Below are positions 1 through 64,000 of a stretch of DNA of 64,000 bases, in pieces. A program made the translations under genes and the position numbers. How positions within the stretch are numbered: the first letter of the stretch is position 1; each line of letters begins with the position of its first letter. Source of the stretch: a bacterium (GTDB lineage: Bacteria > Joyebacterota > Joyebacteria > Joyebacterales > Joyebacteraceae); NCBI GenBank assembly GCA_025774935.1, contig JALGZK010000004.1:186001-250000 (forward strand). The letters run 5' to 3'. The notes below the pieces were generated by a model. That model searched no databases. It had not been told where the DNA came from and worked only from the letters and a program-made list of their open reading frames with translations.

Positions 1-281
1 TCCAGCTTCACTGGGAACTCGCCCTCGAGCAACGCTTCGACTCCGGGTTCTCGTTCGGCATCATCGGATACCACTACCGCCAGATCACCACCGACACCGG
101 AAGCGGCACCTTCTCCGGAGCCAACAAGGGGCGCGTCACGAGCATCGGCGCCGACGTCGCCTACAACTTCGGCGGGAAGGAGGAGGGCGTGGCCCTTGGA
201 CTCAAGTACTACGCCGAGTTCTGGGCGAAGAACTGGCTCGAGGGTGACGCCGTCTACCTGACGCTGTCGATCCCCTTCTGA
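1..281 (+). CDS. C-terminal end of outer-membrane barrel protein, phenol_MetA_deg/SphA-like (5' truncated)
   Basis: Only the last 92 codons are in the window, read from base 3, ending in TGA at 279-281. The translation shows alternating beta-strand pattern, including FGIIGYHYRQIT, GRVTSIGADVAYNF, LEGDAVYLTLSIPF, and ends in a terminal Phe, as outer-membrane barrels do. The pattern closely resembles the C-terminus of the 'transporter' family PF13557 (putative MetA-pathway of phenol degradation), whose members are outer-membrane barrels of uncertain substrate. Assignment is by recalled pattern, without a search. The gene is convergent with the leftward barrel gene that follows; a hairpin lies between them. 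Confidence 0.65.
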   Translation, partial: QLHWELALEQRFDSGFSFGIIGYHYRQITTDTGSGTFSGANKGRVTSIGADVAYNFGGKEEGVALGLKYYAEFWAKNWLEGDAVYLTLSIPF

Positions 282-313
282 TCCCCGGAGCCTCCGAGCT
301 CCTCGCCGTAAAC

Positions 314-348
314 GAGAAGGCCGCGGGGCGAGCCCGCGGCCTCTTCTC
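314..348. terminator. Bidirectional hairpin between convergent genes
   Basis: GAGAAG-GCCGCGGG pairs with CCCGCGGC-CT-CTTCTC around a short loop, giving about 14 base pairs with a two-base bulge. It sits between a rightward stop at 281 and a leftward stop at 367, so it can serve both. There is an A-rich/T-rich edge (gagaag/cttctc) but no long T tract. Confidence 0.7.
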
Positions 349-366
349 TGGAGCGTGGAATCCGGG

Positions 367-1674
367 CTAGAACCGGTAGCCCAGTTCCGTCAGCACGCGG
401 TGCCCGACCACGTCGTCGCCCCAGTCGTACTCGTAGCTGGCGAACGCATAGAGTCGCGCCAGCAGTTCGAACTGACCGTCGACCCGGACGCGATGGCTGA
501 CGCGCTGCGATTCGTCCAGGTCGAGGTCGTACGTGTAGTTCCCGTAGCTCAGGTCGAGCGAGTGCCCGCCGCGGAGCCGCTTCCCCAGACGAATCTCGGG
601 GCTGTACCCGGAGGAGAGCGGGTTCGAGAACCCGAGGAGGCTCACGTCGAGCGTCAGTCCGTCGATCACGACGCCGGACTTCCTGGCCCGGAGCGCGTAG
701 GAGTACGTTTCGTCGCTGGCGGACTCGACCGCCCGGACCCCGAGGTCCACTCCCAGGAGCCATGCCCCGGGGAGCCTCGCGTCCAGGCTCGCCCTCAGGC
801 CCTGCCGGAACGCGTCGTCGAAGAGGCTGTCGGCCTCGGAGCGCATCTCGCGGGTGACATAGGTCCTTCGGCTGTCGTAGCTCAGGGCGGCCGAGAGCGA
901 CTCGGCCGTCCTGTACCTCGCGGTGAGGAAGAGCCCCGAGACGCTGAGATCCTCGCCCACGAGGTCCCTTCTCCACTCGCGATTGACGTCGAGCTCCAGG
1001 CTTCCGTAGGCGCCCCAGTGCCTATCGAGCTGGAAGCTCGACTGGAGGTAGACGTACTCCCTGCTGACGTCGGAGCCGTGGTACTCGCCCGCCGCCGCCA
1101 GCGTCGCCTCGAGACGGTTTCCGGAGAAGTCTCCTTTCAGGTACTTCACGAAGACCCCGTACTTGTGGACCGACGTCTGGAACTCCGACGTCTCCCAGTC
1201 CGGCTGCGTGCCTGCGAAGACACCCCACCGCCAATGTGCGGAGGCGTTGTGCTGGAGCAGGAGACCGTCGATGTAGCCGATACCGCTCATGACGTTCGAG
1301 ACGATCCGGCCGACCCTGAGGTTCACCGGTGCGGCCGGGTTGTCGTAGGAAAGCACGCCTTCGTAGACCCGGTTCCTCCACTCCGTCTCCGGGACGTCGT
1401 CCCTCAGGCTCCGCGACCTGTCGTTGTATCTCGAGCGGAACTTGATGCCGAGGTTCCACGCGCTTCCCCAGAGGCGCTTCGCCTTGAGCTTGAGCCTCAA
1501 CGTGGGTTGACTGAAGTCCAGGTCGCTCTCCGTGAGGTCTTCGAAGTGGTACCAGGAGAGCGCAACGCTCCCGTGGATCTCCGTCGGTCGCGAGGGTGGT
1601 GTCGCGTCCTGACCGGCTGCGAGCGCGGGCACGAGTAGCAGAGCGAGTGTCAGAACGGCGGCTCGCACGCTCAT
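367..1674 (-). CDS. Outer-membrane beta-barrel protein paired with multihaem cytochrome
   Basis: A 435-residue exported protein. I chose ATG at 1674 because it is followed by a clear signal peptide (MSVRAAVLTLALLLVPALAAGQ) and preceded by the ribosome site GAAGGAG; the frame is open further upstream but that part overlaps the cytochrome gene. The mature part alternates strands and charged turns over its whole length (for example DLRVGRI-type amphipathic strands) and ends in the outer-membrane signature GYRF. It overlaps the upstream cytochrome gene by ATGA, so the two are translationally coupled. No named family recognised. By context it may be the porin sleeve of a porin-cytochrome conduit, as MtrB/PioB or Geobacter porins are for their cytochromes; that role is inference. 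Confidence 0.75.
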   Translation of the reverse strand: MSVRAAVLTLALLLVPALAAGQDATPPSRPTEIHGSVALSWYHFEDLTESDLDFSQPTLRLKLKAKRLWGSAWNLGIKFRSRYNDRSRSLRDDVPETEWRNRVYEGVLSYDNPAAPVNLRVGRIVSNVMSGIGYIDGLLLQHNASAHWRWGVFAGTQPDWETSEFQTSVHKYGVFVKYLKGDFSGNRLEATLAAAGEYHGSDVSREYVYLQSSFQLDRHWGAYGSLELDVNREWRRDLVGEDLSVSGLFLTARYRTAESLSAALSYDSRRTYVTREMRSEADSLFDDAFRQGLRASLDARLPGAWLLGVDLGVRAVESASDETYSYALRARKSGVVIDGLTLDVSLLGFSNPLSSGYSPEIRLGKRLRGGHSLDLSYGNYTYDLDLDESQRVSHRVRVDGQFELLARLYAFASYEYDWGDDVVGHRVLTELGYRF

Positions 1675-2735
1675 CGTCTCCTTCTCGACGACCGGCCCGG
1701 CGCGGGCGAGCGTCGGTCGTCCTCCGGGACCTGTCCGTTCGGGTGGCACGCAAAGCAGGCGAAGCTGCTGTACCAGTACCCGGGCTCGTCGTCGTGTTCC
1801 TCGTCCATTTCCGACTGGTTGTGTGCGTGGCAGTTCAGACAGGAGAACGTCCCGTAGTCCCCGGGTTCGGTGTGGCAGGTGCTGCAGGAACTCCACTCGC
1901 CGGCGTGCTCTCCCGCGTAGATGGGGAAGGAGCCGAGGTGCCTTCGGAGTGAGCTCGGATGCCACGCCATCTGCGAGTGGCACTCCTCGCAATCGGTCCC
2001 GAAGTCGAACTCGCTGTGCGCCGGGTCCTGCGCGCTCTCGTAGTCCGACTGGTGACACGCGTAGCACTCGGGAGACAGCCGCTCGTACGCGCCGTAGATT
2101 TCTCGCGTGTGGCAGGAACCGCAGTCGACGCGCACGTGCTTCCCGATGAGCTGAAACGCCGTGCTCGCGTGCGCCTTATTGTGGTCAGTGACGGTCCAGC
2201 TTGAGGGAGTGTGGCACCGTTCGCAGTCGGGGTACAGGCGCGCCTGGTGCGCGTCGGTGTGGCAGCTTCGGCACTCGTTGCCAGTTCTCGAGAAGTCGGC
2301 GACGTCGTGGCAGCGCCTGCAACTCGTGCCGACGTGGCGCCCCTCGAGCGTGAAGCCGGTCAGTTCGTGGTCGAATTCGATCGGGGGATCGCCGGACTCG
2401 GTGTGGCACGTACCGCACGAGTGCGATACCTCCTGGTGTGGCATGCCCTCGTCTTCAGTGTCGGCTACGGCTTCGTGACAGGTCTGGCATCGTCCCTCGT
2501 CGATCTGCGAGAAGCGCGCGACGTCGTGGCACGCCGTGCAGCCCGCCCGCTGATGCTGCTCGTGCAGCGGGAAACCCGTCTGCTCGTGATCGAACTCGAC
2601 TTCACGCCTGTCGTCCGAGGGGTGGCACTTGGAGCAGCTGAAGGGGATCTCTTCGTGGGGTATGTCCTGCGCGAGGGCTCCCGAGACCGCGAGGGCGGCG
2701 AGAACGATGCAGCAGATGAGCCCCCTGTGTGGCAT
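1671..2735 (-). CDS. Exported multihaem c-type cytochrome (13 CXXCH)
   Basis: A 354-residue protein with a signal peptide ending near ALAQ (residues 19-23) and 13 CXXCH haem-binding motifs between residues about 34 and 331, almost one per 23 residues. Several units share the pattern F-x-H-x-x-TGF-x-L-x-x-x-H before a CXXCH, so the protein is internally repeated. It ends in an Arg-rich tail. ATG at 2735 is preferred over the upstream frame because it directly precedes the signal peptide, has AGGAGA upstream and lies downstream of a good promoter at 2846-2874. Role: periplasmic electron carrier or part of an outer-membrane electron conduit with the co-translated barrel protein downstream. Electron donor and acceptor are unknown. 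Confidence 0.9.
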   Translation of the reverse strand: MPHRGLICCIVLAALAVSGALAQDIPHEEIPFSCSKCHPSDDRREVEFDHEQTGFPLHEQHQRAGCTACHDVARFSQIDEGRCQTCHEAVADTEDEGMPHQEVSHSCGTCHTESGDPPIEFDHELTGFTLEGRHVGTSCRRCHDVADFSRTGNECRSCHTDAHQARLYPDCERCHTPSSWTVTDHNKAHASTAFQLIGKHVRVDCGSCHTREIYGAYERLSPECYACHQSDYESAQDPAHSEFDFGTDCEECHSQMAWHPSSLRRHLGSFPIYAGEHAGEWSSCSTCHTEPGDYGTFSCLNCHAHNQSEMDEEHDDEPGYWYSSFACFACHPNGQVPEDDRRSPAPGRSSRRRR

Positions 2736-2845
2736 GTCGGCGGGTCTCCTACTGTACGAGCGAGTCGGGGACGACGTCTCGCGGGTCCGGTCTCGAACGC
2801 ACGACGCCCCTTGGCGACGGGCTGCCGCCAGGAGCGGGTGGCCGG

Positions 2846-2874
2846 AGCATAGCACGCCAGGCCGGAGCGGACAA
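2846..2874 (-). promoter_or_regulatory. Sigma-70-type promoter of cytochrome/barrel operon
   Basis: On the minus strand TTGTCC, 17-base spacer, TATGCT, with TGC directly before the -10 box (extended -10). It predicts a start about 100 bases upstream of the cytochrome ATG. Confidence 0.55.
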
Positions 2875-2932
2875 CGGCCCGGACCGCCGTCGCCGGGTCG
2901 TCCTCGAGCTCACTGCCCCGCATGTTTTCGCC

Positions 2933-2961
2933 TTGACACCCGCCGCGTGAGGCACTATCTT
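2933..2961 (+). promoter_or_regulatory. Sigma-70 promoter of hrcA heat-shock operon
   Basis: TTGACA (2933-2938), 17-base spacer, TATCTT (2956-2961). The expected start point falls at about 2968, exactly where the CIRCE operator begins. Confidence 0.8.
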
Positions 2962-2967
2962 GTGCCC

Positions 2968-2994
2968 TTAGCACTCTCTGGACGAGAGTGCTAA
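2968..2994 (+). promoter_or_regulatory. CIRCE operator (HrcA binding site)
   Basis: TTAGCACTC-N9-GAGTGCTAA, a perfect match to the CIRCE inverted repeat, placed at the predicted transcription start and about 26 bases before the hrcA start codon. Established knowledge: HrcA dimer binds CIRCE and represses the operon until heat stress titrates GroEL away. Confidence 0.97.
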
Positions 2995-3020
2995 GACGAG
3001 ACAGCATGGGGAGGTGGGGT

Positions 3021-4103
3021 GTGAAGAAGGTGGAACTTACGGACCGGGAGGAGCGGATCCTCCGGTCGATCATCGAGTGCCACATCAAGACGGCGAAACC
3101 GGTCAGCTCGAGTGCCGTCGTCCGGAACCGTTCGGTGCCGGTCAGCTCGGCGACCGTCAGGAACGTCATGAGATCCCTCGAGGACAAGGGTCTCATACTC
3201 CAGCCGCACACGTCCGCCGGCAGGGTGCCGACGGACTCCGGATACAGATACTACGTGGACAACGTCATGGAGCCCCGGGACCTCACCGACCAGGAGCGCG
3301 CTGACCTCGAAGGGGGGATCGTGGGACTCGCGACCGGAGATCTCGGCGCGGTCGTCGCGGGCGTCTCCAGGATGATGAGCGATTTCGCGAGACAGCTCGC
3401 GGTAACGGTGGCCCCGTCGGGGGAGCGCGAGCTCATCGAGCAGGTCAAGCTCGTCTCGCTCGAGGCGGACCGGATCCTCGCGGTCGCGACGACGCGCGCC
3501 GGCCTGACCAGGAGCGCGGTCTTCGAGCTCGGGCGGGACGAGGTCGGCGGGAGTCTCGCTGACGCCGCGGCGCTCGTCACCGAGTGGCTGAGCGGCACGC
3601 CCGTCGGCGACGCAGAGCGGACGATGAAGACGCGCCTGAGCGCAGTCCCGGAGCCGACGCGGCGCGTGATCGCGGCCCTTCTCGAGACGAGCCCGAGGCT
3701 CTTCAGGCTCCGCGGCGTCGAGCGCGTGCACTACGAGGGGGCGAGGTACATCCTCAGGCATCCGGAGTTCTCGCACAGCGCGGCGTTCATCGGGGAGATC
3801 TTCGACGACGAGGAAGCGCTGGCGGAGCTCGTGAAGGGGCGCGCCGAGCGCGGAGGTGTCTCCGTGACGATCGGCGAGGAGAACCCTAAGAAGGAGATGA
3901 AACGGATGTCGCTCGTGGTCGGGTCGTACCGCATCGGCGGGACGTTCGGCCAGATGGGCGTAATCGGTCCGACGCGGATGAGGTACGGTAGGCTCGTCGG
4001 TCTGGTCGACTACATCTCGGAGATCATGGACGAGCTCTTCTCCGAGGGCGGCCGCAGGACGAGGCGGTCGTCGGACGAGGCCGCTGACGGAGATCGCGGA
4101 TGA
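3021..4103 (+). CDS. hrcA: Heat-inducible transcription repressor HrcA
   Basis: A 360-residue HrcA: N-terminal winged helix (LTDREERILRSIIECHIKTAKPV and the VRNVMRSLEDKGLILQPHTSAGRVPTDSGYR segment typical of HrcA), followed by the GAF-like dimerisation region and a C-terminal end with MSLVVGSYRIGG and GVIGPTRMRYGR. I chose GTG at 3021: GGGGAGG lies six bases before it, while the earlier in-frame GTG at 2988 is inside CIRCE and ATG at 3006 has only a weak site. First gene of the operon hrcA-grpE-dnaK-dnaJ-rsmE; its own operator lies directly upstream, so autorepression is expected. Stop overlaps the grpE start (ATGA). Confidence 0.95.
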   Translation: MKKVELTDREERILRSIIECHIKTAKPVSSSAVVRNRSVPVSSATVRNVMRSLEDKGLILQPHTSAGRVPTDSGYRYYVDNVMEPRDLTDQERADLEGGIVGLATGDLGAVVAGVSRMMSDFARQLAVTVAPSGERELIEQVKLVSLEADRILAVATTRAGLTRSAVFELGRDEVGGSLADAAALVTEWLSGTPVGDAERTMKTRLSAVPEPTRRVIAALLETSPRLFRLRGVERVHYEGARYILRHPEFSHSAAFIGEIFDDEEALAELVKGRAERGGVSVTIGEENPKKEMKRMSLVVGSYRIGGTFGQMGVIGPTRMRYGRLVGLVDYISEIMDELFSEGGRRTRRSSDEAADGDRG

Positions 4104-4678
4104 GGAAGAGGGAAGGACGCAGGAAGCACGGGTCCGACGCGCTCGAACGCTCGACCACGCGGCGTCCCGGCCGGGAAGTCGAACGCGGCGGGCAGGACGA
4201 CGAGGTGAAGGCCGACGACATCGCAATCGAGATCGACGGGCTGCGCGAGGAACTCACCGAGGTCAACAACAAGTGGCTCAGGGCGCTCGCTGATCTGGAC
4301 AACTACAAGAAGCGCGTTGACCGCGAGCGCTGCCGCTGGTCTGACGAGTCGCGAGAGACGATCCTCCTCGATCTCCTCGAGGTCGTCGACAACTTCGAGC
4401 GCGCGGTCGCCTGCGACGACGCGAGCGCGCCGCCGCCCGACGACCCGTTCCGCGAGGGGGTCGAGATGATCCTCAAACACCTGAAGGACGTCCTCGCGAA
4501 GCACGACGTACACGCGCTCGAGGCCTGCGGGACCGAGTTCGACCCGAACGTCCACGAGGCGGTGAGCCAGGTGGAATCGGAGGAGCACGAACCGAATCAG
4601 ATTGTGGAAGAGGTTCAGAGAGGCTACATGATGGGAGACAGACTCCTCAGGTGCTCGCGGGTGATCGTCGCAAAGTAG
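4100..4678 (+). CDS. grpE: Nucleotide exchange factor GrpE
   Basis: A 192-residue GrpE that releases ADP from DnaK. A charged, low-complexity N-terminus (about 45 residues) is followed by the long coiled-coil dimer helix (LREELTEVNNKWLRALADLDNYKKR), the four-helix region (LLDLLEVVDNFERAV) and the beta-wing (FDPNVHEAVSQVESEEHEPNQIVEEVQRGYMMGDRLLRCSRVIVAK in the order usual for the family). Start ATG overlaps the hrcA stop by four bases, so the two are translationally coupled. Confidence 0.96.
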   Translation: MRKREGRRKHGSDALERSTTRRPGREVERGGQDDEVKADDIAIEIDGLREELTEVNNKWLRALADLDNYKKRVDRERCRWSDESRETILLDLLEVVDNFERAVACDDASAPPPDDPFREGVEMILKHLKDVLAKHDVHALEACGTEFDPNVHEAVSQVESEEHEPNQIVEEVQRGYMMGDRLLRCSRVIVAK

Positions 4679-4781
4679 GCGACACCGCCCGCTCTCGGGG
4701 CCGGCGCGACGAGCGCCCGATACGCCCCTCCTGAGGACGCGAAGGCCCACGCGTGAGTGAGGGCAGAGAGGAAGTGGGAGA

Positions 4782-6722
4782 ATGAGCAAGGTCATCGGAA
4801 TCGATCTGGGAACGACCAATTCGTGCGTCGCCGTCATGGAGGGCGGCGAGTCGACAGTCATCCCGAGCCCCGAGGGGCAGAGGACGACGCCGTCCGTCGT
4901 TGCGTTCACGAAGGCGGGGGAGAGGCTGGTCGGCCAGGTCGCGAAGCGTCAGGCGGTCACGAACCCGGAGAACACGATCTTCTCGATCAAGCGGTTCATG
5001 GGGAGGCGGTACGAGGAAGTGGGCGAGGAGATCGGGCTCGTTCCGTACAAGGTCATCAAGCACGACAACGGCGAGGTCCGCATCGAGGCTCAGGGCAAGC
5101 AGTACGCTCCGCCCGAGATCTCGGCGATGATCCTCCAGGCGATGAAGAAGACGGCGGAGGAGTACTTGGGTGAGACGGTCACGCAGGCGGTGATCACGGT
5201 GCCCGCGTACTTCAACGACGCCCAGCGCCAGGCGACCAAGGACGCCGGCAAGGTCGCCGGGCTCGAGGTCCTTCGCATCATCAACGAGCCGACGGCGGCG
5301 TCGCTCGCCTACGGACTCGAGAAGAAGGGACAGGAGAAGATCGCGGTCTACGACTTCGGCGGCGGCACGTTCGACATCTCGATCCTCGAGATCGACGAGG
5401 GTCTCGTGAAGGTCCTCGCGACGAACGGCGACACCCATCTGGGCGGCGACAATCTCGACCAGCGCGTGATCGACTGGATCGCCGACGAGTTCAAGAGCGA
5501 GAACGGGATTGATCTCCGCGTCGACTCGATGGCGCTCCAGCGCCTCAAGGAAGCGGCGGAGAAGGCGAAGATCGAGCTCTCCTCGGCGCTCGAGACCGAC
5601 ATCAACCTGCCGTTCATCACGGCGGACCAGTCGGGTCCCAAGCATCTCACGATGAAGCTCACGAGAGCGAAGCTCGAGTCGCTGGTCGACGACCTGGTCG
5701 AACGCACTGTCGGACCGTGCAAGCAGGCGCTGACCGACGCGAAGCTCTCCGCGGGAGACATCGACGAGGTAGTCCTCGTCGGCGGCACGACCAGGATGCC
5801 CGCGGTCCAGGCGAAGGTGAAGTCGATCTTCGGGAAGGACCCGCACAAGGGCGTGAACCCTGACGAGGTCGTCGCGGTCGGCGCCGCGATCCAGGGAGCG
5901 ATCCTCGCCGGCGAGTCGGACGTCCAGGACGTATTGCTGCTCGACGTGACACCGCTCTCGCTCGGCATCGAGACCCTGGGCGGGGTCATGACGAAGCTCA
6001 TCGAGCGGAACACGACGATCCCGACGAAGAAGAGTCAGATCTTCTCGACGGCGGCCGACAACCAGCCTGCGGTCTCGATCCACGTGCTCCAGGGCGAGAG
6101 GTCGATGGCGTCCCAGAACCGGACGCTCGGCAAGTTCGATCTCGTCGGGATCCCGCCGGCACCGCGCGGCATGCCGCAGATCGATGTGACGTTCGACATC
6201 GACGCGAACGGGATCGTCCACGTCTCGGCGAAGGACCTCGGAACCGGCAAGGAGCAGAAGATCCGGATCGAGGTCTCGAGCGGCCTCTCCGACACCGAGA
6301 TCGACAAGATGGTGAAGGAGGCGGACGAGCACAAAGCCGAGGACGAGGCGAAGAAGAAGGAAGTCGAGCTCCGCAATCAGGCCGACAGCTTGATCTACAC
6401 GACCGAGAAGGCGGTGAAGGAGCACGGCGAGTCTCTCGACGCGGCTGACCGCTCCACCATCGAGGCAGCGATCGAGAAGCTCAGGACGTCGCTCAAGGAC
6501 GGGGACTCCGCGAGCATCGAGAACGACATGCAAGCTCTCGAGCAGGCGTCGCACAAACTCGCGGAGAAGATGTACGCCGGCGCGCAGTCGGGCGCGCAGG
6601 CCGGACCCGAGGCGCAGACCGCGGGCACGGGTCCTGGTGCGGCACCGGGCGCGGGCGGCACTCCCGGCAATGGTGACGACGACGTCGTCGACGCCGACTA
6701 CGAGGTCGTGGACGACGACTAG
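4782..6722 (+). CDS. dnaK: Chaperone protein DnaK (Hsp70)
   Basis: A 646-residue Hsp70. The ATPase domain opens with [14 protein letters not shown] (residues 4-17) and has [10 protein letters not shown] near residue 192 and the phosphate/adenosine motifs [11 protein letters not shown]; the linker and substrate domain begin at [19 protein letters not shown] (about 385-400). The last 45 residues are a Gly/Ala/Pro-rich tail ending in [13 protein letters not shown], as is normal. Good ribosome site (GAGGAAG then GGGAG) before ATG. It lies 103 bases after grpE and 113 before dnaJ; no separate promoter is obvious, so CIRCE control is expected. Confidence 0.98.
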
Positions 6723-6835
6723 AGAAGTACTGACGGAGCGCCGGGCGCAGGGACGCGAGCGGCGCTCCATCGACACTCGCACGATGACCGGAACGGCAGG
6801 GCTTCCCGGCCCTGCTCGAGCGGAGACCTGGACCC

Positions 6836-7963
6836 ATGTCCGGTGACTACTACGACGTGCTCGGCGTAAGCAAGGACGCCTCGCCGGACGAGATCAAGAA
6901 GGCGTACCGGGACCTCGCGTTCAAGCACCATCCCGACAAGAACCCCGGTGACGCCGAGGCCGAGGAGAAGTTCAAGGCCGCGACCGAGGCGTTCGAGGTT
7001 CTCTCCGACGCTGACAAGAAGGCGCAGTACGACCAGTTCGGCGCCGCCGGGCTCGGCGCGGGGCAGCAGGGCTTCGCCCACCCCGGCTTCGACATGAACG
7101 ACGCGCTCCGGACCTTCATGAACGCGTTCGGGGGCGAGAGCATCTTCGACGAGCTCTTCGGAGGAGCAGGGGTCCGCGACGGGCGCCCGGCGCGGAGGAA
7201 GGGCGCGGACATCCGGATCCGCCTCAAGCTCACGCTCGAGGAGATCGCGGAGGGCGTGAAGAAGAAGATCAAGGTCTCGCGGATGGTCGCGTGCGGGGAG
7301 TGCGGAGGCTCCGGCGCGAAGCCCGGCACGACCCCCACCTCGTGCACCGACTGCGGTGGCTCGGGCCAGGTCGTCCGACAACAGAGCATGGGGATGTTCG
7401 GCGCGTTTCAGAGCGTGTCGCCCTGCCCGCGCTGCGCAGGCACAGGCGAGATCATCGAGGATCGCTGCGAGAAGTGTAACGGCAGCGGGCTCACGAAGGG
7501 GACGGAGGTCGTCGAGGTCACCGTGCCCTCCGGCGTCTCGAGCGGGAACTACATCCCGATCGAGGGCGGCGGGAACGCGGGCGCGAGGGGCGGCCCGAAT
7601 GGCCACCTCATCGTCGTGATCAACGAGCTTCCGCACAAGCTCTTCGAACGCCGCGCCGACGACGTTCTCCTGGACCTCCCCGTGTCGCTCGACGTGGCGG
7701 CCCTCGGGGGGCAGGTCGAGGTTCCGACTCTGAACGGCAAGGCGCGCCTGAAGATCCCTGCGGGAACTCCCTCCGGCAAGGTCCTGCGCATGCGCGGGAA
7801 GGGCGTCAAGCACCTCCGCGGGCGCGGGGCGGGCGACGAGCTCGTCAGAGTCGTCGTGTGGGTACCGAAGCGTCCCTCGTCGGAGGAGAAGGACCTCCTG
7901 AAGAAGCTCGGGAAGCTCTCTGCAGGCAAGGTCCCGGGGCCTGCGAAGCCCGGGGCGCACTAG
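6836..7963 (+). CDS. dnaJ: Chaperone protein DnaJ (Hsp40, type I)
   Basis: A 375-residue type I J-protein. J domain at residues 3-70 with the HPD motif (HHPDKNPG, about residues 30-37). A short Gly/Phe region precedes the zinc domain with four CxxCxGxG units ([32 protein letters not shown], about residues 153-215), then the two C-terminal substrate-binding beta domains. It stimulates DnaK ATPase and delivers clients. The J-to-zinc region contains fewer Gly repeats than in E. coli DnaJ. Confidence 0.97.
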
Positions 7964-7985
7964 CGCGGTCCGTCACGGAGGACGC

Positions 7986-8768
7986 GTGCCGACTCACGAA
8001 CTCGACGATCCCCAAGCGTGGAAGTACGACACGTATCTCGTTCCGCCCGGCTCCCTCGGAGACCGGGCGGTCGTTGTCGACGGTCCCGAAGGTCACCACG
8101 CCGCCGACGTCGCGCGAATCAGACCGGGCGACGTCGTGAGACTCATCGACGGGGAGGGGGCCGAGGCGCTCGCCCGAGTCGAACACTCGGAGCACGCTAG
8201 GGCGACGCTCGAGGTCCTGGAGGCGCGGATCCGTTCGCGTGAAGAGGGGCTCGAGCTCGTCGTCGCCCAGGCTCTCCTGAAGAGGAAGGGGTTCGAGGAG
8301 ACGGTGAGGCGGTGTGCGGAGCTCGGCGTCTCGGAGATCGTCCCGGTCGTGACCGAGCGGAGCGTGGCCAGGGCCCCGGGAGGGAGCGGGACCGCGCGCG
8401 TCGAGCGATGGCGCGCCGTCGCGCTTGCGGCGGTCAAGCAGTCGAGGGGCGTGTTCGTCCCGAGGGTCGGAGAGATTCGGTCGCTCGACGAGGTTGGGGA
8501 ACTCCCCGAGGAAGGCGACCTCGCCCTCGTGGCCTGGGAGGAGGAGAGCGGCAGGGGGCTCGCTCGCGCGCTCCGCTCCCGCAGAGGTGGGGGACAGGTC
8601 TTCCTGGTCGTCGGGCCTGAGGGAGGTCTCGCACCGGGAGAGGTCGAATCGCTTGTTTCGGCCGGTTTCGTGCCGGTCACCGCAGGTCGACGCGTCCTGA
8701 AGGCCGACTGGGCTGCGGCGGCGATAGCGGCCATGGTGTCCTTCGAGGTCGGGGGACTCCTTCCTTAG
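7986..8768 (+). CDS. rsmE: 16S rRNA (uracil-1498-N3)-methyltransferase RsmE
   Basis: A 260-residue SPOUT methyltransferase. The PUA-like N-terminus (VDGPEGHHAADVARIRPGDVVRLIDGEG) and the core QALLKRKGFEETVRRCAELGVSEIVPVVTERSV are typical, and the knot contains FLVVGPEGGLAPGEVE. The usual LR-x-ETA motif near the end is here LKADWA, a departure at a normally well-conserved place; I cannot tell whether it changes activity. GTG start with GGAGGA just upstream, 22 bases after dnaJ, so co-transcribed with the chaperone operon, a frequent arrangement. Confidence 0.9.
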   Translation: MPTHELDDPQAWKYDTYLVPPGSLGDRAVVVDGPEGHHAADVARIRPGDVVRLIDGEGAEALARVEHSEHARATLEVLEARIRSREEGLELVVAQALLKRKGFEETVRRCAELGVSEIVPVVTERSVARAPGGSGTARVERWRAVALAAVKQSRGVFVPRVGEIRSLDEVGELPEEGDLALVAWEEESGRGLARALRSRRGGGQVFLVVGPEGGLAPGEVESLVSAGFVPVTAGRRVLKADWAAAAIAAMVSFEVGGLLP

Positions 8769-8796
8769 ATTCCTCCGGAATCGTCCTCTAAACCGG

Positions 8797-8825
8797 TTGA
8801 CAAGCTCTCCGCGTCAGGCTACCAT
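8797..8825 (+). promoter_or_regulatory. Sigma-70 promoter of rpsU-yqeY
   Basis: TTGACA (8797-8802), 17-base spacer, TACCAT (8820-8825). It would give a leader of about 125 bases before rpsU. The rest of the 8769-8957 gap holds nothing else I recognise. Confidence 0.65.
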
Positions 8826-8957
8826 AAAAGGTCTGAGCCATGTCCCGCGCGCGACGGACGTGTCTTGCGTCGTTGTGCGCCCGATGGACACGTGTATCGT
8901 ATCCAGGTGATCGAGTTCATGCGATCGAGCCGGCAGCCCGGAGGGGGGTGGAGCTGA

Positions 8958-9161
8958 ATGCCGGGAGTCCGAGTCAAGGACGGCGAATCCTTCGAACGCG
9001 CCTTGCGCCGCTTCAAGAAGCGGTGCGAGAAGGCGGGCATCCTTTCCGATCTTCGCAAGCACCAGCACTTCGAGAAGCCGAGCGAGCGCAAGAAGCGCAA
9101 GAGGAGCGCCGCGAGGCGGAAGCTTAGGAAGCTCAAGATCAAGCAGCAGAAGCGCAGGTAA
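8958..9161 (+). CDS. rpsU: 30S ribosomal protein S21
   Basis: A 67-residue, very basic protein matching S21: start [21 protein letters not shown], then the helical Arg/Lys-rich tail [23 protein letters not shown] has GGAGGGGGGTGGAG upstream. It is followed after 25 bases by yqeY, a common S21 neighbour. Confidence 0.95.
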
Positions 9162-9186
9162 CCGAGGCCCGTTTCCAGGAACTGAC

Positions 9187-9645
9187 GTGAGCATCATGGA
9201 GCGCCTGGCGCGCGATATGGTGCAGGCCACGAAGGCACGGGACAGCGAACGTCTCGGAGTCATCAGATACGTGCGTTCGGAGGCCAAGAACCGGGAGATC
9301 GAACTCGGTCGCGAACTCAAGGACGAGGACGCGATCGAGGTCCTCGCGCGTGTCGCGCGGAAGCACCGCGAGGCGATCGAGCAGTTCTCCGAGGGTGGTC
9401 GGGACGAACTCGTCGAGCGTGAGAAGAGACAGCTCGCGGTCGTCGAGACGTACCTCCCGGAGAAGCTGTCCGAGCAGGAGCTCGCGGAGATCGTCGACGC
9501 CGCTGTCGCGGAGGCCGGCGCGGACGGCCCCCGCGGCATGGGTCTCGTGATGAAGATCGTCATGCCCAAGGTCAAGGGCAGGGCGGACGGGAAGGTCGTG
9601 AAGGACCTGGTTCAGAAGAGGCTCTCGGGGTCGGAGGAAGAGTAG
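9187..9645 (+). CDS. yqeY: GatB/YqeY domain-containing protein
   Basis: A 152-residue YqeY-family protein (PF09424). The family shares the C-terminal helical domain of GatB and is thought to act on tRNA or in tRNA-dependent amidation, without a settled function. Visible family signs: LARDMVQATKARDSERLGVIRYVRSEAKNREIELGRELKDED, the EQFSEGGRDELVEREKRQLAVVETYLPEKLSEQEL region and the C-terminal MGLVMKIVMPKVKGRADGKVV. GTG at 9187 has AGGA seven bases upstream; ATG at 9196 is an alternative. Follows rpsU closely. Confidence 0.92.
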   Translation: MSIMERLARDMVQATKARDSERLGVIRYVRSEAKNREIELGRELKDEDAIEVLARVARKHREAIEQFSEGGRDELVEREKRQLAVVETYLPEKLSEQELAEIVDAAVAEAGADGPRGMGLVMKIVMPKVKGRADGKVVKDLVQKRLSGSEEE

Positions 9646-9705
9646 TCCGGGCAGCGCCCGTCACCCCCTGCCATGGGATCCCAACGACTGCGGCTGGAGG
9701 AACCG

Positions 9706-10668
9706 ATGAAGCTCAGGAAGCTCTACGACGCATGCGTCACGCACGGCATCTCTGTCGATCCCAGGGGCAAGGCGAAGGTCAAGAAGTACCTCGCGAAGCA
9801 GAAGAAGGCGTACGACGACCTCAAGGAGGACGCCAGAAACCGCTTCGACATGGAGCGCCTGAACAACCCCTACTCCGACACGCGCATCCTCTTCGGCGAT
9901 CCTGACACCGACATAAAGGGAGTCCTGGTCGGCGTCGACATGGAGGTCGGCGAGATCGTCCTCGCGGACCGCCTCCGCGAGAAGGGCGAGCCGATCGACC
10001 TCATCTGGGCCCACCATCCCGAGGGCACTGGACTCACGGGCCTGGGCGGCGTCATGTCGATGCAGGCCGACATTCTGAGCGGCTTCGGCGTACCCATCAA
10101 CGCCGCGGAAGGCCTCATGGAGCCCCGGATCAAGGAGGTCGAACGGCGTCTCCTTCCCACGAACGCAATGCGCGCGGTCGACGCGGCACGCCTCCTGGGC
10201 ATCCCGATGATCTGCACGCACACCCCTGCCGATAACTGCGTGGCCGACCACCTCCAGAAGCTGTTCAACCGGAAGAAGCCCGACACCGTGGGCGACGTCC
10301 TCAACGCGCTCCGGAAGATCCCGGAGTACGATGAGGCAGAGCTTCACGGCATGGGGCTGAAGGTCGTCGCCGGGAGCGAGAAGCGAAGCGCCGGTAGGGT
10401 CTTCGTCGACATGACCGGCGGGACGAGCGGCTCGGAGAAGGCCTTCGAGAAGCTCGCGCAGACGTCTGACATCGGCACGATCGTCGCGATGCACATCCCC
10501 GAGAAGCACAGGGAAGAAGCGGAGAAGAACCACATCAGCGTGGTCATCGCCGGACACATGGCGAGCGACACGCTCGGGATGAACCTCCTCCTCGACGCGG
10601 TCGACAAGGCGGCGAAGAAGAAGCTCAAGGTCATCAACTGTTCCGGGTTCAGGCGGTACAAGCACTAG
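9706..10668 (+). CDS. NIF3-like dinuclear-metal-centre protein
   Basis: A 320-residue member of the NIF3/DUF34 family in a form I recall from thermophilic and candidate-phylum bacteria. I see NPYSDTRILFGDPDTDIKGVLVGVDMEVGE near the N-terminus, then the metal-ligand motifs WAHHPEG (His-His) and CTHTPADNC, and later IAGHMASD. NIF3 proteins bind two metal ions; some act as GTP cyclohydrolase I type 2 but general function is unsettled. ATG at 9706 is chosen because GGAGGA precedes it and it gives the family N-terminus MKLRKLYD; an upstream in-frame ATG at 9673 lacks a ribosome site. Lies between yqeY and mutS2. Confidence 0.8.
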   Translation: MKLRKLYDACVTHGISVDPRGKAKVKKYLAKQKKAYDDLKEDARNRFDMERLNNPYSDTRILFGDPDTDIKGVLVGVDMEVGEIVLADRLREKGEPIDLIWAHHPEGTGLTGLGGVMSMQADILSGFGVPINAAEGLMEPRIKEVERRLLPTNAMRAVDAARLLGIPMICTHTPADNCVADHLQKLFNRKKPDTVGDVLNALRKIPEYDEAELHGMGLKVVAGSEKRSAGRVFVDMTGGTSGSEKAFEKLAQTSDIGTIVAMHIPEKHREEAEKNHISVVIAGHMASDTLGMNLLLDAVDKAAKKKLKVINCSGFRRYKH

Positions 10669-10710
10669 GGCGACGCGCCCTCCTCTGCGATCACACAAAC
10701 AGTCCAGCAA

Positions 10711-13107
10711 GTGAGCATGAACAGACACGCGCTCGGCGTCCTCGAGTTCGACAAGGTCGTGCAGATGCTCGTCGAGCGGACCTCGTTTCCGCCCGGCGCC
10801 GAACAGGCCGGTCGTCTCGCTCCGACGGTGCACGTTCCGACGATCAAGGAGGAGCTGGAGCTCGTCACAGAGGCCCGGGGGGTGCTCGACGAGGGCGGGA
10901 CGCTCCCGCCGCGTGATCCGCGTGACGTCCGCCCGGCGGTCGGGCGCGCGACCGTCGAAGGTGCGGCGCTCACCTGCGAGGAGCTCGTCGACGTCGCCCG
11001 CACGCTCGCCTCGATCGCGGACGCCCGGTCCGTCTGCTCGGCGCGCCGCGACGAACGGCCGAGGCTCTGGAGGCTCGCGGACGGGCTCACGCCGCACGAC
11101 GACATAGCCGACGCGATCGGCGGGGCGATCGACGAGGTCGCCGGCGAGGTAAGGGACTCGGCGAGCAGAGAGCTCGCAAAGATCAGGCGCGCGATCGGGA
11201 CGACGAGATCCCGGATCGACGAGAAGCTCCGCTCGATACTCCAGAAGGAGCTCAAGGGCGACTCGATCCAGGAGCACGCCGTCCACATCAGGAACGGGCG
11301 CCACGTCCTGCCCGTCAAGCAGTCGGCGCGGGGGAAGTTCAAGGGGATCGTCCACGATCAGTCGTCGAGTGGCGCGACGGTCTTCATCGAGCCCCTCGCA
11401 ACCGTGTCGCTCAACAACGAGCTCTCGGACCTCGCGGCGGGGGAGAAGAAGGAGGTCGCCCGGATCCTGAGGGCGCTCACGGCGAGGGTTGGCGAGTGCG
11501 CCGGGGACATCGAGACGTCGCTCGCGATCCTTGCGAGGCTCGACGTAGTCAGGGCAGCGGCGAGGCTCTCGAAGGACCTGGACGCCGTCGAGCCGAAGCT
11601 GAACGACCAGGGCCGGCTCGGCATCCGGCACGGGCGACATCCGGTGCTCGTGGAGGCCGTCGGCGGGGCCGGCGGAGAGGTCGTCCCCCTCGACCTCGGG
11701 CTCGGGGACGGCGCGACGACGCTTGTGATTTCGGGGCCGAACGCGGGCGGGAAGACGGTCGCGCTCAAGACGATAGGCCTCCTGACGCTCATGGCGCAGT
11801 CGGGGCTGCACGTTCCCGCGGCACCGGACTCGGAGCTCGCGGTCTTCAGGGACGTGTTCGCGGACATCGGGGACGAGCAGTCGATCGAGCAGAGTCTCTC
11901 GACCTTCTCCTCGCATCTGAAGGTCATAGGCGAGATCCTCGAGGAGGCCACAGCCGACACCCTCGTTCTCATCGACGAGATGGGCGCCGGGACCGACCCC
12001 GACGAGGGAGCGAGCCTCGCGATCGCGATCCTCGAGGACCTCACGGACCGCAGGGCGCCCACGATCGCGACGACGCACCTGGGCTCGGTCAAGAGCCACG
12101 TGCATAATCACGGCGGAATGCTGAACGGGTCGATGGCGTTCGACCCGGACACGCTAGAACCGAGCTTCCGCTTCGTTCCGGGGATCCCGGGCGCGAGCCA
12201 CGCGCTCCAGATCGCCGACTCGCTGGGTCTTCCCGACCCGGTTCTCTCGAGGGCCCGTGAGCTCAGGCACGAGGACGCGGCGAAGGTCGACGACCTCCTC
12301 GCCGATCTCGCGGAGCGGGAACGCCGGCTCGAGACGCAGCTCGCGGAGACCGTCCGCGAGCACGAGAAGGCGAAGGTCCTCGCGGGCGAGTACGAAGAGA
12401 AGCTCGCGGGCGTCAGGGACGAGCGGAAGAAGATCAAGACCGAGGCCCTCGCGGAGGCGAGGGAGGTCCTCAGGCGGGCGCAGTCTCTCGTCGAGGACAC
12501 GGTGAAGGAGCTCCGCGCGAAGGAGGCGGCGCGCCAGACCATCAAGGAGGCGCGCGAGAAGCTCCGCAGGAGGAGGGACGAGGTCGCGCGCGACCTCGAG
12601 CGGATGGAGCGCGCCGAGCAGGAAGAGCGCGACGAAGGCGTGAGGCCCCGGGAGCTCGCGGTAGGGATGAAGGTGCGCATCGCGGGCATGGGGCGAACGG
12701 GCGAGCTTGTCGAACTCCCGGACGGCCGAGGCAAGGTTCGGGTGAGAATAAAGAACGCAACGGTCGAGGTGAGCGGGGACGACCTCAGGGAGGCGGGCGA
12801 GGGCGCGGATGCTCCCGAGAGCAGGCGGAAGAGGGTGTCGTACACGGTCGACGTCGACGACGCTCCCGCCAGCGAGCTTCACCTGCTGGGGATGAGAACC
12901 GACGAAGTGGAGAACGCGATCGAGAAGTTCGTCGGCGCGGCACTCCTCCAGGGCCTCAGGACCGTTCGCATCGTTCACGGAAAGGGGACGGGCGCCTTGC
13001 GCGGCAAGACGCACGAGGTGCTTCGCGGCCTTTCGTCCGTCAGGTCATTCAGACTCGGCGGCTGGGGAGAGGGCGACACGGGGGTAACGATCGTCGAGCT
13101 CGAGTAG
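10711..13107 (+). CDS. mutS2: Endonuclease MutS2
   Basis: A 798-residue MutS2. The core and clamp helices occupy the N-terminal 320 residues; the ATPase has the Walker A GPNAGGKT (about residue 344), Walker B VLIDEMGAGTDP and the signature region. A long charged coiled coil follows (LLADLAERERRLETQLAE...), then a KOW-like beta segment and a C-terminal Smr nuclease domain with LHLLGMR and VHGKGTGALR (about residues 715-790). MutS2 is not a mismatch-repair protein: it suppresses recombination and, in Bacillus, acts on collided ribosomes. Start may be GTG 10711 or ATG 10717; neither has a strong ribosome site. Confidence 0.95.
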   Translation: MSMNRHALGVLEFDKVVQMLVERTSFPPGAEQAGRLAPTVHVPTIKEELELVTEARGVLDEGGTLPPRDPRDVRPAVGRATVEGAALTCEELVDVARTLASIADARSVCSARRDERPRLWRLADGLTPHDDIADAIGGAIDEVAGEVRDSASRELAKIRRAIGTTRSRIDEKLRSILQKELKGDSIQEHAVHIRNGRHVLPVKQSARGKFKGIVHDQSSSGATVFIEPLATVSLNNELSDLAAGEKKEVARILRALTARVGECAGDIETSLAILARLDVVRAAARLSKDLDAVEPKLNDQGRLGIRHGRHPVLVEAVGGAGGEVVPLDLGLGDGATTLVISGPNAGGKTVALKTIGLLTLMAQSGLHVPAAPDSELAVFRDVFADIGDEQSIEQSLSTFSSHLKVIGEILEEATADTLVLIDEMGAGTDPDEGASLAIAILEDLTDRRAPTIATTHLGSVKSHVHNHGGMLNGSMAFDPDTLEPSFRFVPGIPGASHALQIADSLGLPDPVLSRARELRHEDAAKVDDLLADLAERERRLETQLAETVREHEKAKVLAGEYEEKLAGVRDERKKIKTEALAEAREVLRRAQSLVEDTVKELRAKEAARQTIKEAREKLRRRRDEVARDLERMERAEQEERDEGVRPRELAVGMKVRIAGMGRTGELVELPDGRGKVRVRIKNATVEVSGDDLREAGEGADAPESRRKRVSYTVDVDDAPASELHLLGMRTDEVENAIEKFVGAALLQGLRTVRIVHGKGTGALRGKTHEVLRGLSSVRSFRLGGWGEGDTGVTIVELE

Positions 13108-13192
13108 CTCACGGGAGCCTGCTGTTCCGTCACACGGTTCCGGCTGGTCGCGACCCTTCGAGAGACACCCGCCTCCGGGAAAGGATGCAGCG

Positions 13193-14992
13193 TTGGCGAA
13201 GCTGATCCCTCAGGAGCTCATCGACGACGTTCGGTCGGCGAACGACATCGTCGATGTGATATCCGAGCGCATTCCCGTCAAGAAGGCGGGGAGGAACTAC
13301 CGCGCGCTCTGTCCCTTCCACAACGAGAAGACCCCCTCGTTCAACATTAATCCCGAGCGCCAGATCTACCATTGCTTCGGCTGCGGCGCGGGCGGGAACG
13401 TTATCTCCTTTGTCATGGAGTATGACAAGGTCGGCTTTCTCGACGCCGTGCGGGAGCTCGCCTCGCGCGCTGGCATCCGTCTCCCCGAACGCAGCGGTCG
13501 CTACCGCGACGAGGCGGAGGATCCGATCTACGAGACCAACACGCGCGCCGTCCGTTACTTCCAACGCGCGCTCGCGAGCGAGCGCGGCGCGGAGGCCCGC
13601 GAGTACTGCCGCGCGCGCGGCCTCGGCGACGACGTCGTCGAGGCGTTCCGCCTCGGCTACGCCCCTCCGGGATGGGACGGGCTCATAAAGGCCGCGGGGG
13701 CCGACGGCGTCCGGCCGCAGGCCCTCCTCGAGGCGGGACTCGTGATCGAGCGCGACGACGGCGGCCACTACGACCGGTTCCGCGACCGCCTCATCTTCCC
13801 GCTTCTCCTCTCGAACGGTCGCGTGGTCGGCTTCGGCGGCCGGGCGCTCGGCGACCAGGAGCCGAAGTACCTGAACTCGCCCGAGACACGGGTCTACCGG
13901 AAGAGCTACTACCTCTACGGACTGGCCCAGTCGCGGCTCGCGCTGCGCTCGACGCGCGAGGCGATCCTCGTCGAGGGGTACACCGACCTGTTGAGCCTCC
14001 ACCACGCAGGCTTCACGAACACGGTCGCGTCGGCGGGCACCGCCTTCACGCGCGAGCAGGCGAAGACACTCTCGCGGTATGCCGACAAGGTCTTCCTCGT
14101 GTACGACGGCGACTCCGCAGGCATCCAGGCGGCGACGCGCGCGGCCGAGGAGCTCGTGCGACTCGGGCTCAAGGTGCGGATCGTCGGGCTACCTGAAGAC
14201 GCCGACCCCGATTCCTTCGTGAGGGACCGAGGAGCCGACGCGCTCAGGGAGGAGCTCGAGAGGTCGCTCGACTTCATCGACTTCTTCGTCGCCGCGAACC
14301 CGGTCGAGCTGTCGGAGGAACGCGAAGCCGCCGCGCGCAGGCTGATCGAGACGGTCGTGCAGCTCGAGGATCCGCTCAAGGCCGACCTCATGCTCGAGAA
14401 GATCGCCGAGGCACTCTCGGTGAGCCGCGGTGCCGTGGCCCGCGTGTACGCGGCGAGGATGGACGAGATCAGGAGGCGCGGGCGTCGGGCGAGGCCCGAA
14501 GCGGAGGGAGGAGAGAAGGCCGCTCCAGACGCGGAGGGGAGCGAGGCGATCAGGAGCGCGACGCTCACGGCAGAGCGCGGGCTCGTGGCGATCCTGCTCA
14601 GGGGTGGCGACCGCGCGCGGTCGGTGGCCGACGCGCTGACGCCTTCCGACTTCGCCAACCCTGCGCTCAGGGTGATCGCGGGGAAGGTGCTCGAGGCCGG
14701 AGCGCCCGACGGGCCGGTCGATGTCTCGGCCCTCGTCGGGGAGACCGAGGACAGGGCCGTGAGGGCCCTCCTGACGGAGCTTTCGATGGAGCCGGAGGGC
14801 GGCGATGATGGCGGACGCCTTTGCGGCGACTATATTAGGACTGTCAGAAGGTCGAAGATCGAGGCTGAGATCCGGGCGGTAGAACGCCTCATACGCTCCG
14901 CCGAGCTGACCGACGATCAGGACGCACTGCTCGAGAAGGTCGCTCTGAGGCAGGAGCTCGCGAGGCAGCTGGCGGAGCTGTCAACGGATTAG
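13193..14992 (+). CDS. dnaG: DNA primase DnaG
   Basis: A 599-residue primase. N-terminal zinc-binding domain [11 protein letters not shown] ... [10 protein letters not shown] (CHCC ligands), RNA-polymerase core with TOPRIM motifs [11 protein letters not shown] and VYDGDSAG, and a C-terminal domain for the DnaB helicase with [23 protein letters not shown] at 13193 is the start: [23 protein letters not shown] is the family N-terminus and AAAGGA lies eight bases upstream. Directly followed by rpoD, the classical dnaG-rpoD pair of the macromolecular-synthesis operon. Confidence 0.97.
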
Positions 14993-15030
14993 CAGGTCTT
15001 CGTTCATTCTCCAGGAGGCGAGGACGGCGC

Positions 15031-16788
15031 ATGGCGAAACGCTCAGCGGAGAAGATCGTCGAGGCAATCAAGCGGAAGGCCGGGAAGGCGGGCTCTCTCA
15101 CGTACGAGGAGCTCGACGCGTACTTCGGGGACGACATCGACATCGAACTCGTCGACGACATCTACTGCGAGCTGTCGTCGATGGGCGTCGAGGTCGTCGA
15201 CAAGAAGACGCGGGAGGCGCGGCGGAAGAAGGAGGCGAAGAAGAGGGCGAAGACGCAGCCGCGGCTCAGGTTCGACGATCCCGTCAGGATGTACCTCCGG
15301 GAGATGGGGCAGGTCAAGCTCCTCGATCGCGAAGGCGAGGTCGAGATCTGCAAGCGGATCGAGGCCGCCGAGACGATGGCCTACGAGGCGATCTTCGAGT
15401 CGCTCACGACCACGAAGAGGCTCACCGTGCTCGCCGACCGTCTCAAGGGCGAGAAGATCCGGCTGGACCGGGCCGTCCGCGTCGATCGGAAGCGGAAGAG
15501 CGCGACGAGCAAGGAGGAGCGCCGGCGCGTCGTTCTCCGCATAGAGAAGATCGTCAGGCTCGACGAGGAGCGGCGGGTCCTCCAGGCGAAGCTGAAGAAG
15601 GCGAAGCCGCAGCACGCGACGCAGACGGCGAAGGCGGTCGCGCGGAGGGAGAAGACGCTCAGGACGGAACAGAAGAAGCTCTGTCTTCATCCGCGCCAGG
15701 TTTCGAGGATGGCGTCGCGGGTCGACGAGCTCATCGAGAAGCTCGACCGGCACGACGAGGAGATCTCGGAGTTCCAGCGTGAGATCGATAGCCTGAACAG
15801 GCAGATCGAGCGTGAGGAGACGAGGAGGAAGAAGGAACGCGCCGCCGCGAGGGGCGGGAATAAGACGGCGACCGCGACGGCGAAGCGCACCACGACGAGG
15901 AAGACCCCGGCCGCCCTCAAGAAGGAGGTTGTGGCCGTCACGAACGAGATCCGGAACAAGAAGAGGGCGATCAGGCGAGTCGAGCGCGAGTGCGGGATCT
16001 GCGCGGCGGACCTCAGGGACGTCGCGTCGAGGATCAATACGGGCGATCGCGAGGCGACGAAGGCCAAGACCGAGATGGTCGAGGCGAACGTCCGACTCGT
16101 GATCTCGATCGCGAAGCGTTACACGCACCGAGGGCTCGACTTCCTCGACCTGATCCAGGAGGGGAACACGGGGCTCATGCGCGCCGTCGAGAAGTTCGAC
16201 TACACGCGTGGATACAAGTTCTCGACGTACGCCACTTGGTGGATCCGTCAGGCCATCACGCGCGCAATCGCCGACCAGGCGCGGACGATCCGCGTGCCGG
16301 TGCACATGATCGAGGCGATCAACAAGGTCGTCCGGACGACCCGCCAGCTGGTCCAGGAGGAAGGACGCGACCCTTCGGTCGACGAGATCGCGACCAAACT
16401 CGATCTCACCGAGGACAAGGTGAAGGGAATCCTGAAGGCGGCCCAGCAGCCGATCTCGCTCGACCGCCCGATCGGCGAGGACGAGGACTCGAGCCTCGGC
16501 GACTTCGTCGAGGACACGAAGGTCGTGTCGCCTTCCGACTACGCGTCCTTCAAGCTGCTTCAGGGCGAGATCAACGAGGTTCTCTCGGAGCTCGATCCCA
16601 GAGAGGAGCGCATCATCCGGCTGAGGTTCGGGCTCGACAAGGACAAGGCCCCGATGACGCTCGAGGAGGTGGGCGCCATCTTCGGCGTCACCAGGGAGCG
16701 GGTCCGGCAGATCGAGAAGAAGGCGATCGGCAAACTCCGTCACTACAAGAGACGCAGCCGGCTGCGCGGCTACATCGACCTGCCGTGA
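15031..16788 (+). CDS. rpoD: RNA polymerase primary sigma factor RpoD (sigma-70)
   Basis: A 585-residue primary sigma factor. Region 1.1-like N-terminus, region 1.2 [16 protein letters not shown] (about residue 85), then a long Lys/Arg-rich, coiled-coil non-conserved insert (roughly 130-330), region 2 with [24 protein letters not shown] and [17 protein letters not shown] (-10 recognition), region 3, and region 4 with [14 protein letters not shown] (-35 helix-turn-helix). The region 2.4 and 4.2 residues are standard, agreeing with the many TTGACA/TAnnnT promoters in this window. Good ribosome site CAGGAGG upstream of ATG. Confidence 0.98.
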
Positions 16789-16817
16789 CGGTCGACGGCG
16801 CCGACGGGGTGGCTGAG

Positions 16818-16847
16818 TTGACACCCGAAGAGAGCGCGTGCTACACT
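16818..16847 (+). promoter_or_regulatory. tRNA operon promoter
   Basis: TTGACA (16818-16823), 18-base spacer, TACACT (16842-16847), with TGC before the -10 box. The start point would fall about six bases before the first tRNA. Confidence 0.7.
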
Positions 16848-16859
16848 CCGCCGCGAACC

Positions 16860-16934
16860 GGGCCCATAGCTCAGCGGTAGAGCAGCGGACTCATAATCCG
16901 TTGGTCCTTGGTTCGAATCCGAGTGGGCCCACCA
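16860..16934 (+). tRNA. tRNA with CAU anticodon (elongator Met or Ile2)
   Basis: Acceptor GGGCCCA pairs with TGGGCCC; D arm GCTCAGCGGTAGAGC; anticodon stem GCGGA/TCCGT enclosing loop CTCATAA (anticodon CAT); T arm with GGTTCGAATCC; CCA is encoded. A CAU anticodon may be elongator Met or the lysidine-modified Ile2; sequence identity elements were not enough for me to decide. It lacks initiator features such as the unpaired first position. Confidence 0.95.
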
Positions 16935-16948
16935 GCACGGACAGCGGA

Positions 16949-17025
16949 GGGCGATTAGCTCAGTTGGTTAGAGCGCCGGTCTCACATACCGGAGGTCACT
17001 GGTTCGAATCCAGTATCGCCCACCA
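16949..17025 (+). tRNA. tRNA-Val (CAC)
   Basis: Acceptor GGGCGAT pairs with ATCGCCC; D arm GCTCAGTTGGTTAGAGC; anticodon stem CCGGT/ACCGG enclosing CTCACAT, anticodon CAC (Val); T arm CTGGTTCGAATCCAG; discriminator A and encoded CCA. Fourteen bases after the CAU tRNA, so both come from one precursor. Confidence 0.95.
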
Positions 17026-17182
17026 CGGTCCGCGGAGCGACGCGACCCCGAGTGGAGAACGGCAGTGTGCGCTGATGGTCCGACGACAGGCTCCTGGCAT
17101 GGCTGAACGGAAGCACCGTCTACGCGGAAGGACGCCAGCGACGTCCGCGCCGCGCGGCGAGGAGAGATCGCTCCAGTCGTCG

Positions 17183-17216
17183 GAGGTGTACCCTTGCCGG
17201 GTACACCTCTTGTTTG
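17183..17216 (+). terminator. Rho-independent terminator of tRNA operon
   Basis: GAGGTGTACCC (17183-17193), loop TTGCC, GGGTACACCTC (17199-17209), then TTGTTTG. An 11-base-pair perfect stem, 157 bases after tRNA-Val. The stretch 17026-17182 between them shows nothing else I recognise. Confidence 0.8.
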
Positions 17217-17274
17217 AGGGAGCGGGGACGACCGGGCGCCTGAACCGGTGACGCGACTCGCGAAGGGAGAGCCA

Positions 17275-17994
17275 GTGCTCGAACAGCTCGAACTCCTGCT
17301 CAACCTCCAACAGATAGACCTCGAGCTCGGGGAGCTCATCGCGGAGGGCGAACTCCTGCCGGTACGGATCCGGGAGCTCGAGGACGAGAAGGAGAGCGCG
17401 AAGTCGGAGGTTCGCGCCAGCGAGGCCAGGCTCGAGGATACTCGGAAGTCGAGGCAGAAGCTCGAGAGGGACCTGGAGGATCAGACCGCGCGGCTCGCGG
17501 ATCTCGAGTCCAAGCGGCTGATGATCAAGACGAACGAAGAGTACGCGGCGCTGACGCACGAGATCGACTTCACCAAGCAGGAAATCTCGAAGACCGAGGA
17601 CGCCGCGCTCGAGCTGATGGAGGGTGAGGCCGGAATCAAGCGGGACCTCGCGGCCGCGCAGGAAGCGGTCGCGGCGAGGGCGGGCGAGATCGACGCGAAG
17701 ATCGCCGAGCTCACGTCCGAGCTCGGACGGCTGAACGACGCGATCGCGATCAAGCGGGACGAGCGCCTGCGCGTCTCGAAGCACATCGACGGCTCGACGC
17801 TCCTTCGCTACGACCGGATCCTCTCGAGCAAGGGCGACTTCGCGGTGGCGCGCATTGCCGACGGGGCCTGCGAGGGATGCTACGTCAGGCTCCCGCCCCA
17901 GATGGTCATCGAGGTCCGAAAGGCCGACCGCTTCATCGAGTGCGAGAGCTGCGGCAGGATCCTCTGCTGGAGGCCGGAGCGCGACGATGGGTAG
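17275..17994 (+). CDS. Coiled-coil protein with C4-type zinc ribbon (CT398/DUF164-like)
   Basis: A 239-residue protein made of a long antiparallel coiled coil (about residues 1-180, heptads such as LEQLELLLNLQQIDLELGEL) followed by a zinc ribbon with CEGC ... CESC near residues 200-230. This matches the PF02591 C4-type zinc-ribbon family, of which Chlamydia CT398 is the best studied; that protein binds sigma-54 and resembles FlgN-type chaperones, but general function is unknown. GTG at 17275 is preferred because GGGAG lies five bases upstream and MLEQLELLLNLQ is the family start; GTG 17248 is an alternative. Overlaps the RNase HI gene by eight bases, a common partnership. Confidence 0.85.
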   Translation: MLEQLELLLNLQQIDLELGELIAEGELLPVRIRELEDEKESAKSEVRASEARLEDTRKSRQKLERDLEDQTARLADLESKRLMIKTNEEYAALTHEIDFTKQEISKTEDAALELMEGEAGIKRDLAAAQEAVAARAGEIDAKIAELTSELGRLNDAIAIKRDERLRVSKHIDGSTLLRYDRILSSKGDFAVARIADGACEGCYVRLPPQMVIEVRKADRFIECESCGRILCWRPERDDG

Positions 17995-18613
17995 GAAGGA
18001 AGAGGCCTTCGTCCGCGCGCTCCTGGGCGGCCTGACCTTCGGCGAGGCGGCTCGCGAGGCAACCCTTCCCGAGGAGCGGGCGCGCCGCTTCCTCGAGAGC
18101 GTCGCGGGGTTTGCCGGGACGGTCGGGTCGGTCTTCGAGTTCGGGACGCCGGGTTCGGGCAGAGGCGAGGAAGGCGCCGTCAGCGAGGTCGTCATCCACA
18201 CCGACGGGGCCTCTCTCGGGAACCCGGGTCCCTCCGGCGCCGGCGGCGTCATCACGACGCCCACGGGCGAGGTCGTTGAGGAGTTCCACGAGCATCTCGG
18301 CCACACGACGAACAACGTCGCGGAGTACGAGGCAGTCAGGATCGGAATCGCCCGGGCGATCGAGCGCGGAGCGCGCCGGGTGCTCGTCAGGCTGGACAGC
18401 GAGCTCGTCGCGAAGCAGCTCTCCGGCCAGTACAAGGTGAAGGACAAGAAGCTCGTCGACGCCTACCTCCGCGTGGGGGAGTTGCTCTCCCGGCTCGACG
18501 AGGTGCAGTTCCAAACGATTCCGAGGGAAGAGAATGCCCGGGCCGACGCGCTCGCCAAGATGGGCGCGCGCCGCGGTCCGGAGAAGACTCGGAGACCGTC
18601 GCCCGCCGCGTGA
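17987..18613 (+). CDS. rnhA: Ribonuclease HI family protein
   Basis: A 208-residue protein with an RNase H fold from about residue 65: the four acidic active-site residues are in HTDGASLGNPG (Asp), VAEYEAV (Glu), VRLDSELV (Asp) and ARADALAK (Asp). It degrades the RNA strand of RNA-DNA hybrids. The sequence is of the short, archaeal-like RNase HI type (TNNVAEYEAV). The first 60 residues (MGRKEEAFVRALLGGLTFGE...) are a helical extension, perhaps helix-turn-helix-like, with no assigned role. ATG lies inside the end of the upstream gene, so the two are coupled. Confidence 0.88.
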   Translation: MGRKEEAFVRALLGGLTFGEAAREATLPEERARRFLESVAGFAGTVGSVFEFGTPGSGRGEEGAVSEVVIHTDGASLGNPGPSGAGGVITTPTGEVVEEFHEHLGHTTNNVAEYEAVRIGIARAIERGARRVLVRLDSELVAKQLSGQYKVKDKKLVDAYLRVGELLSRLDEVQFQTIPREENARADALAKMGARRGPEKTRRPSPAA

Positions 18614-18645
18614 GCGGGCGAAGGCGTCCGAGCGTCGGGCGGGGG

Positions 18646-19021
18646 CTGGAGTAGACCAGGCGGCCGCGGTTCGGCGCAAGCCGTTCCGAGGAAAGTCCGA
18701 GCTCCACAGGGCAGGGTGCTGGGTAACACCCAGTGGGAGCGATCCTAAGGAAAGTGCCGCAGAAAGGGAGACCGCCTAAGGAGCCCGGCGACGGGTTCCC
18801 GGCAAGGGTGAAAAGGTGAGGTAAGAGCTCACCAGTGCTCCCGGCGACGGGGGCAGCTTGGTAAACCCCACCCGGAGCGAGACCAAGTAGGAGAGGAGAA
18901 GCGGCCCGCTTCGCTATGACTCTCGGGTAGGTCGCTTGAGGCGCGAGGTAACTCGCGTCCCAGATGAATGGCCGCCACGGGGGACTCCCCCGGACAGAAC
19001 TCGGCTTACGGTCTGCTCCAG
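18646..19021 (+). ncRNA. rnpB: RNase P RNA, type A
   Basis: About 376 bases with the universal RNase P core: GAGGAAAGTCCG near the 5' side, the AAGG...GGTGAAAAGGTGAGGTAAGAGC-type specificity region, and near the 3' end AGATGAATGGC and ACAGAACTCGGCTTAC. Ends defined by helix P1: CTGGAGTAGACC (18646-18657) pairs with GGTCTGCTCCAG (19010-19021) with one G-U. Ribozyme that matures tRNA 5' ends. It sits just after rnhA and about 115 bases before recJ; no separate promoter or terminator was evident. Confidence 0.96.
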
Positions 19022-19135
19022 ATCCCGCCCGACGACACGCTCGGGGAACGAGGCCGCGGGTCCGCCCGCGGCCGCGCAGCCCGGGGCCCGCGACCGACGC
19101 CGCGGGGCCGGACCGATCGAACGAGGAGGCAGGTG

Positions 19136-20842
19136 TTGAAGCACAGGTGGGAAGTGCCGGACGCGGAGGCGACGGAGCGAGCGGCAGCGCTCGCCCGGGA
19201 ACTCGGAGTTCCCCGGGCCTTCGCCCAGATCCTCGTCGGGCACGGCGTGAGCTCCGCGGACGAAGCGCGGGCCTTCCTCGAACCGGACAGGGAGACGCTC
19301 CACGACCCGCTGCTCCTGCCCGACATCGAGCCCGCCCTCGAGCGCATCCGCGCCGCGGTCTCCGCCGGCGAGAAGATCTTCGTCTGCGGCGACTACGACG
19401 TCGACGGCATCACCTCCATCGTTCTCGTGAAGCGGTGCCTCGAGGCGGTCGGCCTCGACGTCGGCTTCTACATCCCGAACAGGCTCCTCGAGGGATACGG
19501 CCTGTCCGAGACCGGCATCCTGGAGGCGCAGGAGTTCGGCGCTGGTCTGATCGTAACGGTCGACAGCGGCGTGACCGGTCACGAGCAGATCGAAGTCGCC
19601 CGGAAGCTGGGGATCGACGTCATCATCACCGACCACCACGAGCCTCAGAACACGCTCCCCGACGCGGTAGCGGTCGTCGATCCGAAACGCGCGGACTCGC
19701 GGTATCCGTTCAAGGACCTCGCCGGTGTCGGCGTGGCCTACAAGGTCATGCAGGCGCTCGCGCGCGAGTACCGCGACGTAGCGTACAGCGTCGAGGAGAA
19801 CCTCGACATGGTCGCGGTCGGTACCGTCGCGGACATCGTCCCGCTCGTCTCCGAGAACCGCGTTCTGACGTCGCACGGTCTCGAGCGACTCCGCACCACG
19901 ACGAACCCCGGGCTCCGCGCGCTCATGGAGGTGGCGGGCGTCGAGCCCGCCTCGGCCAGGGCGACTCACATCGGGTTCGCGCTGGGACCGCGGCTGAACG
20001 CCGCCGGGCGCCTGGGCGACGCGCGGATAGGCGTCGAGCTCCTCACCACCAGCGACGAACGCAAGGCCGCCGAGATCGCGAAGAAGCTCGACCAGGAGAA
20101 CCGGAAGCGTCGGGAGCTCGAGGCAGCGGTTCTCGACGACGCAACGAAACAGCTCGAGACGGCGCCCGACACGGCGAGCCGCATGTCGCTCGTCCTGTGG
20201 TCGGACAGCTGGCACCCCGGCGTCATCGGGATCGTGGCCTCCCGCATCGCCAAGCAGTACAACAGGCCGACGGTCCTCCTGTCGGTCGTCGATGGGATGT
20301 CGAAGGGCTCCGGGAGGAGCATCCACGGGTTCGACCTGCACGCCGCGCTGGCGGAGTGCCGCGACTGCCTGACGAGCTTCGGCGGACACAGGCACGCCGC
20401 GGGCGTCTCGCTTCCCGAGGGGCGCCTCGAGGAGTTCCGCGACTGCGTCGAGACGGCGGTGTCGAAGGGCCTCACGCCAGAGGAACTCGTCCCGGTCGTC
20501 GAGATCGACGCGGAGGTCGCTCTCGAGGAGTGCAGCTTCGATCTGGTGAACCTCATGAAGCAGATGCGGCCGTTTGGAGCCGGCAATCCCGAGCCCGTCT
20601 TCGGCACCAGGGGCCTCAAGCTGATGTCGGCGAAGGTCGTCGGGAACGGACACCTGAAGATGACGGTCTCGCAGGGGGGAACGGAACTCGACGCGATCGG
20701 GTTCGGCATGGCCGGCTCGCTCGACGAGCTCAGGGCGAGCGGCGGGATGATCGCCGCGGCGTACGTCCTCGAGGAGAACACCTGGCACGGCAGGACCGAG
20801 CTCCAGCTGAGGCTCAAGGACGTGCATCCCGAGGGCTACTAG
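19136..20842 (+). CDS. recJ: Single-stranded-DNA-specific exonuclease RecJ
   Basis: A 568-residue DHH-family 5'-3' exonuclease acting in recombination and repair. Motifs in order: CGDYDVDGITS (about residue 86), VDSGVTGHEQI, ITDHHEP (DHH), GTVADIVPLVSENR, then the DHHA1 domain with KGSGRSIHGFDLHAAL and FGGHRHAAG, and a C-terminal OB fold. TTG at 19136 is chosen because AGGAGG sits six bases before it; GTG three bases earlier is an alternative. The frame is open further left but that part overlaps rnpB. Followed by rel after 99 bases. Confidence 0.94.
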   Translation: MKHRWEVPDAEATERAAALARELGVPRAFAQILVGHGVSSADEARAFLEPDRETLHDPLLLPDIEPALERIRAAVSAGEKIFVCGDYDVDGITSIVLVKRCLEAVGLDVGFYIPNRLLEGYGLSETGILEAQEFGAGLIVTVDSGVTGHEQIEVARKLGIDVIITDHHEPQNTLPDAVAVVDPKRADSRYPFKDLAGVGVAYKVMQALAREYRDVAYSVEENLDMVAVGTVADIVPLVSENRVLTSHGLERLRTTTNPGLRALMEVAGVEPASARATHIGFALGPRLNAAGRLGDARIGVELLTTSDERKAAEIAKKLDQENRKRRELEAAVLDDATKQLETAPDTASRMSLVLWSDSWHPGVIGIVASRIAKQYNRPTVLLSVVDGMSKGSGRSIHGFDLHAALAECRDCLTSFGGHRHAAGVSLPEGRLEEFRDCVETAVSKGLTPEELVPVVEIDAEVALEECSFDLVNLMKQMRPFGAGNPEPVFGTRGLKLMSAKVVGNGHLKMTVSQGGTELDAIGFGMAGSLDELRASGGMIAAAYVLEENTWHGRTELQLRLKDVHPEGY

Positions 20843-20941
20843 CCGGGGCCGCTCGCCGTCCTCCGCCGCGCCCCCTTCCGGCCGCCCTCCGGAGCTTCTC
20901 CCGAAGCTCCAACCGCACCTTGCACACGGAGTTCTCTCGCA

Positions 20942-23068
20942 ATGACCGGCACGGAGTTCTCGCAGAAACTGCTCCGGATCGACCCCAAGCTGGCGCCCGA
21001 CCTCATCGCCCGGGCGTACGACCTCTCCGCGCGCGTCCACGAAGGGCAGCTCCGCAAGTCCGGTGACCCATTCATCACGCACAGCGAGGAGGCGGCCACG
21101 ATCCTCGCGCATCTCCAGCTCGACACGGCGACGGTCGCCGCGGGCCTCCTGCACGACGCCATCGAGGAGGGCGACATCGAGGTCGCAGACCTCTCCGCCA
21201 AGTTCGGCGCGGAGGTCGCCGAGCTCGTCAACGGCGTCACCAAGATCACGGGCCTCAAGTTCGAGAGTCGCGAGCGGGAGCAGGCCGAGAACTTCCGGAA
21301 GATGCTCCTCTCCGTGGTGAAGGACGTCCGCGTCATCCTCATCAAGCTCGCCGACCGTCTGCACAACATGCGGACGATCGAGCACCTCACCGACGAGCAG
21401 ATCGAGCGGATCTCGCTCGAGACCAGGGACATCTACGCGCCCCTCGCGGGGAGGTTCGGGATGGCGCTGATCCAGCGAGAGCTCGAGGACCTGGCCTTCC
21501 GCTGGCTGGAGCCGGAAGCGTACGAGAACCTCGTCACCAGAATCGACGAGACGAGACAGGCGCGGGACAAGTACATCGAGGAGATCATCCGGCCGATAAG
21601 GGAGAAGCTGGACACCGAGAGCATCTCCGCTCAGATCGCCGGCCGCGTCAAGCACTACTCGAGCATCCACCGGAAGATGGTCACTCGCAGCAAGCGCCTG
21701 GAGGAGATCTACGACCTGCTGGCGATCCGGATCATCACTTCGACGCTCGACTCGTGCTACCGGTCGCTCGGGATCATACACACGCTCTTCAAGCCGGTTC
21801 ACGAGCGGTTCAAGGACTACATCGCCACTCCGAAGACCAACGGTTATCAGGCGCTCCACACGACCGTCTTCGGGCCGCGGGGACAGATGGTCGAGATCCA
21901 GATCCGGACGCGTGAGATGCACGAGCAGGCGGAGATGGGCATCGCCGCTCACTGGATGTATAAGGAGGGGAAGCCGGGCGACGAAGAGCTCGGGAGCTGG
22001 CTGGCGTGGGTGCGCCAGCTCCTCGAGGGGCACGTCGACGTCACCGAGGCGGACGAGTTCCTCGAGTCCCTGAAGGTCGACCTCTACCGTGACGAGATCT
22101 TCGTCTTCACGCCGGATGGGGACCTCAAGCGACTGCCGCGAGGCTCCACGCCGATCGACTTCGCCTATGCGATCCACACCGACGTCGGCAACCACTGCGC
22201 CGGCGCCCGCGTGAACGAACGGCTCGTGTCCCTCAAGCACGTTCTGAGGAGCGGGGACGCCGTCGAGATCGTCACGTCGGACTCCGCGCACCCCAGCCGC
22301 GACTGGCTCACCATGGTCGCAACGTCAAAGGCCCGGAGCAAGATTCGCCACTACCTGCGCCAGCAGGCCGACGACGAGAGCGTGGTCCTCGGCCGCCGCA
22401 TCATCGACCGCGAGCTGAAGCGCGCGGGCGGGAAGGGCGACGTCTCGCTCGACGACGTGGCGCAGAGCTTCGGTCTCGACGGGGCGCGAGAGCTCGCCTC
22501 TGCGGTAGGTCGCGGCGTCGTGGGCGTCGTCGAGCTCACGAGGCGGCTCCGCCCCGCGCCGTCGCGCGGAGCGAGGATCGTCGAGCGCATCACGAGGAAG
22601 GTGCGACGTCCCGAGACGGGCGTGCGCATCGAGGGCGTCGGCGATCTCATGCTGAGCTTCGCGAAGTGCTGCCAGCCCGTGCCGGGAGACCAGATCGTCG
22701 GTATCATCACGAGGGGCCGCGGTATCTCGGTCCACCGCGTTGACTGCCCGAACACGTTCGGACCCGCGATCGACGCCGAGCACAGGATGACCGTCGATTG
22801 GGAGGTCGCCGAGGGGCAGACGTTCCCCGCGGAGCTCATCGTGACGGGCGAGCGGACCCCGAGCTTCCTCGCGGATGTGTCGAAGGCGATCGTGGACGAG
22901 GACGTGGATGTCGTCGGCGCCGCGATGCGGACCGAGGAAGGACTCGTGGTCGCGGACTTCAGGGTGGCCGTCGGGAACCTGCACCGCCTGCGCAAGCTCA
23001 TCCGGACGATCGGGCGCCTGAAGGGGGTGCGGAGCGTCGAGCGGAGGCGCACGGCGAGCGACTCCTGA
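20942..23068 (+). CDS. rel: Bifunctional (p)ppGpp synthetase/hydrolase Rel (RelA/SpoT family)
   Basis: A 708-residue long RSH enzyme of the stringent response. HD hydrolase domain near residue 69 (LHDAIEEGD; the usual HDxxED reads HDAIEE), synthetase domain with RFKDYIATPKTNGYQALH (about 290) and EIQIRT; the RxKD form (RFKD) is that of bifunctional Rel enzymes. TGS domain from about 383 (DEIFVFTPDGDLKRLPRGSTPIDFAYAIH), then the helical/zinc-finger region with FAKCCQPVPGDQIVG and the C-terminal ACT domain. Hydrolase likely active, although the Asp-to-Glu change should be noted. Follows recJ, precedes dtd. Confidence 0.95.
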   Translation: MTGTEFSQKLLRIDPKLAPDLIARAYDLSARVHEGQLRKSGDPFITHSEEAATILAHLQLDTATVAAGLLHDAIEEGDIEVADLSAKFGAEVAELVNGVTKITGLKFESREREQAENFRKMLLSVVKDVRVILIKLADRLHNMRTIEHLTDEQIERISLETRDIYAPLAGRFGMALIQRELEDLAFRWLEPEAYENLVTRIDETRQARDKYIEEIIRPIREKLDTESISAQIAGRVKHYSSIHRKMVTRSKRLEEIYDLLAIRIITSTLDSCYRSLGIIHTLFKPVHERFKDYIATPKTNGYQALHTTVFGPRGQMVEIQIRTREMHEQAEMGIAAHWMYKEGKPGDEELGSWLAWVRQLLEGHVDVTEADEFLESLKVDLYRDEIFVFTPDGDLKRLPRGSTPIDFAYAIHTDVGNHCAGARVNERLVSLKHVLRSGDAVEIVTSDSAHPSRDWLTMVATSKARSKIRHYLRQQADDESVVLGRRIIDRELKRAGGKGDVSLDDVAQSFGLDGARELASAVGRGVVGVVELTRRLRPAPSRGARIVERITRKVRRPETGVRIEGVGDLMLSFAKCCQPVPGDQIVGIITRGRGISVHRVDCPNTFGPAIDAEHRMTVDWEVAEGQTFPAELIVTGERTPSFLADVSKAIVDEDVDVVGAAMRTEEGLVVADFRVAVGNLHRLRKLIRTIGRLKGVRSVERRRTASDS

Positions 23069-23167
23069 CCGCCCGGCAGGGAGGTGGCCGCCGGCATGTC
23101 GGGAGGCGGGTCGGGAGCCGCCCACGGACGGGCCGCGGCTGCGCGTTGCGGGAGAGGAACGGGAAGC

Positions 23168-23632
23168 GTGAGGGCTCTCCTTCAGAGAGTATCGCGCGGG
23201 AGCGTGACCGTCGACGGACGCACGGTCGGTGAGATCTCGACCGGGCTCGTCGTCCTCCTGGGAATCGCCGAGGGCGACGGCGAGGAGGAGGCGCGCTGGC
23301 TCGTGAGGAAGATGGTCGAGCTCCGGATCTTCGAGGACGAAGAAGGCAGGATGAACCTCTCGCTCGCTGACGTTCAGGGGGAGGTCCTGCTCGTCTCGCA
23401 GTTCACGCTCCTGGCGGACACGCGGAAGGGCAGGCGTCCGAGCTTCACGCGCGCCGCCCCGCCGGACGTAGGGGAGGCGCTCTACCGCAGGACCGCAGAT
23501 CTCCTTCGTGAGGAAGGGATCGAGGTCGCGACGGGAGAGTTCGGGGCGCGAATGCTCGTCGAGATCCGGAACGAGGGGCCGGTGACGATACTCCTCGACT
23601 CGAACGACCGGAGCCGGTCGCGGTCGGCATGA
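23168..23632 (+). CDS. dtd: D-aminoacyl-tRNA deacylase
   Basis: A 154-residue DTD enzyme that recycles mischarged D-aminoacyl-tRNAs (and Gly-tRNA-Ala). Family signatures SQFTLLADTRKGRRPSF and the cross-subunit NEGPVTILLDS (Gly-Pro motif) are both present. GTG at 23168 gives the normal N-terminus MRALLQRVSRGSVTVDG; a GGAGAGGAACGGG stretch precedes it. Stop overlaps the next start (ATGA). Confidence 0.95.
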   Translation: MRALLQRVSRGSVTVDGRTVGEISTGLVVLLGIAEGDGEEEARWLVRKMVELRIFEDEEGRMNLSLADVQGEVLLVSQFTLLADTRKGRRPSFTRAAPPDVGEALYRRTADLLREEGIEVATGEFGARMLVEIRNEGPVTILLDSNDRSRSRSA

Positions 23633-24300
23633 GCCGACGGAGGAGAACGGTGGTCTGCACGCTTCTGAACGGTCTCATCGACGAGACGCCGGTGATCCTC
23701 GGGTCCCGGTCGCCCAGGCGGGCGCGGATCCTCGAAGGTCTCGACGTCGAGTTCACGATCGACCGGCCGTCGGTCGAGGAACTCGCTGTCGAGGGCGAGA
23801 CGCCGGAGGACCACGTGGCGAGGCTGTCGCGCGAGAAGGCGCTCGATGTCTCCGGACGCCACGAGCGCGGCACGCTGATCGCGGCAGACACGATCGTCCT
23901 CCTCGACGGCAGGGTGCTCGGGAAGCCTGCTGACCCAGGCGACGCCATCCGGATGCTCACCGCGCTTCGGGGGCGCTGGCACGAAGTGCTCACGGGCGTG
24001 ACGGTCGTGCGCTGCTCCGACGGCGGGAACGCGACCGGGGTGGAGCGGACGCGCGTGCTCTTCCGCCGGCTCACCGACGCGGAGATCGTCGGCTACGTGG
24101 GGTGTGGCGAACCTCTCGACAAGGCGGGTGCCTACGCGATCCAGGACTGCGGCGCGGCCGTCGTCGAGCGCGTCGAGGGGTGCTTCTACAACGTGGTCGG
24201 CCTGCCCGTGGCGCGGCTCTGCCGCGCGCTCGAGGAACTTCGGGCGGGACACGCGGGAGGCTCGCCGGAGCGGACAGATCCGGGCGGGAGGACACGATGA
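23629..24300 (+). CDS. maf: Maf-family nucleoside triphosphate pyrophosphatase
   Basis: A 223-residue Maf protein. The N-terminal LGSRSPRRARIL motif (about residues 24-35), the catalytic ADTIVLLDGRVLGKP segment with the general-base Asp, and DKAGAYAIQDCGAAVVERVEGCFYNVVGLPVARL are all family marks. Maf enzymes hydrolyse dTTP/UTP or modified pyrimidine NTPs to monophosphates, clearing damaged nucleotides. The first 20 residues (MSRRRRTVVCTLLNGLIDET) form an extra leader compared with typical Maf; a later start is possible. Coupled by ATGA to both dtd and mtnA. Confidence 0.92.
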   Translation: MSRRRRTVVCTLLNGLIDETPVILGSRSPRRARILEGLDVEFTIDRPSVEELAVEGETPEDHVARLSREKALDVSGRHERGTLIAADTIVLLDGRVLGKPADPGDAIRMLTALRGRWHEVLTGVTVVRCSDGGNATGVERTRVLFRRLTDAEIVGYVGCGEPLDKAGAYAIQDCGAAVVERVEGCFYNVVGLPVARLCRALEELRAGHAGGSPERTDPGGRTR

Positions 24301-25382
24301 ACCTGAAGACTCCCCTCATGACGATCGAGTGGCTCGGTGATCGCGTGAGGCTCATCGATCAGACGAGACTCCCGCGTGAGCTCGTGCGGAAGGAGACGTC
24401 CGACTTCCGCGAGATCGCGGAGAGCATCAGGCGCCTCGAGGTCAGGGGCGCTCCGGCGATCGGCGTGGCGGGAGCGATGGGTATCGCGCTGGCGGCCCTC
24501 GAGAGCGATGCCTCCGATCGTGAGGGGTTCGGTCGAGACGTGCGCGGGGCGGCGGAGCTCCTGGCCGCGACGCGCCCGACCGCGGTGAACCTCGCGTGGG
24601 CCGTCGACAGGATGCTCGAGGCGCTCGACGACGCGCTCGGCGAGAGGACGGGCGGCGACGGTCGCGCGCGCATCGACGCGGCGAAGGCGCGGCTCGTCGA
24701 CGAAGCGCTTGCGATCTTCGAGGAGGACCGCGAGCTCTCGCGGAGGATCGGCGAGCACGGCGCGGCGCTCATCGAGGACGGGGACGTCGTGCTCACCCAC
24801 TGCAACGCCGGAGGGCTCGCGACGGCCGAACGGGGCACAGCCCTCGCCGTCGTCTACGCCGCCGTTGAACAGGGGAAGAGCGTGAGGGTCTTCGCGGACG
24901 AGACGCGTCCGCTCCTTCAGGGTGCGCGGCTCACCGCCTGGGAGCTCGCGGAGCGCGGCATCGACGTCACCGTCATCTGCGACAGCGCTGCGGCATCCGC
25001 CATGGCGAAGGGCTGGATCGACAAGGTCATCGTCGGCGCAGACCGCATCGCGGGCAACGGCGACGTCGCGAACAAGATCGGGACGTTTCCGCTGGCGCTC
25101 GCCGCGCGCCAGCACGGCGTGCCGTTCTACGTGGCAGCGCCCTACTCGACCCTCGACCTCGGCCTCGGGAGCGGCGCGCAGATACCGATCGAGGAGAGGG
25201 ACCCCGAGGAAGTGACCACGGTTCAGGGAGTCCGGACCGCTCCGGAGGGCGCCAGGGCCTGGAATCCCGCTTTCGACGTGACTCCCGCTTATCTTGTGAC
25301 CGCGATCATCACCGACGCGGGGGTCTTCCGGCCGCCGTACGTCGAGTCGCTCGGCGCTGGCAAGGACCACGACGGGCCTTGA
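24297..25382 (+). CDS. mtnA: S-methyl-5-thioribose-1-phosphate isomerase
   Basis: A 361-residue MtnA/eIF2B-like sugar isomerase of the methionine salvage pathway. Visible: RGAPAIGVAGAMGIALA, LTHCNAGGLATAERGTALAVVYAA (Cys active-site loop), VFADETRPLLQGARLTAWEL, ICDSAAASAMAKGWIDKVIVGADRIAGNGDVANKIGT with the catalytic Asp. ATG overlaps the maf stop and has GGGAGGAC upstream. No other methionine-salvage gene is nearby, so the rest of the pathway, or an alternative route for methylthioribose, must be elsewhere. The rplM promoter overlaps its stop codon. Confidence 0.94.
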   Translation: MNLKTPLMTIEWLGDRVRLIDQTRLPRELVRKETSDFREIAESIRRLEVRGAPAIGVAGAMGIALAALESDASDREGFGRDVRGAAELLAATRPTAVNLAWAVDRMLEALDDALGERTGGDGRARIDAAKARLVDEALAIFEEDRELSRRIGEHGAALIEDGDVVLTHCNAGGLATAERGTALAVVYAAVEQGKSVRVFADETRPLLQGARLTAWELAERGIDVTVICDSAAASAMAKGWIDKVIVGADRIAGNGDVANKIGTFPLALAARQHGVPFYVAAPYSTLDLGLGSGAQIPIEERDPEEVTTVQGVRTAPEGARAWNPAFDVTPAYLVTAIITDAGVFRPPYVESLGAGKDHDGP

Positions 25383-25407
25383 CAGCCCATAGGCCCGTTG
25401 CTAAACT
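25379..25407 (+). promoter_or_regulatory. Sigma-70 promoter of rplM-rpsI
   Basis: TTGACA (25379-25384, overlapping the mtnA stop), 17-base spacer, TAAACT (25402-25407). It predicts a leader of about 138 bases before rplM. Confidence 0.75.
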
Positions 25408-25551
25408 AACTAGTTCTGACCGCACGAGTTGCGGGCCGCGGAGCGGGTCGCGCCGGAGAGGCGTACGCCCCGGGCCCGGTACGGTATGGTCCGTCGCGAT
25501 TCAGCGCGCCGGAGCGCGAGGCGGTCGGTTACGTGCAAAGCGGAGGAGAGG

Positions 25552-25980
25552 ATGTCGACACACGTCACCAAACCGTCGGAGATCGAGAGGCGGCACTACC
25601 TCGTGGACGCCGACGGGAAGATCCTGGGAAGACTCGCGTCGCAGGTGGCGCAGCTCCTGCGGGGGAAGGGGAAGGTCAACTACTCCCCCCACCTCGACAC
25701 CGGGGATCACGTCATCATCGTGAACGCGGCGAAGATCGAGCTCACGGGGAAGAAGCTGGAGTCAAAAACCTACTTCAGCCACAGCGGCCACCCAGGCGGG
25801 GCGAAGTACGTGAAGATGAGCAAGCTCATGGAGACGAGGCCGCAGGAAGTGGTCAGGCGCGCCGTCAAGGGGATGCTTCCCAAGGGCCCGCTCGGAAGGA
25901 AGATGCTGAAGAAGCTCAGGGTCTACGCCGGTCCCGAGCATCCGCACCAGGCGCAGCGGCCGGAGCCGTTCGAGGTCTGA
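25552..25980 (+). CDS. rplM: 50S ribosomal protein L13
   Basis: A 142-residue L13, exactly the usual length. ATG at 25552 follows GGAGGAGAG and gives MSTHVTKPSEIERRHYLVDADGKILGRLASQVAQLLRGK, the standard start; GKKLESKTYFSHSGHPGG and RAVKGMLPKGPLGRKMLKKLRVYAGPEHPHQAQ follow. Forms the conserved rplM-rpsI pair. Confidence 0.98.
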   Translation: MSTHVTKPSEIERRHYLVDADGKILGRLASQVAQLLRGKGKVNYSPHLDTGDHVIIVNAAKIELTGKKLESKTYFSHSGHPGGAKYVKMSKLMETRPQEVVRRAVKGMLPKGPLGRKMLKKLRVYAGPEHPHQAQRPEPFEV

Positions 25981-26035
25981 GTGGACCGCCGCCCCGATCG
26001 GGGGCGCCGTATGAAGACGAGAAGAGGAGTTCCGG

Positions 26036-26425
26036 ATGGCAACAGATTTTCACGCAGTCGGTAGGCGGAAGGAGTCGATTGCGAGGGTGAGGCTCGTGCC
26101 GGGCACCGGTCAGCGGACCGTGAACGGCAAGGCGATCGACGACTACTTCCCTCGTGCGACGATGATCGACATGATCCTCAAGCCGCTCGAGATCACCTCG
26201 ACTTCCGACAGGTACGACGTGCACGCGAACGTGGCGGGCGGGGGCGTCACCGGCCAGGCCGGTGCCGTGCGTCTGGGGATCGCTCGCGCGCTCGTCAAGG
26301 TGGACGAGAGCTACAGGAAGCCTCTCAAGCAGGTCGGCCTCATGACCAGGGATCCGCGGATGAAGGAGCGGAAGAAGTACGGTCAGAAGGGCGCGCGGAA
26401 GAGGTTCCAGTTCTCGAAGAGGTAG
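26036..26425 (+). CDS. rpsI: 30S ribosomal protein S9
   Basis: A 129-residue S9: N-terminal [21 protein letters not shown], the central [19 protein letters not shown], and the conserved C-terminal tail ending [11 protein letters not shown]-type (here [11 protein letters not shown]) that reaches the P-site tRNA. ATG after GAGGAGTTCCGG. Fifty-five bases after rplM. Confidence 0.98.
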
Positions 26426-26589
26426 CAGTACCTAATCCCGGGCGACGCGGGTTCACCGCGGTCGTCGCGGGAAATCCACACGCGGTTGGATCGGTGCCGG
26501 GGGTCCGTCGAGAACCCTCCCGGGTGAGGCGGCCGGCGCCGGGACGAAGACCGCGGAGGCAGAACCGTTTGAAGGAGGTAGGATCCGGC

Positions 26590-27381
26590 ATGGCCAACCC
26601 CGACATGAACGCGCTGCTCGAGGCAGGTGTCCACTTCGGACACCAGACCCACCGTTGGAATCCCAAGATGCGGCCCTTCATCTTCATGAAGCGCAATGGG
26701 ATCCACATCATCGATCTCGCCAAGACGCTCACCTGCATGGAGAAGGCCAGGGAGGCCATCACCGACGCCGTCAAGCGCGGTGACAAGGTCCTCTTCGTAT
26801 GCACGAAGCGCCAGGGCCAGTCGATCGTCAGAGAAGAGGCAACCCGCTGCGGCATGAGCTTCGTCACCGAGCGCTGGCTCGGCGGAACCCTCACGAACCT
26901 GAGGACCATCCGGCAGAGCGTGAGAAGGCTCGAGGAGATCGAGCACATGGCGGAGGACGGGACGTACGACCTGCTCTCCAAGAAGGAAGTCCTCCACCAC
27001 GAGAGGGAGAAGGCGAAGCTCCTCCGCGTCCTCGACGGCATCCGCACGATGGACCGGAAGCCCGGGCTCGTCTTCATCGTCGACACGCGCAAGGAGAAGA
27101 TCGCGCTCAACGAGGCAAACAAGCTCGACATCCCCATCGTCGGTGTCTGTGACACAAACTCCGATCCGGAGCTCGTTCAGTTCCCGATTCCCGGGAACGA
27201 CGACGCGCTCAGGTCGATCAGGCTTTTCGCCGCGTTCGCGGCAGACACCGTGCTGGACGGCAAGGCGCGCGAGCTCGAGGGGCGCGACGCCGTCGAGCCG
27301 GAGGCGACCGGGGCGCCGGAAGCCGCCGCGCCGGAGGCCGAGGCACCCGAGGCCACAGCGCCGGAGTCGGTGGAAGCCTGA
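26590..27381 (+). CDS. rpsB: 30S ribosomal protein S2
   Basis: A 263-residue S2. ATG at 26590 follows GAAGGAGGTAGG and gives MANPDMNALLEAGVHFGHQTHRWNPKM, the family start. DTRKEKIALNEANKLDIPIVGVCDTNSDP is also typical. The last 40 residues are an acidic Ala/Pro/Glu-rich extension (EPEATGAPEAAAPEAEAP) beyond the normal S2 core; such tails occur in several high-GC lineages and have no known role. Followed by tsf, the conserved rpsB-tsf-pyrH-frr order. Confidence 0.97.
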   Translation: MANPDMNALLEAGVHFGHQTHRWNPKMRPFIFMKRNGIHIIDLAKTLTCMEKAREAITDAVKRGDKVLFVCTKRQGQSIVREEATRCGMSFVTERWLGGTLTNLRTIRQSVRRLEEIEHMAEDGTYDLLSKKEVLHHEREKAKLLRVLDGIRTMDRKPGLVFIVDTRKEKIALNEANKLDIPIVGVCDTNSDPELVQFPIPGNDDALRSIRLFAAFAADTVLDGKARELEGRDAVEPEATGAPEAAAPEAEAPEATAPESVEA

Positions 27382-27448
27382 CCGACGACGAGCAGCGGGC
27401 CCGTTCACACCGAATCGATTCCGACAGACCGAAGGCATGGAGAGACGC

Positions 27449-28087
27449 ATGGAGATCAGTGCAGCACAGGTCAAGGAGCTGAGGGAGAAGACCGGAGCCG
27501 GCATCATGGACTGCAAGGCCGCCCTCGCCGAGACGAGCGGCGACGTTGAAGGAGCGGTCGACTACCTGAGGAAGTCGGGCATCCTGAAGGCGGCGAAGAA
27601 GGCGAGCCGGGCGACGGGCGAGGGGCTCATCGCGTCGTACGTCCACGCGGGAGCGAAGCTCGCGGTCCTCGTCGAGATCAACTGCGAGACCGACTTCGTC
27701 GCGCGGACCGACCAGTTCCAGGCGTTCGCTAAGGACATCGCGATGCACATCGCGGCACAGAACCCGCTCGTGGTGAGCAGGGAGGAGCTGGCCGCTGACG
27801 TGCTCGAGAGGGAGAAGCAGATCTACCGGGAGCAGGCCGCCGCGTCGGGGAAGCCGGAGAAGATCATGGACAAGATCGTCGACGGCCGCATCGAGAAGTA
27901 CTACTCCGAGGTCTGCCTGCTCGAGCAGCCGTTCGTCAAGGACACCGACGTCACCGTCGAGGACCTGGTCAAGCAGACGATCGCGAGTCTGGGAGAGAAC
28001 ATCCGCGTCCGACGCTTCGTGAGAATGAAGCTCGGCGATACGATCCCGGTCGAGGAGAAGCCTGCCTCTGATGGCTGCTGCGCGTAG
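27449..28087 (+). CDS. tsf: Elongation factor Ts (short form)
   Basis: A 212-residue EF-Ts that exchanges GDP on EF-Tu. UBA-like N-terminus ISAAQVKELREKTGAGIMDCKAALAE with the conserved TGAGxMDCK, then VEINCETDFVART. It is the short form, like Thermus EF-Ts, lacking much of the second subdomain and coiled coil of the E. coli protein. ATG at 27449 has GGAGA five bases upstream; ATG 27437 is too close to its site. Overlaps pyrH by 17 bases. Confidence 0.96.
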   Translation: MEISAAQVKELREKTGAGIMDCKAALAETSGDVEGAVDYLRKSGILKAAKKASRATGEGLIASYVHAGAKLAVLVEINCETDFVARTDQFQAFAKDIAMHIAAQNPLVVSREELAADVLEREKQIYREQAAASGKPEKIMDKIVDGRIEKYYSEVCLLEQPFVKDTDVTVEDLVKQTIASLGENIRVRRFVRMKLGDTIPVEEKPASDGCCA

Positions 28088-28787
28088 ACGTGTCGTCCTG
28101 AAGGTGAGCGGTGAAGCGCTCTCGGGCGACGGAGGTGCGCCGATCTCCCGCGAGGCCGCAGGTCTCCTGGCGGGGGAGATCAAGGCCGCGGCCGACACCG
28201 GGACCGAGATCGGAGTGGTCATCGGCGGCGGCAACATCCTCCGCGGAGTGACCGTCGCGCGGGGAGGGAGCGAGAGGCTCACCGCCGACTTCATGGGGAT
28301 GCTCGCGACCGTCCTGAACGGTCTCGCCCTCCGGAGCGCGCTTTCGGAAGCGGGCCAGGACGCGGTCGTGATGAGTGCGATGCCGACCGGCCGCGCGGCC
28401 GAGCTGTACGACCACGAGCAGGCCGACCGACACCTGGCGGCCGGGAAGGTCGTGATCTTCACGGCCGGCACCGGGAACCCGTTCTTCAGCACCGACACGG
28501 CGGCGGCGCTCCGCGCGGCCGAGCTGGGCGCGGACGCGCTGCTCAAGGCCACCAAGGTCGACGGCGTCTACGACGCCGATCCTCTGGAACACCCAGAAGC
28601 CAAGCGCTACGACGAGCTCACCTATCTCGAGGCCATCGAGAAGCGGCTCGGAGTGATGGACCTCACGGCGATATCGCTGGCCCGCGAACAGGGCCTCCCG
28701 ATCGTCGTCTTCGCCCTCACCGGTACCGGGAACATCGCCCGGGCGGCTCGGGGCGAGTCGATTGGAACCTGTGTCAAGGGAGGGTAG
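28071..28787 (+). CDS. pyrH: Uridylate kinase (UMP kinase)
   Basis: A 238-residue amino-acid-kinase-fold UMP kinase: RVVLKVSGEALSGD at the N-terminus, VIGGGNILRG, DFMGMLATVLNGLALRSAL, and the ATP-site FFSTDTAAALRAAELGADALLKATKVDGVYDADP. Converts UMP to UDP. Starts inside tsf (17-base overlap) and its stop abuts frr. Confidence 0.97.
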   Translation: MAAARRRVVLKVSGEALSGDGGAPISREAAGLLAGEIKAAADTGTEIGVVIGGGNILRGVTVARGGSERLTADFMGMLATVLNGLALRSALSEAGQDAVVMSAMPTGRAAELYDHEQADRHLAAGKVVIFTAGTGNPFFSTDTAAALRAAELGADALLKATKVDGVYDADPLEHPEAKRYDELTYLEAIEKRLGVMDLTAISLAREQGLPIVVFALTGTGNIARAARGESIGTCVKGG

Positions 28788-28789
28788 TG

Positions 28790-29347
28790 ATGGACGAGCT
28801 CTTCCGCGATGCCGAAGAGAGAATGGCGAAGGCAGTCGAGTCGGTGAAACGTGAGTTCGCCAGGATCAGAACGGGGAAGGCGACGGTCTCGCTCCTCGAC
28901 GGCGTCAGGGTCGAGTACTACGGGAACGCCGTACCGCTCAGGCAGGTTGCCAACATCAGCGTCCCCGAGGCGAGACTCCTGGTGGTTCAGCCGTGGGACA
29001 AGAAGGTCATCGGCGACATCGAGAAGGCGATCCTGGCGGCCGACCTGGGCCTCAATCCCTCGAGTGACGGGCACCTCATCCGTGTGCCGATCCCTCCGCT
29101 GACCGAGGAGCGCCGGAAGGAGATGGTCCGGTACGTGCACAAGCTCGCGGAGGAGGGCCGCATCGCGGTCAGGAACATCAGGCGGGACGTGAACGAGACA
29201 CTCAAGAAGAAGCAGAAGGACGGGGAGATCTCCGAGGACGAGTTCCACCGCGCTCACGACAAGACCGTCCAGGACATGACGGACGAGAGGGTCCGCGAGG
29301 TCGACCAGATCCTCAAGGCGAAGGAAGAAGAACTGATGGAGGTCTAG
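28790..29347 (+). CDS. frr: Ribosome recycling factor
   Basis: A 185-residue RRF: REFARIRTGKATVSLLDGVRVEYYGNAVPLRQVANISVPEARLLVVQPWD, then LNPSSDGHLIRVPIPPLTEERRKEM and the long C-terminal helix. ATG at 28790 follows GGGAGGGTAGTG; a GTG three bases earlier overlaps the pyrH stop. With EF-G it splits post-termination ribosomes. Confidence 0.97.
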   Translation: MDELFRDAEERMAKAVESVKREFARIRTGKATVSLLDGVRVEYYGNAVPLRQVANISVPEARLLVVQPWDKKVIGDIEKAILAADLGLNPSSDGHLIRVPIPPLTEERRKEMVRYVHKLAEEGRIAVRNIRRDVNETLKKKQKDGEISEDEFHRAHDKTVQDMTDERVREVDQILKAKEEELMEV

Positions 29348-29393
29348 CCGGAGGGCTAGGCGTGACGGTCAGCCGTACCAGGGAGGTAGTAAA

Positions 29394-29564
29394 GTGGCCT
29401 ACGTGATTTCAGACGAGTGCACCGCATGCGGCGTGTGCCAGAGCTCGTGCCCCGTCGAGGCGATCGCTGAGGGCGACCCGAAGTACATCATCGACCCCGA
29501 CGCCTGCACCGACTGCGGTCTGTGCGCGGAGGAGTGCCCGTTCGACGCCATCAGCCAGGGCTAG
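29394..29564 (+). CDS. 2[4Fe-4S] ferredoxin (56 aa)
   Basis: A small complete gene: GTG at 29394 with GGGAGG seven bases upstream, TAG at 29562-29564. The 56-residue product has two classical cluster motifs, CTACGVCQSSCP and CTDCGLCAEECP (CxxCxxCxxxCP twice), in a pseudo-twofold bacterial ferredoxin fold. It carries one electron at low potential per cluster. It lies between frr and uppS, whose products do not need it; IspG/IspH of the isoprenoid pathway (dxr is downstream) do need such a donor, but the link is only suggestive. A terminator follows it. Confidence 0.95.
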   Translation: MAYVISDECTACGVCQSSCPVEAIAEGDPKYIIDPDACTDCGLCAEECPFDAISQG

Positions 29565-29595
29565 CCGGCGGCGCCGGGCAGGGAATCACCCGGAC

Positions 29596-29633
29596 GAGGA
29601 CGGCTGGCGAGCGCCCGCCGTCCTCCTCTTTCC
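29596..29633 (+). terminator. Terminator after ferredoxin gene
   Basis: GAGGACGGC (29596-29604) pairs with GCCGTCCTC (29617-29625), further stabilised inside by GGCG/CGCC, followed by CTCTTTCC. Separates the ribosomal operon from uppS, although read-through is possible since uppS starts only 28 bases on. Confidence 0.65.
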
Positions 29634-29660
29634 GGGGACCGAGCTTCGAGGGAGACGGCG

Positions 29661-30434
29661 ATGGCGCGTAAAACGGAGAAGGACCTCGCACGGGCCCTGA
29701 CCCGCGTCCCGGAGTCGCTTCCGGGACACGTTGCCATCATCATGGATGGGAACGGGCGCTGGGCGCGGCGTCGCGGGCTTCCGAGGATTGCCGGGCACGC
29801 CGCCGGGCGCGGCGTCGTCCGCGACATCGTCATCGCGAGCTCCGAGCTCGGGCTCAAGGAGCTCACGCTCTACACGTTCTCGATGGAGAACTGGCGGAGG
29901 CCCCGCACGGAGGTCTCCGCCTTGATGCATCTGCTCGACCAGACGCTCAAGGAGCAGGTCGAGGAGATGGACCTGAACAACGTGACGCTCCGAGCGCTGG
30001 GACGACTCGAGCTGCTTCCTAAGTACGCCCGATCCCGAGTCGACAAGTCGATCGAGCGGCTCTCCCGGAATGACGGCCTCAAGCTGAACATCGCCCTCTC
30101 CTACGGAGGGCGGACCGAGATCCTGGACGCCGTGCGCCAGATCGCCTCGCGGATCGAGGCGGGAGAGATACGCGCCGCCGACATCGACGAGGACCTCCTC
30201 AGGAGCTTCTTCTACCTGCCCGACCTGTCTGATCCCGACCTTCTCATCAGGACCAGCGGAGAGCTCAGGATCAGCAACTTCCTCATCTGGCAGATCGCGT
30301 ACTCGGAGATTCACGTGACAGACGTGCTGTGGCCGGACTTCCGGCGAAAGCATCTCTACGAGGCGATCGACGCCTACCGGAAGCGCGACCGGAGGTTCGG
30401 CGGCGTCGCCGCGCCTGCGAGCGGAGGGCGGTAG
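29661..30434 (+). CDS. uppS: Isoprenyl (undecaprenyl) diphosphate synthase
   Basis: A 257-residue cis-prenyltransferase making the C55 lipid carrier for peptidoglycan. HVAIIMDGNGRWARRRG (about residues 24-40, catalytic Asp), GHAAGRG, LTLYTFSMENWRRP, and the C-terminal DLLIRTSGELRISNFLIWQIAYSE are family hallmarks. ATG after GAGGGAGACGGCG. Begins the uppS-cdsA-dxr-rseP envelope cluster. Confidence 0.97.
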   Translation: MARKTEKDLARALTRVPESLPGHVAIIMDGNGRWARRRGLPRIAGHAAGRGVVRDIVIASSELGLKELTLYTFSMENWRRPRTEVSALMHLLDQTLKEQVEEMDLNNVTLRALGRLELLPKYARSRVDKSIERLSRNDGLKLNIALSYGGRTEILDAVRQIASRIEAGEIRAADIDEDLLRSFFYLPDLSDPDLLIRTSGELRISNFLIWQIAYSEIHVTDVLWPDFRRKHLYEAIDAYRKRDRRFGGVAAPASGGR

Positions 30435-30437
30435 GGC

Positions 30438-31271
30438 ATGGCCCGCACACCCAGACAGCTCGGGATGCGTCTCCTGACGGCGGCGTTCGGAGTGCCGGCG
30501 GCCATCGTCTGCTCGCTGGTGGGCGGGATCCCGTTTCTGCTCGCGGTCAACCTGGTCATCGGTGTCGGTCTCTTCGAGTTCTACCGCATGATGGAGGCGA
30601 AGGGGATCCGTCCGTTCAAGACTGTCGGAGTCCTCGCTGGACTCGTCGTCGCCTGGTACGTCTACTTCCAGGGCGGCGTCTTCTCGAGCCTCTTCATCAC
30701 GATCGTCCTCCTCGCGGTCATGGTGCTCGAGCTCTTCAGGAGGGACGGGGATCTCGCGGTCTTCCACATCTCGACGACCCTGTTCGGGATCTTCTACATC
30801 GCGTGGCTCGGAAGCCACATCATCCTGCTCAGGAAGCTCGGCGAGGAGTACGTGGGGGGTGACTTCGGCGGGCACTTCGTCATCCTCGCGTTCGCCATCG
30901 CGTGGCTCGCGGACACGGGCGCGTATTTCTTCGGGAACGCGTTCGGGAAACGCAAGCTCATGCCGCGCGTGAGCCCAGGCAAGTCCGTCGAGGGCGCGAT
31001 CGGGGGCGTCTTCCTCGGGCTCGTGGCCGCCTTCGTCATGAAGCTCACGTTCCTTCCCATGCTGTCGTACCTCGACGCGTGCGTCCTTGGTCTCGTGGGC
31101 GGGGTGGCGGCGGCCCTGGGGGACCTCGTCGAGTCCCTGATGAAGCGAGACGTGAAGATAAAGGACACTTCGCGGGCGCTGCCGGGCCACGGCGGGATGC
31201 TCGACAGATTCGACAGCGTGCTCTTCGTAGCGCCGCTGGTCTACTACTACCTCCGGTTCCTCGTCGTGTAA
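30438..31271 (+). CDS. cdsA: Phosphatidate cytidylyltransferase
   Basis: A 277-residue integral membrane enzyme forming CDP-diacylglycerol. About seven hydrophobic segments; the full CdsA signature is visible near the C-terminus as SLMKRDVKIKDTSRALPGHG and GMLDRFD. WLADTGAYFFGNAFGKRKL is another conserved stretch. Three bases after uppS. Confidence 0.96.
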   Translation: MARTPRQLGMRLLTAAFGVPAAIVCSLVGGIPFLLAVNLVIGVGLFEFYRMMEAKGIRPFKTVGVLAGLVVAWYVYFQGGVFSSLFITIVLLAVMVLELFRRDGDLAVFHISTTLFGIFYIAWLGSHIILLRKLGEEYVGGDFGGHFVILAFAIAWLADTGAYFFGNAFGKRKLMPRVSPGKSVEGAIGGVFLGLVAAFVMKLTFLPMLSYLDACVLGLVGGVAAALGDLVESLMKRDVKIKDTSRALPGHGGMLDRFDSVLFVAPLVYYYLRFLVV

Positions 31272-31283
31272 GGAAGGACGCCG

Positions 31284-32483
31284 ATGGGAGGCAGAGTGAC
31301 TTCGTCCGGAGACCCGCCCCCGACCAGGAAGAGGGTCGCGGTTCTCGGCTCGACAGGGTCGATCGGGAGGAACGCCCTGGCGGTCGCGGCCGCTCATCCG
31401 GACGTCTTCGAGATCGTGAGCCTCTCCGCACACCGGAACGTCGAGCTGCTCGCAGAGCAGGCGGCGCGCTTCGGCGTCCGGAGGGTCGCGGTGGGGGAGG
31501 CGACGCCCAGGCGTCCGTTCCCCGACGGCGTCGCGATCGGTCGCGGCCGTCTGGCGCTCGAGAGGCTAGCCTCAGATCCGGGCGTCGATCTGGTGGTTAA
31601 CGCTCTCGTCGGCGCGGCCGGACTCGCGCCGACCATGGCCGCGCTCCGCGCCGGCCGGACCCTCGCGCTCGCGAACAAGGAGTCGCTCGTCATGGCGGGC
31701 GAGCTGGTCGGCCGCGCGGCGGAGGCGGGCGGAGCCTCGCTCGTGCCGATCGACAGCGAGCACAGCTCGCTCTTCCGCTGTCTCAGGGGGATTCCGCGCA
31801 CCGAGGTGGCCGGCGTCGTCCTCACGGCGTCCGGCGGTCCCCTCAGGGACATCCCGGCTTCGGAGATCGCGGACGCCGGCGTCGACGCCGTGCTCGACCA
31901 CCCGACGTGGGACATGGGGACCAAGGTCACGGTCGACTCGGCGACGCTCGTCAACAAGGCGATGGAGGTGGTCGAGGCCAGGTGGCTCTTCGGCCTCCCG
32001 TTCGAGCGAATCGACGTCGTGCTCCACCGGGAGTCGATCGTCCACTCGCTCGTCCGGCTCGTCGACGGCTCCTTCCTCGCGCACCTCGGCATGCCGGACA
32101 TGAAGGTCCCGATCCAGTACGCGATGTTCTACCCCGACCCGCCCGGAGGGCGTTTCGATGACTGCCCGCCCGGCGCGCTCGGGACGCTGCACTTCGAGCC
32201 GGTCGACTTCGACCGGTACCCGTGCTACGGTCTCGTCCTTGACGCGGCGAGGCGGGGCGGAACCAGTCCCGTGATCGCAGCGACGGCGGACGAGGTCGCC
32301 GTGGCCGCGTTCGTCGACGGCAGGATCCGTTTTGGAGAGATCGCCGACGTGATCGCCGGGACGCTGTCCGCGGTCGCTCCGGGCGACGCCCCGGACGTCG
32401 ACGCCGTTCTCGGAGCTGAGGAAGAGGCGCGCGAGGCCGCCGGACATGTCGTCGGAAGGCTCGCTGCCGCGCCCTCTCAATAG
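31284..32483 (+). CDS. dxr: 1-deoxy-D-xylulose 5-phosphate reductoisomerase
   Basis: A 399-residue DXR/IspC of the MEP isoprenoid pathway. NADPH site VLGSTGSIGRNAL (about residues 20-32), LANKESLVMAGELV, metal/substrate residues in PIDSEHSSLF and VTVDSATLVNKAMEVVEARWLF, and HRESIVHSLV. The N-terminal 15 residues are extra. Uses manganese or magnesium. Its product feeds UppS. Confidence 0.97.
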   Translation: MGGRVTSSGDPPPTRKRVAVLGSTGSIGRNALAVAAAHPDVFEIVSLSAHRNVELLAEQAARFGVRRVAVGEATPRRPFPDGVAIGRGRLALERLASDPGVDLVVNALVGAAGLAPTMAALRAGRTLALANKESLVMAGELVGRAAEAGGASLVPIDSEHSSLFRCLRGIPRTEVAGVVLTASGGPLRDIPASEIADAGVDAVLDHPTWDMGTKVTVDSATLVNKAMEVVEARWLFGLPFERIDVVLHRESIVHSLVRLVDGSFLAHLGMPDMKVPIQYAMFYPDPPGGRFDDCPPGALGTLHFEPVDFDRYPCYGLVLDAARRGGTSPVIAATADEVAVAAFVDGRIRFGEIADVIAGTLSAVAPGDAPDVDAVLGAEEEAREAAGHVVGRLAAAPSQ

Positions 32484-32523
32484 AGTCACCCCGCCGGGCG
32501 CACGCCCGGCAGAGCGAGGTGTC

Positions 32524-33840
32524 ATGTTCGTCTTCTACATCTACGCCGGCGTCCTGCTCGGCATCCTGATCATCGTCCACGAGGTGGGCCACTTCATCGC
32601 GGCTCGCGCGGCCGGCGTGACCGTAGAGCGATTCTCGATCGGGTTCGGTCCGAGGATCGCGAAGTTCACCCGGGGAGAGACTGAGTACGCGATCTCGCTC
32701 ATCCCGCTCGGCGGCTACGTCAAGATGGCCGGAATGGACCCGTCCGAGGGGGAGGGAGACGCCGCTCCCGGGCCGCGCACCTTCCTGGGCAAGCGGATCG
32801 GAGTCCGGGCGCTCATCGTCTCCGCGGGGCCGGTGACGAACTTCGTCTGGGCCTTCATCGTGTACACCGGGGTCCTCTGGGCGTCAGGGCTGCCGACCCT
32901 CGGCGAGCCACTCGTCGGCGAGGTCGCGCCGGGGAGCGTCGCCGACTCGGCGGGGCTCCGGCTCGGGGACAGGATCGTCTCCGTCGACGGCGTCGAGGTC
33001 GCCAACTGGGCGGAGGTCGTCGAGCAGGCGGGGGAGGGCGAGGCGGACCGGTACGATCTCGTCGTGCGGCGACACGACGGGACCGAGGTTCCGGTCGTGC
33101 TCGAGGCCGTACCGGACTCGGCGGGCGGCGCCCCCCGGCTCGACCTGACTGCGTTCGTGCCACCGGTGGTCGGCGACGTGTTGCGCGGCGGGCCGGCGGA
33201 CCTCGCGGGGATCCGTTCCGGCGACCGAGTTCTGTCCGTCGACGGCATCTCGGTCGAGACGTGGAACGGTCTCGGTGACATCATCCGCATGCGCGCCGAC
33301 ACCGAGGTCGAGATCGTCTGGCAGCGCGACGGCGAGACGATGCGGGCGGTCGTGACTCCGGTTGAGTCCGAGGAGCCTGTCGGGACGACCGGCGTCCAGC
33401 GCGTCGGCCAGATCGGGGTCATGCGCACGTGGGACGTGCGCGACCTCGGCCTCGGCGAATCGATCGTCACCGGATTCAGGATCACTGTCAGCAACGTCGT
33501 CCTGATCGCGCAGTTCTTCTGGGGGCTCGTCCGCGGGCAGATCGCGACCGAGATGCTCGGCGGGCCCATCCGCGTGGTGCAGCTGGCGAGCGAGAGCGCA
33601 CGCTGGGGCGCGAGCTACTTCTTCAGCTTCATGGCGTTCCTCAGCCTGAACCTATTCCTCATCAACCTCTTCCCGCTGCCGATCCTCGACGGCGGGCACC
33701 TCGTCCTCCTCGGCCTCGAGAAGGTCAGAGGGCGCAGACTCACCGACCGTCAGCTGATGGTCTGGCAGCAGATCGGGCTCATCTTCTTCGTGGGGCTCAT
33801 GATCGTGATGATCGTGGTGGACACGCTCCGGGCCCGGTAG
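32524..33840 (+). CDS. rseP: RIP metalloprotease RseP (site-2 protease)
   Basis: A 438-residue intramembrane zinc protease. First membrane helix with HEVGH (about residues 20-24), then RFSIGFGPRIAKF and LGGYVKMAGM; two PDZ domains (about 125-210 and 210-290; VDGVEVANW, VDGISVETW); LDGGH near residue 394 supplies the third zinc ligand. ATG at 32524 follows GAGCGAGG and places the first membrane helix at the N-terminus; upstream in-frame codons overlap dxr. Likely cleaves anti-sigma factors or signal-peptide remnants; no anti-sigma gene is nearby. Confidence 0.96.
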   Translation: MFVFYIYAGVLLGILIIVHEVGHFIAARAAGVTVERFSIGFGPRIAKFTRGETEYAISLIPLGGYVKMAGMDPSEGEGDAAPGPRTFLGKRIGVRALIVSAGPVTNFVWAFIVYTGVLWASGLPTLGEPLVGEVAPGSVADSAGLRLGDRIVSVDGVEVANWAEVVEQAGEGEADRYDLVVRRHDGTEVPVVLEAVPDSAGGAPRLDLTAFVPPVVGDVLRGGPADLAGIRSGDRVLSVDGISVETWNGLGDIIRMRADTEVEIVWQRDGETMRAVVTPVESEEPVGTTGVQRVGQIGVMRTWDVRDLGLGESIVTGFRITVSNVVLIAQFFWGLVRGQIATEMLGGPIRVVQLASESARWGASYFFSFMAFLSLNLFLINLFPLPILDGGHLVLLGLEKVRGRRLTDRQLMVWQQIGLIFFVGLMIVMIVVDTLRAR

Positions 33841-33866
33841 GCGCGGCAGCGCCGGGGGAAGGCGGG

Positions 33867-34304
33867 TCAGCGCGTGGAGTCCGGCTCGGCTTGGATCTCG
33901 GCCGTCCTCGCTTCGACAGCCTCCATGATCCCTCTCCAGCGGTCGGCGTCCGGCCTGACCGCGTCGGCGAACGCCTCTATCTCGGCTCTCGAGTAGGCGA
34001 ACGCCCCAAGCTCCAATGCTCTCTCCCAGGCCTCGTCACCTCTGTGCCCCTCATCGAGCGCGGCAGACAGCGCCGCGAGGGTCTCGACGAAACCCTCCTC
34101 GGAGATCCGGGCGTCACCGCGCTGCCGTCCCGGCTCGTCCGGAGCCTCCGCGTCCTGCCCGCAGCCGCACGCGAGAAGGGCGATCGCGGCCAGCGCGAGA
34201 GCGCACAGGATGAGCTCGCCCCGCGCCGTGGTACGACGCCCGTTCGGGCACGGTGCCTGCTGCTGAAGAAGGGGTGTCGGGCAACGTCTTACGAAGAGGA
34301 CCAT
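33867..34304 (-). CDS. Small predicted lipoprotein of unknown function
   Basis: A 145-residue leftward gene. The start is well supported: GGAGGA lies five bases before ATG, and a divergent promoter lies at 34344-34372. After an unusually long basic n-region (about 30 residues, with QQQ and RRTTARGE) comes a hydrophobic helix ending in the lipobox LLAC (Cys46), then about 100 acidic, helical residues with no recognised family. Convergent with rseP, divergent from the large peptidase/propeller/Omp85 gene. Possibly an outer-membrane or periplasmic accessory lipoprotein; function unknown. Confidence 0.7.
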   Translation of the reverse strand: MVLFVRRCPTPLLQQQAPCPNGRRTTARGELILCALALAAIALLACGCGQDAEAPDEPGRQRGDARISEEGFVETLAALSAALDEGHRGDEAWERALELGAFAYSRAEIEAFADAVRPDADRWRGIMEAVEARTAEIQAEPDSTR

Positions 34305-34343
34305 CGTTCCTCCGGAGGGGAAGCGTTGGGTCGTTCGACGTCT

Positions 34344-34372
34344 ATCATCGTCGCAGACTCCCGCGAAGTCAA
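34344..34372 (-). promoter_or_regulatory. Promoter of small lipoprotein gene
   Basis: Minus strand TTGACT, 17-base spacer, GATGAT. Its -35 box is back to back with that of the rightward promoter at 34382-34410. Confidence 0.5.
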
Positions 34373-34387
34373 CCGGCGCGGTTGACA
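34369..34387. promoter_or_regulatory. Palindrome joining two divergent -35 boxes (possible operator)
   Basis: GTCAACC-GGCGC-GGTTGAC, seven-base arms, contains parts of both -35 boxes. Could be a shared regulator site or simply the result of two TTGAC boxes placed head to head. Confidence 0.35.
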
Positions 34388-34410
34388 GCCCCGGAGGGCA
34401 GGCCTAGAAT
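34382..34410 (+). promoter_or_regulatory. Sigma-70 promoter of peptidase/propeller/Omp85 gene
   Basis: TTGACA (34382-34387), 17-base spacer, TAGAAT (34405-34410), about 45 bases from start point to ATG. Confidence 0.75.
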
Positions 34411-34461
34411 CTTAGGAAGAGGCCCGTAGAGCGAGGCAAGGCCACCTACGGAGCGGCAGGG

Positions 34462-37400
34462 ATGAAGATAAACCGCGTCACTTCCATCATGCTTACGGTG
34501 CTGGTCGCCTGTCTCCTGGCGTCGGGAACGGCCGACGCCCAGACGTTCGGGCGCAACAAGGTCCAGTACCGGAGCTTCGACTGGCGCATCATCCACACGG
34601 CCCACTTCGACGTCTACTTCTACGAGGGCTCCGAAGACCTCGCCGACGCCGTCAGCCGGATCGTCGAGGACGCCAACACCGAGTTCGAGCGCGTCCTGGG
34701 ACACGAGCTGACGACAGTCATCCCCGTCATCATCTACGCGTCCCACAACGACTTCAGCTCCACGAACATCTCAGCGTCTCACATCGAGGAGACGGTCGGC
34801 GGTTTCACGGAGCTCTACAAGAACCGGGTCGTGATCCCGTTCACGGGCTCGTACGACGACCTGAGGCACGTGCTGTACCACGAGCTTACGCACGTCTTCC
34901 TGTTCGACATCGTGTACGGAGGCCTCGTCGATTCAGTCATCCGGCAGGCGTACACCAACCCGGTCCCGCTCTGGTTCGTGGAGGGCATCGCGGAGTACAT
35001 GTCCATGGGCTGGGACCCCGAGGCCGAGATGATCCTGAGGGACCTCGCGGTCTCGGACCTCGTCGTTCCTCTCGAGTATCTGTACGGCGGATACCTCGTC
35101 TACAAGCAGGGGCAGGCGGTCGTCAACTTCATCGCCGAACGCTACGGCGAGGAGAAGATCAGGGAGATCGTTAGAGCCATCGCGAAGACGCACAACCTCG
35201 AGCAGGCGCTCCAGGAGACGATTGGCCTGTCGACGTCCCAGCTCTCCGAGGAATTCGAGGACGCCGTGCAGGAGAGGTACTGGCCCGAGATCACGGAGAG
35301 GGAGGACCGCGAGGACGTGGTCGACCTCATCACCGACCACAGGAAGGACGGCTCGTACTTCAACTTCGGCCCGTCGATCTCTCCGGACGGGAAGTCAGTC
35401 ATCTTCGTGTCGGACAGGACCGGGTACGCCGGCGTGTACGTTGCGTCGACGCTCGACGGCGCGATCCTCGGGAAGTACGTGAGCGGCGAGAGCACCGACG
35501 AGTTCGAGGCGCTGCACATCCTGCGGACGGGATTCGGGTGGTCCCCGGACGGCAGCGAGATCGCCTTCGTCGCGAAGGCGGGCGAACGCGACGCCCTCCA
35601 CTTCATCGACACCGAGGAACGCAAGGTCGTGAGGAGCTTCAGGTTCGAGCTCGACGGCGCCTTCACGCCCGCCTGGTCCCCGGACGGGGAACGGATCGTG
35701 TTCGTCGGCACGAGGCACGGCGCGTCCGACCTATACATGACCGACAGAAACGGGGCGGAGCCCAGGAAGCTCACCGACGACTACTACGACGAGCGGGATC
35801 CCGAGTGGTCGCCCGACGGCACGCGCATCGTCTTCTCCTCGGACCGGTCGTCGCCGGAGGAGCTCGGGTTCAAGCGCGACTACGATCTGTACACTCTCGA
35901 TCCGGAGTCCCTCGAGGTCGTGCGCATAGTGGCGACGCCCGGACGCGAGGGTCATCCGACGTGGTCCCCCGATGGGTCCTACGTCGCATACACCTCGGAC
36001 GTGCACGGCTCGCCCGGCATCTACATCGCGAGCGTCGCCGACTCGATGAGCGTTCTGACGACGACCCTCGTCGGAGGGGCGAAGGCTCCGAGCTGGGCGC
36101 GCGATGCCGACTGGGCGGCGTTCCAGGTCTACGGAGAAGGCGGCTGGGACATCGCCGTTGCCAAGAACCCGATGGAGCGCTTCAGCGAGGTCATCGCCGA
36201 GAACGGGTGGTTCCCGAGCGTCGGCGCTCCGCTGGACGTCGTGCTGAACGGCATCGTGGCGGTGGTAGAAGCTGAGGGCGGGGAAGTCACGGACGAGAAG
36301 ATGGAGGTGGCCGTCGAGCGGCTCGGCGAAATGGGAATCGGCGAAGGCGGTGCGGAGGGCGAAAGCTCGGCGCTAGCGGCGGCCGGCGTCGCGGCCGGTG
36401 CCGCGTACGCGGCGTCGGGACCCGATCCGGCGCCGGGACTGTCGCCGGAGCCAGACGAGGGCGCGGTCGGAACGCCCGCGGCCGCGGAATCGGCCGCCGG
36501 TCCTCCCGATGCCGAGACTCCGGACGGTCCCGCAGACGCGGTCTCCGCGAGCGGTCCGGAAGACGAGCCTGACGCCTACGCCAGCGAGCACGGTGACTCC
36601 GGCGAGGTCGCATCCGACGCGACCGAAGGCGAGCCGGAGGACGGTCCGGCGAGCGCCGACGCCACGGACGAAGGAGCCGCGACCGGGGCTGCCGCCGGCG
36701 CGGCTGCGGCTGGCGCTTCGGCCGTGCCGCCGCCCGAGAGCGAGACCGTCACGAAGGCGAGGGACGCCTTCCTCAAGGCGACGGGGAACGACGTGTTCGA
36801 GCCGGAGGAGGAGCCGGACCGCGACGAACACATCGTCGAGCGCTACAGGCCCAGGTTCGCCCCCGACTGGATCACCGGCGGGCTCAGCTACTCGTCCGCG
36901 TACGGGTTCGCCGCGTCCGCGGAGATCTCGATCAGCGACGTGCTCGGCAACCACAGGTTCTACATCGTCACCGACATCTTCGCGAGCATCGAGGCCAGCA
37001 ACTTCTACGTCGAGTACTCGAACCTCTCTAATCGATGGAACTGGTCGGTGGGCGTCTTCCACTTCAAGGAGAGCTACTACTCCGACCGGACGCAGCTCGG
37101 GGAGTACCTCGGGAAGAAGCGCTACTTCACCGAGCGCAACTACGGGGTCACGAGCTCCGTCAGGTACCCGTTCAGCAAATTCACCCGGATGGAGATCGGT
37201 CTCTCCGTCATGTCGGTCGACCGGCAGTACGCGGCCGCGAACCCGGAGGGCATCGTCGAGCTGACGGACGAGAAGCTCAAGCGCCAGCTCCTCGTTCCGA
37301 GCGTCCGGCTAGTCAACGACACGACGACGTGGGGGTCGGTCGGGCCGGTCGCGGGGCGCCGCTTCTCCATCGCCGTCTCGAAGGGCTGGGACCCGGGCGG

Positions 37401-37896
37401 GAGCTTCGACTACCTGACGGGGACCCTCGACTTCCGGGAGTACATGAGGCTCGGCAAGAGGCATACCCTCGCCGTCCGGCTTCTCGGGGCCAGAAGCTCC
37501 TCCCGAGACGCGCAGTACTTCTATCTCGGCGGCATCAACGGCCTGCGCGGTTACGACGACTTCTTCTTCCACGGACACAACCTCGGGTTCGTCAGCCTCG
37601 AGCTCCGGATGCCGTTCATCGACCGCCTCGACATCGCGGCACCCCTGCCGCTGTCGCTCTGGGGACTCCGCGGCGTGGTCTTCCTCGACGCGGGCGCGGC
37701 CTGGGATGGGAACAACTTCCGCGGCCTCGTGTCCGGTCCGGCCGGTCGGACGCTCGGTGACATCCGGGCCGCCTACGGCTTCGGGCTGAGAATGAGGTTC
37801 TCCTATTTCGTCCTCCGGTTCGACTGGGCGTGGCCGACCGACGGCCGGACGAGCGGACCGATGAGGACGCACTTCGCTCTCGGAGGCGAGTTCTAG
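34462..37896 (+). CDS. Peptidase MA-like / PD40 propeller / Omp85-type barrel fusion
   Basis: A 1144-residue exported protein with three parts. After a signal peptide (ending near ADAQ, residue 27) comes a gluzincin-like domain with HELTH (about residues 141-145) and a downstream Glu in WFVEGIAEYM (about 171-180), as in peptidase MA/DUF2268-type zinc peptidases. Residues about 295-560 hold TolB-like PD40 blades (PSISPDGKSVIFVSDR, PAWSPDGERIVFVGTR, PEWSPDGTRIVFSSDR, PTWSPDGSYVAYTSD). A low-complexity Ala/Glu/Pro/Asp linker (about 633-765) leads to a C-terminal barrel (about 795-1144) with GGINGLRGYDDF, LELRMPF and LDAGAAW, the signature of the Omp85/surface antigen barrel (PF01103), ending in GGEF. 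Probably an outer-membrane protein displaying a peptidase and propeller; substrate unknown. Confidence 0.85.
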   Translation: MKINRVTSIMLTVLVACLLASGTADAQTFGRNKVQYRSFDWRIIHTAHFDVYFYEGSEDLADAVSRIVEDANTEFERVLGHELTTVIPVIIYASHNDFSSTNISASHIEETVGGFTELYKNRVVIPFTGSYDDLRHVLYHELTHVFLFDIVYGGLVDSVIRQAYTNPVPLWFVEGIAEYMSMGWDPEAEMILRDLAVSDLVVPLEYLYGGYLVYKQGQAVVNFIAERYGEEKIREIVRAIAKTHNLEQALQETIGLSTSQLSEEFEDAVQERYWPEITEREDREDVVDLITDHRKDGSYFNFGPSISPDGKSVIFVSDRTGYAGVYVASTLDGAILGKYVSGESTDEFEALHILRTGFGWSPDGSEIAFVAKAGERDALHFIDTEERKVVRSFRFELDGAFTPAWSPDGERIVFVGTRHGASDLYMTDRNGAEPRKLTDDYYDERDPEWSPDGTRIVFSSDRSSPEELGFKRDYDLYTLDPESLEVVRIVATPGREGHPTWSPDGSYVAYTSDVHGSPGIYIASVADSMSVLTTTLVGGAKAPSWARDADWAAFQVYGEGGWDIAVAKNPMERFSEVIAENGWFPSVGAPLDVVLNGIVAVVEAEGGEVTDEKMEVAVERLGEMGIGEGGAEGESSALAAAGVAAGAAYAASGPDPAPGLSPEPDEGAVGTPAAAESAAGPPDAETPDGPADAVSASGPEDEPDAYASEHGDSGEVASDATEGEPEDGPASADATDEGAATGAAAGAAAAGASAVPPPESETVTKARDAFLKATGNDVFEPEEEPDRDEHIVERYRPRFAPDWITGGLSYSSAYGFAASAEISISDVLGNHRFYIVTDIFASIEASNFYVEYSNLSNRWNWSVGVFHFKESYYSDRTQLGEYLGKKRYFTERNYGVTSSVRYPFSKFTRMEIGLSVMSVDRQYAAANPEGIVELTDEKLKRQLLVPSVRLVNDTTTWGSVGPVAGRRFSIAVSKGWDPGGSFDYLTGTLDFREYMRLGKRHTLAVRLLGARSSSRDAQYFYLGGINGLRGYDDFFFHGHNLGFVSLELRMPFIDRLDIAAPLPLSLWGLRGVVFLDAGAAWDGNNFRGLVSGPAGRTLGDIRAAYGFGLRMRFSYFVLRFDWAWPTDGRTSGPMRTHFALGGEF

Positions 37897-37937
37897 GATT
37901 CGCGCCGCCGGTCTCTCCACGCGCGGCGTCGGGAGGT

Positions 37938-40151
37938 GTGAGGCTGGGAGCCGACTTCGTCAGCGATCTCAATCCGGTCCAGCAGGCTGCGGTCCGTCAC
38001 GGCGACGGGCCGCTCCTTGTGCTGGCCGGGGCCGGCAGCGGCAAGACCCGCGTCCTAACGTACCGCGTCGCCTACCTCATCAGGGAGCGCCACGTCAGCC
38101 CCCGGCGGATCCTCGCAGTCACGTTCACCAACAAAGCCGCAGGCGAGATGAAGAAGAGGGTCGCCGCCCTCGTGGGGGGCGACGCCGGCCAGGCGTGGAT
38201 CGGCACCTTCCACTCGATGTGCGCCAGGATCCTCCGGCGCGAGGCCCGGTGGGGTTGGTGGACCTCAGCGTTCTCCATCTTCGACGACTCGGACCAGACC
38301 GACCTTGTGAAGAAGTCGATGGAGAAGGCGGGCGTTGCCGCGTCGGCCTTCTCGGCCAGAGCGGTGCTGGGCGCCATCTCGCGCGCGAAGGACAGGCTTC
38401 TGACGGCCGAGATGTACGCCGCCGAGGGCGGAGGCTACTTCGAAGAGTGCGTGGCCAAGGTCTACGCCGAGTACGAGAAGGGGCTCAGGGTCAACAACGC
38501 TCTCGACTTCGACGACCTCATCAAAGAGACGGTCCAGGTCTTCCGCGCGAACCCGCCACTCCTCGAAGCCTACGCGGGGCGCTTCCTGCACGTCCTCGTC
38601 GACGAGTACCAGGACACGAGCCACGCGCAGTACGCACTCGTGAACTTGCTCTCGGGCCGCCACCGGAACATCTGCGTCGTCGGTGACGACGATCAGTCGA
38701 TCTACGGGTGGCGCGGCGCCGACATCACGAACATCCTCGACTTCGAGCACGACCACCCGGACGCCACCGTCCTCACGCTCGACCAGAACTACCGGTCGAC
38801 GAAGCGCATCCTCGACGCCGCGCACGACGTCGTCTCGCGGAACGCCAGACGGAAGGAGAAGAAGCTCTGGACCGAGCGCGAGGAGGGCTCGTCCGTCGCC
38901 CTCTCGCGCGTCGTGAACGAGTACGATGAGGCGGACGCGATCCGCGACGCGGTGCTCGCCCGCGTGACCCGCGAGGGCCGCAACTACCACGACTTCGCCG
39001 TCCTCTACAGGACCCATGCTCAGTCCCGCGTCATCGAGGACAGCCTCAGACGCGGCGGGATCCCGTACGACATCGTCGGCGGCGTCCGGTTCTACGAGCG
39101 CGCTGAGGTCAAGGACGTGCTCGCCTACCTGCGCGTGATCGCGAACCCCGCTGACGCGGTGAGTCTCGAGCGGATCCTCAACGTTCCCCCGAGGAAGATC
39201 GGCGACAAGAGTGCCGCGCGTCTCGCTGAGGCTGCGGCGGCGAGGGGCGTCCCGCTCCTCGACGCGCTCGGGGTAGCCGATGAGATCGAGGGTCTTCCGG
39301 CCGCGGCTGCCGACTCGGCACGGAAGCTCGCGGGCATGTTCGACCGTCTGCGGAAGAAGTCCGAGGCGGCTCCGGTCGACGAGCTACTGAAGGACCTCCT
39401 CGAGGAGACGGGCTACTCGGCCTGGCTCGACGGGCAGAAGACCGAGGGTTCGGCCCAGAGGCTCGCGAACGTCGAGGAGCTCGTGTCGGCAGCGACCGAG
39501 TTCGTCGACGCGAGCGGAGAGGAGAGCCTCGGCGCGTTCCTCGAGCAGGTCTCTCTCGTGGCGAACATCGACAGATGGGAGGACCGCGCCAACGCCGTCT
39601 CTCTCATGACGCTCCACAACGCGAAGGGGCTCGAGTTCACGGTGGTCGTGATCCCAGGCCTGGAGGACGGCCTCCTGCCGCACGAGTCGGCCTTCGCCGA
39701 CGACGACGAGCTGGAGGAGGAACGCCGTCTCTTCTACGTCGGGATGACGCGGGCGCAGGACGAGCTGTGTCTCCTCTGCGCGGACACGAGGCGGAGGAGC
39801 GGGCTCACCGAGATGCGGGTGCCGTCGCGGTTTCTTGACGAGATCGACGCGTCCCACCTCTCCGTAGAGGAAACGAGAGCGCCGACCTCGTGGGAGCGCG
39901 CCCCCTCCGCGCGGACGCCGGGACGGCGTCGCGCGCGCCGGACGGACGTCTTCCCCGACTACGAAGACTACTCCCAGGAGCAGCAGGAGCTCTCGCCCGG
40001 CGCCCGCGTGCGTCATCCGAGCTGGGGAGAGGGCGAGGTTCTCGAGGTGTCCGGAGTCGGCGAGGACACCATCGTCCGCGTCCGCTTCGGCGATGGAACA
40101 GAAAAGCGCATCATGGTAAGGTACGGCAAGCTGACCCTCTCGGGCTCCTGA
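37938..40151 (+). CDS. pcrA: UvrD/PcrA-like superfamily 1 DNA helicase
   Basis: A 737-residue 3'-5' helicase. Motifs in order: LNPVQQAAV (Q motif), LAGAGSGKTRVL (Walker A, about residue 28-39), AVTFTNKAAGEMKKR, GTFHSMCARIL, VDEYQDTSHAQY (Walker B), VGDDDQSIYGWRGAD, LDQNYRST, VSLMTLHNAKGLEF, EEERRLFYVGMTRA. The C-terminal 60 residues contain the Tudor-like VRHPSWGEGEVLEVSG domain typical of PcrA, which binds RNA polymerase. Start is uncertain: GTG at 37938 is the only reasonable start after the previous stop but its GGAGG is only one or two bases away. Confidence 0.93.
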   Translation: MRLGADFVSDLNPVQQAAVRHGDGPLLVLAGAGSGKTRVLTYRVAYLIRERHVSPRRILAVTFTNKAAGEMKKRVAALVGGDAGQAWIGTFHSMCARILRREARWGWWTSAFSIFDDSDQTDLVKKSMEKAGVAASAFSARAVLGAISRAKDRLLTAEMYAAEGGGYFEECVAKVYAEYEKGLRVNNALDFDDLIKETVQVFRANPPLLEAYAGRFLHVLVDEYQDTSHAQYALVNLLSGRHRNICVVGDDDQSIYGWRGADITNILDFEHDHPDATVLTLDQNYRSTKRILDAAHDVVSRNARRKEKKLWTEREEGSSVALSRVVNEYDEADAIRDAVLARVTREGRNYHDFAVLYRTHAQSRVIEDSLRRGGIPYDIVGGVRFYERAEVKDVLAYLRVIANPADAVSLERILNVPPRKIGDKSAARLAEAAAARGVPLLDALGVADEIEGLPAAAADSARKLAGMFDRLRKKSEAAPVDELLKDLLEETGYSAWLDGQKTEGSAQRLANVEELVSAATEFVDASGEESLGAFLEQVSLVANIDRWEDRANAVSLMTLHNAKGLEFTVVVIPGLEDGLLPHESAFADDDELEEERRLFYVGMTRAQDELCLLCADTRRRSGLTEMRVPSRFLDEIDASHLSVEETRAPTSWERAPSARTPGRRRARRTDVFPDYEDYSQEQQELSPGARVRHPSWGEGEVLEVSGVGEDTIVRVRFGDGTEKRIMVRYGKLTLSGS

Positions 40152-40174
40152 TCGCGGAACTCATGGAGGCGGTC

Positions 40175-40468
40175 TTGGCGGTCACGAAGGAAGACGTGCG
40201 GCACGTCGCCTCGCTGGCGAGGCTCGCGTTCTCCGATGCGGAGATCGAGGAGCTCGCCGCTGAGATGAGCGAGATCCTGGGCTTCTTCGAGTCGCTCGCC
40301 CGTGTCGACACGGCGGGTGTCGAGCCCGCGTTCCGCGCGCTCAGGCGCGAGAACGTCGTGAGGGACGACGACGTCGGGGAGATGCTCAGCCCCGACGACG
40401 CGCTCGCCAACGCCCCCGACCGGGAGGGGAACTACTTCAGGGTCCCGGGGATCCTGCCCAAGGAGTAG
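40175..40468 (+). CDS. gatC: Asp-tRNA(Asn)/Glu-tRNA(Gln) amidotransferase subunit C
   Basis: A 97-residue GatC: VTKEDVRHVASLARLAFSDAEIEELAAEMSEIL and the C-terminal REDxV...NAPDREGNYFRVPGIL-type end (here NAPDREGNYFRVPGILPKE). TTG at 40175 is preferred over ATG 40163 because GGAGG lies five bases upstream and the product then begins MAVTKED. It tethers GatA to GatB. First gene of the gatCAB operon. Confidence 0.95.
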   Translation: MAVTKEDVRHVASLARLAFSDAEIEELAAEMSEILGFFESLARVDTAGVEPAFRALRRENVVRDDDVGEMLSPDDALANAPDREGNYFRVPGILPKE

Positions 40469-40534
40469 CGCGTCCGGCGCTCCCGCGGCCGGGCCGATGG
40501 GGCAGGCACCCGGTCCCACGCCGGGGTTCTCCGA

Positions 40535-41998
40535 GTGGAGCTCTACGAACTTACATTCTCTGAAGCGAGGCGGGGACTCGAAGCTCGCGAGTTCTCGTCG
40601 AGCGAGCTCGTGTCTTCCGTGCTCGACAGGATCGAGGCGGTCGAGCCGAAGACGCGTGCCCTCCTCTACGTCCACGACCGCGGCGAGCTGCTCGACGAAG
40701 CGTCGGCCATCGACGCAGCGCGGTCGAGCGGGGACCCGCTCGGCCCGATCGCGGGCGTCCCCGTGGTGATCAAGGACAACATCGCGACCAAGGGAATACC
40801 GACGACCGCCGCGTCTCGCATACTCTCGCGGTTCGCTCCGCCGTACGACGCGACGGCGGTCGAGCGGCTCAGGGCGGCCGGCGGAGTGATCGTCGGGAAG
40901 GCGAACATGGACGAGTTCGCGATGGGGTCCTCGAACGAGAACTCGGCCTTCGTGGCGGCGCGGAATCCGTGGGACCTCGCCCGCGTCCCCGGCGGGTCGA
41001 GCGGCGGATCCGCCGCAGCCGTCGCGGCCGGAGAGGCCGTGCTGTCGCTCGGTTCCGACACTGGGGGCTCAGTGAGGCAGCCGTCGGGATTCTGCGGCGT
41101 GGTCGGTGTGAAGCCGACCTACGGCCGCGTTTCTCGCTACGGCCTCATCGCCTTCGCGTCCTCGCTCGACCAGATCGGGCCGGTGTCCCGAGACGTCGAG
41201 GGAGCCGCGGCCCTCCTCGGCGCGGTGGCGGGGGAGGACCCTCGCGACTCGACGACCGGCGTGGAGCCCGTGCCCGACTACCTGTCGGAGCTCGAGGGCG
41301 GCTGTTCCGGGTTCACGCTCGGCGTTCCCGAGGAGTACTTCTCCGAGGGCCTCTCGCCCGACGTGGAGTCCGCCGTCCGCGGCGCGATCGACGTCCTCGC
41401 GGCGGCCGGAGCGAACGTGAGATCGATCTCGCTCCCTCACGCCGAACACGGGATCTCGGCCTACTACGTCGTGGCGGATGCCGAGGCCTCGTCGAACTTG
41501 GCGCGTTACGACGGGATCAAGTACGACCAGCGCGCCTGCGGGCACCGCGATCTCTTCGACACCTACTGCGCGACGCGGAGCGAGGGGTTCGGACGGGAAG
41601 TCAAGCGGCGCATAATGCTGGGCACGTACGCCCTGAGCGCGGGCTATCGCGACGAGTGGTATCTCAAGGCTCAGAAGGTCCGGGCGCTCATCGCTGCCGA
41701 CTTCGCGCGCGCGTTCGACGAGGTCGACGCTGTGGTCGGTCCGACGTCTCCCACTCGGGCGTTCGAGGTCGGCGCGCGTATCGACGACCCCATCCAGATG
41801 TACCTCGCAGACGTCTACACGACTCACGCAAACCTCGCCGGGATCGCCGCGATCTCCGTTCCTTGCGACCCGGGCGACGGCGGGCTGCCGGTCGGGTTTC
41901 AGATCATGGTCGACAAGTTCCAGGAGTCCGCGATGTTCAGGATCGCTCGGGCGTACGAGCGCGCGGCCGGGCTCGGCCGTGGCGTGCCGGAGCTCTGA
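40535..41998 (+). CDS. gatA: Asp-tRNA(Asn)/Glu-tRNA(Gln) amidotransferase subunit A
   Basis: A 487-residue amidase-signature enzyme that releases ammonia from Gln. Catalytic Lys in VVIKDNIATKG (about residue 79), cis-Ser in PGGSSGGSAAAVAAG and nucleophile Ser in SDTGGSVRQPSGFCG (about 150-180). GTG at 40535 has only a weak ribosome site. Found with gatC and gatB. Confidence 0.97.
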   Translation: MELYELTFSEARRGLEAREFSSSELVSSVLDRIEAVEPKTRALLYVHDRGELLDEASAIDAARSSGDPLGPIAGVPVVIKDNIATKGIPTTAASRILSRFAPPYDATAVERLRAAGGVIVGKANMDEFAMGSSNENSAFVAARNPWDLARVPGGSSGGSAAAVAAGEAVLSLGSDTGGSVRQPSGFCGVVGVKPTYGRVSRYGLIAFASSLDQIGPVSRDVEGAAALLGAVAGEDPRDSTTGVEPVPDYLSELEGGCSGFTLGVPEEYFSEGLSPDVESAVRGAIDVLAAAGANVRSISLPHAEHGISAYYVVADAEASSNLARYDGIKYDQRACGHRDLFDTYCATRSEGFGREVKRRIMLGTYALSAGYRDEWYLKAQKVRALIAADFARAFDEVDAVVGPTSPTRAFEVGARIDDPIQMYLADVYTTHANLAGIAAISVPCDPGDGGLPVGFQIMVDKFQESAMFRIARAYERAAGLGRGVPEL

Positions 41999-42023
41999 CG
42001 GGTGCTGGGCTCAGGAGGATCGG

Positions 42024-43595
42024 GTGGGCTACATCCCGGCGATAGGCTTCGAGGTTCACGCGCAGCTCTCGACGCGATCGAAGATCTTCTGCGATTCGGC
42101 CAACGAGTCCGGGGGAGAGCCGAACACGCGCGTCTGTTCGGTCTGTCTCGGCATGCCGGGCGTGCTTCCCGTTCTGAACCGCGAGGCCGTCAGGCTCGGG
42201 ATGCGCGTCGCGCTCGCGCTCGGGGCGTCGATCGCCGAGCGCACGGGGTTCGCTCGCAAGAACTACTTCTATCCCGATCTCCCGAAGGGTTATCAGATAA
42301 CGCAGCACGAGCACCCGCTCGCCCGCGGCGGGTACCTCGACATCGACGTCGAGGGGACGGCGCGTCGCGTAGGCATCCGCCAGATCCACCTCGAGGAGGA
42401 CGCGGGCAAGAGCCTCCACGGACCCGCCGGGGGAACCGGCGCGAGCCTCGTCGACATGAACCGGTGCGGCGTGCCCCTGGTCGAGATCGTGACGCTCCCG
42501 GACATCCAGTCGGTCGACGAGGCCGACGCCTTCCTGACGGAGCTCCGGAGAATCCTCGTCTTCATCGGCGTGACCTCCGGGGACATGCACGAGGGAAGCC
42601 TCCGGTTCGACACCAACGTCTCCGTCCGCTCGCTCGAGGCCGAGCCGCTGGGAACGGCGACGGAGATCAAGAACCTGAACTCGTTCCGCGCCGTCCGGAA
42701 GGCGCTCGAGCACGAGATAGCGCGCCAGACGGCTCTCCTCCGGAGCGGTGGCGAGGTCCGGCACGAGACGCTGCTGTGGGACGACGTAGCGCGACGTGTT
42801 GCGCCGATGCGGTCGAAGGAGGTCGCATCGGACTACCGTTACTTCCCGGAGCCGGATCTCGGCGACATCGCCATCGAGAGCGAGTGGATCGAGGAGGTCC
42901 GGGGGGCGATGCCGGAGCTCCCCGCCGCAGTGCGCGCGCGCCTCGTCGACCGCTACGGCCTGCCCGCGTACGACGCCGCCGTCCTCACCTCCGACCCCGA
43001 CACGGCCCTCTACTTCGAGCTGACGGTCTTGGAGCTACTGCACCTTCTCGTCCCCGGCGCTGCGACCGCCGCGCTCCCTTCGGAGCCGTTCGACGTGGCC
43101 GTCGGCGACCGGCAGAGCCCGGGCGAGGCACGGCTCCCGGAGGGTGCTGAAGACGTGTCCGACACGGCGCGAAAGGTGAGCAGCTGGGTCATGACGGTCG
43201 TCGGGGGATACGTGAACGCGAAGGGCATCGACGTGGCCACACTCGGCCGGGAGCGCGTGCCGCCAGCGAGGCTGGCTGCGATCCTCATGGAGGAGCGGCG
43301 CGGGGCCATCAGCGAGTCCGGCGCGAAGAAGGTGTTCGAGGCCGCCGCCGAGTCCGAGGAGGAGATCGGGTTCCTGATCGAGAGGCTGAACCTCACGCAG
43401 GTCTCCGGAGAAGAGGACATCGAGAGCGTGGTGCGGGAGGTGATCGCGGGGTTTCCCGAAGAGGTGGCGCGCTACCGGGCGGGCGAGCGGAAGCTCTTCG
43501 GGTACCTCATGGGGCAGATCATGCGTGCCACCCACGACAGGGCGAACCCGCGCGTGGCGTCGGAGATCCTCGGCCGCCTGCTGCGCATGGACTGA
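42024..43595 (+). CDS. gatB: Asp-tRNA(Asn)/Glu-tRNA(Gln) amidotransferase subunit B
   Basis: A 523-residue GatB, the kinase/transamidase subunit: AIGFEVHAQLSTRSKIFC, CSVCLGMPGVLPVLNREAV, RKNYFYPDLPKGYQI, IHLEEDAGKS, DMNRCGVPLVEIVT, then the C-terminal YqeY-like domain that binds tRNA. GTG at 42024 follows AGGAGG by five bases. Presence of GatCAB implies that Gln-tRNA and/or Asn-tRNA are made by the indirect route. Confidence 0.97.
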   Translation: MGYIPAIGFEVHAQLSTRSKIFCDSANESGGEPNTRVCSVCLGMPGVLPVLNREAVRLGMRVALALGASIAERTGFARKNYFYPDLPKGYQITQHEHPLARGGYLDIDVEGTARRVGIRQIHLEEDAGKSLHGPAGGTGASLVDMNRCGVPLVEIVTLPDIQSVDEADAFLTELRRILVFIGVTSGDMHEGSLRFDTNVSVRSLEAEPLGTATEIKNLNSFRAVRKALEHEIARQTALLRSGGEVRHETLLWDDVARRVAPMRSKEVASDYRYFPEPDLGDIAIESEWIEEVRGAMPELPAAVRARLVDRYGLPAYDAAVLTSDPDTALYFELTVLELLHLLVPGAATAALPSEPFDVAVGDRQSPGEARLPEGAEDVSDTARKVSSWVMTVVGGYVNAKGIDVATLGRERVPPARLAAILMEERRGAISESGAKKVFEAAAESEEEIGFLIERLNLTQVSGEEDIESVVREVIAGFPEEVARYRAGERKLFGYLMGQIMRATHDRANPRVASEILGRLLRMD

Positions 43596-43621
43596 CCACC
43601 ACGATTCCTTCACGCCCGCGA

Positions 43622-43650
43622 TTGACCCGGCCCTGCTGCCCGACTAGGAT
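43622..43650 (+). promoter_or_regulatory. Sigma-70 promoter of Cys-rich protein gene
   Basis: TTGACC (43622-43627), 17-base spacer, TAGGAT (43645-43650), about 66 bases from start point to GTG. Confidence 0.6.
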
Positions 43651-43722
43651 GGTCTGAACGGAGAGACCGACTTCAGGGTCGGCGCGAGGATCGACACTGC
43701 GACCGAGACGCGGAGGATCCAG

Positions 43723-44436
43723 GTGAACACCGTACCCCAGACCCCCGACGATCCATACGTGCTCCCGGAGCACACGAAGGAGCTCTGTCAGCTCCGGTGG
43801 CTCGATGACGCGCTGTCCCCGCTGAGCTTCTTCGAGGAAGCCTGGCGATTCGGGATGCGGCGGGTTCGCGGCCTCCGAAGGCGGTCGAGGGTGCTCGCCA
43901 GGAAGCTGGGGCTGGCTGCGGCGGCGGAGTCCCGTCCGGCCCTCACAGGGAGCGAGGTCGCCGCGCGCACGGAGTCGTGGGCGCCCGGGAACATCATGGC
44001 AGCGGCGGAGACGGGTGCCGGGGATGCGGACCCCTCGTCCGCACCGGCGGGGCGGGACGTGAGCGACGCCGGGGAAGGTGACGGCGGAGACGGTAGACCG
44101 CCCCAGCAGCAGTCGCGCGGCGCGAAGCTGCGCGAGGGAGACCTCGTGCAGGTCAAATCCCCGGAGGAGATCAGGGCGACGCTCGACGAGAGCAGGAAGC
44201 ACGAGGGGCTCAAGTTCCTGCCTCCCATGCGGGAACACTGCGGCAAGGTCTACCGGGTCCAGAAGCGGGTCCGGTATATTCTTGACGAGCACGACCATCG
44301 TATGCGCAAGGTCAAGAACGTCGTCCTCCTGGACGGCGTCATATGCAAGGGGAAGGGGATCTACGGCCGCGAGGACTGCGACCGGAGCTGCTTCTTCTTC
44401 TGGAAGGACGCGTGGCTCCGGAAGCTGGAGGGCTAG
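43723..44436 (+). CDS. Uncharacterised protein with C-terminal Cys-rich domain
   Basis: A 237-residue protein with no signal peptide. The N-terminal half is basic then low-complexity (Ala/Gly/Asp-rich, residues about 70-130, PPQQQSRG). The C-terminal 105 residues form a compact domain: GDLVQVKSPEEIRATLDE, HCGKVYRVQKRVRYILDE, MRKVKNVVLLDGVICKGKG, DCDRSCFFFWKDAWLRKLE. I recall similar short domains (GDWVEVRS...ILATLD...CG..FRV...CQAGCLLFWKEAWL) in many bacteria, often near glycosyltransferase genes, without an assigned function. Four Cys (CGK, CKG, DCDRSC) suggest a bound metal. GTG follows GGAGGATCCAG. Likely its own unit. Confidence 0.75.
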   Translation: MNTVPQTPDDPYVLPEHTKELCQLRWLDDALSPLSFFEEAWRFGMRRVRGLRRRSRVLARKLGLAAAAESRPALTGSEVAARTESWAPGNIMAAAETGAGDADPSSAPAGRDVSDAGEGDGGDGRPPQQQSRGAKLREGDLVQVKSPEEIRATLDESRKHEGLKFLPPMREHCGKVYRVQKRVRYILDEHDHRMRKVKNVVLLDGVICKGKGIYGREDCDRSCFFFWKDAWLRKLEG

Positions 44437-44544
44437 CGGAGCGACGGAGCGACCTCGGACGATCTGACCGCGGACGACCGGACCTCGAATCACCGGACCC
44501 TGCACTGCGCCGTCGGGAGGGGCTGAACCGCATCGCCTCACCGC

Positions 44545-44565
44545 CACCAGACCGCCGGTCTGGTG
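44545..44565. terminator. Perfect inverted repeat before sorting-domain gene
   Basis: CACCAGACC (44545-44553), loop GCC, GGTCTGGTG (44557-44565). It is 109 bases after the Cys-rich protein stop and ends 11 bases before the next -35 box. No T tract follows, so it may be a terminator or an operator. Confidence 0.4.
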
Positions 44566-44576
44566 ACCCACAATCA

Positions 44577-44607
44577 TTGACGAATCCACGTCTCTGTGTC
44601 GTATAAT
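44577..44607 (+). promoter_or_regulatory. Promoter of exported sorting-domain protein
   Basis: Consensus -10 box TATAAT at 44602-44607 with TTGACG at 44577-44582; the 19-base spacer is long. Start near 44613 rules out ATG at 44606 as the translation start. Confidence 0.55.
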
Positions 44608-44662
44608 GATGGCCGGCGCGACGACCTCGGAGCCGGCGGGCGCCGGCATGGAGGATGCGGAC

Positions 44663-45739
44663 ATGACCAGGAAGCTGGGAGAGAAGCGAACGCGCAGACC
44701 GAGGATCGGATTGGCGACGGCTCTCGTCGTCGGGGCCTTCATGATCGCGATGTTGGCTACGGGCGCGGCGCAGGCGAGGCCGGCGGAGCTTCCCGGACCG
44801 GCCGACGTCGAGGGAGACCTCGGGACCTATGCGCCGGTCAGCCTCAAGGCGGATCTCCCGTTCGTCGACGCGCCGAGCGCGGACTCGCGCCCGGGAAGGC
44901 TCAGGTCGCTCCACGCCGACCAGCGCGCGGATCGGCTACTCCTTCGGATCGGGCTCGCCGAGACGGGTTCGCATCGCGAGAACCTCTCGCTCTTCCGGGA
45001 CGGACGGATGCGCGTCTACGTTCTCCTCGACTACGCTGACGGCGGAGCGACCGGGATGCCGGATGGGCTCAAGGGTGACGCTCCGCTCCGGTGGGACGCC
45101 GCGGTGCGACTCGGCCACGACGGCGACGCGCTGGAGGCGAGTGGGTTCCTGTGCGGCCGCAGCGAACCTGCGCGCGGCTTCGTGCGAGGGGTCGTGACGG
45201 TGACCGGCTCGAGGGCGATCGAGTGCTCTCTGAATCTGCCGGCCGCATTCAGGGCCGCGACGATCGCCGCTGCCGACGCGCACTGGTCGGAGTACGAGCG
45301 GATCGCTGCCGACATGGCCGGCCGCGACGCGACGCCGGTCGCGTACCACGTCGTCTCGGTGGTCGACGGCGAGCCCGTCGACGCGATCTCGGCGACGAAT
45401 GAGCCGCAGAGCGGGAGGCGGGTCGGCGCCACTGGCGAGACCAGGAACGCCCGTTCGGAGAGCGTCCTCAGGCAGAACGCGCCGAACCCATTCAACCCGA
45501 AGACGACGTTGTCGTTCGTCGTCGCGGGAGGAGCTGCGACCCGTGCGGTCCTCGAGGTGTACGACCTCGCGGGCAGGCTCGTTATCACGCTCGTCGACCT
45601 GGAACTCGAGCCGGGCGATCACTCCGTCGTGTGGCGGGGTTGCGATCGGGAAGGTCGTCGAGTCGCCTCAGGTGTCTACTTCGCGAGACTGTCGGTCGAC
45701 GGGGAGACGGACACGCGCAGGATGATCATGCTCAAGTGA
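44663..45739 (+). CDS. Exported protein with FlgD-like C-terminal sorting domain
   Basis: A 358-residue protein. ATG at 44663 follows GGAGGAT; signal peptide/membrane helix at residues about 18-38 (IGLATALVVGAFMIAMLATGAAQA). The middle 220 residues have mixed beta character with no known family. From about residue 268 comes a domain of the FlgD-Ig/type-A sorting kind: LRQNAPNPFNPKTTLSF, VLEVYDLAGRLV, HSVVWRGCDREGRRVASGVYF, RRMIMLK. In Bacteroidota and relatives such domains direct cargo to a type IX-like secretion system and are cleaved. Probably a secreted or surface protein. Confidence 0.8.
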   Translation: MTRKLGEKRTRRPRIGLATALVVGAFMIAMLATGAAQARPAELPGPADVEGDLGTYAPVSLKADLPFVDAPSADSRPGRLRSLHADQRADRLLLRIGLAETGSHRENLSLFRDGRMRVYVLLDYADGGATGMPDGLKGDAPLRWDAAVRLGHDGDALEASGFLCGRSEPARGFVRGVVTVTGSRAIECSLNLPAAFRAATIAAADAHWSEYERIAADMAGRDATPVAYHVVSVVDGEPVDAISATNEPQSGRRVGATGETRNARSESVLRQNAPNPFNPKTTLSFVVAGGAATRAVLEVYDLAGRLVITLVDLELEPGDHSVVWRGCDREGRRVASGVYFARLSVDGETDTRRMIMLK

Positions 45740-45829
45740 CGCGCGGGCACGCGGACGCCGGTTCGCGGGGCACGCGGGCGACGGAGGGCGCGTGTCGTCG
45801 GAAGGCGGCACGCGTCCGCTCGTTTCACG

Positions 45830-45858
45830 TTGACTGCGATTTCGGCGACCCGTAGACT
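45830..45858 (+). promoter_or_regulatory. Sigma-70 promoter of DUF1844-barrel-Nudix operon
   Basis: TTGACT (45830-45835), 17-base spacer, TAGACT (45853-45858), about 52 bases from start point to ATG. Confidence 0.65.
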
Positions 45859-45915
45859 GCACGAGATTCCGTGGAGCGCCGGCACGGTGTGACCGGGCGC
45901 AGTAGTGGAGGGAGC

Positions 45916-46341
45916 ATGGCCGAGCGTCACGGCGACGAAACAGCCGGAGTAGATGCGCACTTCTTCCGCCTCGTGGCGACCTTTGAGGCCGCGGCGATGC
46001 AACAGCTAGGGAAGATCGCGAATCCTCTGACGGGCGAGGTCGAGATCCACCTCGACGCCGCGAGGGAAGCGATCGACATGCTCGACATGATGCGGCGGAA
46101 GACCGAGGGCAACCTCGACGGAGATGAGCAACGCCTGCTGGAGCACGTCCTCTATCAGCTCCGCATGAACTTCCTCGACGTCTCGAGGGAGGAGCGGTCG
46201 GGAACGGCGGAAGATGCGGCGCCCGGTGGCGACGTGCCGTCCGGCGACCAAGGCCCGGCACAGGACACCGAGTCGAGCGATGAAGCCGCGTCCGACGAAG
46301 AACCTCCGTCGGGCGACGAAGCTGAACTCGAGGGATCATGA
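45916..46341 (+). CDS. DUF1844 domain-containing protein
   Basis: A 141-residue protein whose first 95 residues match DUF1844 (PF08899): FFRLVATFEAAAMQQLGKIANPLTGEVEIHLDAAREAIDMLDMMRRKTEGNLDGDEQRLLEHVLYQLRMNFLDV, in the usual order. The rest is an acidic Ser/Asp/Glu/Pro tail. Function of DUF1844 is unknown; it is common in Deltaproteobacteria, Acidobacteriota and FCB-related phyla. ATG follows GGAGGGAGC. ATGA overlap with the next gene. Confidence 0.88.
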   Translation: MAERHGDETAGVDAHFFRLVATFEAAAMQQLGKIANPLTGEVEIHLDAAREAIDMLDMMRRKTEGNLDGDEQRLLEHVLYQLRMNFLDVSREERSGTAEDAAPGGDVPSGDQGPAQDTESSDEAASDEEPPSGDEAELEGS

Positions 46342-47633
46342 CGACTCGACGGGGGACACGGGGACGCAGCGCCGCGACGGTCGGCGCCCTCGCGGTTGCG
46401 ACGCTCCTCCTCACTCTTGGCTCCGAGGCGGCGGCGCTCGCGCTGCCGTGCGAGTGCTCCGCGTTCGGGACCTCGGGCCTGATCCTCCTCAGCTCCGCGA
46501 AGCCGCAGACGCGAGGAGTTCTGGCTCTCTCGCTCGCCGCACACCACTACGAGTCGTACGACCTGTCCGACTGCCTCGGAACGTCGAAGCCCGGCGTCTA
46601 CACGAGCCTGCACCTCGCCGGGAACTACGGCATGACCGACTGGCTTGAGTTCTCGTTCGACGTGCCAGCCAGGCGCGCGTCATGGGACGGGACGACCCAG
46701 GGCTCGAGGACGATAACGGGTCTGGACAACCCCGTGGCCGCCGTGAAGATAGGCGCACCGGTGTCGTCGGCCTGGCACTTGGGTCTCGAGACCCGGTTCG
46801 GCCTCCCGCTCGGGGGGGAGCTCTACCTGGACGACACCTGTGACGATCGTACCCGCATCACCGGCGGCAAGAAGACCGACTGGGAGATCATCGCCCTGGC
46901 GACGGGCGACTTCAGCGATCGGTTTCCGCTCCGCGTTCACGCAAACGTCGGGTGGGCCTTTCACACGAACGAGACCGATGGGCGCCGGTACTTCCCCGAC
47001 TACTACCCGCCTGCCAACGCCGGCGGCAGCCGCTACACCAACGACCTTCTGATCCTCCGTGGCGCGCTCGAGTTCCCCGGACGCGACGTGGCTCTCTTCA
47101 CGGAGTTCCGAGGGGACATCTTCCTCAACAGCGACCACATCGCGCTCAAGGAGAGCCCGCTCTCGCTCACGCCCGGCGTGAGGTTCCGGTTCGGGGGATG
47201 GTCGGCGACGGCTGGGTTCACCGTCGCGCTGTCCGGGGACGACTCCAGCACGCCCGACTTCGATCCGCACCAGGCCTACCCGGACTGGGAGGTCACCGTG
47301 TCGCTCGCGTACTCCTGGCCGATCATGGCGGCCGACACGGACGAGGATGGCATCCCCGATCACAGCGACGCGTGCGTCCGTCAAGCGGAGGACTTCGACG
47401 GCTTCCAGGACGAGGACGGCTGCCCTGATCCCGACAACGACGGAGACGGCGTGCCCGACGACGACGATGGAGAGCCGCTCCTCGCCGAGGACCTCGATGG
47501 GTTCGAGGACGGCGACGGAGTTCCCGATCTCGACAACGACGGAGATGGCATCGTCGACGAACGCGACATGTGCCCGAACGAGAGAGAGGACCTCGACGGC
47601 TTCGAGGATCAGGACGGATGCCCGGACAGGTAG
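46338..47633 (+). CDS. Outer-membrane barrel protein ending in TSP3-like Asp repeats
   Basis: A 431-residue protein with signal peptide (cleavage near ALALP, residue about 36), a beta-rich barrel region (about 45-330) and, at the C-terminus, thrombospondin type 3-like calcium repeats ([48 protein letters not shown], ending EDQDGCPDR). Similar proteins normally continue with an OmpA peptidoglycan-binding domain; here the gene stops right after the repeats. I see no OmpA-like residues in the other frames downstream, where a Nudix gene begins, so the loss seems real. Coupled by ATGA to the DUF1844 gene. Confidence 0.8.
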
Positions 47634-48046
47634 ACCACGCAGCTTTCCATCCCAGGAATCCCGTTCCCACGGTCGACATCATCATCGAATTCGAGGGTGG
47701 GATTGTCCTCATCGAACGAGCGAATCCGCCTGCGGGCTGGGCACTACCTGGGGGGTTCATCGACTACGGCGAGTCGGCAGAGCACGCGGCCGTCCGGGAG
47801 GCGAGGGAGGAGACTGGCCTCGAGCTGGACGGGCTCTCGCAGTTCCACGTGTACTCGGACCCGCGGAGAGACTGCCGGATGCACACCATCACGACTGTCT
47901 TCTCGGCGCGGGGGAGCGGGCGCCTCGAGGGAGGTGATGACGCGAAGCTCGCGCGGGTGTTCGCGGTCGGCGAACTCCCCGACGAGATGGCGTTCGATCA
48001 CCGTCGGATCATCGACGACTACCTTCGGGAACGGGACGATCGCTAG
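47618..48046 (+). CDS. Nudix hydrolase
   Basis: A 142-residue Nudix protein. The Nudix box [26 protein letters not shown] (about residues 44-69; Gx5Ex7REUXEEXGU) is complete. Substrate cannot be told; ADP-ribose or 8-oxo-dGTP are common for proteins of this size. ATG at 47618 lies inside the end of the barrel gene (16-base overlap), so it is probably translationally coupled. Its stop overlaps the stop of mazG on the other strand within CTAG. Confidence 0.9.
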
Positions 48047-48843
48047 AGCTCGCCCTCCCGTTCCTTCTCTTTCGCTTCTTCCCACACGCTGTCCATCGCC
48101 TCGAGCCCGACGTCCCTCAGGTCCTGGCCCTCGAAGCGCTCCTCAATGAGCCCGAAGCGCTTCCGGAATCTGATGTTCGTCTTCCGGAGTGCGGCCTCCG
48201 GATCGACCGCGAGGAATCGCGCGATGTTGACGACCGCGAACAGGAGATCGCCGAGTTCGGCCTCGAGCCGGTCCGGCGCGTCGCTGCCGATCTCCTCGCG
48301 AAGCTCGGTCGTCTCCTCCTCGATCTTGTCGAGGACGTCCGCTGGGCCCTGCCAGTCGAACCCCACCGCCGCTGCCTTCTCCTGAATTCGTCGGGCCGTG
48401 AGCAGCGCGGACAGCTCGCGCGGGAGCCCGTCCAAGATGGAGCGCCGACCTGCGTGCGAATCCTCGGTGAGCTTCGTCGTCTCCCAGTGGCTCCGAACCT
48501 CGTCCGGCGTGGAGGCCTGCATGTCGCCGAAGACGTGAGGGTGCCTTCGCCTGAGCTTCGCGTCGATCCCCTGCGTGATCTGAGCGATGTCGAAGCGACC
48601 GTCCTCCTCCGCGATCCTCGCGATGAAGACGAGTATGAAGAGGAGATCTCCGAGCTCGTCGCGAAGACGGACGTCGTCGTCGGCGTCGAGCGCCTCGAGC
48701 ACTTCGTGGAACTCTTCGACGAGATGCGGTCTGATCGTCTCCACGGTCTGAGCGCGATCCCAGGCGCACCCGTCTCGGGATCTGAGGTGCCGCGTCAGCT
48801 CGATTAGCTCCGCGAAGGCTTCACCGGGTCCGTTCGCCGCCAC
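48043..48843 (-). CDS. mazG: Nucleoside triphosphate pyrophosphohydrolase MazG
   Basis: A 266-residue, two-domain MazG. First domain: [44 protein letters not shown] with the EExxE/ExxD metal motif ([10 protein letters not shown] ... [10 protein letters not shown]); second domain: [12 protein letters not shown] ... [19 protein letters not shown]. It hydrolyses NTPs/dNTPs to monophosphates and, in E. coli, lowers ppGpp. GTG at 48843 is chosen because AGGAGGGG precedes it and gives the family start; the frame is open further upstream. Convergent with the Nudix gene. Confidence 0.94.
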
Positions 48844-49409
48844 TCGCCCCTCCTCTGCTTCAGTCTGTTGCTGCGGACAGCACTTATCGTGACCGCGAGG
48901 GGCCGGCAGTACCGGCCGACATCCACAATAATAGCCACCCAAGCAGTATAAGGCAATGTCCTCTCAGCTGTTACGATACACGACCGGAGCGGCCGAATCA
49001 ATCGCAAGTCGTGCGTTCAGGCCCGAAAGGAGCCCGATCTTGAGAGCTCTGGTGATTGCGGGGCCAGCGGGACGCCATAATCAATCGCGGGATAGTCGGT
49101 TACGAGGCGAGAGGGGAGCCCCGAGCCTTCACGCACTGGCACGGGGCTTGCATTGTGGCCTGCGTCGTGCGGCGCCTGGGGCGCTTCCGGGGGAAACGGG
49201 CAAGCCCAGGAGGTCCGCTCAGAGGGCCTTCTCCGCCTGGGTCGGGGGAGGCCTGGACGCTCATGCTCTTTGAAAGCCTGTTGAAGTCGTGTTCCGAGGG
49301 GCGGCGCGGCCCTTCGGGCCGAAAGTGCTTGCGGGGGTGAGTGTGCTGTGATAGTAGGTAGTGCACTCAGACAGCGCCGGAGACGGCGCTCTTGCCTGTG
49401 GAGCCGGGA
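48844..49409. other. 566-base non-coding interval with hairpins
   Basis: No convincing gene on either strand. Contains the mazG promoter (48928-48956, minus) and, near the right end, two stable hairpins: CGGCCC-TTCG-GGCCG (about 49308-49322) and AGCGCCG-GAGA-CGGCGCT (49373-49390) followed by CTTGCC. I compared it with tmRNA, 6S, SRP RNA and rRNA hallmarks and saw none. It may hold a structured leader of alr or an unannotated small RNA. Confidence 0.45.
48928..48956 (-). promoter_or_regulatory. Promoter of mazG
   Basis: Minus strand TTGCCT, 17-base spacer, TATTAT, giving a leader of about 80 bases before the mazG GTG. Confidence 0.6.
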
Positions 49410-50609
49410 TTGAAGTTCTCCACCTGGGTCGAGATAGATCTCGACGCTCTCACACACAATATCGAAGAGGTGCGATCCCGCATCGGCGGCGCACTCAGGG
49501 TCATGCTCGTCGTGAAGGCCGACGCGTACGGTCACGGCGCGGTCGAGGTGGCCAGGGCGGCCGTAGAAGGCGGCGTCGACATGCTGGGCGTCGCGACGCT
49601 CCACGAGGGGATCGAGCTCAGGCAGGCGGGAGTCGATGCTCCCATCCTGATCCTGAGCCCTCCGATGGAGAACGAGACGGCCGGCGTGGTCGAATACGAC
49701 CTCTCCTGTACGATCCCGAGCCTCTCGATCGCCAGGGCCCTGTCCCGGGCCTCCGCCGCGACGGGGAAGACGGCCACCGTCCACGTCGAGGTGGACACCG
49801 GCATGGGACGGAGCGGCGTCCTCCTGGACGAGGCGATGCCCTTTGTCGCGGCGGTCGCGAAGCTCCCAGGGCTGGCTCTGGAGGGGATCTTCACCCACTT
49901 CCCGTCGTCCGACGAGGATTTGGAGTTCACGCGCGGGCAGGTGGACCGGTTCCGGGAGCTTCTAAGTCGACTGGAACGCAAGGGTGTCGACGCCCCGCTT
50001 CGCCACGCCGCGAACAGCGGGGCCGTCCTCGGCGTTCCGTCCTCACTGGAAACGCCACTGAACATGGTCCGCCCCGGAATCGTGGTCTACGGGCTGAGGC
50101 CCCACGCGCCGATGGCCGACGACATGGATCTCCGGCCCGTGATGGGATTCAAGTCCAGCATCGCCCAGGTGCGTGACCTTCCCGAGGGGCACCCCGTAAG
50201 TTACGGCCGCACGTACACGACGCCCCGTCCCATGCGCGTCGCGGTAGTGCCCGTGGGGTACGGTCACGGATACAGCTGGCGGCTCTCGAATGCGGGGGAG
50301 GTTCTCATTAGAGGGCGGCGCGCGCCGATCATCGGGAGAGTGACGATGGACGTCACTATGGTAGACGTGGACGCGCTCCCCGAGGTCGAGGTCGGCGACG
50401 AGGTTGTGCTCTTCGGGAAACAGGGCGACGAGGAAATCACCGTCGACGAAGTGGCCGGACGGGTCGGCACCATCAACTACGAGGTGATCTGCGGCATAGG
50501 GAAGAGGGTGACGAGGGTCTACGTGAGGCGGGGGGAGACGATCGGGCTTCGGACGCTGACCGAGCGCAGGGTCGTCGGAAGGCGGAAGTGGCGCGACCGG
50601 AGCGAGTGA
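49410..50609 (+). CDS. alr: Alanine racemase
   Basis: A 399-residue PLP enzyme making D-Ala for peptidoglycan. PLP lysine in VVKADAYGHG (about residue 36), VDTGMGRSG, second-base Tyr region VPVGYGHGYSWRLSN, and IIGRVTMDVTMVDV. C-terminal tail of about 15 basic residues is extra. Start is uncertain among TTG 49392, GTG 49398 and TTG 49410; I chose the last because GTGGAG sits seven bases upstream and the product then has the usual N-terminal length. Appears to be a single-gene unit. Confidence 0.94.
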   Translation: MKFSTWVEIDLDALTHNIEEVRSRIGGALRVMLVVKADAYGHGAVEVARAAVEGGVDMLGVATLHEGIELRQAGVDAPILILSPPMENETAGVVEYDLSCTIPSLSIARALSRASAATGKTATVHVEVDTGMGRSGVLLDEAMPFVAAVAKLPGLALEGIFTHFPSSDEDLEFTRGQVDRFRELLSRLERKGVDAPLRHAANSGAVLGVPSSLETPLNMVRPGIVVYGLRPHAPMADDMDLRPVMGFKSSIAQVRDLPEGHPVSYGRTYTTPRPMRVAVVPVGYGHGYSWRLSNAGEVLIRGRRAPIIGRVTMDVTMVDVDALPEVEVGDEVVLFGKQGDEEITVDEVAGRVGTINYEVICGIGKRVTRVYVRRGETIGLRTLTERRVVGRRKWRDRSE

Positions 50610-51057
50610 GATGCGTCGAATGGCATTCATGACAACTGTCGGATGCCGGCGGAAGTGACCTCGCATCGACCTCGCGCAGCGCCGCTAACTTGACAAAGGC
50701 TCTCGCCTTGGAATGACGCTAAAGGCCCATGTAGCGGTGCAAAAGAAGGTTGACAGATTTTGAAGCGCTGTGCTAGATTGCCCCAACGCTCGTCAGGAGC
50801 GGGGAGAAGTGACGATACGGAAGCGACAAACAGTGGGGGTTCCAGCGTTTGGAGGCCGCGACGCAGCGGCGTATCCAGCGTCGATTGGAGGTGAATCTAG
50901 AGGAGGTTCGACAGTTTAGAAGGAAGGGACGATTCGCCACGCAAAGGGTGGCGAGGGTTCTCCGTCTACGGCAAGTCAGTGCCGTGGGGCGGGGTCCGCG
51001 CGCGCGGGGCAGTCAGCGCGGGCGCGGGTTGAACACGGATCTCTAGGAGGTTGTCGG
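50610..51057 (+). other. 448-base leader/intergenic region before giant gene
   Basis: Holds a promoter at 50750-50779 and a transcribed leader of about 270 bases. The leader has local hairpins CGCCAC-GCAAAG-GGTGGCG (about 50936-50954) and ACGGCA-AGTCAG-TGCCGT (about 50969-50987) and several purine-rich GGAGGTG/GAGGAGG stretches. A 65-codon frame at 50849-51046 has no usual start and no protein-like features, so I do not call it a gene. Confidence 0.5.
50750..50779 (+). promoter_or_regulatory. Promoter of giant Asp-repeat gene
   Basis: TTGACA (50750-50755), 18-base spacer, TAGATT (50774-50779) with TGC just before it (extended -10). Confidence 0.65.
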
Positions 51058-54000
51058 ATGGCAAGAGATAACCGCGGCGACAGAGGCGCGATGCTGGTGT
51101 TCGCTTCTCTTCTGGTCGTGTTCGCGCTGGTTATCTGGGCCGTTCCTGTCGGCGCGTACTACTACGACACGGACGGTGACGGTCTGGAAGACTTCTTCGA
51201 GTCGAAGCACGGCATTCACGGCACCGTGAATGACGAGGGTGCAGACTGGGATGGTGACGGTCTGACCGACCTCGAAGAGGACGCGAACGGTAACGGCATC
51301 GTCGACATCGGGGAGACGGACCCGTACAACTACGATACCGACGGTGATGGCATTAGCGACGGTATCGAGGGTCTTGAGGACAGCCCCGAGGATGCGGACA
51401 CCCTCATCAACGCGCTCGACTGGGACTCCGACGGTGACTTTATTCCGGACACCGTCGAAGAGCAGATTCAGCCCGGTGATACCGAGCGTGACGGCGTCTA
51501 CGAGGGCGTTGGCTCGAACGAGACCAACTGGCTCGCTGCCGACACGGACGGTGAGGGTCTCATCGACGGTTGGGAGGCCATGTGGGGCGCAGACCCGCAG
51601 ATCCCGAACACCGACGATGACGGCTGGACCGACTGGGAGGAAGTCCAGTACGGCACCGACCCGAACGACGATGACACCGACAATGACGGTCGCTTCGACG
51701 GCGTCGGCAACGAGGACGAAGACGACGCGGACGGCGACGGCCAGATCAACGCCGTCGACTTCGACAGCGACAACGACGGTCTCATCGACGGCGATGAGGA
51801 CATGAACGAGGACGGCGTCGTCGACGGCGGAGAGACGGATCCCGAGCTGTACGACACCGACTCGGACGGCTACAGCGACGGCTACGAGATCTACGAGGCG
51901 TTGACCGACCCGCTCGACGGCGGGGTGGACGCCGACGGTGACGGATGGATGGACGGCGAGGAGACGGTCATCTACAAGACCGATCCGAACGACGCCGACA
52001 CCGACGGCGACAACATCACCGACACGATCGAGAACCCGCAGAACGACCCGGGGCTCGACACGGACGGCGATGACCTGATCGACGCGCTCGATCTCGACAG
52101 CGACAACGACGGTATCGACGACTCGGAGGAAGTCGCGTCTGGCGGAGACGGTTACGTGACCGATCCGCTTCTCGTCGACACGGACGGCGACGGCCTGCCT
52201 GACGGAGCCGAGGTCTTCATCTTCGGGACCGACCCGACGGATGCGAACGACCCCTCGGACGGCGACGGCATCGAGCCCGGCGACGAGATCTACAGCTACG
52301 ACACCAACTTCGACATGTCCGATACCGATGAGGACGGGGTGGACGAGGGGACGAGTGGCCAGACCGACCGGGTGAACCTCAACTCCGACGGAATCCGTTC
52401 AAGGCCGTACGACGACTCGAGCGTGAACGCGCTCGATGCGGACGCCGATGGTGACGGTATCTGGGACGGAGACGAGGCCGGCTACGGCACGAACTTCACG
52501 GTCTGGGACACGGATGGTGACGGCCTCGACGATGGCGAAGAGGTCTACATCTGGGGTACCGATCCCACGGACCCGGACCACGATGACGACGGCCTCGAGG
52601 ATGGTGACGAGGTCGCTCTCGGAACGGATCCTCTCGACGCGAACACGGACGACGACTTCGTCGACGACGGCGTCGAGGTGAACTCCTGGGGTTCGGACCC
52701 ACTCGATCCCGACACCGACGGTGACGGCATCCTGGACGGCGAGACCATCAACGGCACGTACGTCGATGGTGACGGCGCCACGCAGAACTGGTCCTTCACC
52801 GAGAACGACGTGGACCAGGAGCTCGGCGGCGACGGCCTCGCGAACGTGGTCGACCCCGACTCCGACTGGAGAGAGTGGGAAGGCCCTCCGGGGGTCATCT
52901 ACGTCGACTTCCACGACCGCGTCGAGATTGCGTACGAGGCTTACGTCACGGCCGCGGTCGCCCGGGGAGAGCGCTTCGTGATCGGACCGCTGAATCCCGG
53001 CGTTCCGGACACGGACGGCGACGGCGTCGCTGACGGTCAGGAGGTCGCGACCGGCTTCGACCCGCTCGACGCTCGGAGCTTCGGGACGATCGGCTACACG
53101 CCCTTCGACACCGATGGCGACCAGCTGTACGACCTGGAGGAGGCCGTGCTCGAGGGCACGACGCCTCCGACGATGCACCTGGTCGTCGACTTCGACGGCG
53201 ACGGTCTCTGGGATGGCGACGAGCTCCACCCGAGCTGGTGGGACGAGGACGGCATCCCCCAGACGTGGCCCACCAACCCGCTCATGGCCCACTCCGAGCA
53301 GGAGTACGGGTACCCGTGGCCGTATCACGACGGGATGAATGACGGGCAGGAGGTCGCTGCCGCACCGCCGAACGACACCAACCCGCACACCGTCGACACC
53401 GACGGCGACGGTCTCTGGGACGACGACGAGATCGGTTGGGGCTACAACCCGACAGATCCCGACACGGACAGCGACCAGCTCTATGACGGGTTTGAGGATG
53501 CCGACGGCGACGGCGTTGTCGACGCGGGCGAGACCGACCCGCTCGACGGCGACACCGAGGACGACGGCATCTACGACGGTCCCGAGTGGATCTTCAACAC
53601 CGACCCGCTCGACTTCGACACGGACGGTGACGGTCTCGGTGACGGACTCGAGGTCGGCTACGACGCCGGCAACATCGGTCCTGACACGGACGGTCTCACG
53701 TTCGGACCGGGCGACCAGGACACGGCGACGATGACGGACCCGCGTCTGGTCGACAGCGACTTCGACGGGCTCGACGACGACGTCGAGGACGTGAACATGA
53801 ACGGTGCTCTCGATCCGGGTGAGACGGATGCTCAGGATCGCGACACCGACGACGATCACCTGCCCGACTACTACGAGGTTCCGGGCTGCGACCCGCTCAT
53901 CCCTCCTGCTGACTACTACGCGGTGGGCTGGGTCGACAACTCGGCCGACGCGACCGACCCCGAGCTGACCGATACCGACGGGGATGGTCTCGAGGACGAC

Positions 54001-57000
54001 CTCGAGTTCGAGCAGATGGCCGACCCGTTGGTCATGGACTCCGACGGTGACTTGATCATCGACGGTGACGAGTACTACTCGTGGGAGACCGATCCGACGA
54101 ATCCCGACACCGACAGTGACGGGTGTATGGAGTCGGACGCGGTGGTCCTCGATCCGGATGACCTCACCGATCCTCTCGTGATCGAGAACGTCCGGACCGA
54201 TGCAGACGGTGACGGCGCCCACAACGCGATGGACGTCGACAGCGACAACGACTGGACCTGGGACGGTGACGACGACGAGGACTGCGCCGGTGCCAACGAC
54301 GCCGACGGCGACGGGGTCCCGGACATCCTGGATAACGACAGCGACAACGACAACCTGTCCGACCGTCAGGAGATGGGTCTGAACACCTGGCACGTCTTCG
54401 CCGACAACGACCGTGACTGGGACGAGGATGGACTCCTCGACGGCGACGAGTACTACCAGGTGCTCCACCAGCCCCACACCGGCGAGATCGGATTCAGGGC
54501 GTCGTCTCCGACGCTGTTCGACACGGACCGCGACACCTTCCACGACGGTTTCGAGCAGGGCATGGTCGGCCCGATTCCGATCGATCCGGTGTTCGGGGGC
54601 ACGAACCCCGACCCGGCCCACTGGGACTTCGACGGCACGTCGAACTCGAACGTCTTCCTCTACGACTCCGACTACGACGGCCTCTGGGATCCCGACGAGG
54701 ACGTGAATGCCGACGGTAACGACCTCGACATCACGGGCAACGTCGAGACCGACCCCGAGGACGACGACACGGACGACGAGGGTCTCATCGACGGTTACGA
54801 GGTCTTGACGGCCGGTACCGACCCGCTCGTCTGCGACACCGACGTCGACGACCTCTCGGACGGCCTCGAGCACGGCCTCCTCGGCGCGATGGGGAGCGAC
54901 ACGTCGATCGCCAATCCGTGCCTCTCGAACCGGTACGACACGGTGGAGGACGGCGCCTACACGACCGACCCGCTGGACAACGACACCGATGGTGACACCC
55001 TGTGGGACGGTGCGGACGAGGACGTCGACTGGGACGGTTTCCGCGATGGGAACGACCCGCACGACACGGACTCCGACTGGGGCTTCGGCGGCGAGACGGA
55101 CCCGAACGTTGCGGACACCGACCGGGGTGGAGTGACGGACGATCTCGATGTGGATCCGCTCCTCTACACGACGGGCGACTGGGACATCGACATCGATGAC
55201 GACGATGCCGACGTCGTCGGGAACGTCCTGACGATCGGAACGCCGGGCGTGGGTATCGACCCCGGCTCGAACGACACCGGTCAGTTCGTGTTCTGGCACA
55301 CCGACGGGGCGAACAACCCCGATCCTGGCGACGGTCCTTCGGCTGCGGCCGGCCCGATCGACGGGATCTACGTCGTGGCGACGTCGTTCCACTGGGTCGA
55401 CGAGCTCAGCGGCGTGACCTACAGCGTGCCCGACACGAGCATGCTCCACTGGTTCCACTACAGCGAGCTCGGCTACGACCAGAGCTGGTTCGACGGTGTG
55501 GCCGTCGGCACGTCACGGACGGTCACCGTGACCGCGAACGTCCCCGAGGGTGCGATGCCCGGAATCTACATGGGCTACATCCAGGTGGAGACGACGCGCG
55601 CCATCGAGCAGGAGCTGCCGGACGACTGGGTTGAGGTCTGGGTCTACGTCTCGGCTGCGAAGGATCTCGACATCTGCGACGACGACGACGATCCGATCGG
55701 AGTCGGCCTGGCTTCCGACCCGCCGAACTTCGACGAGCCTGCCGCGATCGGCGAGATGCACCTCGTGGGTGCCCCGATGTGGCCCGGCGACATCGCCGGC
55801 ATGTACAGGCTCGCGAACCCGAACACGAACCCCGACGGCGTGTGGCCGTGGCCTGGCGGAGCGCCCGACGGGATCAATGACTACAACTTCTTCCCGGCGA
55901 TGCCGTGGATCGGGAGAGACTGGGATCTGAACACGTTCGATGCCCAGGGCAACGTGAACCTGACCTACGACATCCGGGCGGAGTACTACTTCTCGAGCGG
56001 CCCGATGAACCCGACGGGCGTCATCGACTTCATGAACCCGCTGGCAAACGGGTTCGAGTTGGCGGAGGTCGACTCGTTCTGGCTCTACGTCGACACGACG
56101 ACGCTGGTACGCGGGTTCTACGAGGGTACGGTGAGGGTGTTCGAGGACATCCCGCACTCGCCGTTCCCGCCGAACGGCACGTGGGATCCTGACGAGGTCT
56201 ATGACGACTTCATCCTCAAGTTCCAGCTCATCCTGCCTGACCTCGACATCGACGACGACTACGCGAACATGTCCGGGAACCACCTCATCATCGACGTCTT
56301 CCCGGGCGATGTTCAGGTCATGGTCGGTGAGATCGAGTACTGGTGTGCCAGCGCGGTCAACCCCGGGTCCAACGTCGACGCTGTCGACGGTCCGGGAGAC
56401 GAGGACTTCCTGGACCTCCAGTTCTACGATACGGTCGACGATGAGCTGATCCACATCCCGCAGGACGGCACCGTGCCGCCGGTGGTCTTCGATCTCTGGA
56501 ACCCGACGGCGACGCAGTCCATCGAGGCCACGATCGACGGCCTCATGGGCGACGGTCTGCCCGAGGGCGAGGCGAAGAGGCTCAGGCTCCAGATTCCGGA
56601 GGTTCCCGCGAATCTGCCGGCCGGCACCTACCGCCCGCTCAACGTGGCAGGCTGGATCCCCGGCGACGGCACTGTCAACATCACCGCCAGGGGTGTCTCC
56701 ACGGGTCTCGGAGACGTCACCATCCTTCAGCAGGACTACAGCCCGAACGACGGTTCCGAGGCCGGCATGGGACCGGGTGTCGTTTACGACCCGGACATCG
56801 ATGCGGTCGCGGAGCTGATGGACTACTTCCACCTGACGGTCAACGTCATGGCCGTGATCTCGGTCGAGTGGGACGACGCCGGTTGGGCGGAAGACGGTCT
56901 CCCGGGCACGGTTGTCTGTGCTGAGGCGACGGTGAACAACACCGGGAACTTCGAGGTCAACGACGTGCACTTCGAGTCCTCGGCTCTCATCGGCGAGACC

Positions 57001-58182
57001 TACGGCGGGATCATCCCGGCCGTGGCGGTCGGCTTCGACCCCTCGGGTCTGTCGATTCCGTACAACGAGTCCGATGACGTCAACATCTGCGTGGTCATCC
57101 CCGAGGATATGCGGGCCGATGACTACACGGGCTCCATCTCGCTCTTCGCGGACGGGAACACGCTCTTCGACGAGCTGCCGTTCACGATCACGGTCCTGCC
57201 GGTTCCGGCGATGGAGATCTCGGACAATGCGTACAACGTCGTCGGCAACGTGATGACGCTGGCGCCCGAGCCCGGCTGGATGAGGTCTGACTCCGGCCTC
57301 TTCGAGATCGTGAACCTCGGCAACGACGACCTGGGCGACATCATGGCTCTCGATGTCGCAGGGCTGCCTGATGGCCTCGACGTTACGGTCGAGGTGCCTG
57401 AGACCATCGACTACGACGAGTCCGACACTGGCCTCGTGACGGTCGAGTGGACCGACGGCGCAGTCATTGCCGGTACGCACACGGCGTACGTGGTTGTCAC
57501 CGCCGAGGAAGGGACTCTCGAGGACTCGTTCACCCTCGACATCATCATCGCGGAGATTCCGGCCGCGGAGTTCGAGGACGAGGAGATCGAGTTCGAAGGC
57601 ATGGCGGGTGAGATGCTCGAGTCGGGCTTCACGGTGAACAACATCGGGAACACCGACATCACCGAGGGTCTCGCGTTCGTCGTGACCGATCTCGAGGGCG
57701 AGACCGGCTCGTACATTTCGAGCGACAACATCGTGATCGATCCTCCCACCGCGGTCATTCCGTACGCCGACTACTACGACTTCGACATCGCCGTCAGCGT
57801 GCCCGCGGAGCTGCTCGCCCAGATGTACGAGGGTGAGATCAGCGTCTTCATCGGCAACGAGGAGTGGGACACGATCCCGATCACGGTGATGCTCGCGATG
57901 GGCGACGGTGAGATCGTGATGTACCCGAACCCCTACCGCGACGCGGTGCATGACGGGGGCGTGACGATCGCTGTCGGAACTGAGTCCGACAACGTCACGG
58001 TCAACGTCTACGACATGTACGGCGCGAAGGTGGCGGAGATCGGAAGCAGCGGCGGGCGCCACACGGAGCTCGTCTGGGATCTCACGAACGACGACGGCAA
58101 GAGCGTGACGAGTGGCATGTACGTCGTCACGGTTGACACCGGCGACAAGGTCACAACGCGGAAGATCATGGTCATCAGGTAA
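51058..58182 (+). CDS. Giant Asp-rich surface protein: TSP3-like repeats, Ig-like modules, C-terminal sorting domain
   Basis: A 2374-residue exported protein. Signal peptide MLVFASLLVVFALVIWAVPVGA (about residues 12-33). Residues about 35-1368 are continuous thrombospondin type 3-like calcium repeats (DTDGDGLED, DSDGDFIPD, DTDDDGWTD and many variants). Residues about 1372-2285 are beta-rich modules; three begin with the same pattern, DIDIDDDDADVVGNVLTI (about 1374), DLDIDDDYANMSGNHLII (about 1727), MEISDNAYNVVGNVMTL (about 2051). The last 90 residues are a FlgD-Ig/type-A sorting domain: YPNPYRDAV, VTVNVYDMYGAKVAEI, LVWDLTNDDGKSVTSGMYVV, TTRKIMVIR. ATG follows CTAGGAGG. Probably a calcium-stiffened fibre or surface-layer-like protein; function unproven. 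Followed by a PorV-like gene. Confidence 0.85.
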   Translation: MARDNRGDRGAMLVFASLLVVFALVIWAVPVGAYYYDTDGDGLEDFFESKHGIHGTVNDEGADWDGDGLTDLEEDANGNGIVDIGETDPYNYDTDGDGISDGIEGLEDSPEDADTLINALDWDSDGDFIPDTVEEQIQPGDTERDGVYEGVGSNETNWLAADTDGEGLIDGWEAMWGADPQIPNTDDDGWTDWEEVQYGTDPNDDDTDNDGRFDGVGNEDEDDADGDGQINAVDFDSDNDGLIDGDEDMNEDGVVDGGETDPELYDTDSDGYSDGYEIYEALTDPLDGGVDADGDGWMDGEETVIYKTDPNDADTDGDNITDTIENPQNDPGLDTDGDDLIDALDLDSDNDGIDDSEEVASGGDGYVTDPLLVDTDGDGLPDGAEVFIFGTDPTDANDPSDGDGIEPGDEIYSYDTNFDMSDTDEDGVDEGTSGQTDRVNLNSDGIRSRPYDDSSVNALDADADGDGIWDGDEAGYGTNFTVWDTDGDGLDDGEEVYIWGTDPTDPDHDDDGLEDGDEVALGTDPLDANTDDDFVDDGVEVNSWGSDPLDPDTDGDGILDGETINGTYVDGDGATQNWSFTENDVDQELGGDGLANVVDPDSDWREWEGPPGVIYVDFHDRVEIAYEAYVTAAVARGERFVIGPLNPGVPDTDGDGVADGQEVATGFDPLDARSFGTIGYTPFDTDGDQLYDLEEAVLEGTTPPTMHLVVDFDGDGLWDGDELHPSWWDEDGIPQTWPTNPLMAHSEQEYGYPWPYHDGMNDGQEVAAAPPNDTNPHTVDTDGDGLWDDDEIGWGYNPTDPDTDSDQLYDGFEDADGDGVVDAGETDPLDGDTEDDGIYDGPEWIFNTDPLDFDTDGDGLGDGLEVGYDAGNIGPDTDGLTFGPGDQDTATMTDPRLVDSDFDGLDDDVEDVNMNGALDPGETDAQDRDTDDDHLPDYYEVPGCDPLIPPADYYAVGWVDNSADATDPELTDTDGDGLEDDLEFEQMADPLVMDSDGDLIIDGDEYYSWETDPTNPDTDSDGCMESDAVVLDPDDLTDPLVIENVRTDADGDGAHNAMDVDSDNDWTWDGDDDEDCAGANDADGDGVPDILDNDSDNDNLSDRQEMGLNTWHVFADNDRDWDEDGLLDGDEYYQVLHQPHTGEIGFRASSPTLFDTDRDTFHDGFEQGMVGPIPIDPVFGGTNPDPAHWDFDGTSNSNVFLYDSDYDGLWDPDEDVNADGNDLDITGNVETDPEDDDTDDEGLIDGYEVLTAGTDPLVCDTDVDDLSDGLEHGLLGAMGSDTSIANPCLSNRYDTVEDGAYTTDPLDNDTDGDTLWDGADEDVDWDGFRDGNDPHDTDSDWGFGGETDPNVADTDRGGVTDDLDVDPLLYTTGDWDIDIDDDDADVVGNVLTIGTPGVGIDPGSNDTGQFVFWHTDGANNPDPGDGPSAAAGPIDGIYVVATSFHWVDELSGVTYSVPDTSMLHWFHYSELGYDQSWFDGVAVGTSRTVTVTANVPEGAMPGIYMGYIQVETTRAIEQELPDDWVEVWVYVSAAKDLDICDDDDDPIGVGLASDPPNFDEPAAIGEMHLVGAPMWPGDIAGMYRLANPNTNPDGVWPWPGGAPDGINDYNFFPAMPWIGRDWDLNTFDAQGNVNLTYDIRAEYYFSSGPMNPTGVIDFMNPLANGFELAEVDSFWLYVDTTTLVRGFYEGTVRVFEDIPHSPFPPNGTWDPDEVYDDFILKFQLILPDLDIDDDYANMSGNHLIIDVFPGDVQVMVGEIEYWCASAVNPGSNVDAVDGPGDEDFLDLQFYDTVDDELIHIPQDGTVPPVVFDLWNPTATQSIEATIDGLMGDGLPEGEAKRLRLQIPEVPANLPAGTYRPLNVAGWIPGDGTVNITARGVSTGLGDVTILQQDYSPNDGSEAGMGPGVVYDPDIDAVAELMDYFHLTVNVMAVISVEWDDAGWAEDGLPGTVVCAEATVNNTGNFEVNDVHFESSALIGETYGGIIPAVAVGFDPSGLSIPYNESDDVNICVVIPEDMRADDYTGSISLFADGNTLFDELPFTITVLPVPAMEISDNAYNVVGNVMTLAPEPGWMRSDSGLFEIVNLGNDDLGDIMALDVAGLPDGLDVTVEVPETIDYDESDTGLVTVEWTDGAVIAGTHTAYVVVTAEEGTLEDSFTLDIIIAEIPAAEFEDEEIEFEGMAGEMLESGFTVNNIGNTDITEGLAFVVTDLEGETGSYISSDNIVIDPPTAVIPYADYYDFDIAVSVPAELLAQMYEGEISVFIGNEEWDTIPITVMLAMGDGEIVMYPNPYRDAVHDGGVTIAVGTESDNVTVNVYDMYGAKVAEIGSSGGRHTELVWDLTNDDGKSVTSGMYVVTVDTGDKVTTRKIMVIR
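51160..55160 (+). repeat. DNA repeat tract encoding Asp-rich TSP3-like units
   Basis: The coding DNA is built of degenerate repeats of GACACGGACGGTGACGG-like units spaced irregularly, about 4 kb in all. The divergence between units at third codon positions suggests an old array held by selection on the protein, rather than recent duplication. Confidence 0.75.
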
Positions 58183-58197
58183 ACACCTGACTTGCGA

Positions 58198-58225
58198 GGT
58201 GCGGGGGCTAAGGGGCCCCCGCACC
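58198..58225 (+). terminator. Strong intercistronic hairpin between giant gene and porV-like gene
   Basis: GGTGCGGGGGC (58198-58208), six-base loop, GCCCCCGCACC (58215-58225). An 11-base-pair, almost all G-C stem, 16 bases after the giant gene stop and 24 before the next start. No T tract, so it may act as attenuator, mRNA-stability element or partial terminator. Confidence 0.5.
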
Positions 58226-58248
58226 CCGGGAAGCAAGGAGGTCGGAAC

Positions 58249-59178
58249 ATGATGAGAAAGGTCGGTCTTCCCCTCGTACTGGTCGCCGCGATGCTCGTGA
58301 CGGGCGTTGCTAGCGCCACTGACGGTACGGCGGGAAGCACCTACTTGGACGTCTTTGGAATCGGGGTGGGGGCGCGGCCGAGCGGCATCGGCGCGTACCA
58401 CGCGGCCCCCGGTGACCTCTGGAGTCTGACCTACAACCCCGCCGGTCTCGCGAACATCCAGCGCGTCGAGCTGGGCGTGAGTGCGATCGAATGGTTCAAA
58501 GACACGTCCTACACGTATCTCGGCGTGGGATTCCCCCGCGGCGAAGGCGGGCTGGCCCTCGGGCTTGCCTACTTCGACCTGGGGAGCGTTCCCGCGTTCG
58601 ATGACCAGGGGTCCAACCTGAACGCCACGGCCGATGCCTACAACTTCGGCTTCATCGGCGGCTACGGGTTCGACGTCCCGAACGTCTGCGATCTGTCCGC
58701 CGGCATCACCGGCCAGGTGATCCAGGGCAGCTTCGACGACCGGTCGGGCACGGCGCTCGGCGTCAACATCGGCGTCCAGTACGGCCTCAGCGAGAATCAC
58801 TTCCAGCTGAGCGCTGTCGTCAAGAACCTCGGCACGAGCTTCAAGTTCGCCGAGGAGGAAGAGGACCAGACGCTCACGTGGGCGTTCGGTGCCGCGTACC
58901 AGACGCTGCCTGAGGACATCCAGAACGTGGACATCCTGGTCGCCGGCGACCTGCTTCTCCCGAAGAACCGCGACATGGCGTTCGCGCTCGGTGGCGAGGT
59001 CTGGATCTACAAGATGCTGGCGCTCCGCGCCGGCTATCAGACCGGCAGCGAGTTCGGGAACTTCGCCTACGGCGCCGGATTCCGCTACAGCGACTTCGTG
59101 CTCGACTACACGTACACCGACTACAAGGACCTCGAGTCGACGCACAGGCTCTCGCTGGGCATGATGTTCGGCGGCTAG
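58249..59178 (+). CDS. PorV/PorQ-like outer-membrane protein (UPF0164 family)
   Basis: A 309-residue barrel with signal peptide (cleavage near ASA, residue about 24). The N-terminal mature motif YLDVFGIGVGARPSGIGAYHAAPGDLWSLTYNPAGLANIQRVELGVS is the PorV/PorQ hallmark (GAR-x-x-G-x-G-A ... D-x-x-x-x-x-x-NPAGLA). Family: FadL-like 14-strand barrels; PorV is the shuttle/attachment subunit of the type IX secretion system that binds C-terminal sorting domains. Here it directly follows a gene with such a domain. Ends in GMMFGG. ATG after AGGAGGTCGGAAC. No other type IX genes in the window. Confidence 0.85.
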   Translation: MMRKVGLPLVLVAAMLVTGVASATDGTAGSTYLDVFGIGVGARPSGIGAYHAAPGDLWSLTYNPAGLANIQRVELGVSAIEWFKDTSYTYLGVGFPRGEGGLALGLAYFDLGSVPAFDDQGSNLNATADAYNFGFIGGYGFDVPNVCDLSAGITGQVIQGSFDDRSGTALGVNIGVQYGLSENHFQLSAVVKNLGTSFKFAEEEEDQTLTWAFGAAYQTLPEDIQNVDILVAGDLLLPKNRDMAFALGGEVWIYKMLALRAGYQTGSEFGNFAYGAGFRYSDFVLDYTYTDYKDLESTHRLSLGMMFGG

Positions 59179-59201
59179 ATCTGCGAGAAGTGTTCGAGCG
59201 A

Positions 59202-59231
59202 CGAGGGGCGCCGTGCAAGCGGCGCCCCTCG
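59202..59231 (+). terminator. Terminator after porV-like gene
   Basis: CGAGGGGCGCCG (59202-59213), loop TGCAAG, CGGCGCCCCTCG (59220-59231): 12 perfect base pairs, 24 bases after the stop. T tract absent. Confidence 0.65.
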
Positions 59232-59272
59232 GTGCGTTCGGGCCCCACCCACCCACCCTCCCTGTTTGGTGC

Positions 59273-59301
59273 TTGAGGGCCGAAACGCCCTGTGCTAGTA
59301 T
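59273..59301 (+). promoter_or_regulatory. Promoter of nucleoside-catabolic operon
   Basis: TTGAGG (59273-59278), 17-base spacer, TAGTAT (59296-59301) with TGC before it (extended -10). Start about 60 bases before cdd. Confidence 0.65.
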
Positions 59302-59368
59302 CCAGGCCTGCTCAGACAGGACCGGTCGGTGCGAGCCGGTGACGCACGGGAGAGGATGCGAACGCGCG

Positions 59369-59761
59369 ATGACGGACGACCAACTCATTCAGGAAGCCAG
59401 GACGGCGATCGGGAACGCGTACGCTCCCTATTCGGGGTTCTCGGTCGGGGCCGCGCTCCTTGCGAGCGACGGGCGCGTCTTCACCGGCGTCAACGTCGAG
59501 AACGCGTCGGTCGGGCTCTCGGTCTGCGCGGAGCGGAACGCGATCGCGAAGGCCGTCTCGGAGGGCGCGAGGGAGTTCGAGAAGATGGCGATCGTGACGA
59601 ACTCCGACGAGCCGACTATGCCGTGCGGCGTCTGCAGGCAGGTGATCTGGGAGTTCTCGCAGGACCTCCCCATCCTGATCGAGGCGTCGGGCGGGTCGCG
59701 GGTCGCCACGACGATCGCCGAGCTGTTCCCGCATCCGTTCACCACGTACCGCCAGCCTTAG
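59369..59761 (+). CDS. cdd: Cytidine deaminase
   Basis: A 130-residue, tetrameric-type cytidine deaminase: AYAPYSGFSVGAALL, VNVENASVGLSVCAERNAI (first zinc Cys and catalytic Glu), MPCGVCRQVIWEF (other zinc Cys pair), and the C-terminal LFPHPFT. Converts cytidine/deoxycytidine to uridine/deoxyuridine. It has no N-terminal extension, unlike its two neighbours. First gene of cdd-rpiB-deoC-deoA; a GAGAGGA lies rather far upstream of ATG. Confidence 0.95.
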   Translation: MTDDQLIQEARTAIGNAYAPYSGFSVGAALLASDGRVFTGVNVENASVGLSVCAERNAIAKAVSEGAREFEKMAIVTNSDEPTMPCGVCRQVIWEFSQDLPILIEASGGSRVATTIAELFPHPFTTYRQP

Positions 59762-59789
59762 AACCTCCCTGAGACAGCGGAGGATCCTC

Positions 59790-60332
59790 GTGGACGTCGA
59801 TCGCGACAAGATCGAGAGGGTAGTGCGGGAGGTCCTGAGCGACGTCGAGGCGGGTCACCAGCCGGACCTCGACGCCGACTCCTCCGGTGACCTCGTCGCC
59901 ATCGGCGCCGACCACGGGGGCTACCGTCTCAAGGAGACGCTCAAGCAGTATCTCACCGAGGAGTTGGGCTACCGGGTCCTCGACGTCGGCACCACGAGCG
60001 AGGCGTCGTGCGACTATCCGGACTTCGCGGTCCGGGTGGCGAGAGCGGTCGCCAGCGGCGAGGCCTGGCGCGGCATCATGATCGACGGCGCCGGCATTGG
60101 TTCGTCCATGGCGGCGAACAAGGTCCCGGGCGTCCTCGCCGCGTGCTGCCACGACGTCAGGACGGTCGTGAACAGCCGGGAGCACAACGCCGCGAACGTC
60201 CTCACCCTGGGGTCGGGTGTCGTCGGCAGGGGGCTCGCGCGGCAGATGGTGCGCGTGTGGCTCTCGACCGAGTTCGGGGGCGGTCGACACGAGCGGCGCG
60301 TTTCGAAGATCCTCACTCTGGAGAAGGAATGA
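59790..60332 (+). CDS. rpiB: RpiB-family sugar-phosphate isomerase with encapsulation-peptide-like N-terminus
   Basis: A 180-residue RpiB/LacAB isomerase. The catalytic domain begins at about residue 34 ([18 protein letters not shown]) and has [19 protein letters not shown]. Before it come about 33 extra residues: helix [16 protein letters not shown] then a polar linker, the layout of bacterial-microcompartment encapsulation peptides. The E. coli catalytic Cys (ICGTGIG) is here Asp99 (IDGAGIG), as in the Cys-less mycobacterial type, so mechanism or substrate may differ. GTG follows GGAGGATCCTC. ATGA overlap with deoC. Likely interconverts ribose 5-phosphate and ribulose 5-phosphate. Confidence 0.88.
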
Positions 60333-61234
60333 ACAGGGACGAACTTATCGCGCGTGTGACCCGCGAGGTCATCTCACGCCTCGAGGCCGACCGGGCGCGC
60401 GCGTCGGCGGTGACCGGGGCCGCGACGGCCGTCGGGGCCGCACCGGTCGCCGGGACCGCGGCTCCCGGTACCTGCGAGCCTTGCGTGGCCTGCGGTCTCT
60501 GCGTTCAGCGCCGTCCCGCCGATGTCGACTCGATCATCACGTCGGGGGCCTCGAGGATCAGCGCCGCGTCCGGCGTGGCCCCCGTCGACGGACCTCTGGC
60601 ATCGATGATCGACCACACGCTCCTGAAGCCGCAGGCGACCAGGGACGAGGTCGTGCGGCTGTGCGAGGAGGCGAAGCGGCACGGGTTCGCCTCGGTGTGC
60701 ATCAACCCGACGTACGTCTCACTGTCGGCTCAGCTCCTTCGTCTCTCCAACGTCAAGGTCTGCACGGTCGTCGGGTTCCCGCTCGGGGCGAACAGGCCGG
60801 ACGTCAAGGCCTTCGAGACCGAGCACGCCATCGCAGACGGCGCCCAGGAGATCGACATGGTCGCCAACATCGGGGCCATGAAGTCGGGCGACCGCGAGCT
60901 CGTGGAGCGTGACGTCCGGGCGGTCGTCGACGCGTGCCGGAACATCGTCGTGTCCAAGGTCATCATCGAGGCGGCTCTCCTGAACGACGACGAGAAGGTG
61001 GCCATCTGCCGGATCGTGAAGGCCGCCGGAGCCGACTTCGTCAAGACCTCCACCGGCTTCGGTCCGGGGGGCGCCACTCCGCACGACGTGGCCCTCATGA
61101 GGGCCGCCGTAGGAGAGGAGATGGGCGTCAAGGCCGCGGGAGGAATACGCGACCTCGAGACTGCGCGGGAGATGATCGCGGCGGGCGCCACGAGGATCGG
61201 TGCGAGCGCGAGCGTGAAGATCGTCGGGGGATAG
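60329..61234 (+). CDS. deoC: Deoxyribose-phosphate aldolase with encapsulation-peptide-like N-terminus and Cys linker
   Basis: A 301-residue class I aldolase splitting deoxyribose 5-phosphate to acetaldehyde and glyceraldehyde 3-phosphate. Catalytic domain from about residue 88 ([15 protein letters not shown]) with [15 protein letters not shown] (Asp), Schiff-base Lys in [14 protein letters not shown] and proton-relay Lys in [10 protein letters not shown]. The N-terminal 85 residues are extra: amphipathic helix [18 protein letters not shown], an Ala/Gly/Val linker, then [10 protein letters not shown] (Cys 49, 52, 55, 58, CxxCxxCxxC) and a helical stretch [16 protein letters not shown]. This fits a microcompartment cargo form. 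Start overlaps the rpiB stop. Confidence 0.92.
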
Positions 61235-61342
61235 GGCCGTCGAGCGGCGGGTCGGTCTGCCGAGGGCAGCTCGAGCCGTGGCGGCGGCACCCGACGCACG
61301 AGCCGGCGGCCCGCGCCGGTTCGTTGGATTAGGGGAACTCGA

Positions 61343-62647
<1,305 letters not shown>

Positions 62648-62693
62648 CGGCGTCGGTCATTCGAGCGTGGTCGGCGGTTCGAGCCTGAGAAGA

Positions 62694-62718
62694 AGCGCGC
62701 CCTAGCGGGCGCGCTCTC
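62694..62718. terminator. Bidirectional terminator between deoA and pbp gene
   Basis: AGCGCGCCC (62694-62702), loop TAGC, GGGCGCGCT (62707-62715), nine base pairs, between convergent stops at 62647 and 62721. Confidence 0.65.
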
Positions 62719-62720
62719 TG

Positions 62721-64000
62721 CTATATGTCCGAATCCGGAGGCCGGCGGCGAGCGCCCCGCGTGTGCTCCCTGCAGTGCCAGACGGGGCCGGCACCCTCCA
62801 CGAAGACCTCCTCGATGATCTCCGGGCAGCTCTCGCTCGCGATCTCGCCGGTGTCGGCGCAGATGTTCTTTACCACCACGCCCGGCGGCATCCTGAACGA
62901 CTCCTTCGGCACGTCGACGTGGGCGTGCTTCATGAACTCCGTCCAGACGGGTAGCGCCACCCTCGCACCGGTCATCTTCTCACCGAGCGACGCGCGATCG
63001 TCGTACCCGCCCCACACGCCGCAGATGGTGTTGGGAGTGAAACCGATGAACCAGGCGTCCGTGCACTCGTTCGTCGTTCCGGTCTTGCCGGCGGCCGGGT
63101 GGCTGAACCCCCAGGCTCGCGCCGCCCAGCCCGTTCCGCCGTCGATGACGCTCGTCATCATGTTCGTCACCACGTACGCGGTCTGCGGCGACAGCACCTC
63201 CCGGCTCGTTCCCACGTGTCGCTCGAGGACGCGGCCGCTCCGGTCTTCGATCCGCTCGACCGCGTAGGGTTCCAGCTGGATTCCCTCGTTGGCAAGGACG
63301 CCGTACGCCTTCACCATGTCGATGAGCTTCACCTCGCCGCTGCCGAGCGCGAGGGAGTAGACCGGCGCCAGCGGCGTCGTGATGCCCATCCGGGCAGCGT
63401 ACTGCCGAACGATCGCGGGGCCGACGAGTATCCCGAGCTTCACCGCGGGGATGTTGATCGACCGCTTGAGCGCGTCCCTGAGTCTGATCTCGCCGTTGAA
63501 CTCGCGCGTGTAGTTCTCGGGCATCCAGTCCGTCGGCTCCTCGACCGGCGGGTCCGTGCCCTCGAGCACGAGCGGCGGTCCGGCGCCGGGGATGACCAAT
63601 GGCGCGTCCATGATCGTGTCGGCTGGGGAGAAGCCGTTGTCGATCGCGGCAGTGTAGACGAACGGCTTGAACCCGGAGCCCGGCTGGCGGGGCGCCTGCG
63701 TCGCCCGGTTGAACGAGCTGTCGCGGAAGTCCCGTCCGCCGACCATCGCCACGATCCCTCCGGTTCCGACGTCCACGGCGAGGAGCGCACCCTGGACGTA
63801 CGGGATGTGACGCATCGTGTCCGCGTCGTACTCGTCGCCGCGCTTCAGCGGGTAGTCGTAGTCGACCTCGAGGCTTCGGAATCGCTCCTCGAGCTTCTCC
63901 TCGGCGATGGCCTGGAGGTTGGCGTTGAGGGTCGTGTGGATCCTGAGTCCCCCCGAGTAGAGCGCCTCCGCACCGTACCTCGCGATGACGTCGCGGCGGA
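62721..64000 (-). CDS. Class A penicillin-binding protein (PBP1A-like), N-terminus beyond window
   Basis: At least 426 residues of the C-terminal part; the reading frame continues through the right edge, so the glycosyltransferase domain is outside. At the edge it reads ...YSGGLRIHTTLNANLQAIAEE, the usual linker before the transpeptidase. Transpeptidase motifs: PGSGFKPFVYTAAID (SxxK, catalytic Ser), KRSINIPAV (SxN), AAGKTGTTNECTDAWFIGF (KTG). It cross-links peptidoglycan at the periplasmic face. The tail past the domain is short (HTRGARRRPPDSDI). Confidence 0.95.
   Translation of the reverse strand, partial: RRDVIARYGAEALYSGGLRIHTTLNANLQAIAEEKLEERFRSLEVDYDYPLKRGDEYDADTMRHIPYVQGALLAVDVGTGGIVAMVGGRDFRDSSFNRATQAPRQPGSGFKPFVYTAAIDNGFSPADTIMDAPLVIPGAGPPLVLEGTDPPVEEPTDWMPENYTREFNGEIRLRDALKRSINIPAVKLGILVGPAIVRQYAARMGITTPLAPVYSLALGSGEVKLIDMVKAYGVLANEGIQLEPYAVERIEDRSGRVLERHVGTSREVLSPQTAYVVTNMMTSVIDGGTGWAARAWGFSHPAAGKTGTTNECTDAWFIGFTPNTICGVWGGYDDRASLGEKMTGARVALPVWTEFMKHAHVDVPKESFRMPPGVVVKNICADTGEIASESCPEIIEEVFVEGAGPVWHCREHTRGARRRPPDSDI

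Follow-up and report, generated by a model that had tools for sequence, protein, structure and literature searches.

A giant protein with calcium-type repeats and a type IX secretion sorting domain, and its candidate PorV-like partner, in Candidatus Effluviviaceae

The window analysed here, a stretch of 64,000 nucleotides from a genome of 3.24 Mb in 40 contigs, contains a gene for a very large repeat protein that is directly followed by a gene for an outer-membrane barrel with its own ribosome binding site. The two genes, their parts, and the elements around them, all on the forward strand, are:

50750..50779, forward: promoter of the two-gene unit, TTGACA-18-TAGATT (10 of 12 consensus positions match, a score that one site in the region should reach by chance; a TG precedes the second hexamer)
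50833..50897, forward: conserved nested hairpin of 65 bases in the 5' leader (pairing, covariation)
50935..50953, forward: second leader hairpin (compensatory changes, ten orthologs)
51045..51050, forward: ribosome binding site AGGAGG of the giant gene (sequence; kept in orthologs)
51058..58182, forward: giant TSP3-repeat gene, putative cargo of the type IX secretion system (T9SS) (2374 aa, ATG start, no internal stop)
51058..51156, forward: candidate Sec-type signal peptide, residues 1-33 (by inspection; putative cleavage after VGA, no lipobox)
51166..55167, forward: TSP3 repeat array, residues 37-1370 (PF18884; 57 DxDxD-type sites)
55168..57909, forward: tandem Ig-like beta modules, residues 1371-2284 (structure model, Foldseek)
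57919..58173, forward: T9SS type A C-terminal sorting domain, residues 2288-2372 (TIGR04183, 39.3 bits, cut-off 23)
58198..58225, forward: GC-rich hairpin between the giant and the barrel gene (sequence; 10-base stem)
58249..59178, forward: PorV/PorQ-family outer-membrane barrel gene (309 aa; NF033709, 127.6 bits, cut-off 90)
59202..59231, forward: GC-rich hairpin 3' of the barrel gene, where the unit may end (no T run)

The ATG at 51058 is taken as the start of the giant gene because it is preceded by the AGGAGG site and because the N-terminus MAR[DE]NR is conserved in the orthologs. An upstream in-frame ATG, present in three relatives (G013, G017, and G006), is absent from the other loci and was rejected as the true start. 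The hydrophobic core and the A-x-A-like site of the candidate signal peptide are retained in the orthologs, and together with the sorting domain they support the original prediction that the protein is exported and directed to the surface. In the sense frame, dN/dS is 0.15-0.65, indicating purifying selection in all regions of the giant gene. Because sense-frame dN/dS is below 1 in every region, the long antisense reading frames at 52399-55458 and 55513-59388 were rejected as genes and are considered shadow frames. A phmmer search with the whole protein against the PDB gave no match.

The promoter is kept in ten orthologous loci; behind it lies a leader of about 270 bases. In the 65-base hairpin 98.5% of cells are paired, and both-side changes were found in 6 cells compared to 1.7 in shuffles, these counts being derived from ten related sequences and not to be read as probabilities. 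The covariation exceeds that of slid controls and drops sharply once the partner is slid. Two leader hairpins besides the 65-base one also covary. With a model of the leader element, 11 genomes each gave a single copy, while the other 50 gave none; in ten of the 11 it precedes a copy of the giant gene that was used to build or check the model, and in the remaining one (G011) it is located just upstream of a 5' fragment of the giant gene. A known riboswitch or other RNA family was rejected, as there was no Rfam match at E <= 1. The conserved leader probably tunes the synthesis of this very large and very acidic protein. A GC-rich inverted repeat is also found, by eye, in the intergenic place between the two genes in most orthologs, with differing sequence. 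At the hairpin behind the barrel gene, the terminator scan did not find a terminator.

The assignment of the repeat array to TSP3 repeats, as originally proposed, was confirmed by PF18884 (TSP3_bac), which matches in 11 stretches with 57.3 bits (cut-off 25, E 1.4e-15). The motif D-x-[DN]-x-[DN]-G is present 38 times, while 2000 shuffled sequences of the same composition contain 3.4 motifs on average and 13 at most. Across the ten full-length homologs the array is about 64% identical and nearly free of insertions despite its repetitiveness. Within it, 38 of the 57 DxDxD-type sites are invariant, as are 66% of the aspartates compared to 26% of the other residues, and in every pair compared the array has the lowest dN/dS of all regions of the giant gene. 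Because of these invariant aspartates, the kept sites, and the low dN/dS, we regard selection as acting on the individual calcium-type sites and not merely on the overall acidity. This bears on the possibility that the protein attaches through its acidic repeats to carbonate surfaces or metal oxides of the seep sediment. Such a role would be in agreement with the net charge of about -550 and with the lineage, which lives in seeps and has a predicted metal respiration (PMC11323493), but the fact that individual DxDxD sites are conserved beyond general acidity argues for calcium sites with a structural role, and mineral or metal binding thus seems very improbable.

An AlphaFold2 model of residues 33-560 is of low confidence (pLDDT 46.6) and cannot be interpreted as a whole, so that the stiff fibre proposed originally stays conjectural. 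Its best segment consists of short helices spaced by 22-23 residues, and we used this segment because the sequence profile of the repeats independently matches the EF-hand pair of Staphylococcus aureus Bap (E 4e-5). By fold, the nearest solved structure is the same EF-hand pair of Bap region B (44-45 residues, E 0.1). Like the repeats in the window, Bap region B (7c7r, 7c7u) is built from tandem DxDxDG-helix units, and 44-45 residues superpose at 0.7-1.0 Å. However, Bap has only a single pair of such sites and is anchored in the Gram-positive manner (PMC7785521), whereas the giant protein has tens of sites and a T9SS domain. Membership in the Bap family, with its regions A and B, C-repeats, and Gram-positive anchor, was rejected, given that only the 44-52 residues of the EF-hand pair match and that the tail is a T9SS domain. 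Taken together, the repeats suggest that the giant protein probably binds calcium. In Bap, calcium at the EF-hand sites stabilises the protein and keeps it from assembling into an amyloid matrix (PMC7785521).

TSP3-type calcium repeats at the cell surface are also known from CglD and the TSP3 proteins MtsC and MtsD of the myxobacteria. The CglD model (NF033765) scores 263.4 bits with the whole protein and 273.5 bits with the repeat part, which is below the equivalog cut-off of 400, and CglD was rejected as an identity. In contrast to CglD, the giant protein lacks a lipobox, has another C-terminal architecture, and matches only in the repeats; its first 32 residues do not contain any cysteine, so that a lipoprotein signal of the CglD type is missing. 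The earlier observation that no named family was recognised for the whole architecture still holds.

The region following the repeats was originally described as three related beta modules. The motif DIDDD-x-A-x-V-x-GN indeed recurs near residues 1376, 1729, and 2089, and the C-terminal model (mean pLDDT 68.8) shows a series of beta sandwiches, for which Foldseek returns diverse multi-Ig proteins. The relatedness of the modules is less evident: in BLAST comparisons the best pair (1961-2085 and 2196-2285) reaches E 5e-11, while all remaining pairs are at E 0.005 or worse. The region gives nothing above cut-off in Pfam. Model and Foldseek matches support Ig-like modules, and nothing more specific. 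The modules vary more than the repeats, and their number differs between orthologs.

The C-terminal sorting domain, earlier called FlgD-Ig-like, is better named a type A domain according to TIGR04183; PF18962 matches the same end with 27.5 bits (cut-off 27). In the ten full-length sequences it is 57% identical, compared to only 38-39% in the modules just before it. T9SS machinery for a type A cargo is encoded in the genome: SprA (529.8 bits, cut-off 200), PorU (531.4 bits, cut-off 420) with its gene adjoining a PorV-family gene, and further PorV-family genes. There are 148 sorting-domain matches in this genome, which lies outside the Bacteroidota, and about nine PorV-family loci, of which five lie immediately behind a sorting-domain gene and in its orientation. 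A further sorting-domain protein of 377 aa (TIGR04183, 28.3 bits) is encoded within the window at 44606-45739. The GldM model did not find anything in the genome, which is weak evidence of absence because the control genomes likewise do not contain a match over the cut-off.

A giant repetitive surface protein with a T9SS domain could also be an adhesin for gliding motility, like CglD of Myxococcus or SprB of Flavobacterium. The CglD score over the repeats would fit, as would the example of SprB, likewise a giant T9SS cargo with a barrel of its own (PMC9143113). The CglD score remains under its cut-off and confined to the repeats, though, and the lipobox is absent; compared to SprB, the sorting domain is of type A and not of type B (CHU_C, PF13585, 16.7 bits, cut-off 27), and GldM was not found with the model used. 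A gliding adhesin is therefore hardly to be expected.

The barrel encoded downstream belongs to the PorV/PorQ family but is neither PorV proper (42.1 bits, cut-off 250) nor PorQ proper (72.2 bits, cut-off 220). With these it shares the family model NF033709; unlike them, it is linked to one cargo. Wherever both genes are assembled, they adjoin each other. The gene order in the relatives is alr - giant - PorV-like - cdd - rpiB - deoC - deoA, and this locus is collinear across the family. The check suggested originally, a search of related genomes for this gene beside a porV-like gene, thus did find the pair. Upstream of alr, the window and the relatives encode in the same place an OmpA-like or barrel protein that ends in a short TSP3 tail (46338-47633, 431 aa). 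The PorV-like orthologs are 60-91% identical. The window comes from an uncultured sediment bacterium of Candidatus Effluviviaceae, which NCBI places in the phylum Candidatus Effluviviacota, a lineage of seeps and sediments that is predicted to be Gram-negative (PMC11323493). Full relatives turned up in no other group: among the 61 genomes searched, full relatives of the C-terminal half are limited to this family, and a pattern scan of 84,980 species genomes, although not exhaustive, also returned only this lineage.

The two genes are present together and absent together. In four relatives (G003, G014, G016, and G018) there is neither a match to the repeat half nor a close PorV ortholog, and in relatives without a detectable giant gene or ortholog the best PorV-family match is merely 29-35% identical. 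In G014 and G018 the gap from alr to deoA is only about 2.2 kb, and the sequence behind alr joins the last codons of the PorV gene, with left ends that differ between the two genomes:

L082 (near 8700-8900) and L083 (near 7250-7560): scars left by the deletions between alr and cdd, with the last PorV-like codons kept

Because these last codons are retained, we read the sequences as deletion scars of a two-gene unit that was once present and then lost. In two other relatives (G010 and G012) the PorV ortholog is retained at a contig edge, and their giant gene is therefore probably broken by the assembly. One incomplete genome (G015) was left undecided with respect to the presence of the unit. 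The clean deletions in G014 and G018 also led us to reject an essential surface layer. In a weaker version, the protein would be an abundant surface-layer or coat protein whose calcium repeats are sites that stabilise the coat. The own strong promoter with its leader and the very acidic calcium-type repeats would be compatible with a coat, but the gene was deleted in relatives that keep the neighbouring genes, no lattice domain was recognised, and the giant gene is one among many sorting-domain genes. An abundant coat protein is thus improbable.

Duplicated copies of the giant gene provide information about the relation between sorting domain and barrel:

L023:1460-8932, reverse, and L031:10428-12653, reverse: duplicated giant-gene copies with no PorV neighbour and with exchanged modules and sorting domain

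The first is a second copy in G001, located upstream of the OmpA-like gene, and a PorV match was not found within the 20 kb searched around it. Its repeats are 71% identical to those in the window, while its last part has been replaced: over its final 110 residues the copy shares 61% identity with the sorting domain that the neighbouring gene encodes, but only 25-31% with the PorV-linked sorting domains. G008 contains a matching copy with an equally exchanged end, which is 64% identical to that of the G001 copy. The exchange in both genomes is probably one old event, and it would be consistent with this sorting domain and this barrel belonging together.

It could be possible that the PorV-like gene is a mere transcriptional neighbour, and that the giant protein uses the general route of PorV and attachment by PorU. 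The domain is a recognised type A domain, and a single PorV serves every type A domain of Flavobacterium (PMC12618676); there is also a porU-porV pair in the genome, and its 148 sorting-domain matches share few barrels. However, a mere neighbour would not be expected to show such strict co-location and joint loss with the giant gene, nor does it explain why the barrel-less copy has an exchanged domain and why neighbouring cargo and barrel genes recur in the genome. We therefore consider a mere neighbour doubtful, though by no means negligible. The reading as a dedicated partner is preferred because of the co-location, the joint presence and absence, and the scars from which both genes were deleted, because the sorting domain is more conserved than the preceding modules and yet was exchanged in the barrel-less copy, where the identity at this end is 26%, and because five of the nine PorV-family loci follow a sorting-domain gene.

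With slightly better than even confidence, the two genes thus encode a two-part surface system, in which a calcium-loaded giant adhesin or matrix protein is exported by the T9SS and held by a dedicated PorV-like partner. The giant protein would cross the inner membrane via Sec and the outer membrane via SprA, and the adjacent PorV-like barrel would collect this one sorting domain and deliver the protein to the surface or hold it there. The Ig-like modules would then form the stalk close to the cell, and the N-terminal repeats, holding tens of calcium ions, the outer part. The likeliest role would be that of an adhesin or matrix protein acting between cells, between cells and particles, or in a biofilm, and its shape or self-association may depend on calcium as in staphylococcal Bap. 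We infer the secretion route, the specific recognition by the barrel, the calcium binding, and the adhesion from the sequences. Against this explanation count the shared PorV of the Flavobacterium type A domains, the exchange that was probably a single event, the failure to find GldM, and the unreliable fold of the repeats.

Cognate pairs of cargo and barrel are known from Flavobacterium (PMC12618676, PMC9143113), where the giant T9SS cargo SprB needs its cognate barrel SprF (PMC12618676, PMC9143113). The paired domains there are of type B, with one PorV common to all type A domains (PMC12618676). Like SprB and SprF of Flavobacterium johnsoniae, the pair in the window consists of a giant repetitive T9SS cargo encoded beside one outer-membrane barrel. 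SprB-SprF combines a type B domain with a PorP/SprF-like barrel, whereas the pair in the window combines type A with a PorV/PorQ-like barrel in another phylum. In a search limited to one literature library, we did not find an account of TSP3 repeats joined with type IX secretion. The chances seem about even that, outside the Bacteroidota, a T9SS cargo of type A has here a cognate PorV-family barrel to itself, in a closed unit with a leader RNA found nowhere else and with a sorting domain that is exchanged when a copy is separated from the barrel. The unit suggests that a secretion partner can serve one giant surface protein exclusively. If true, the dedicated pairing of cargo and shuttle, reported for type B in Flavobacterium, would extend to type A and to another phylum. 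The barrel choice of T9SS sorting domains would also become directly testable, because five of the roughly nine PorV-family loci in the genome adjoin a sorting-domain gene, and because the lineage contains a duplicated cargo with an exchanged domain. In addition, the giant protein would be a large example of calcium repeats in which individual sites, and not only their number, are conserved.

Another TSP3 giant, 2259 aa long and with a fibronectin-like part, is encoded in the same genome (L001:5386-12165; G000:C1:437-444 kb). In the 19 kb around it, there is no match to the PorV-like protein of the window. Like the protein in the window, it has a TSP3_bac array and a T9SS tail, but its repeats are very regular and near-identical and its C-terminal modules are different. 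A further large protein in the window (34462-37896, 1144 aa) joins TolB-like propeller repeats to a BamA/Omp85-like C-terminal barrel, which is an unusual fusion.
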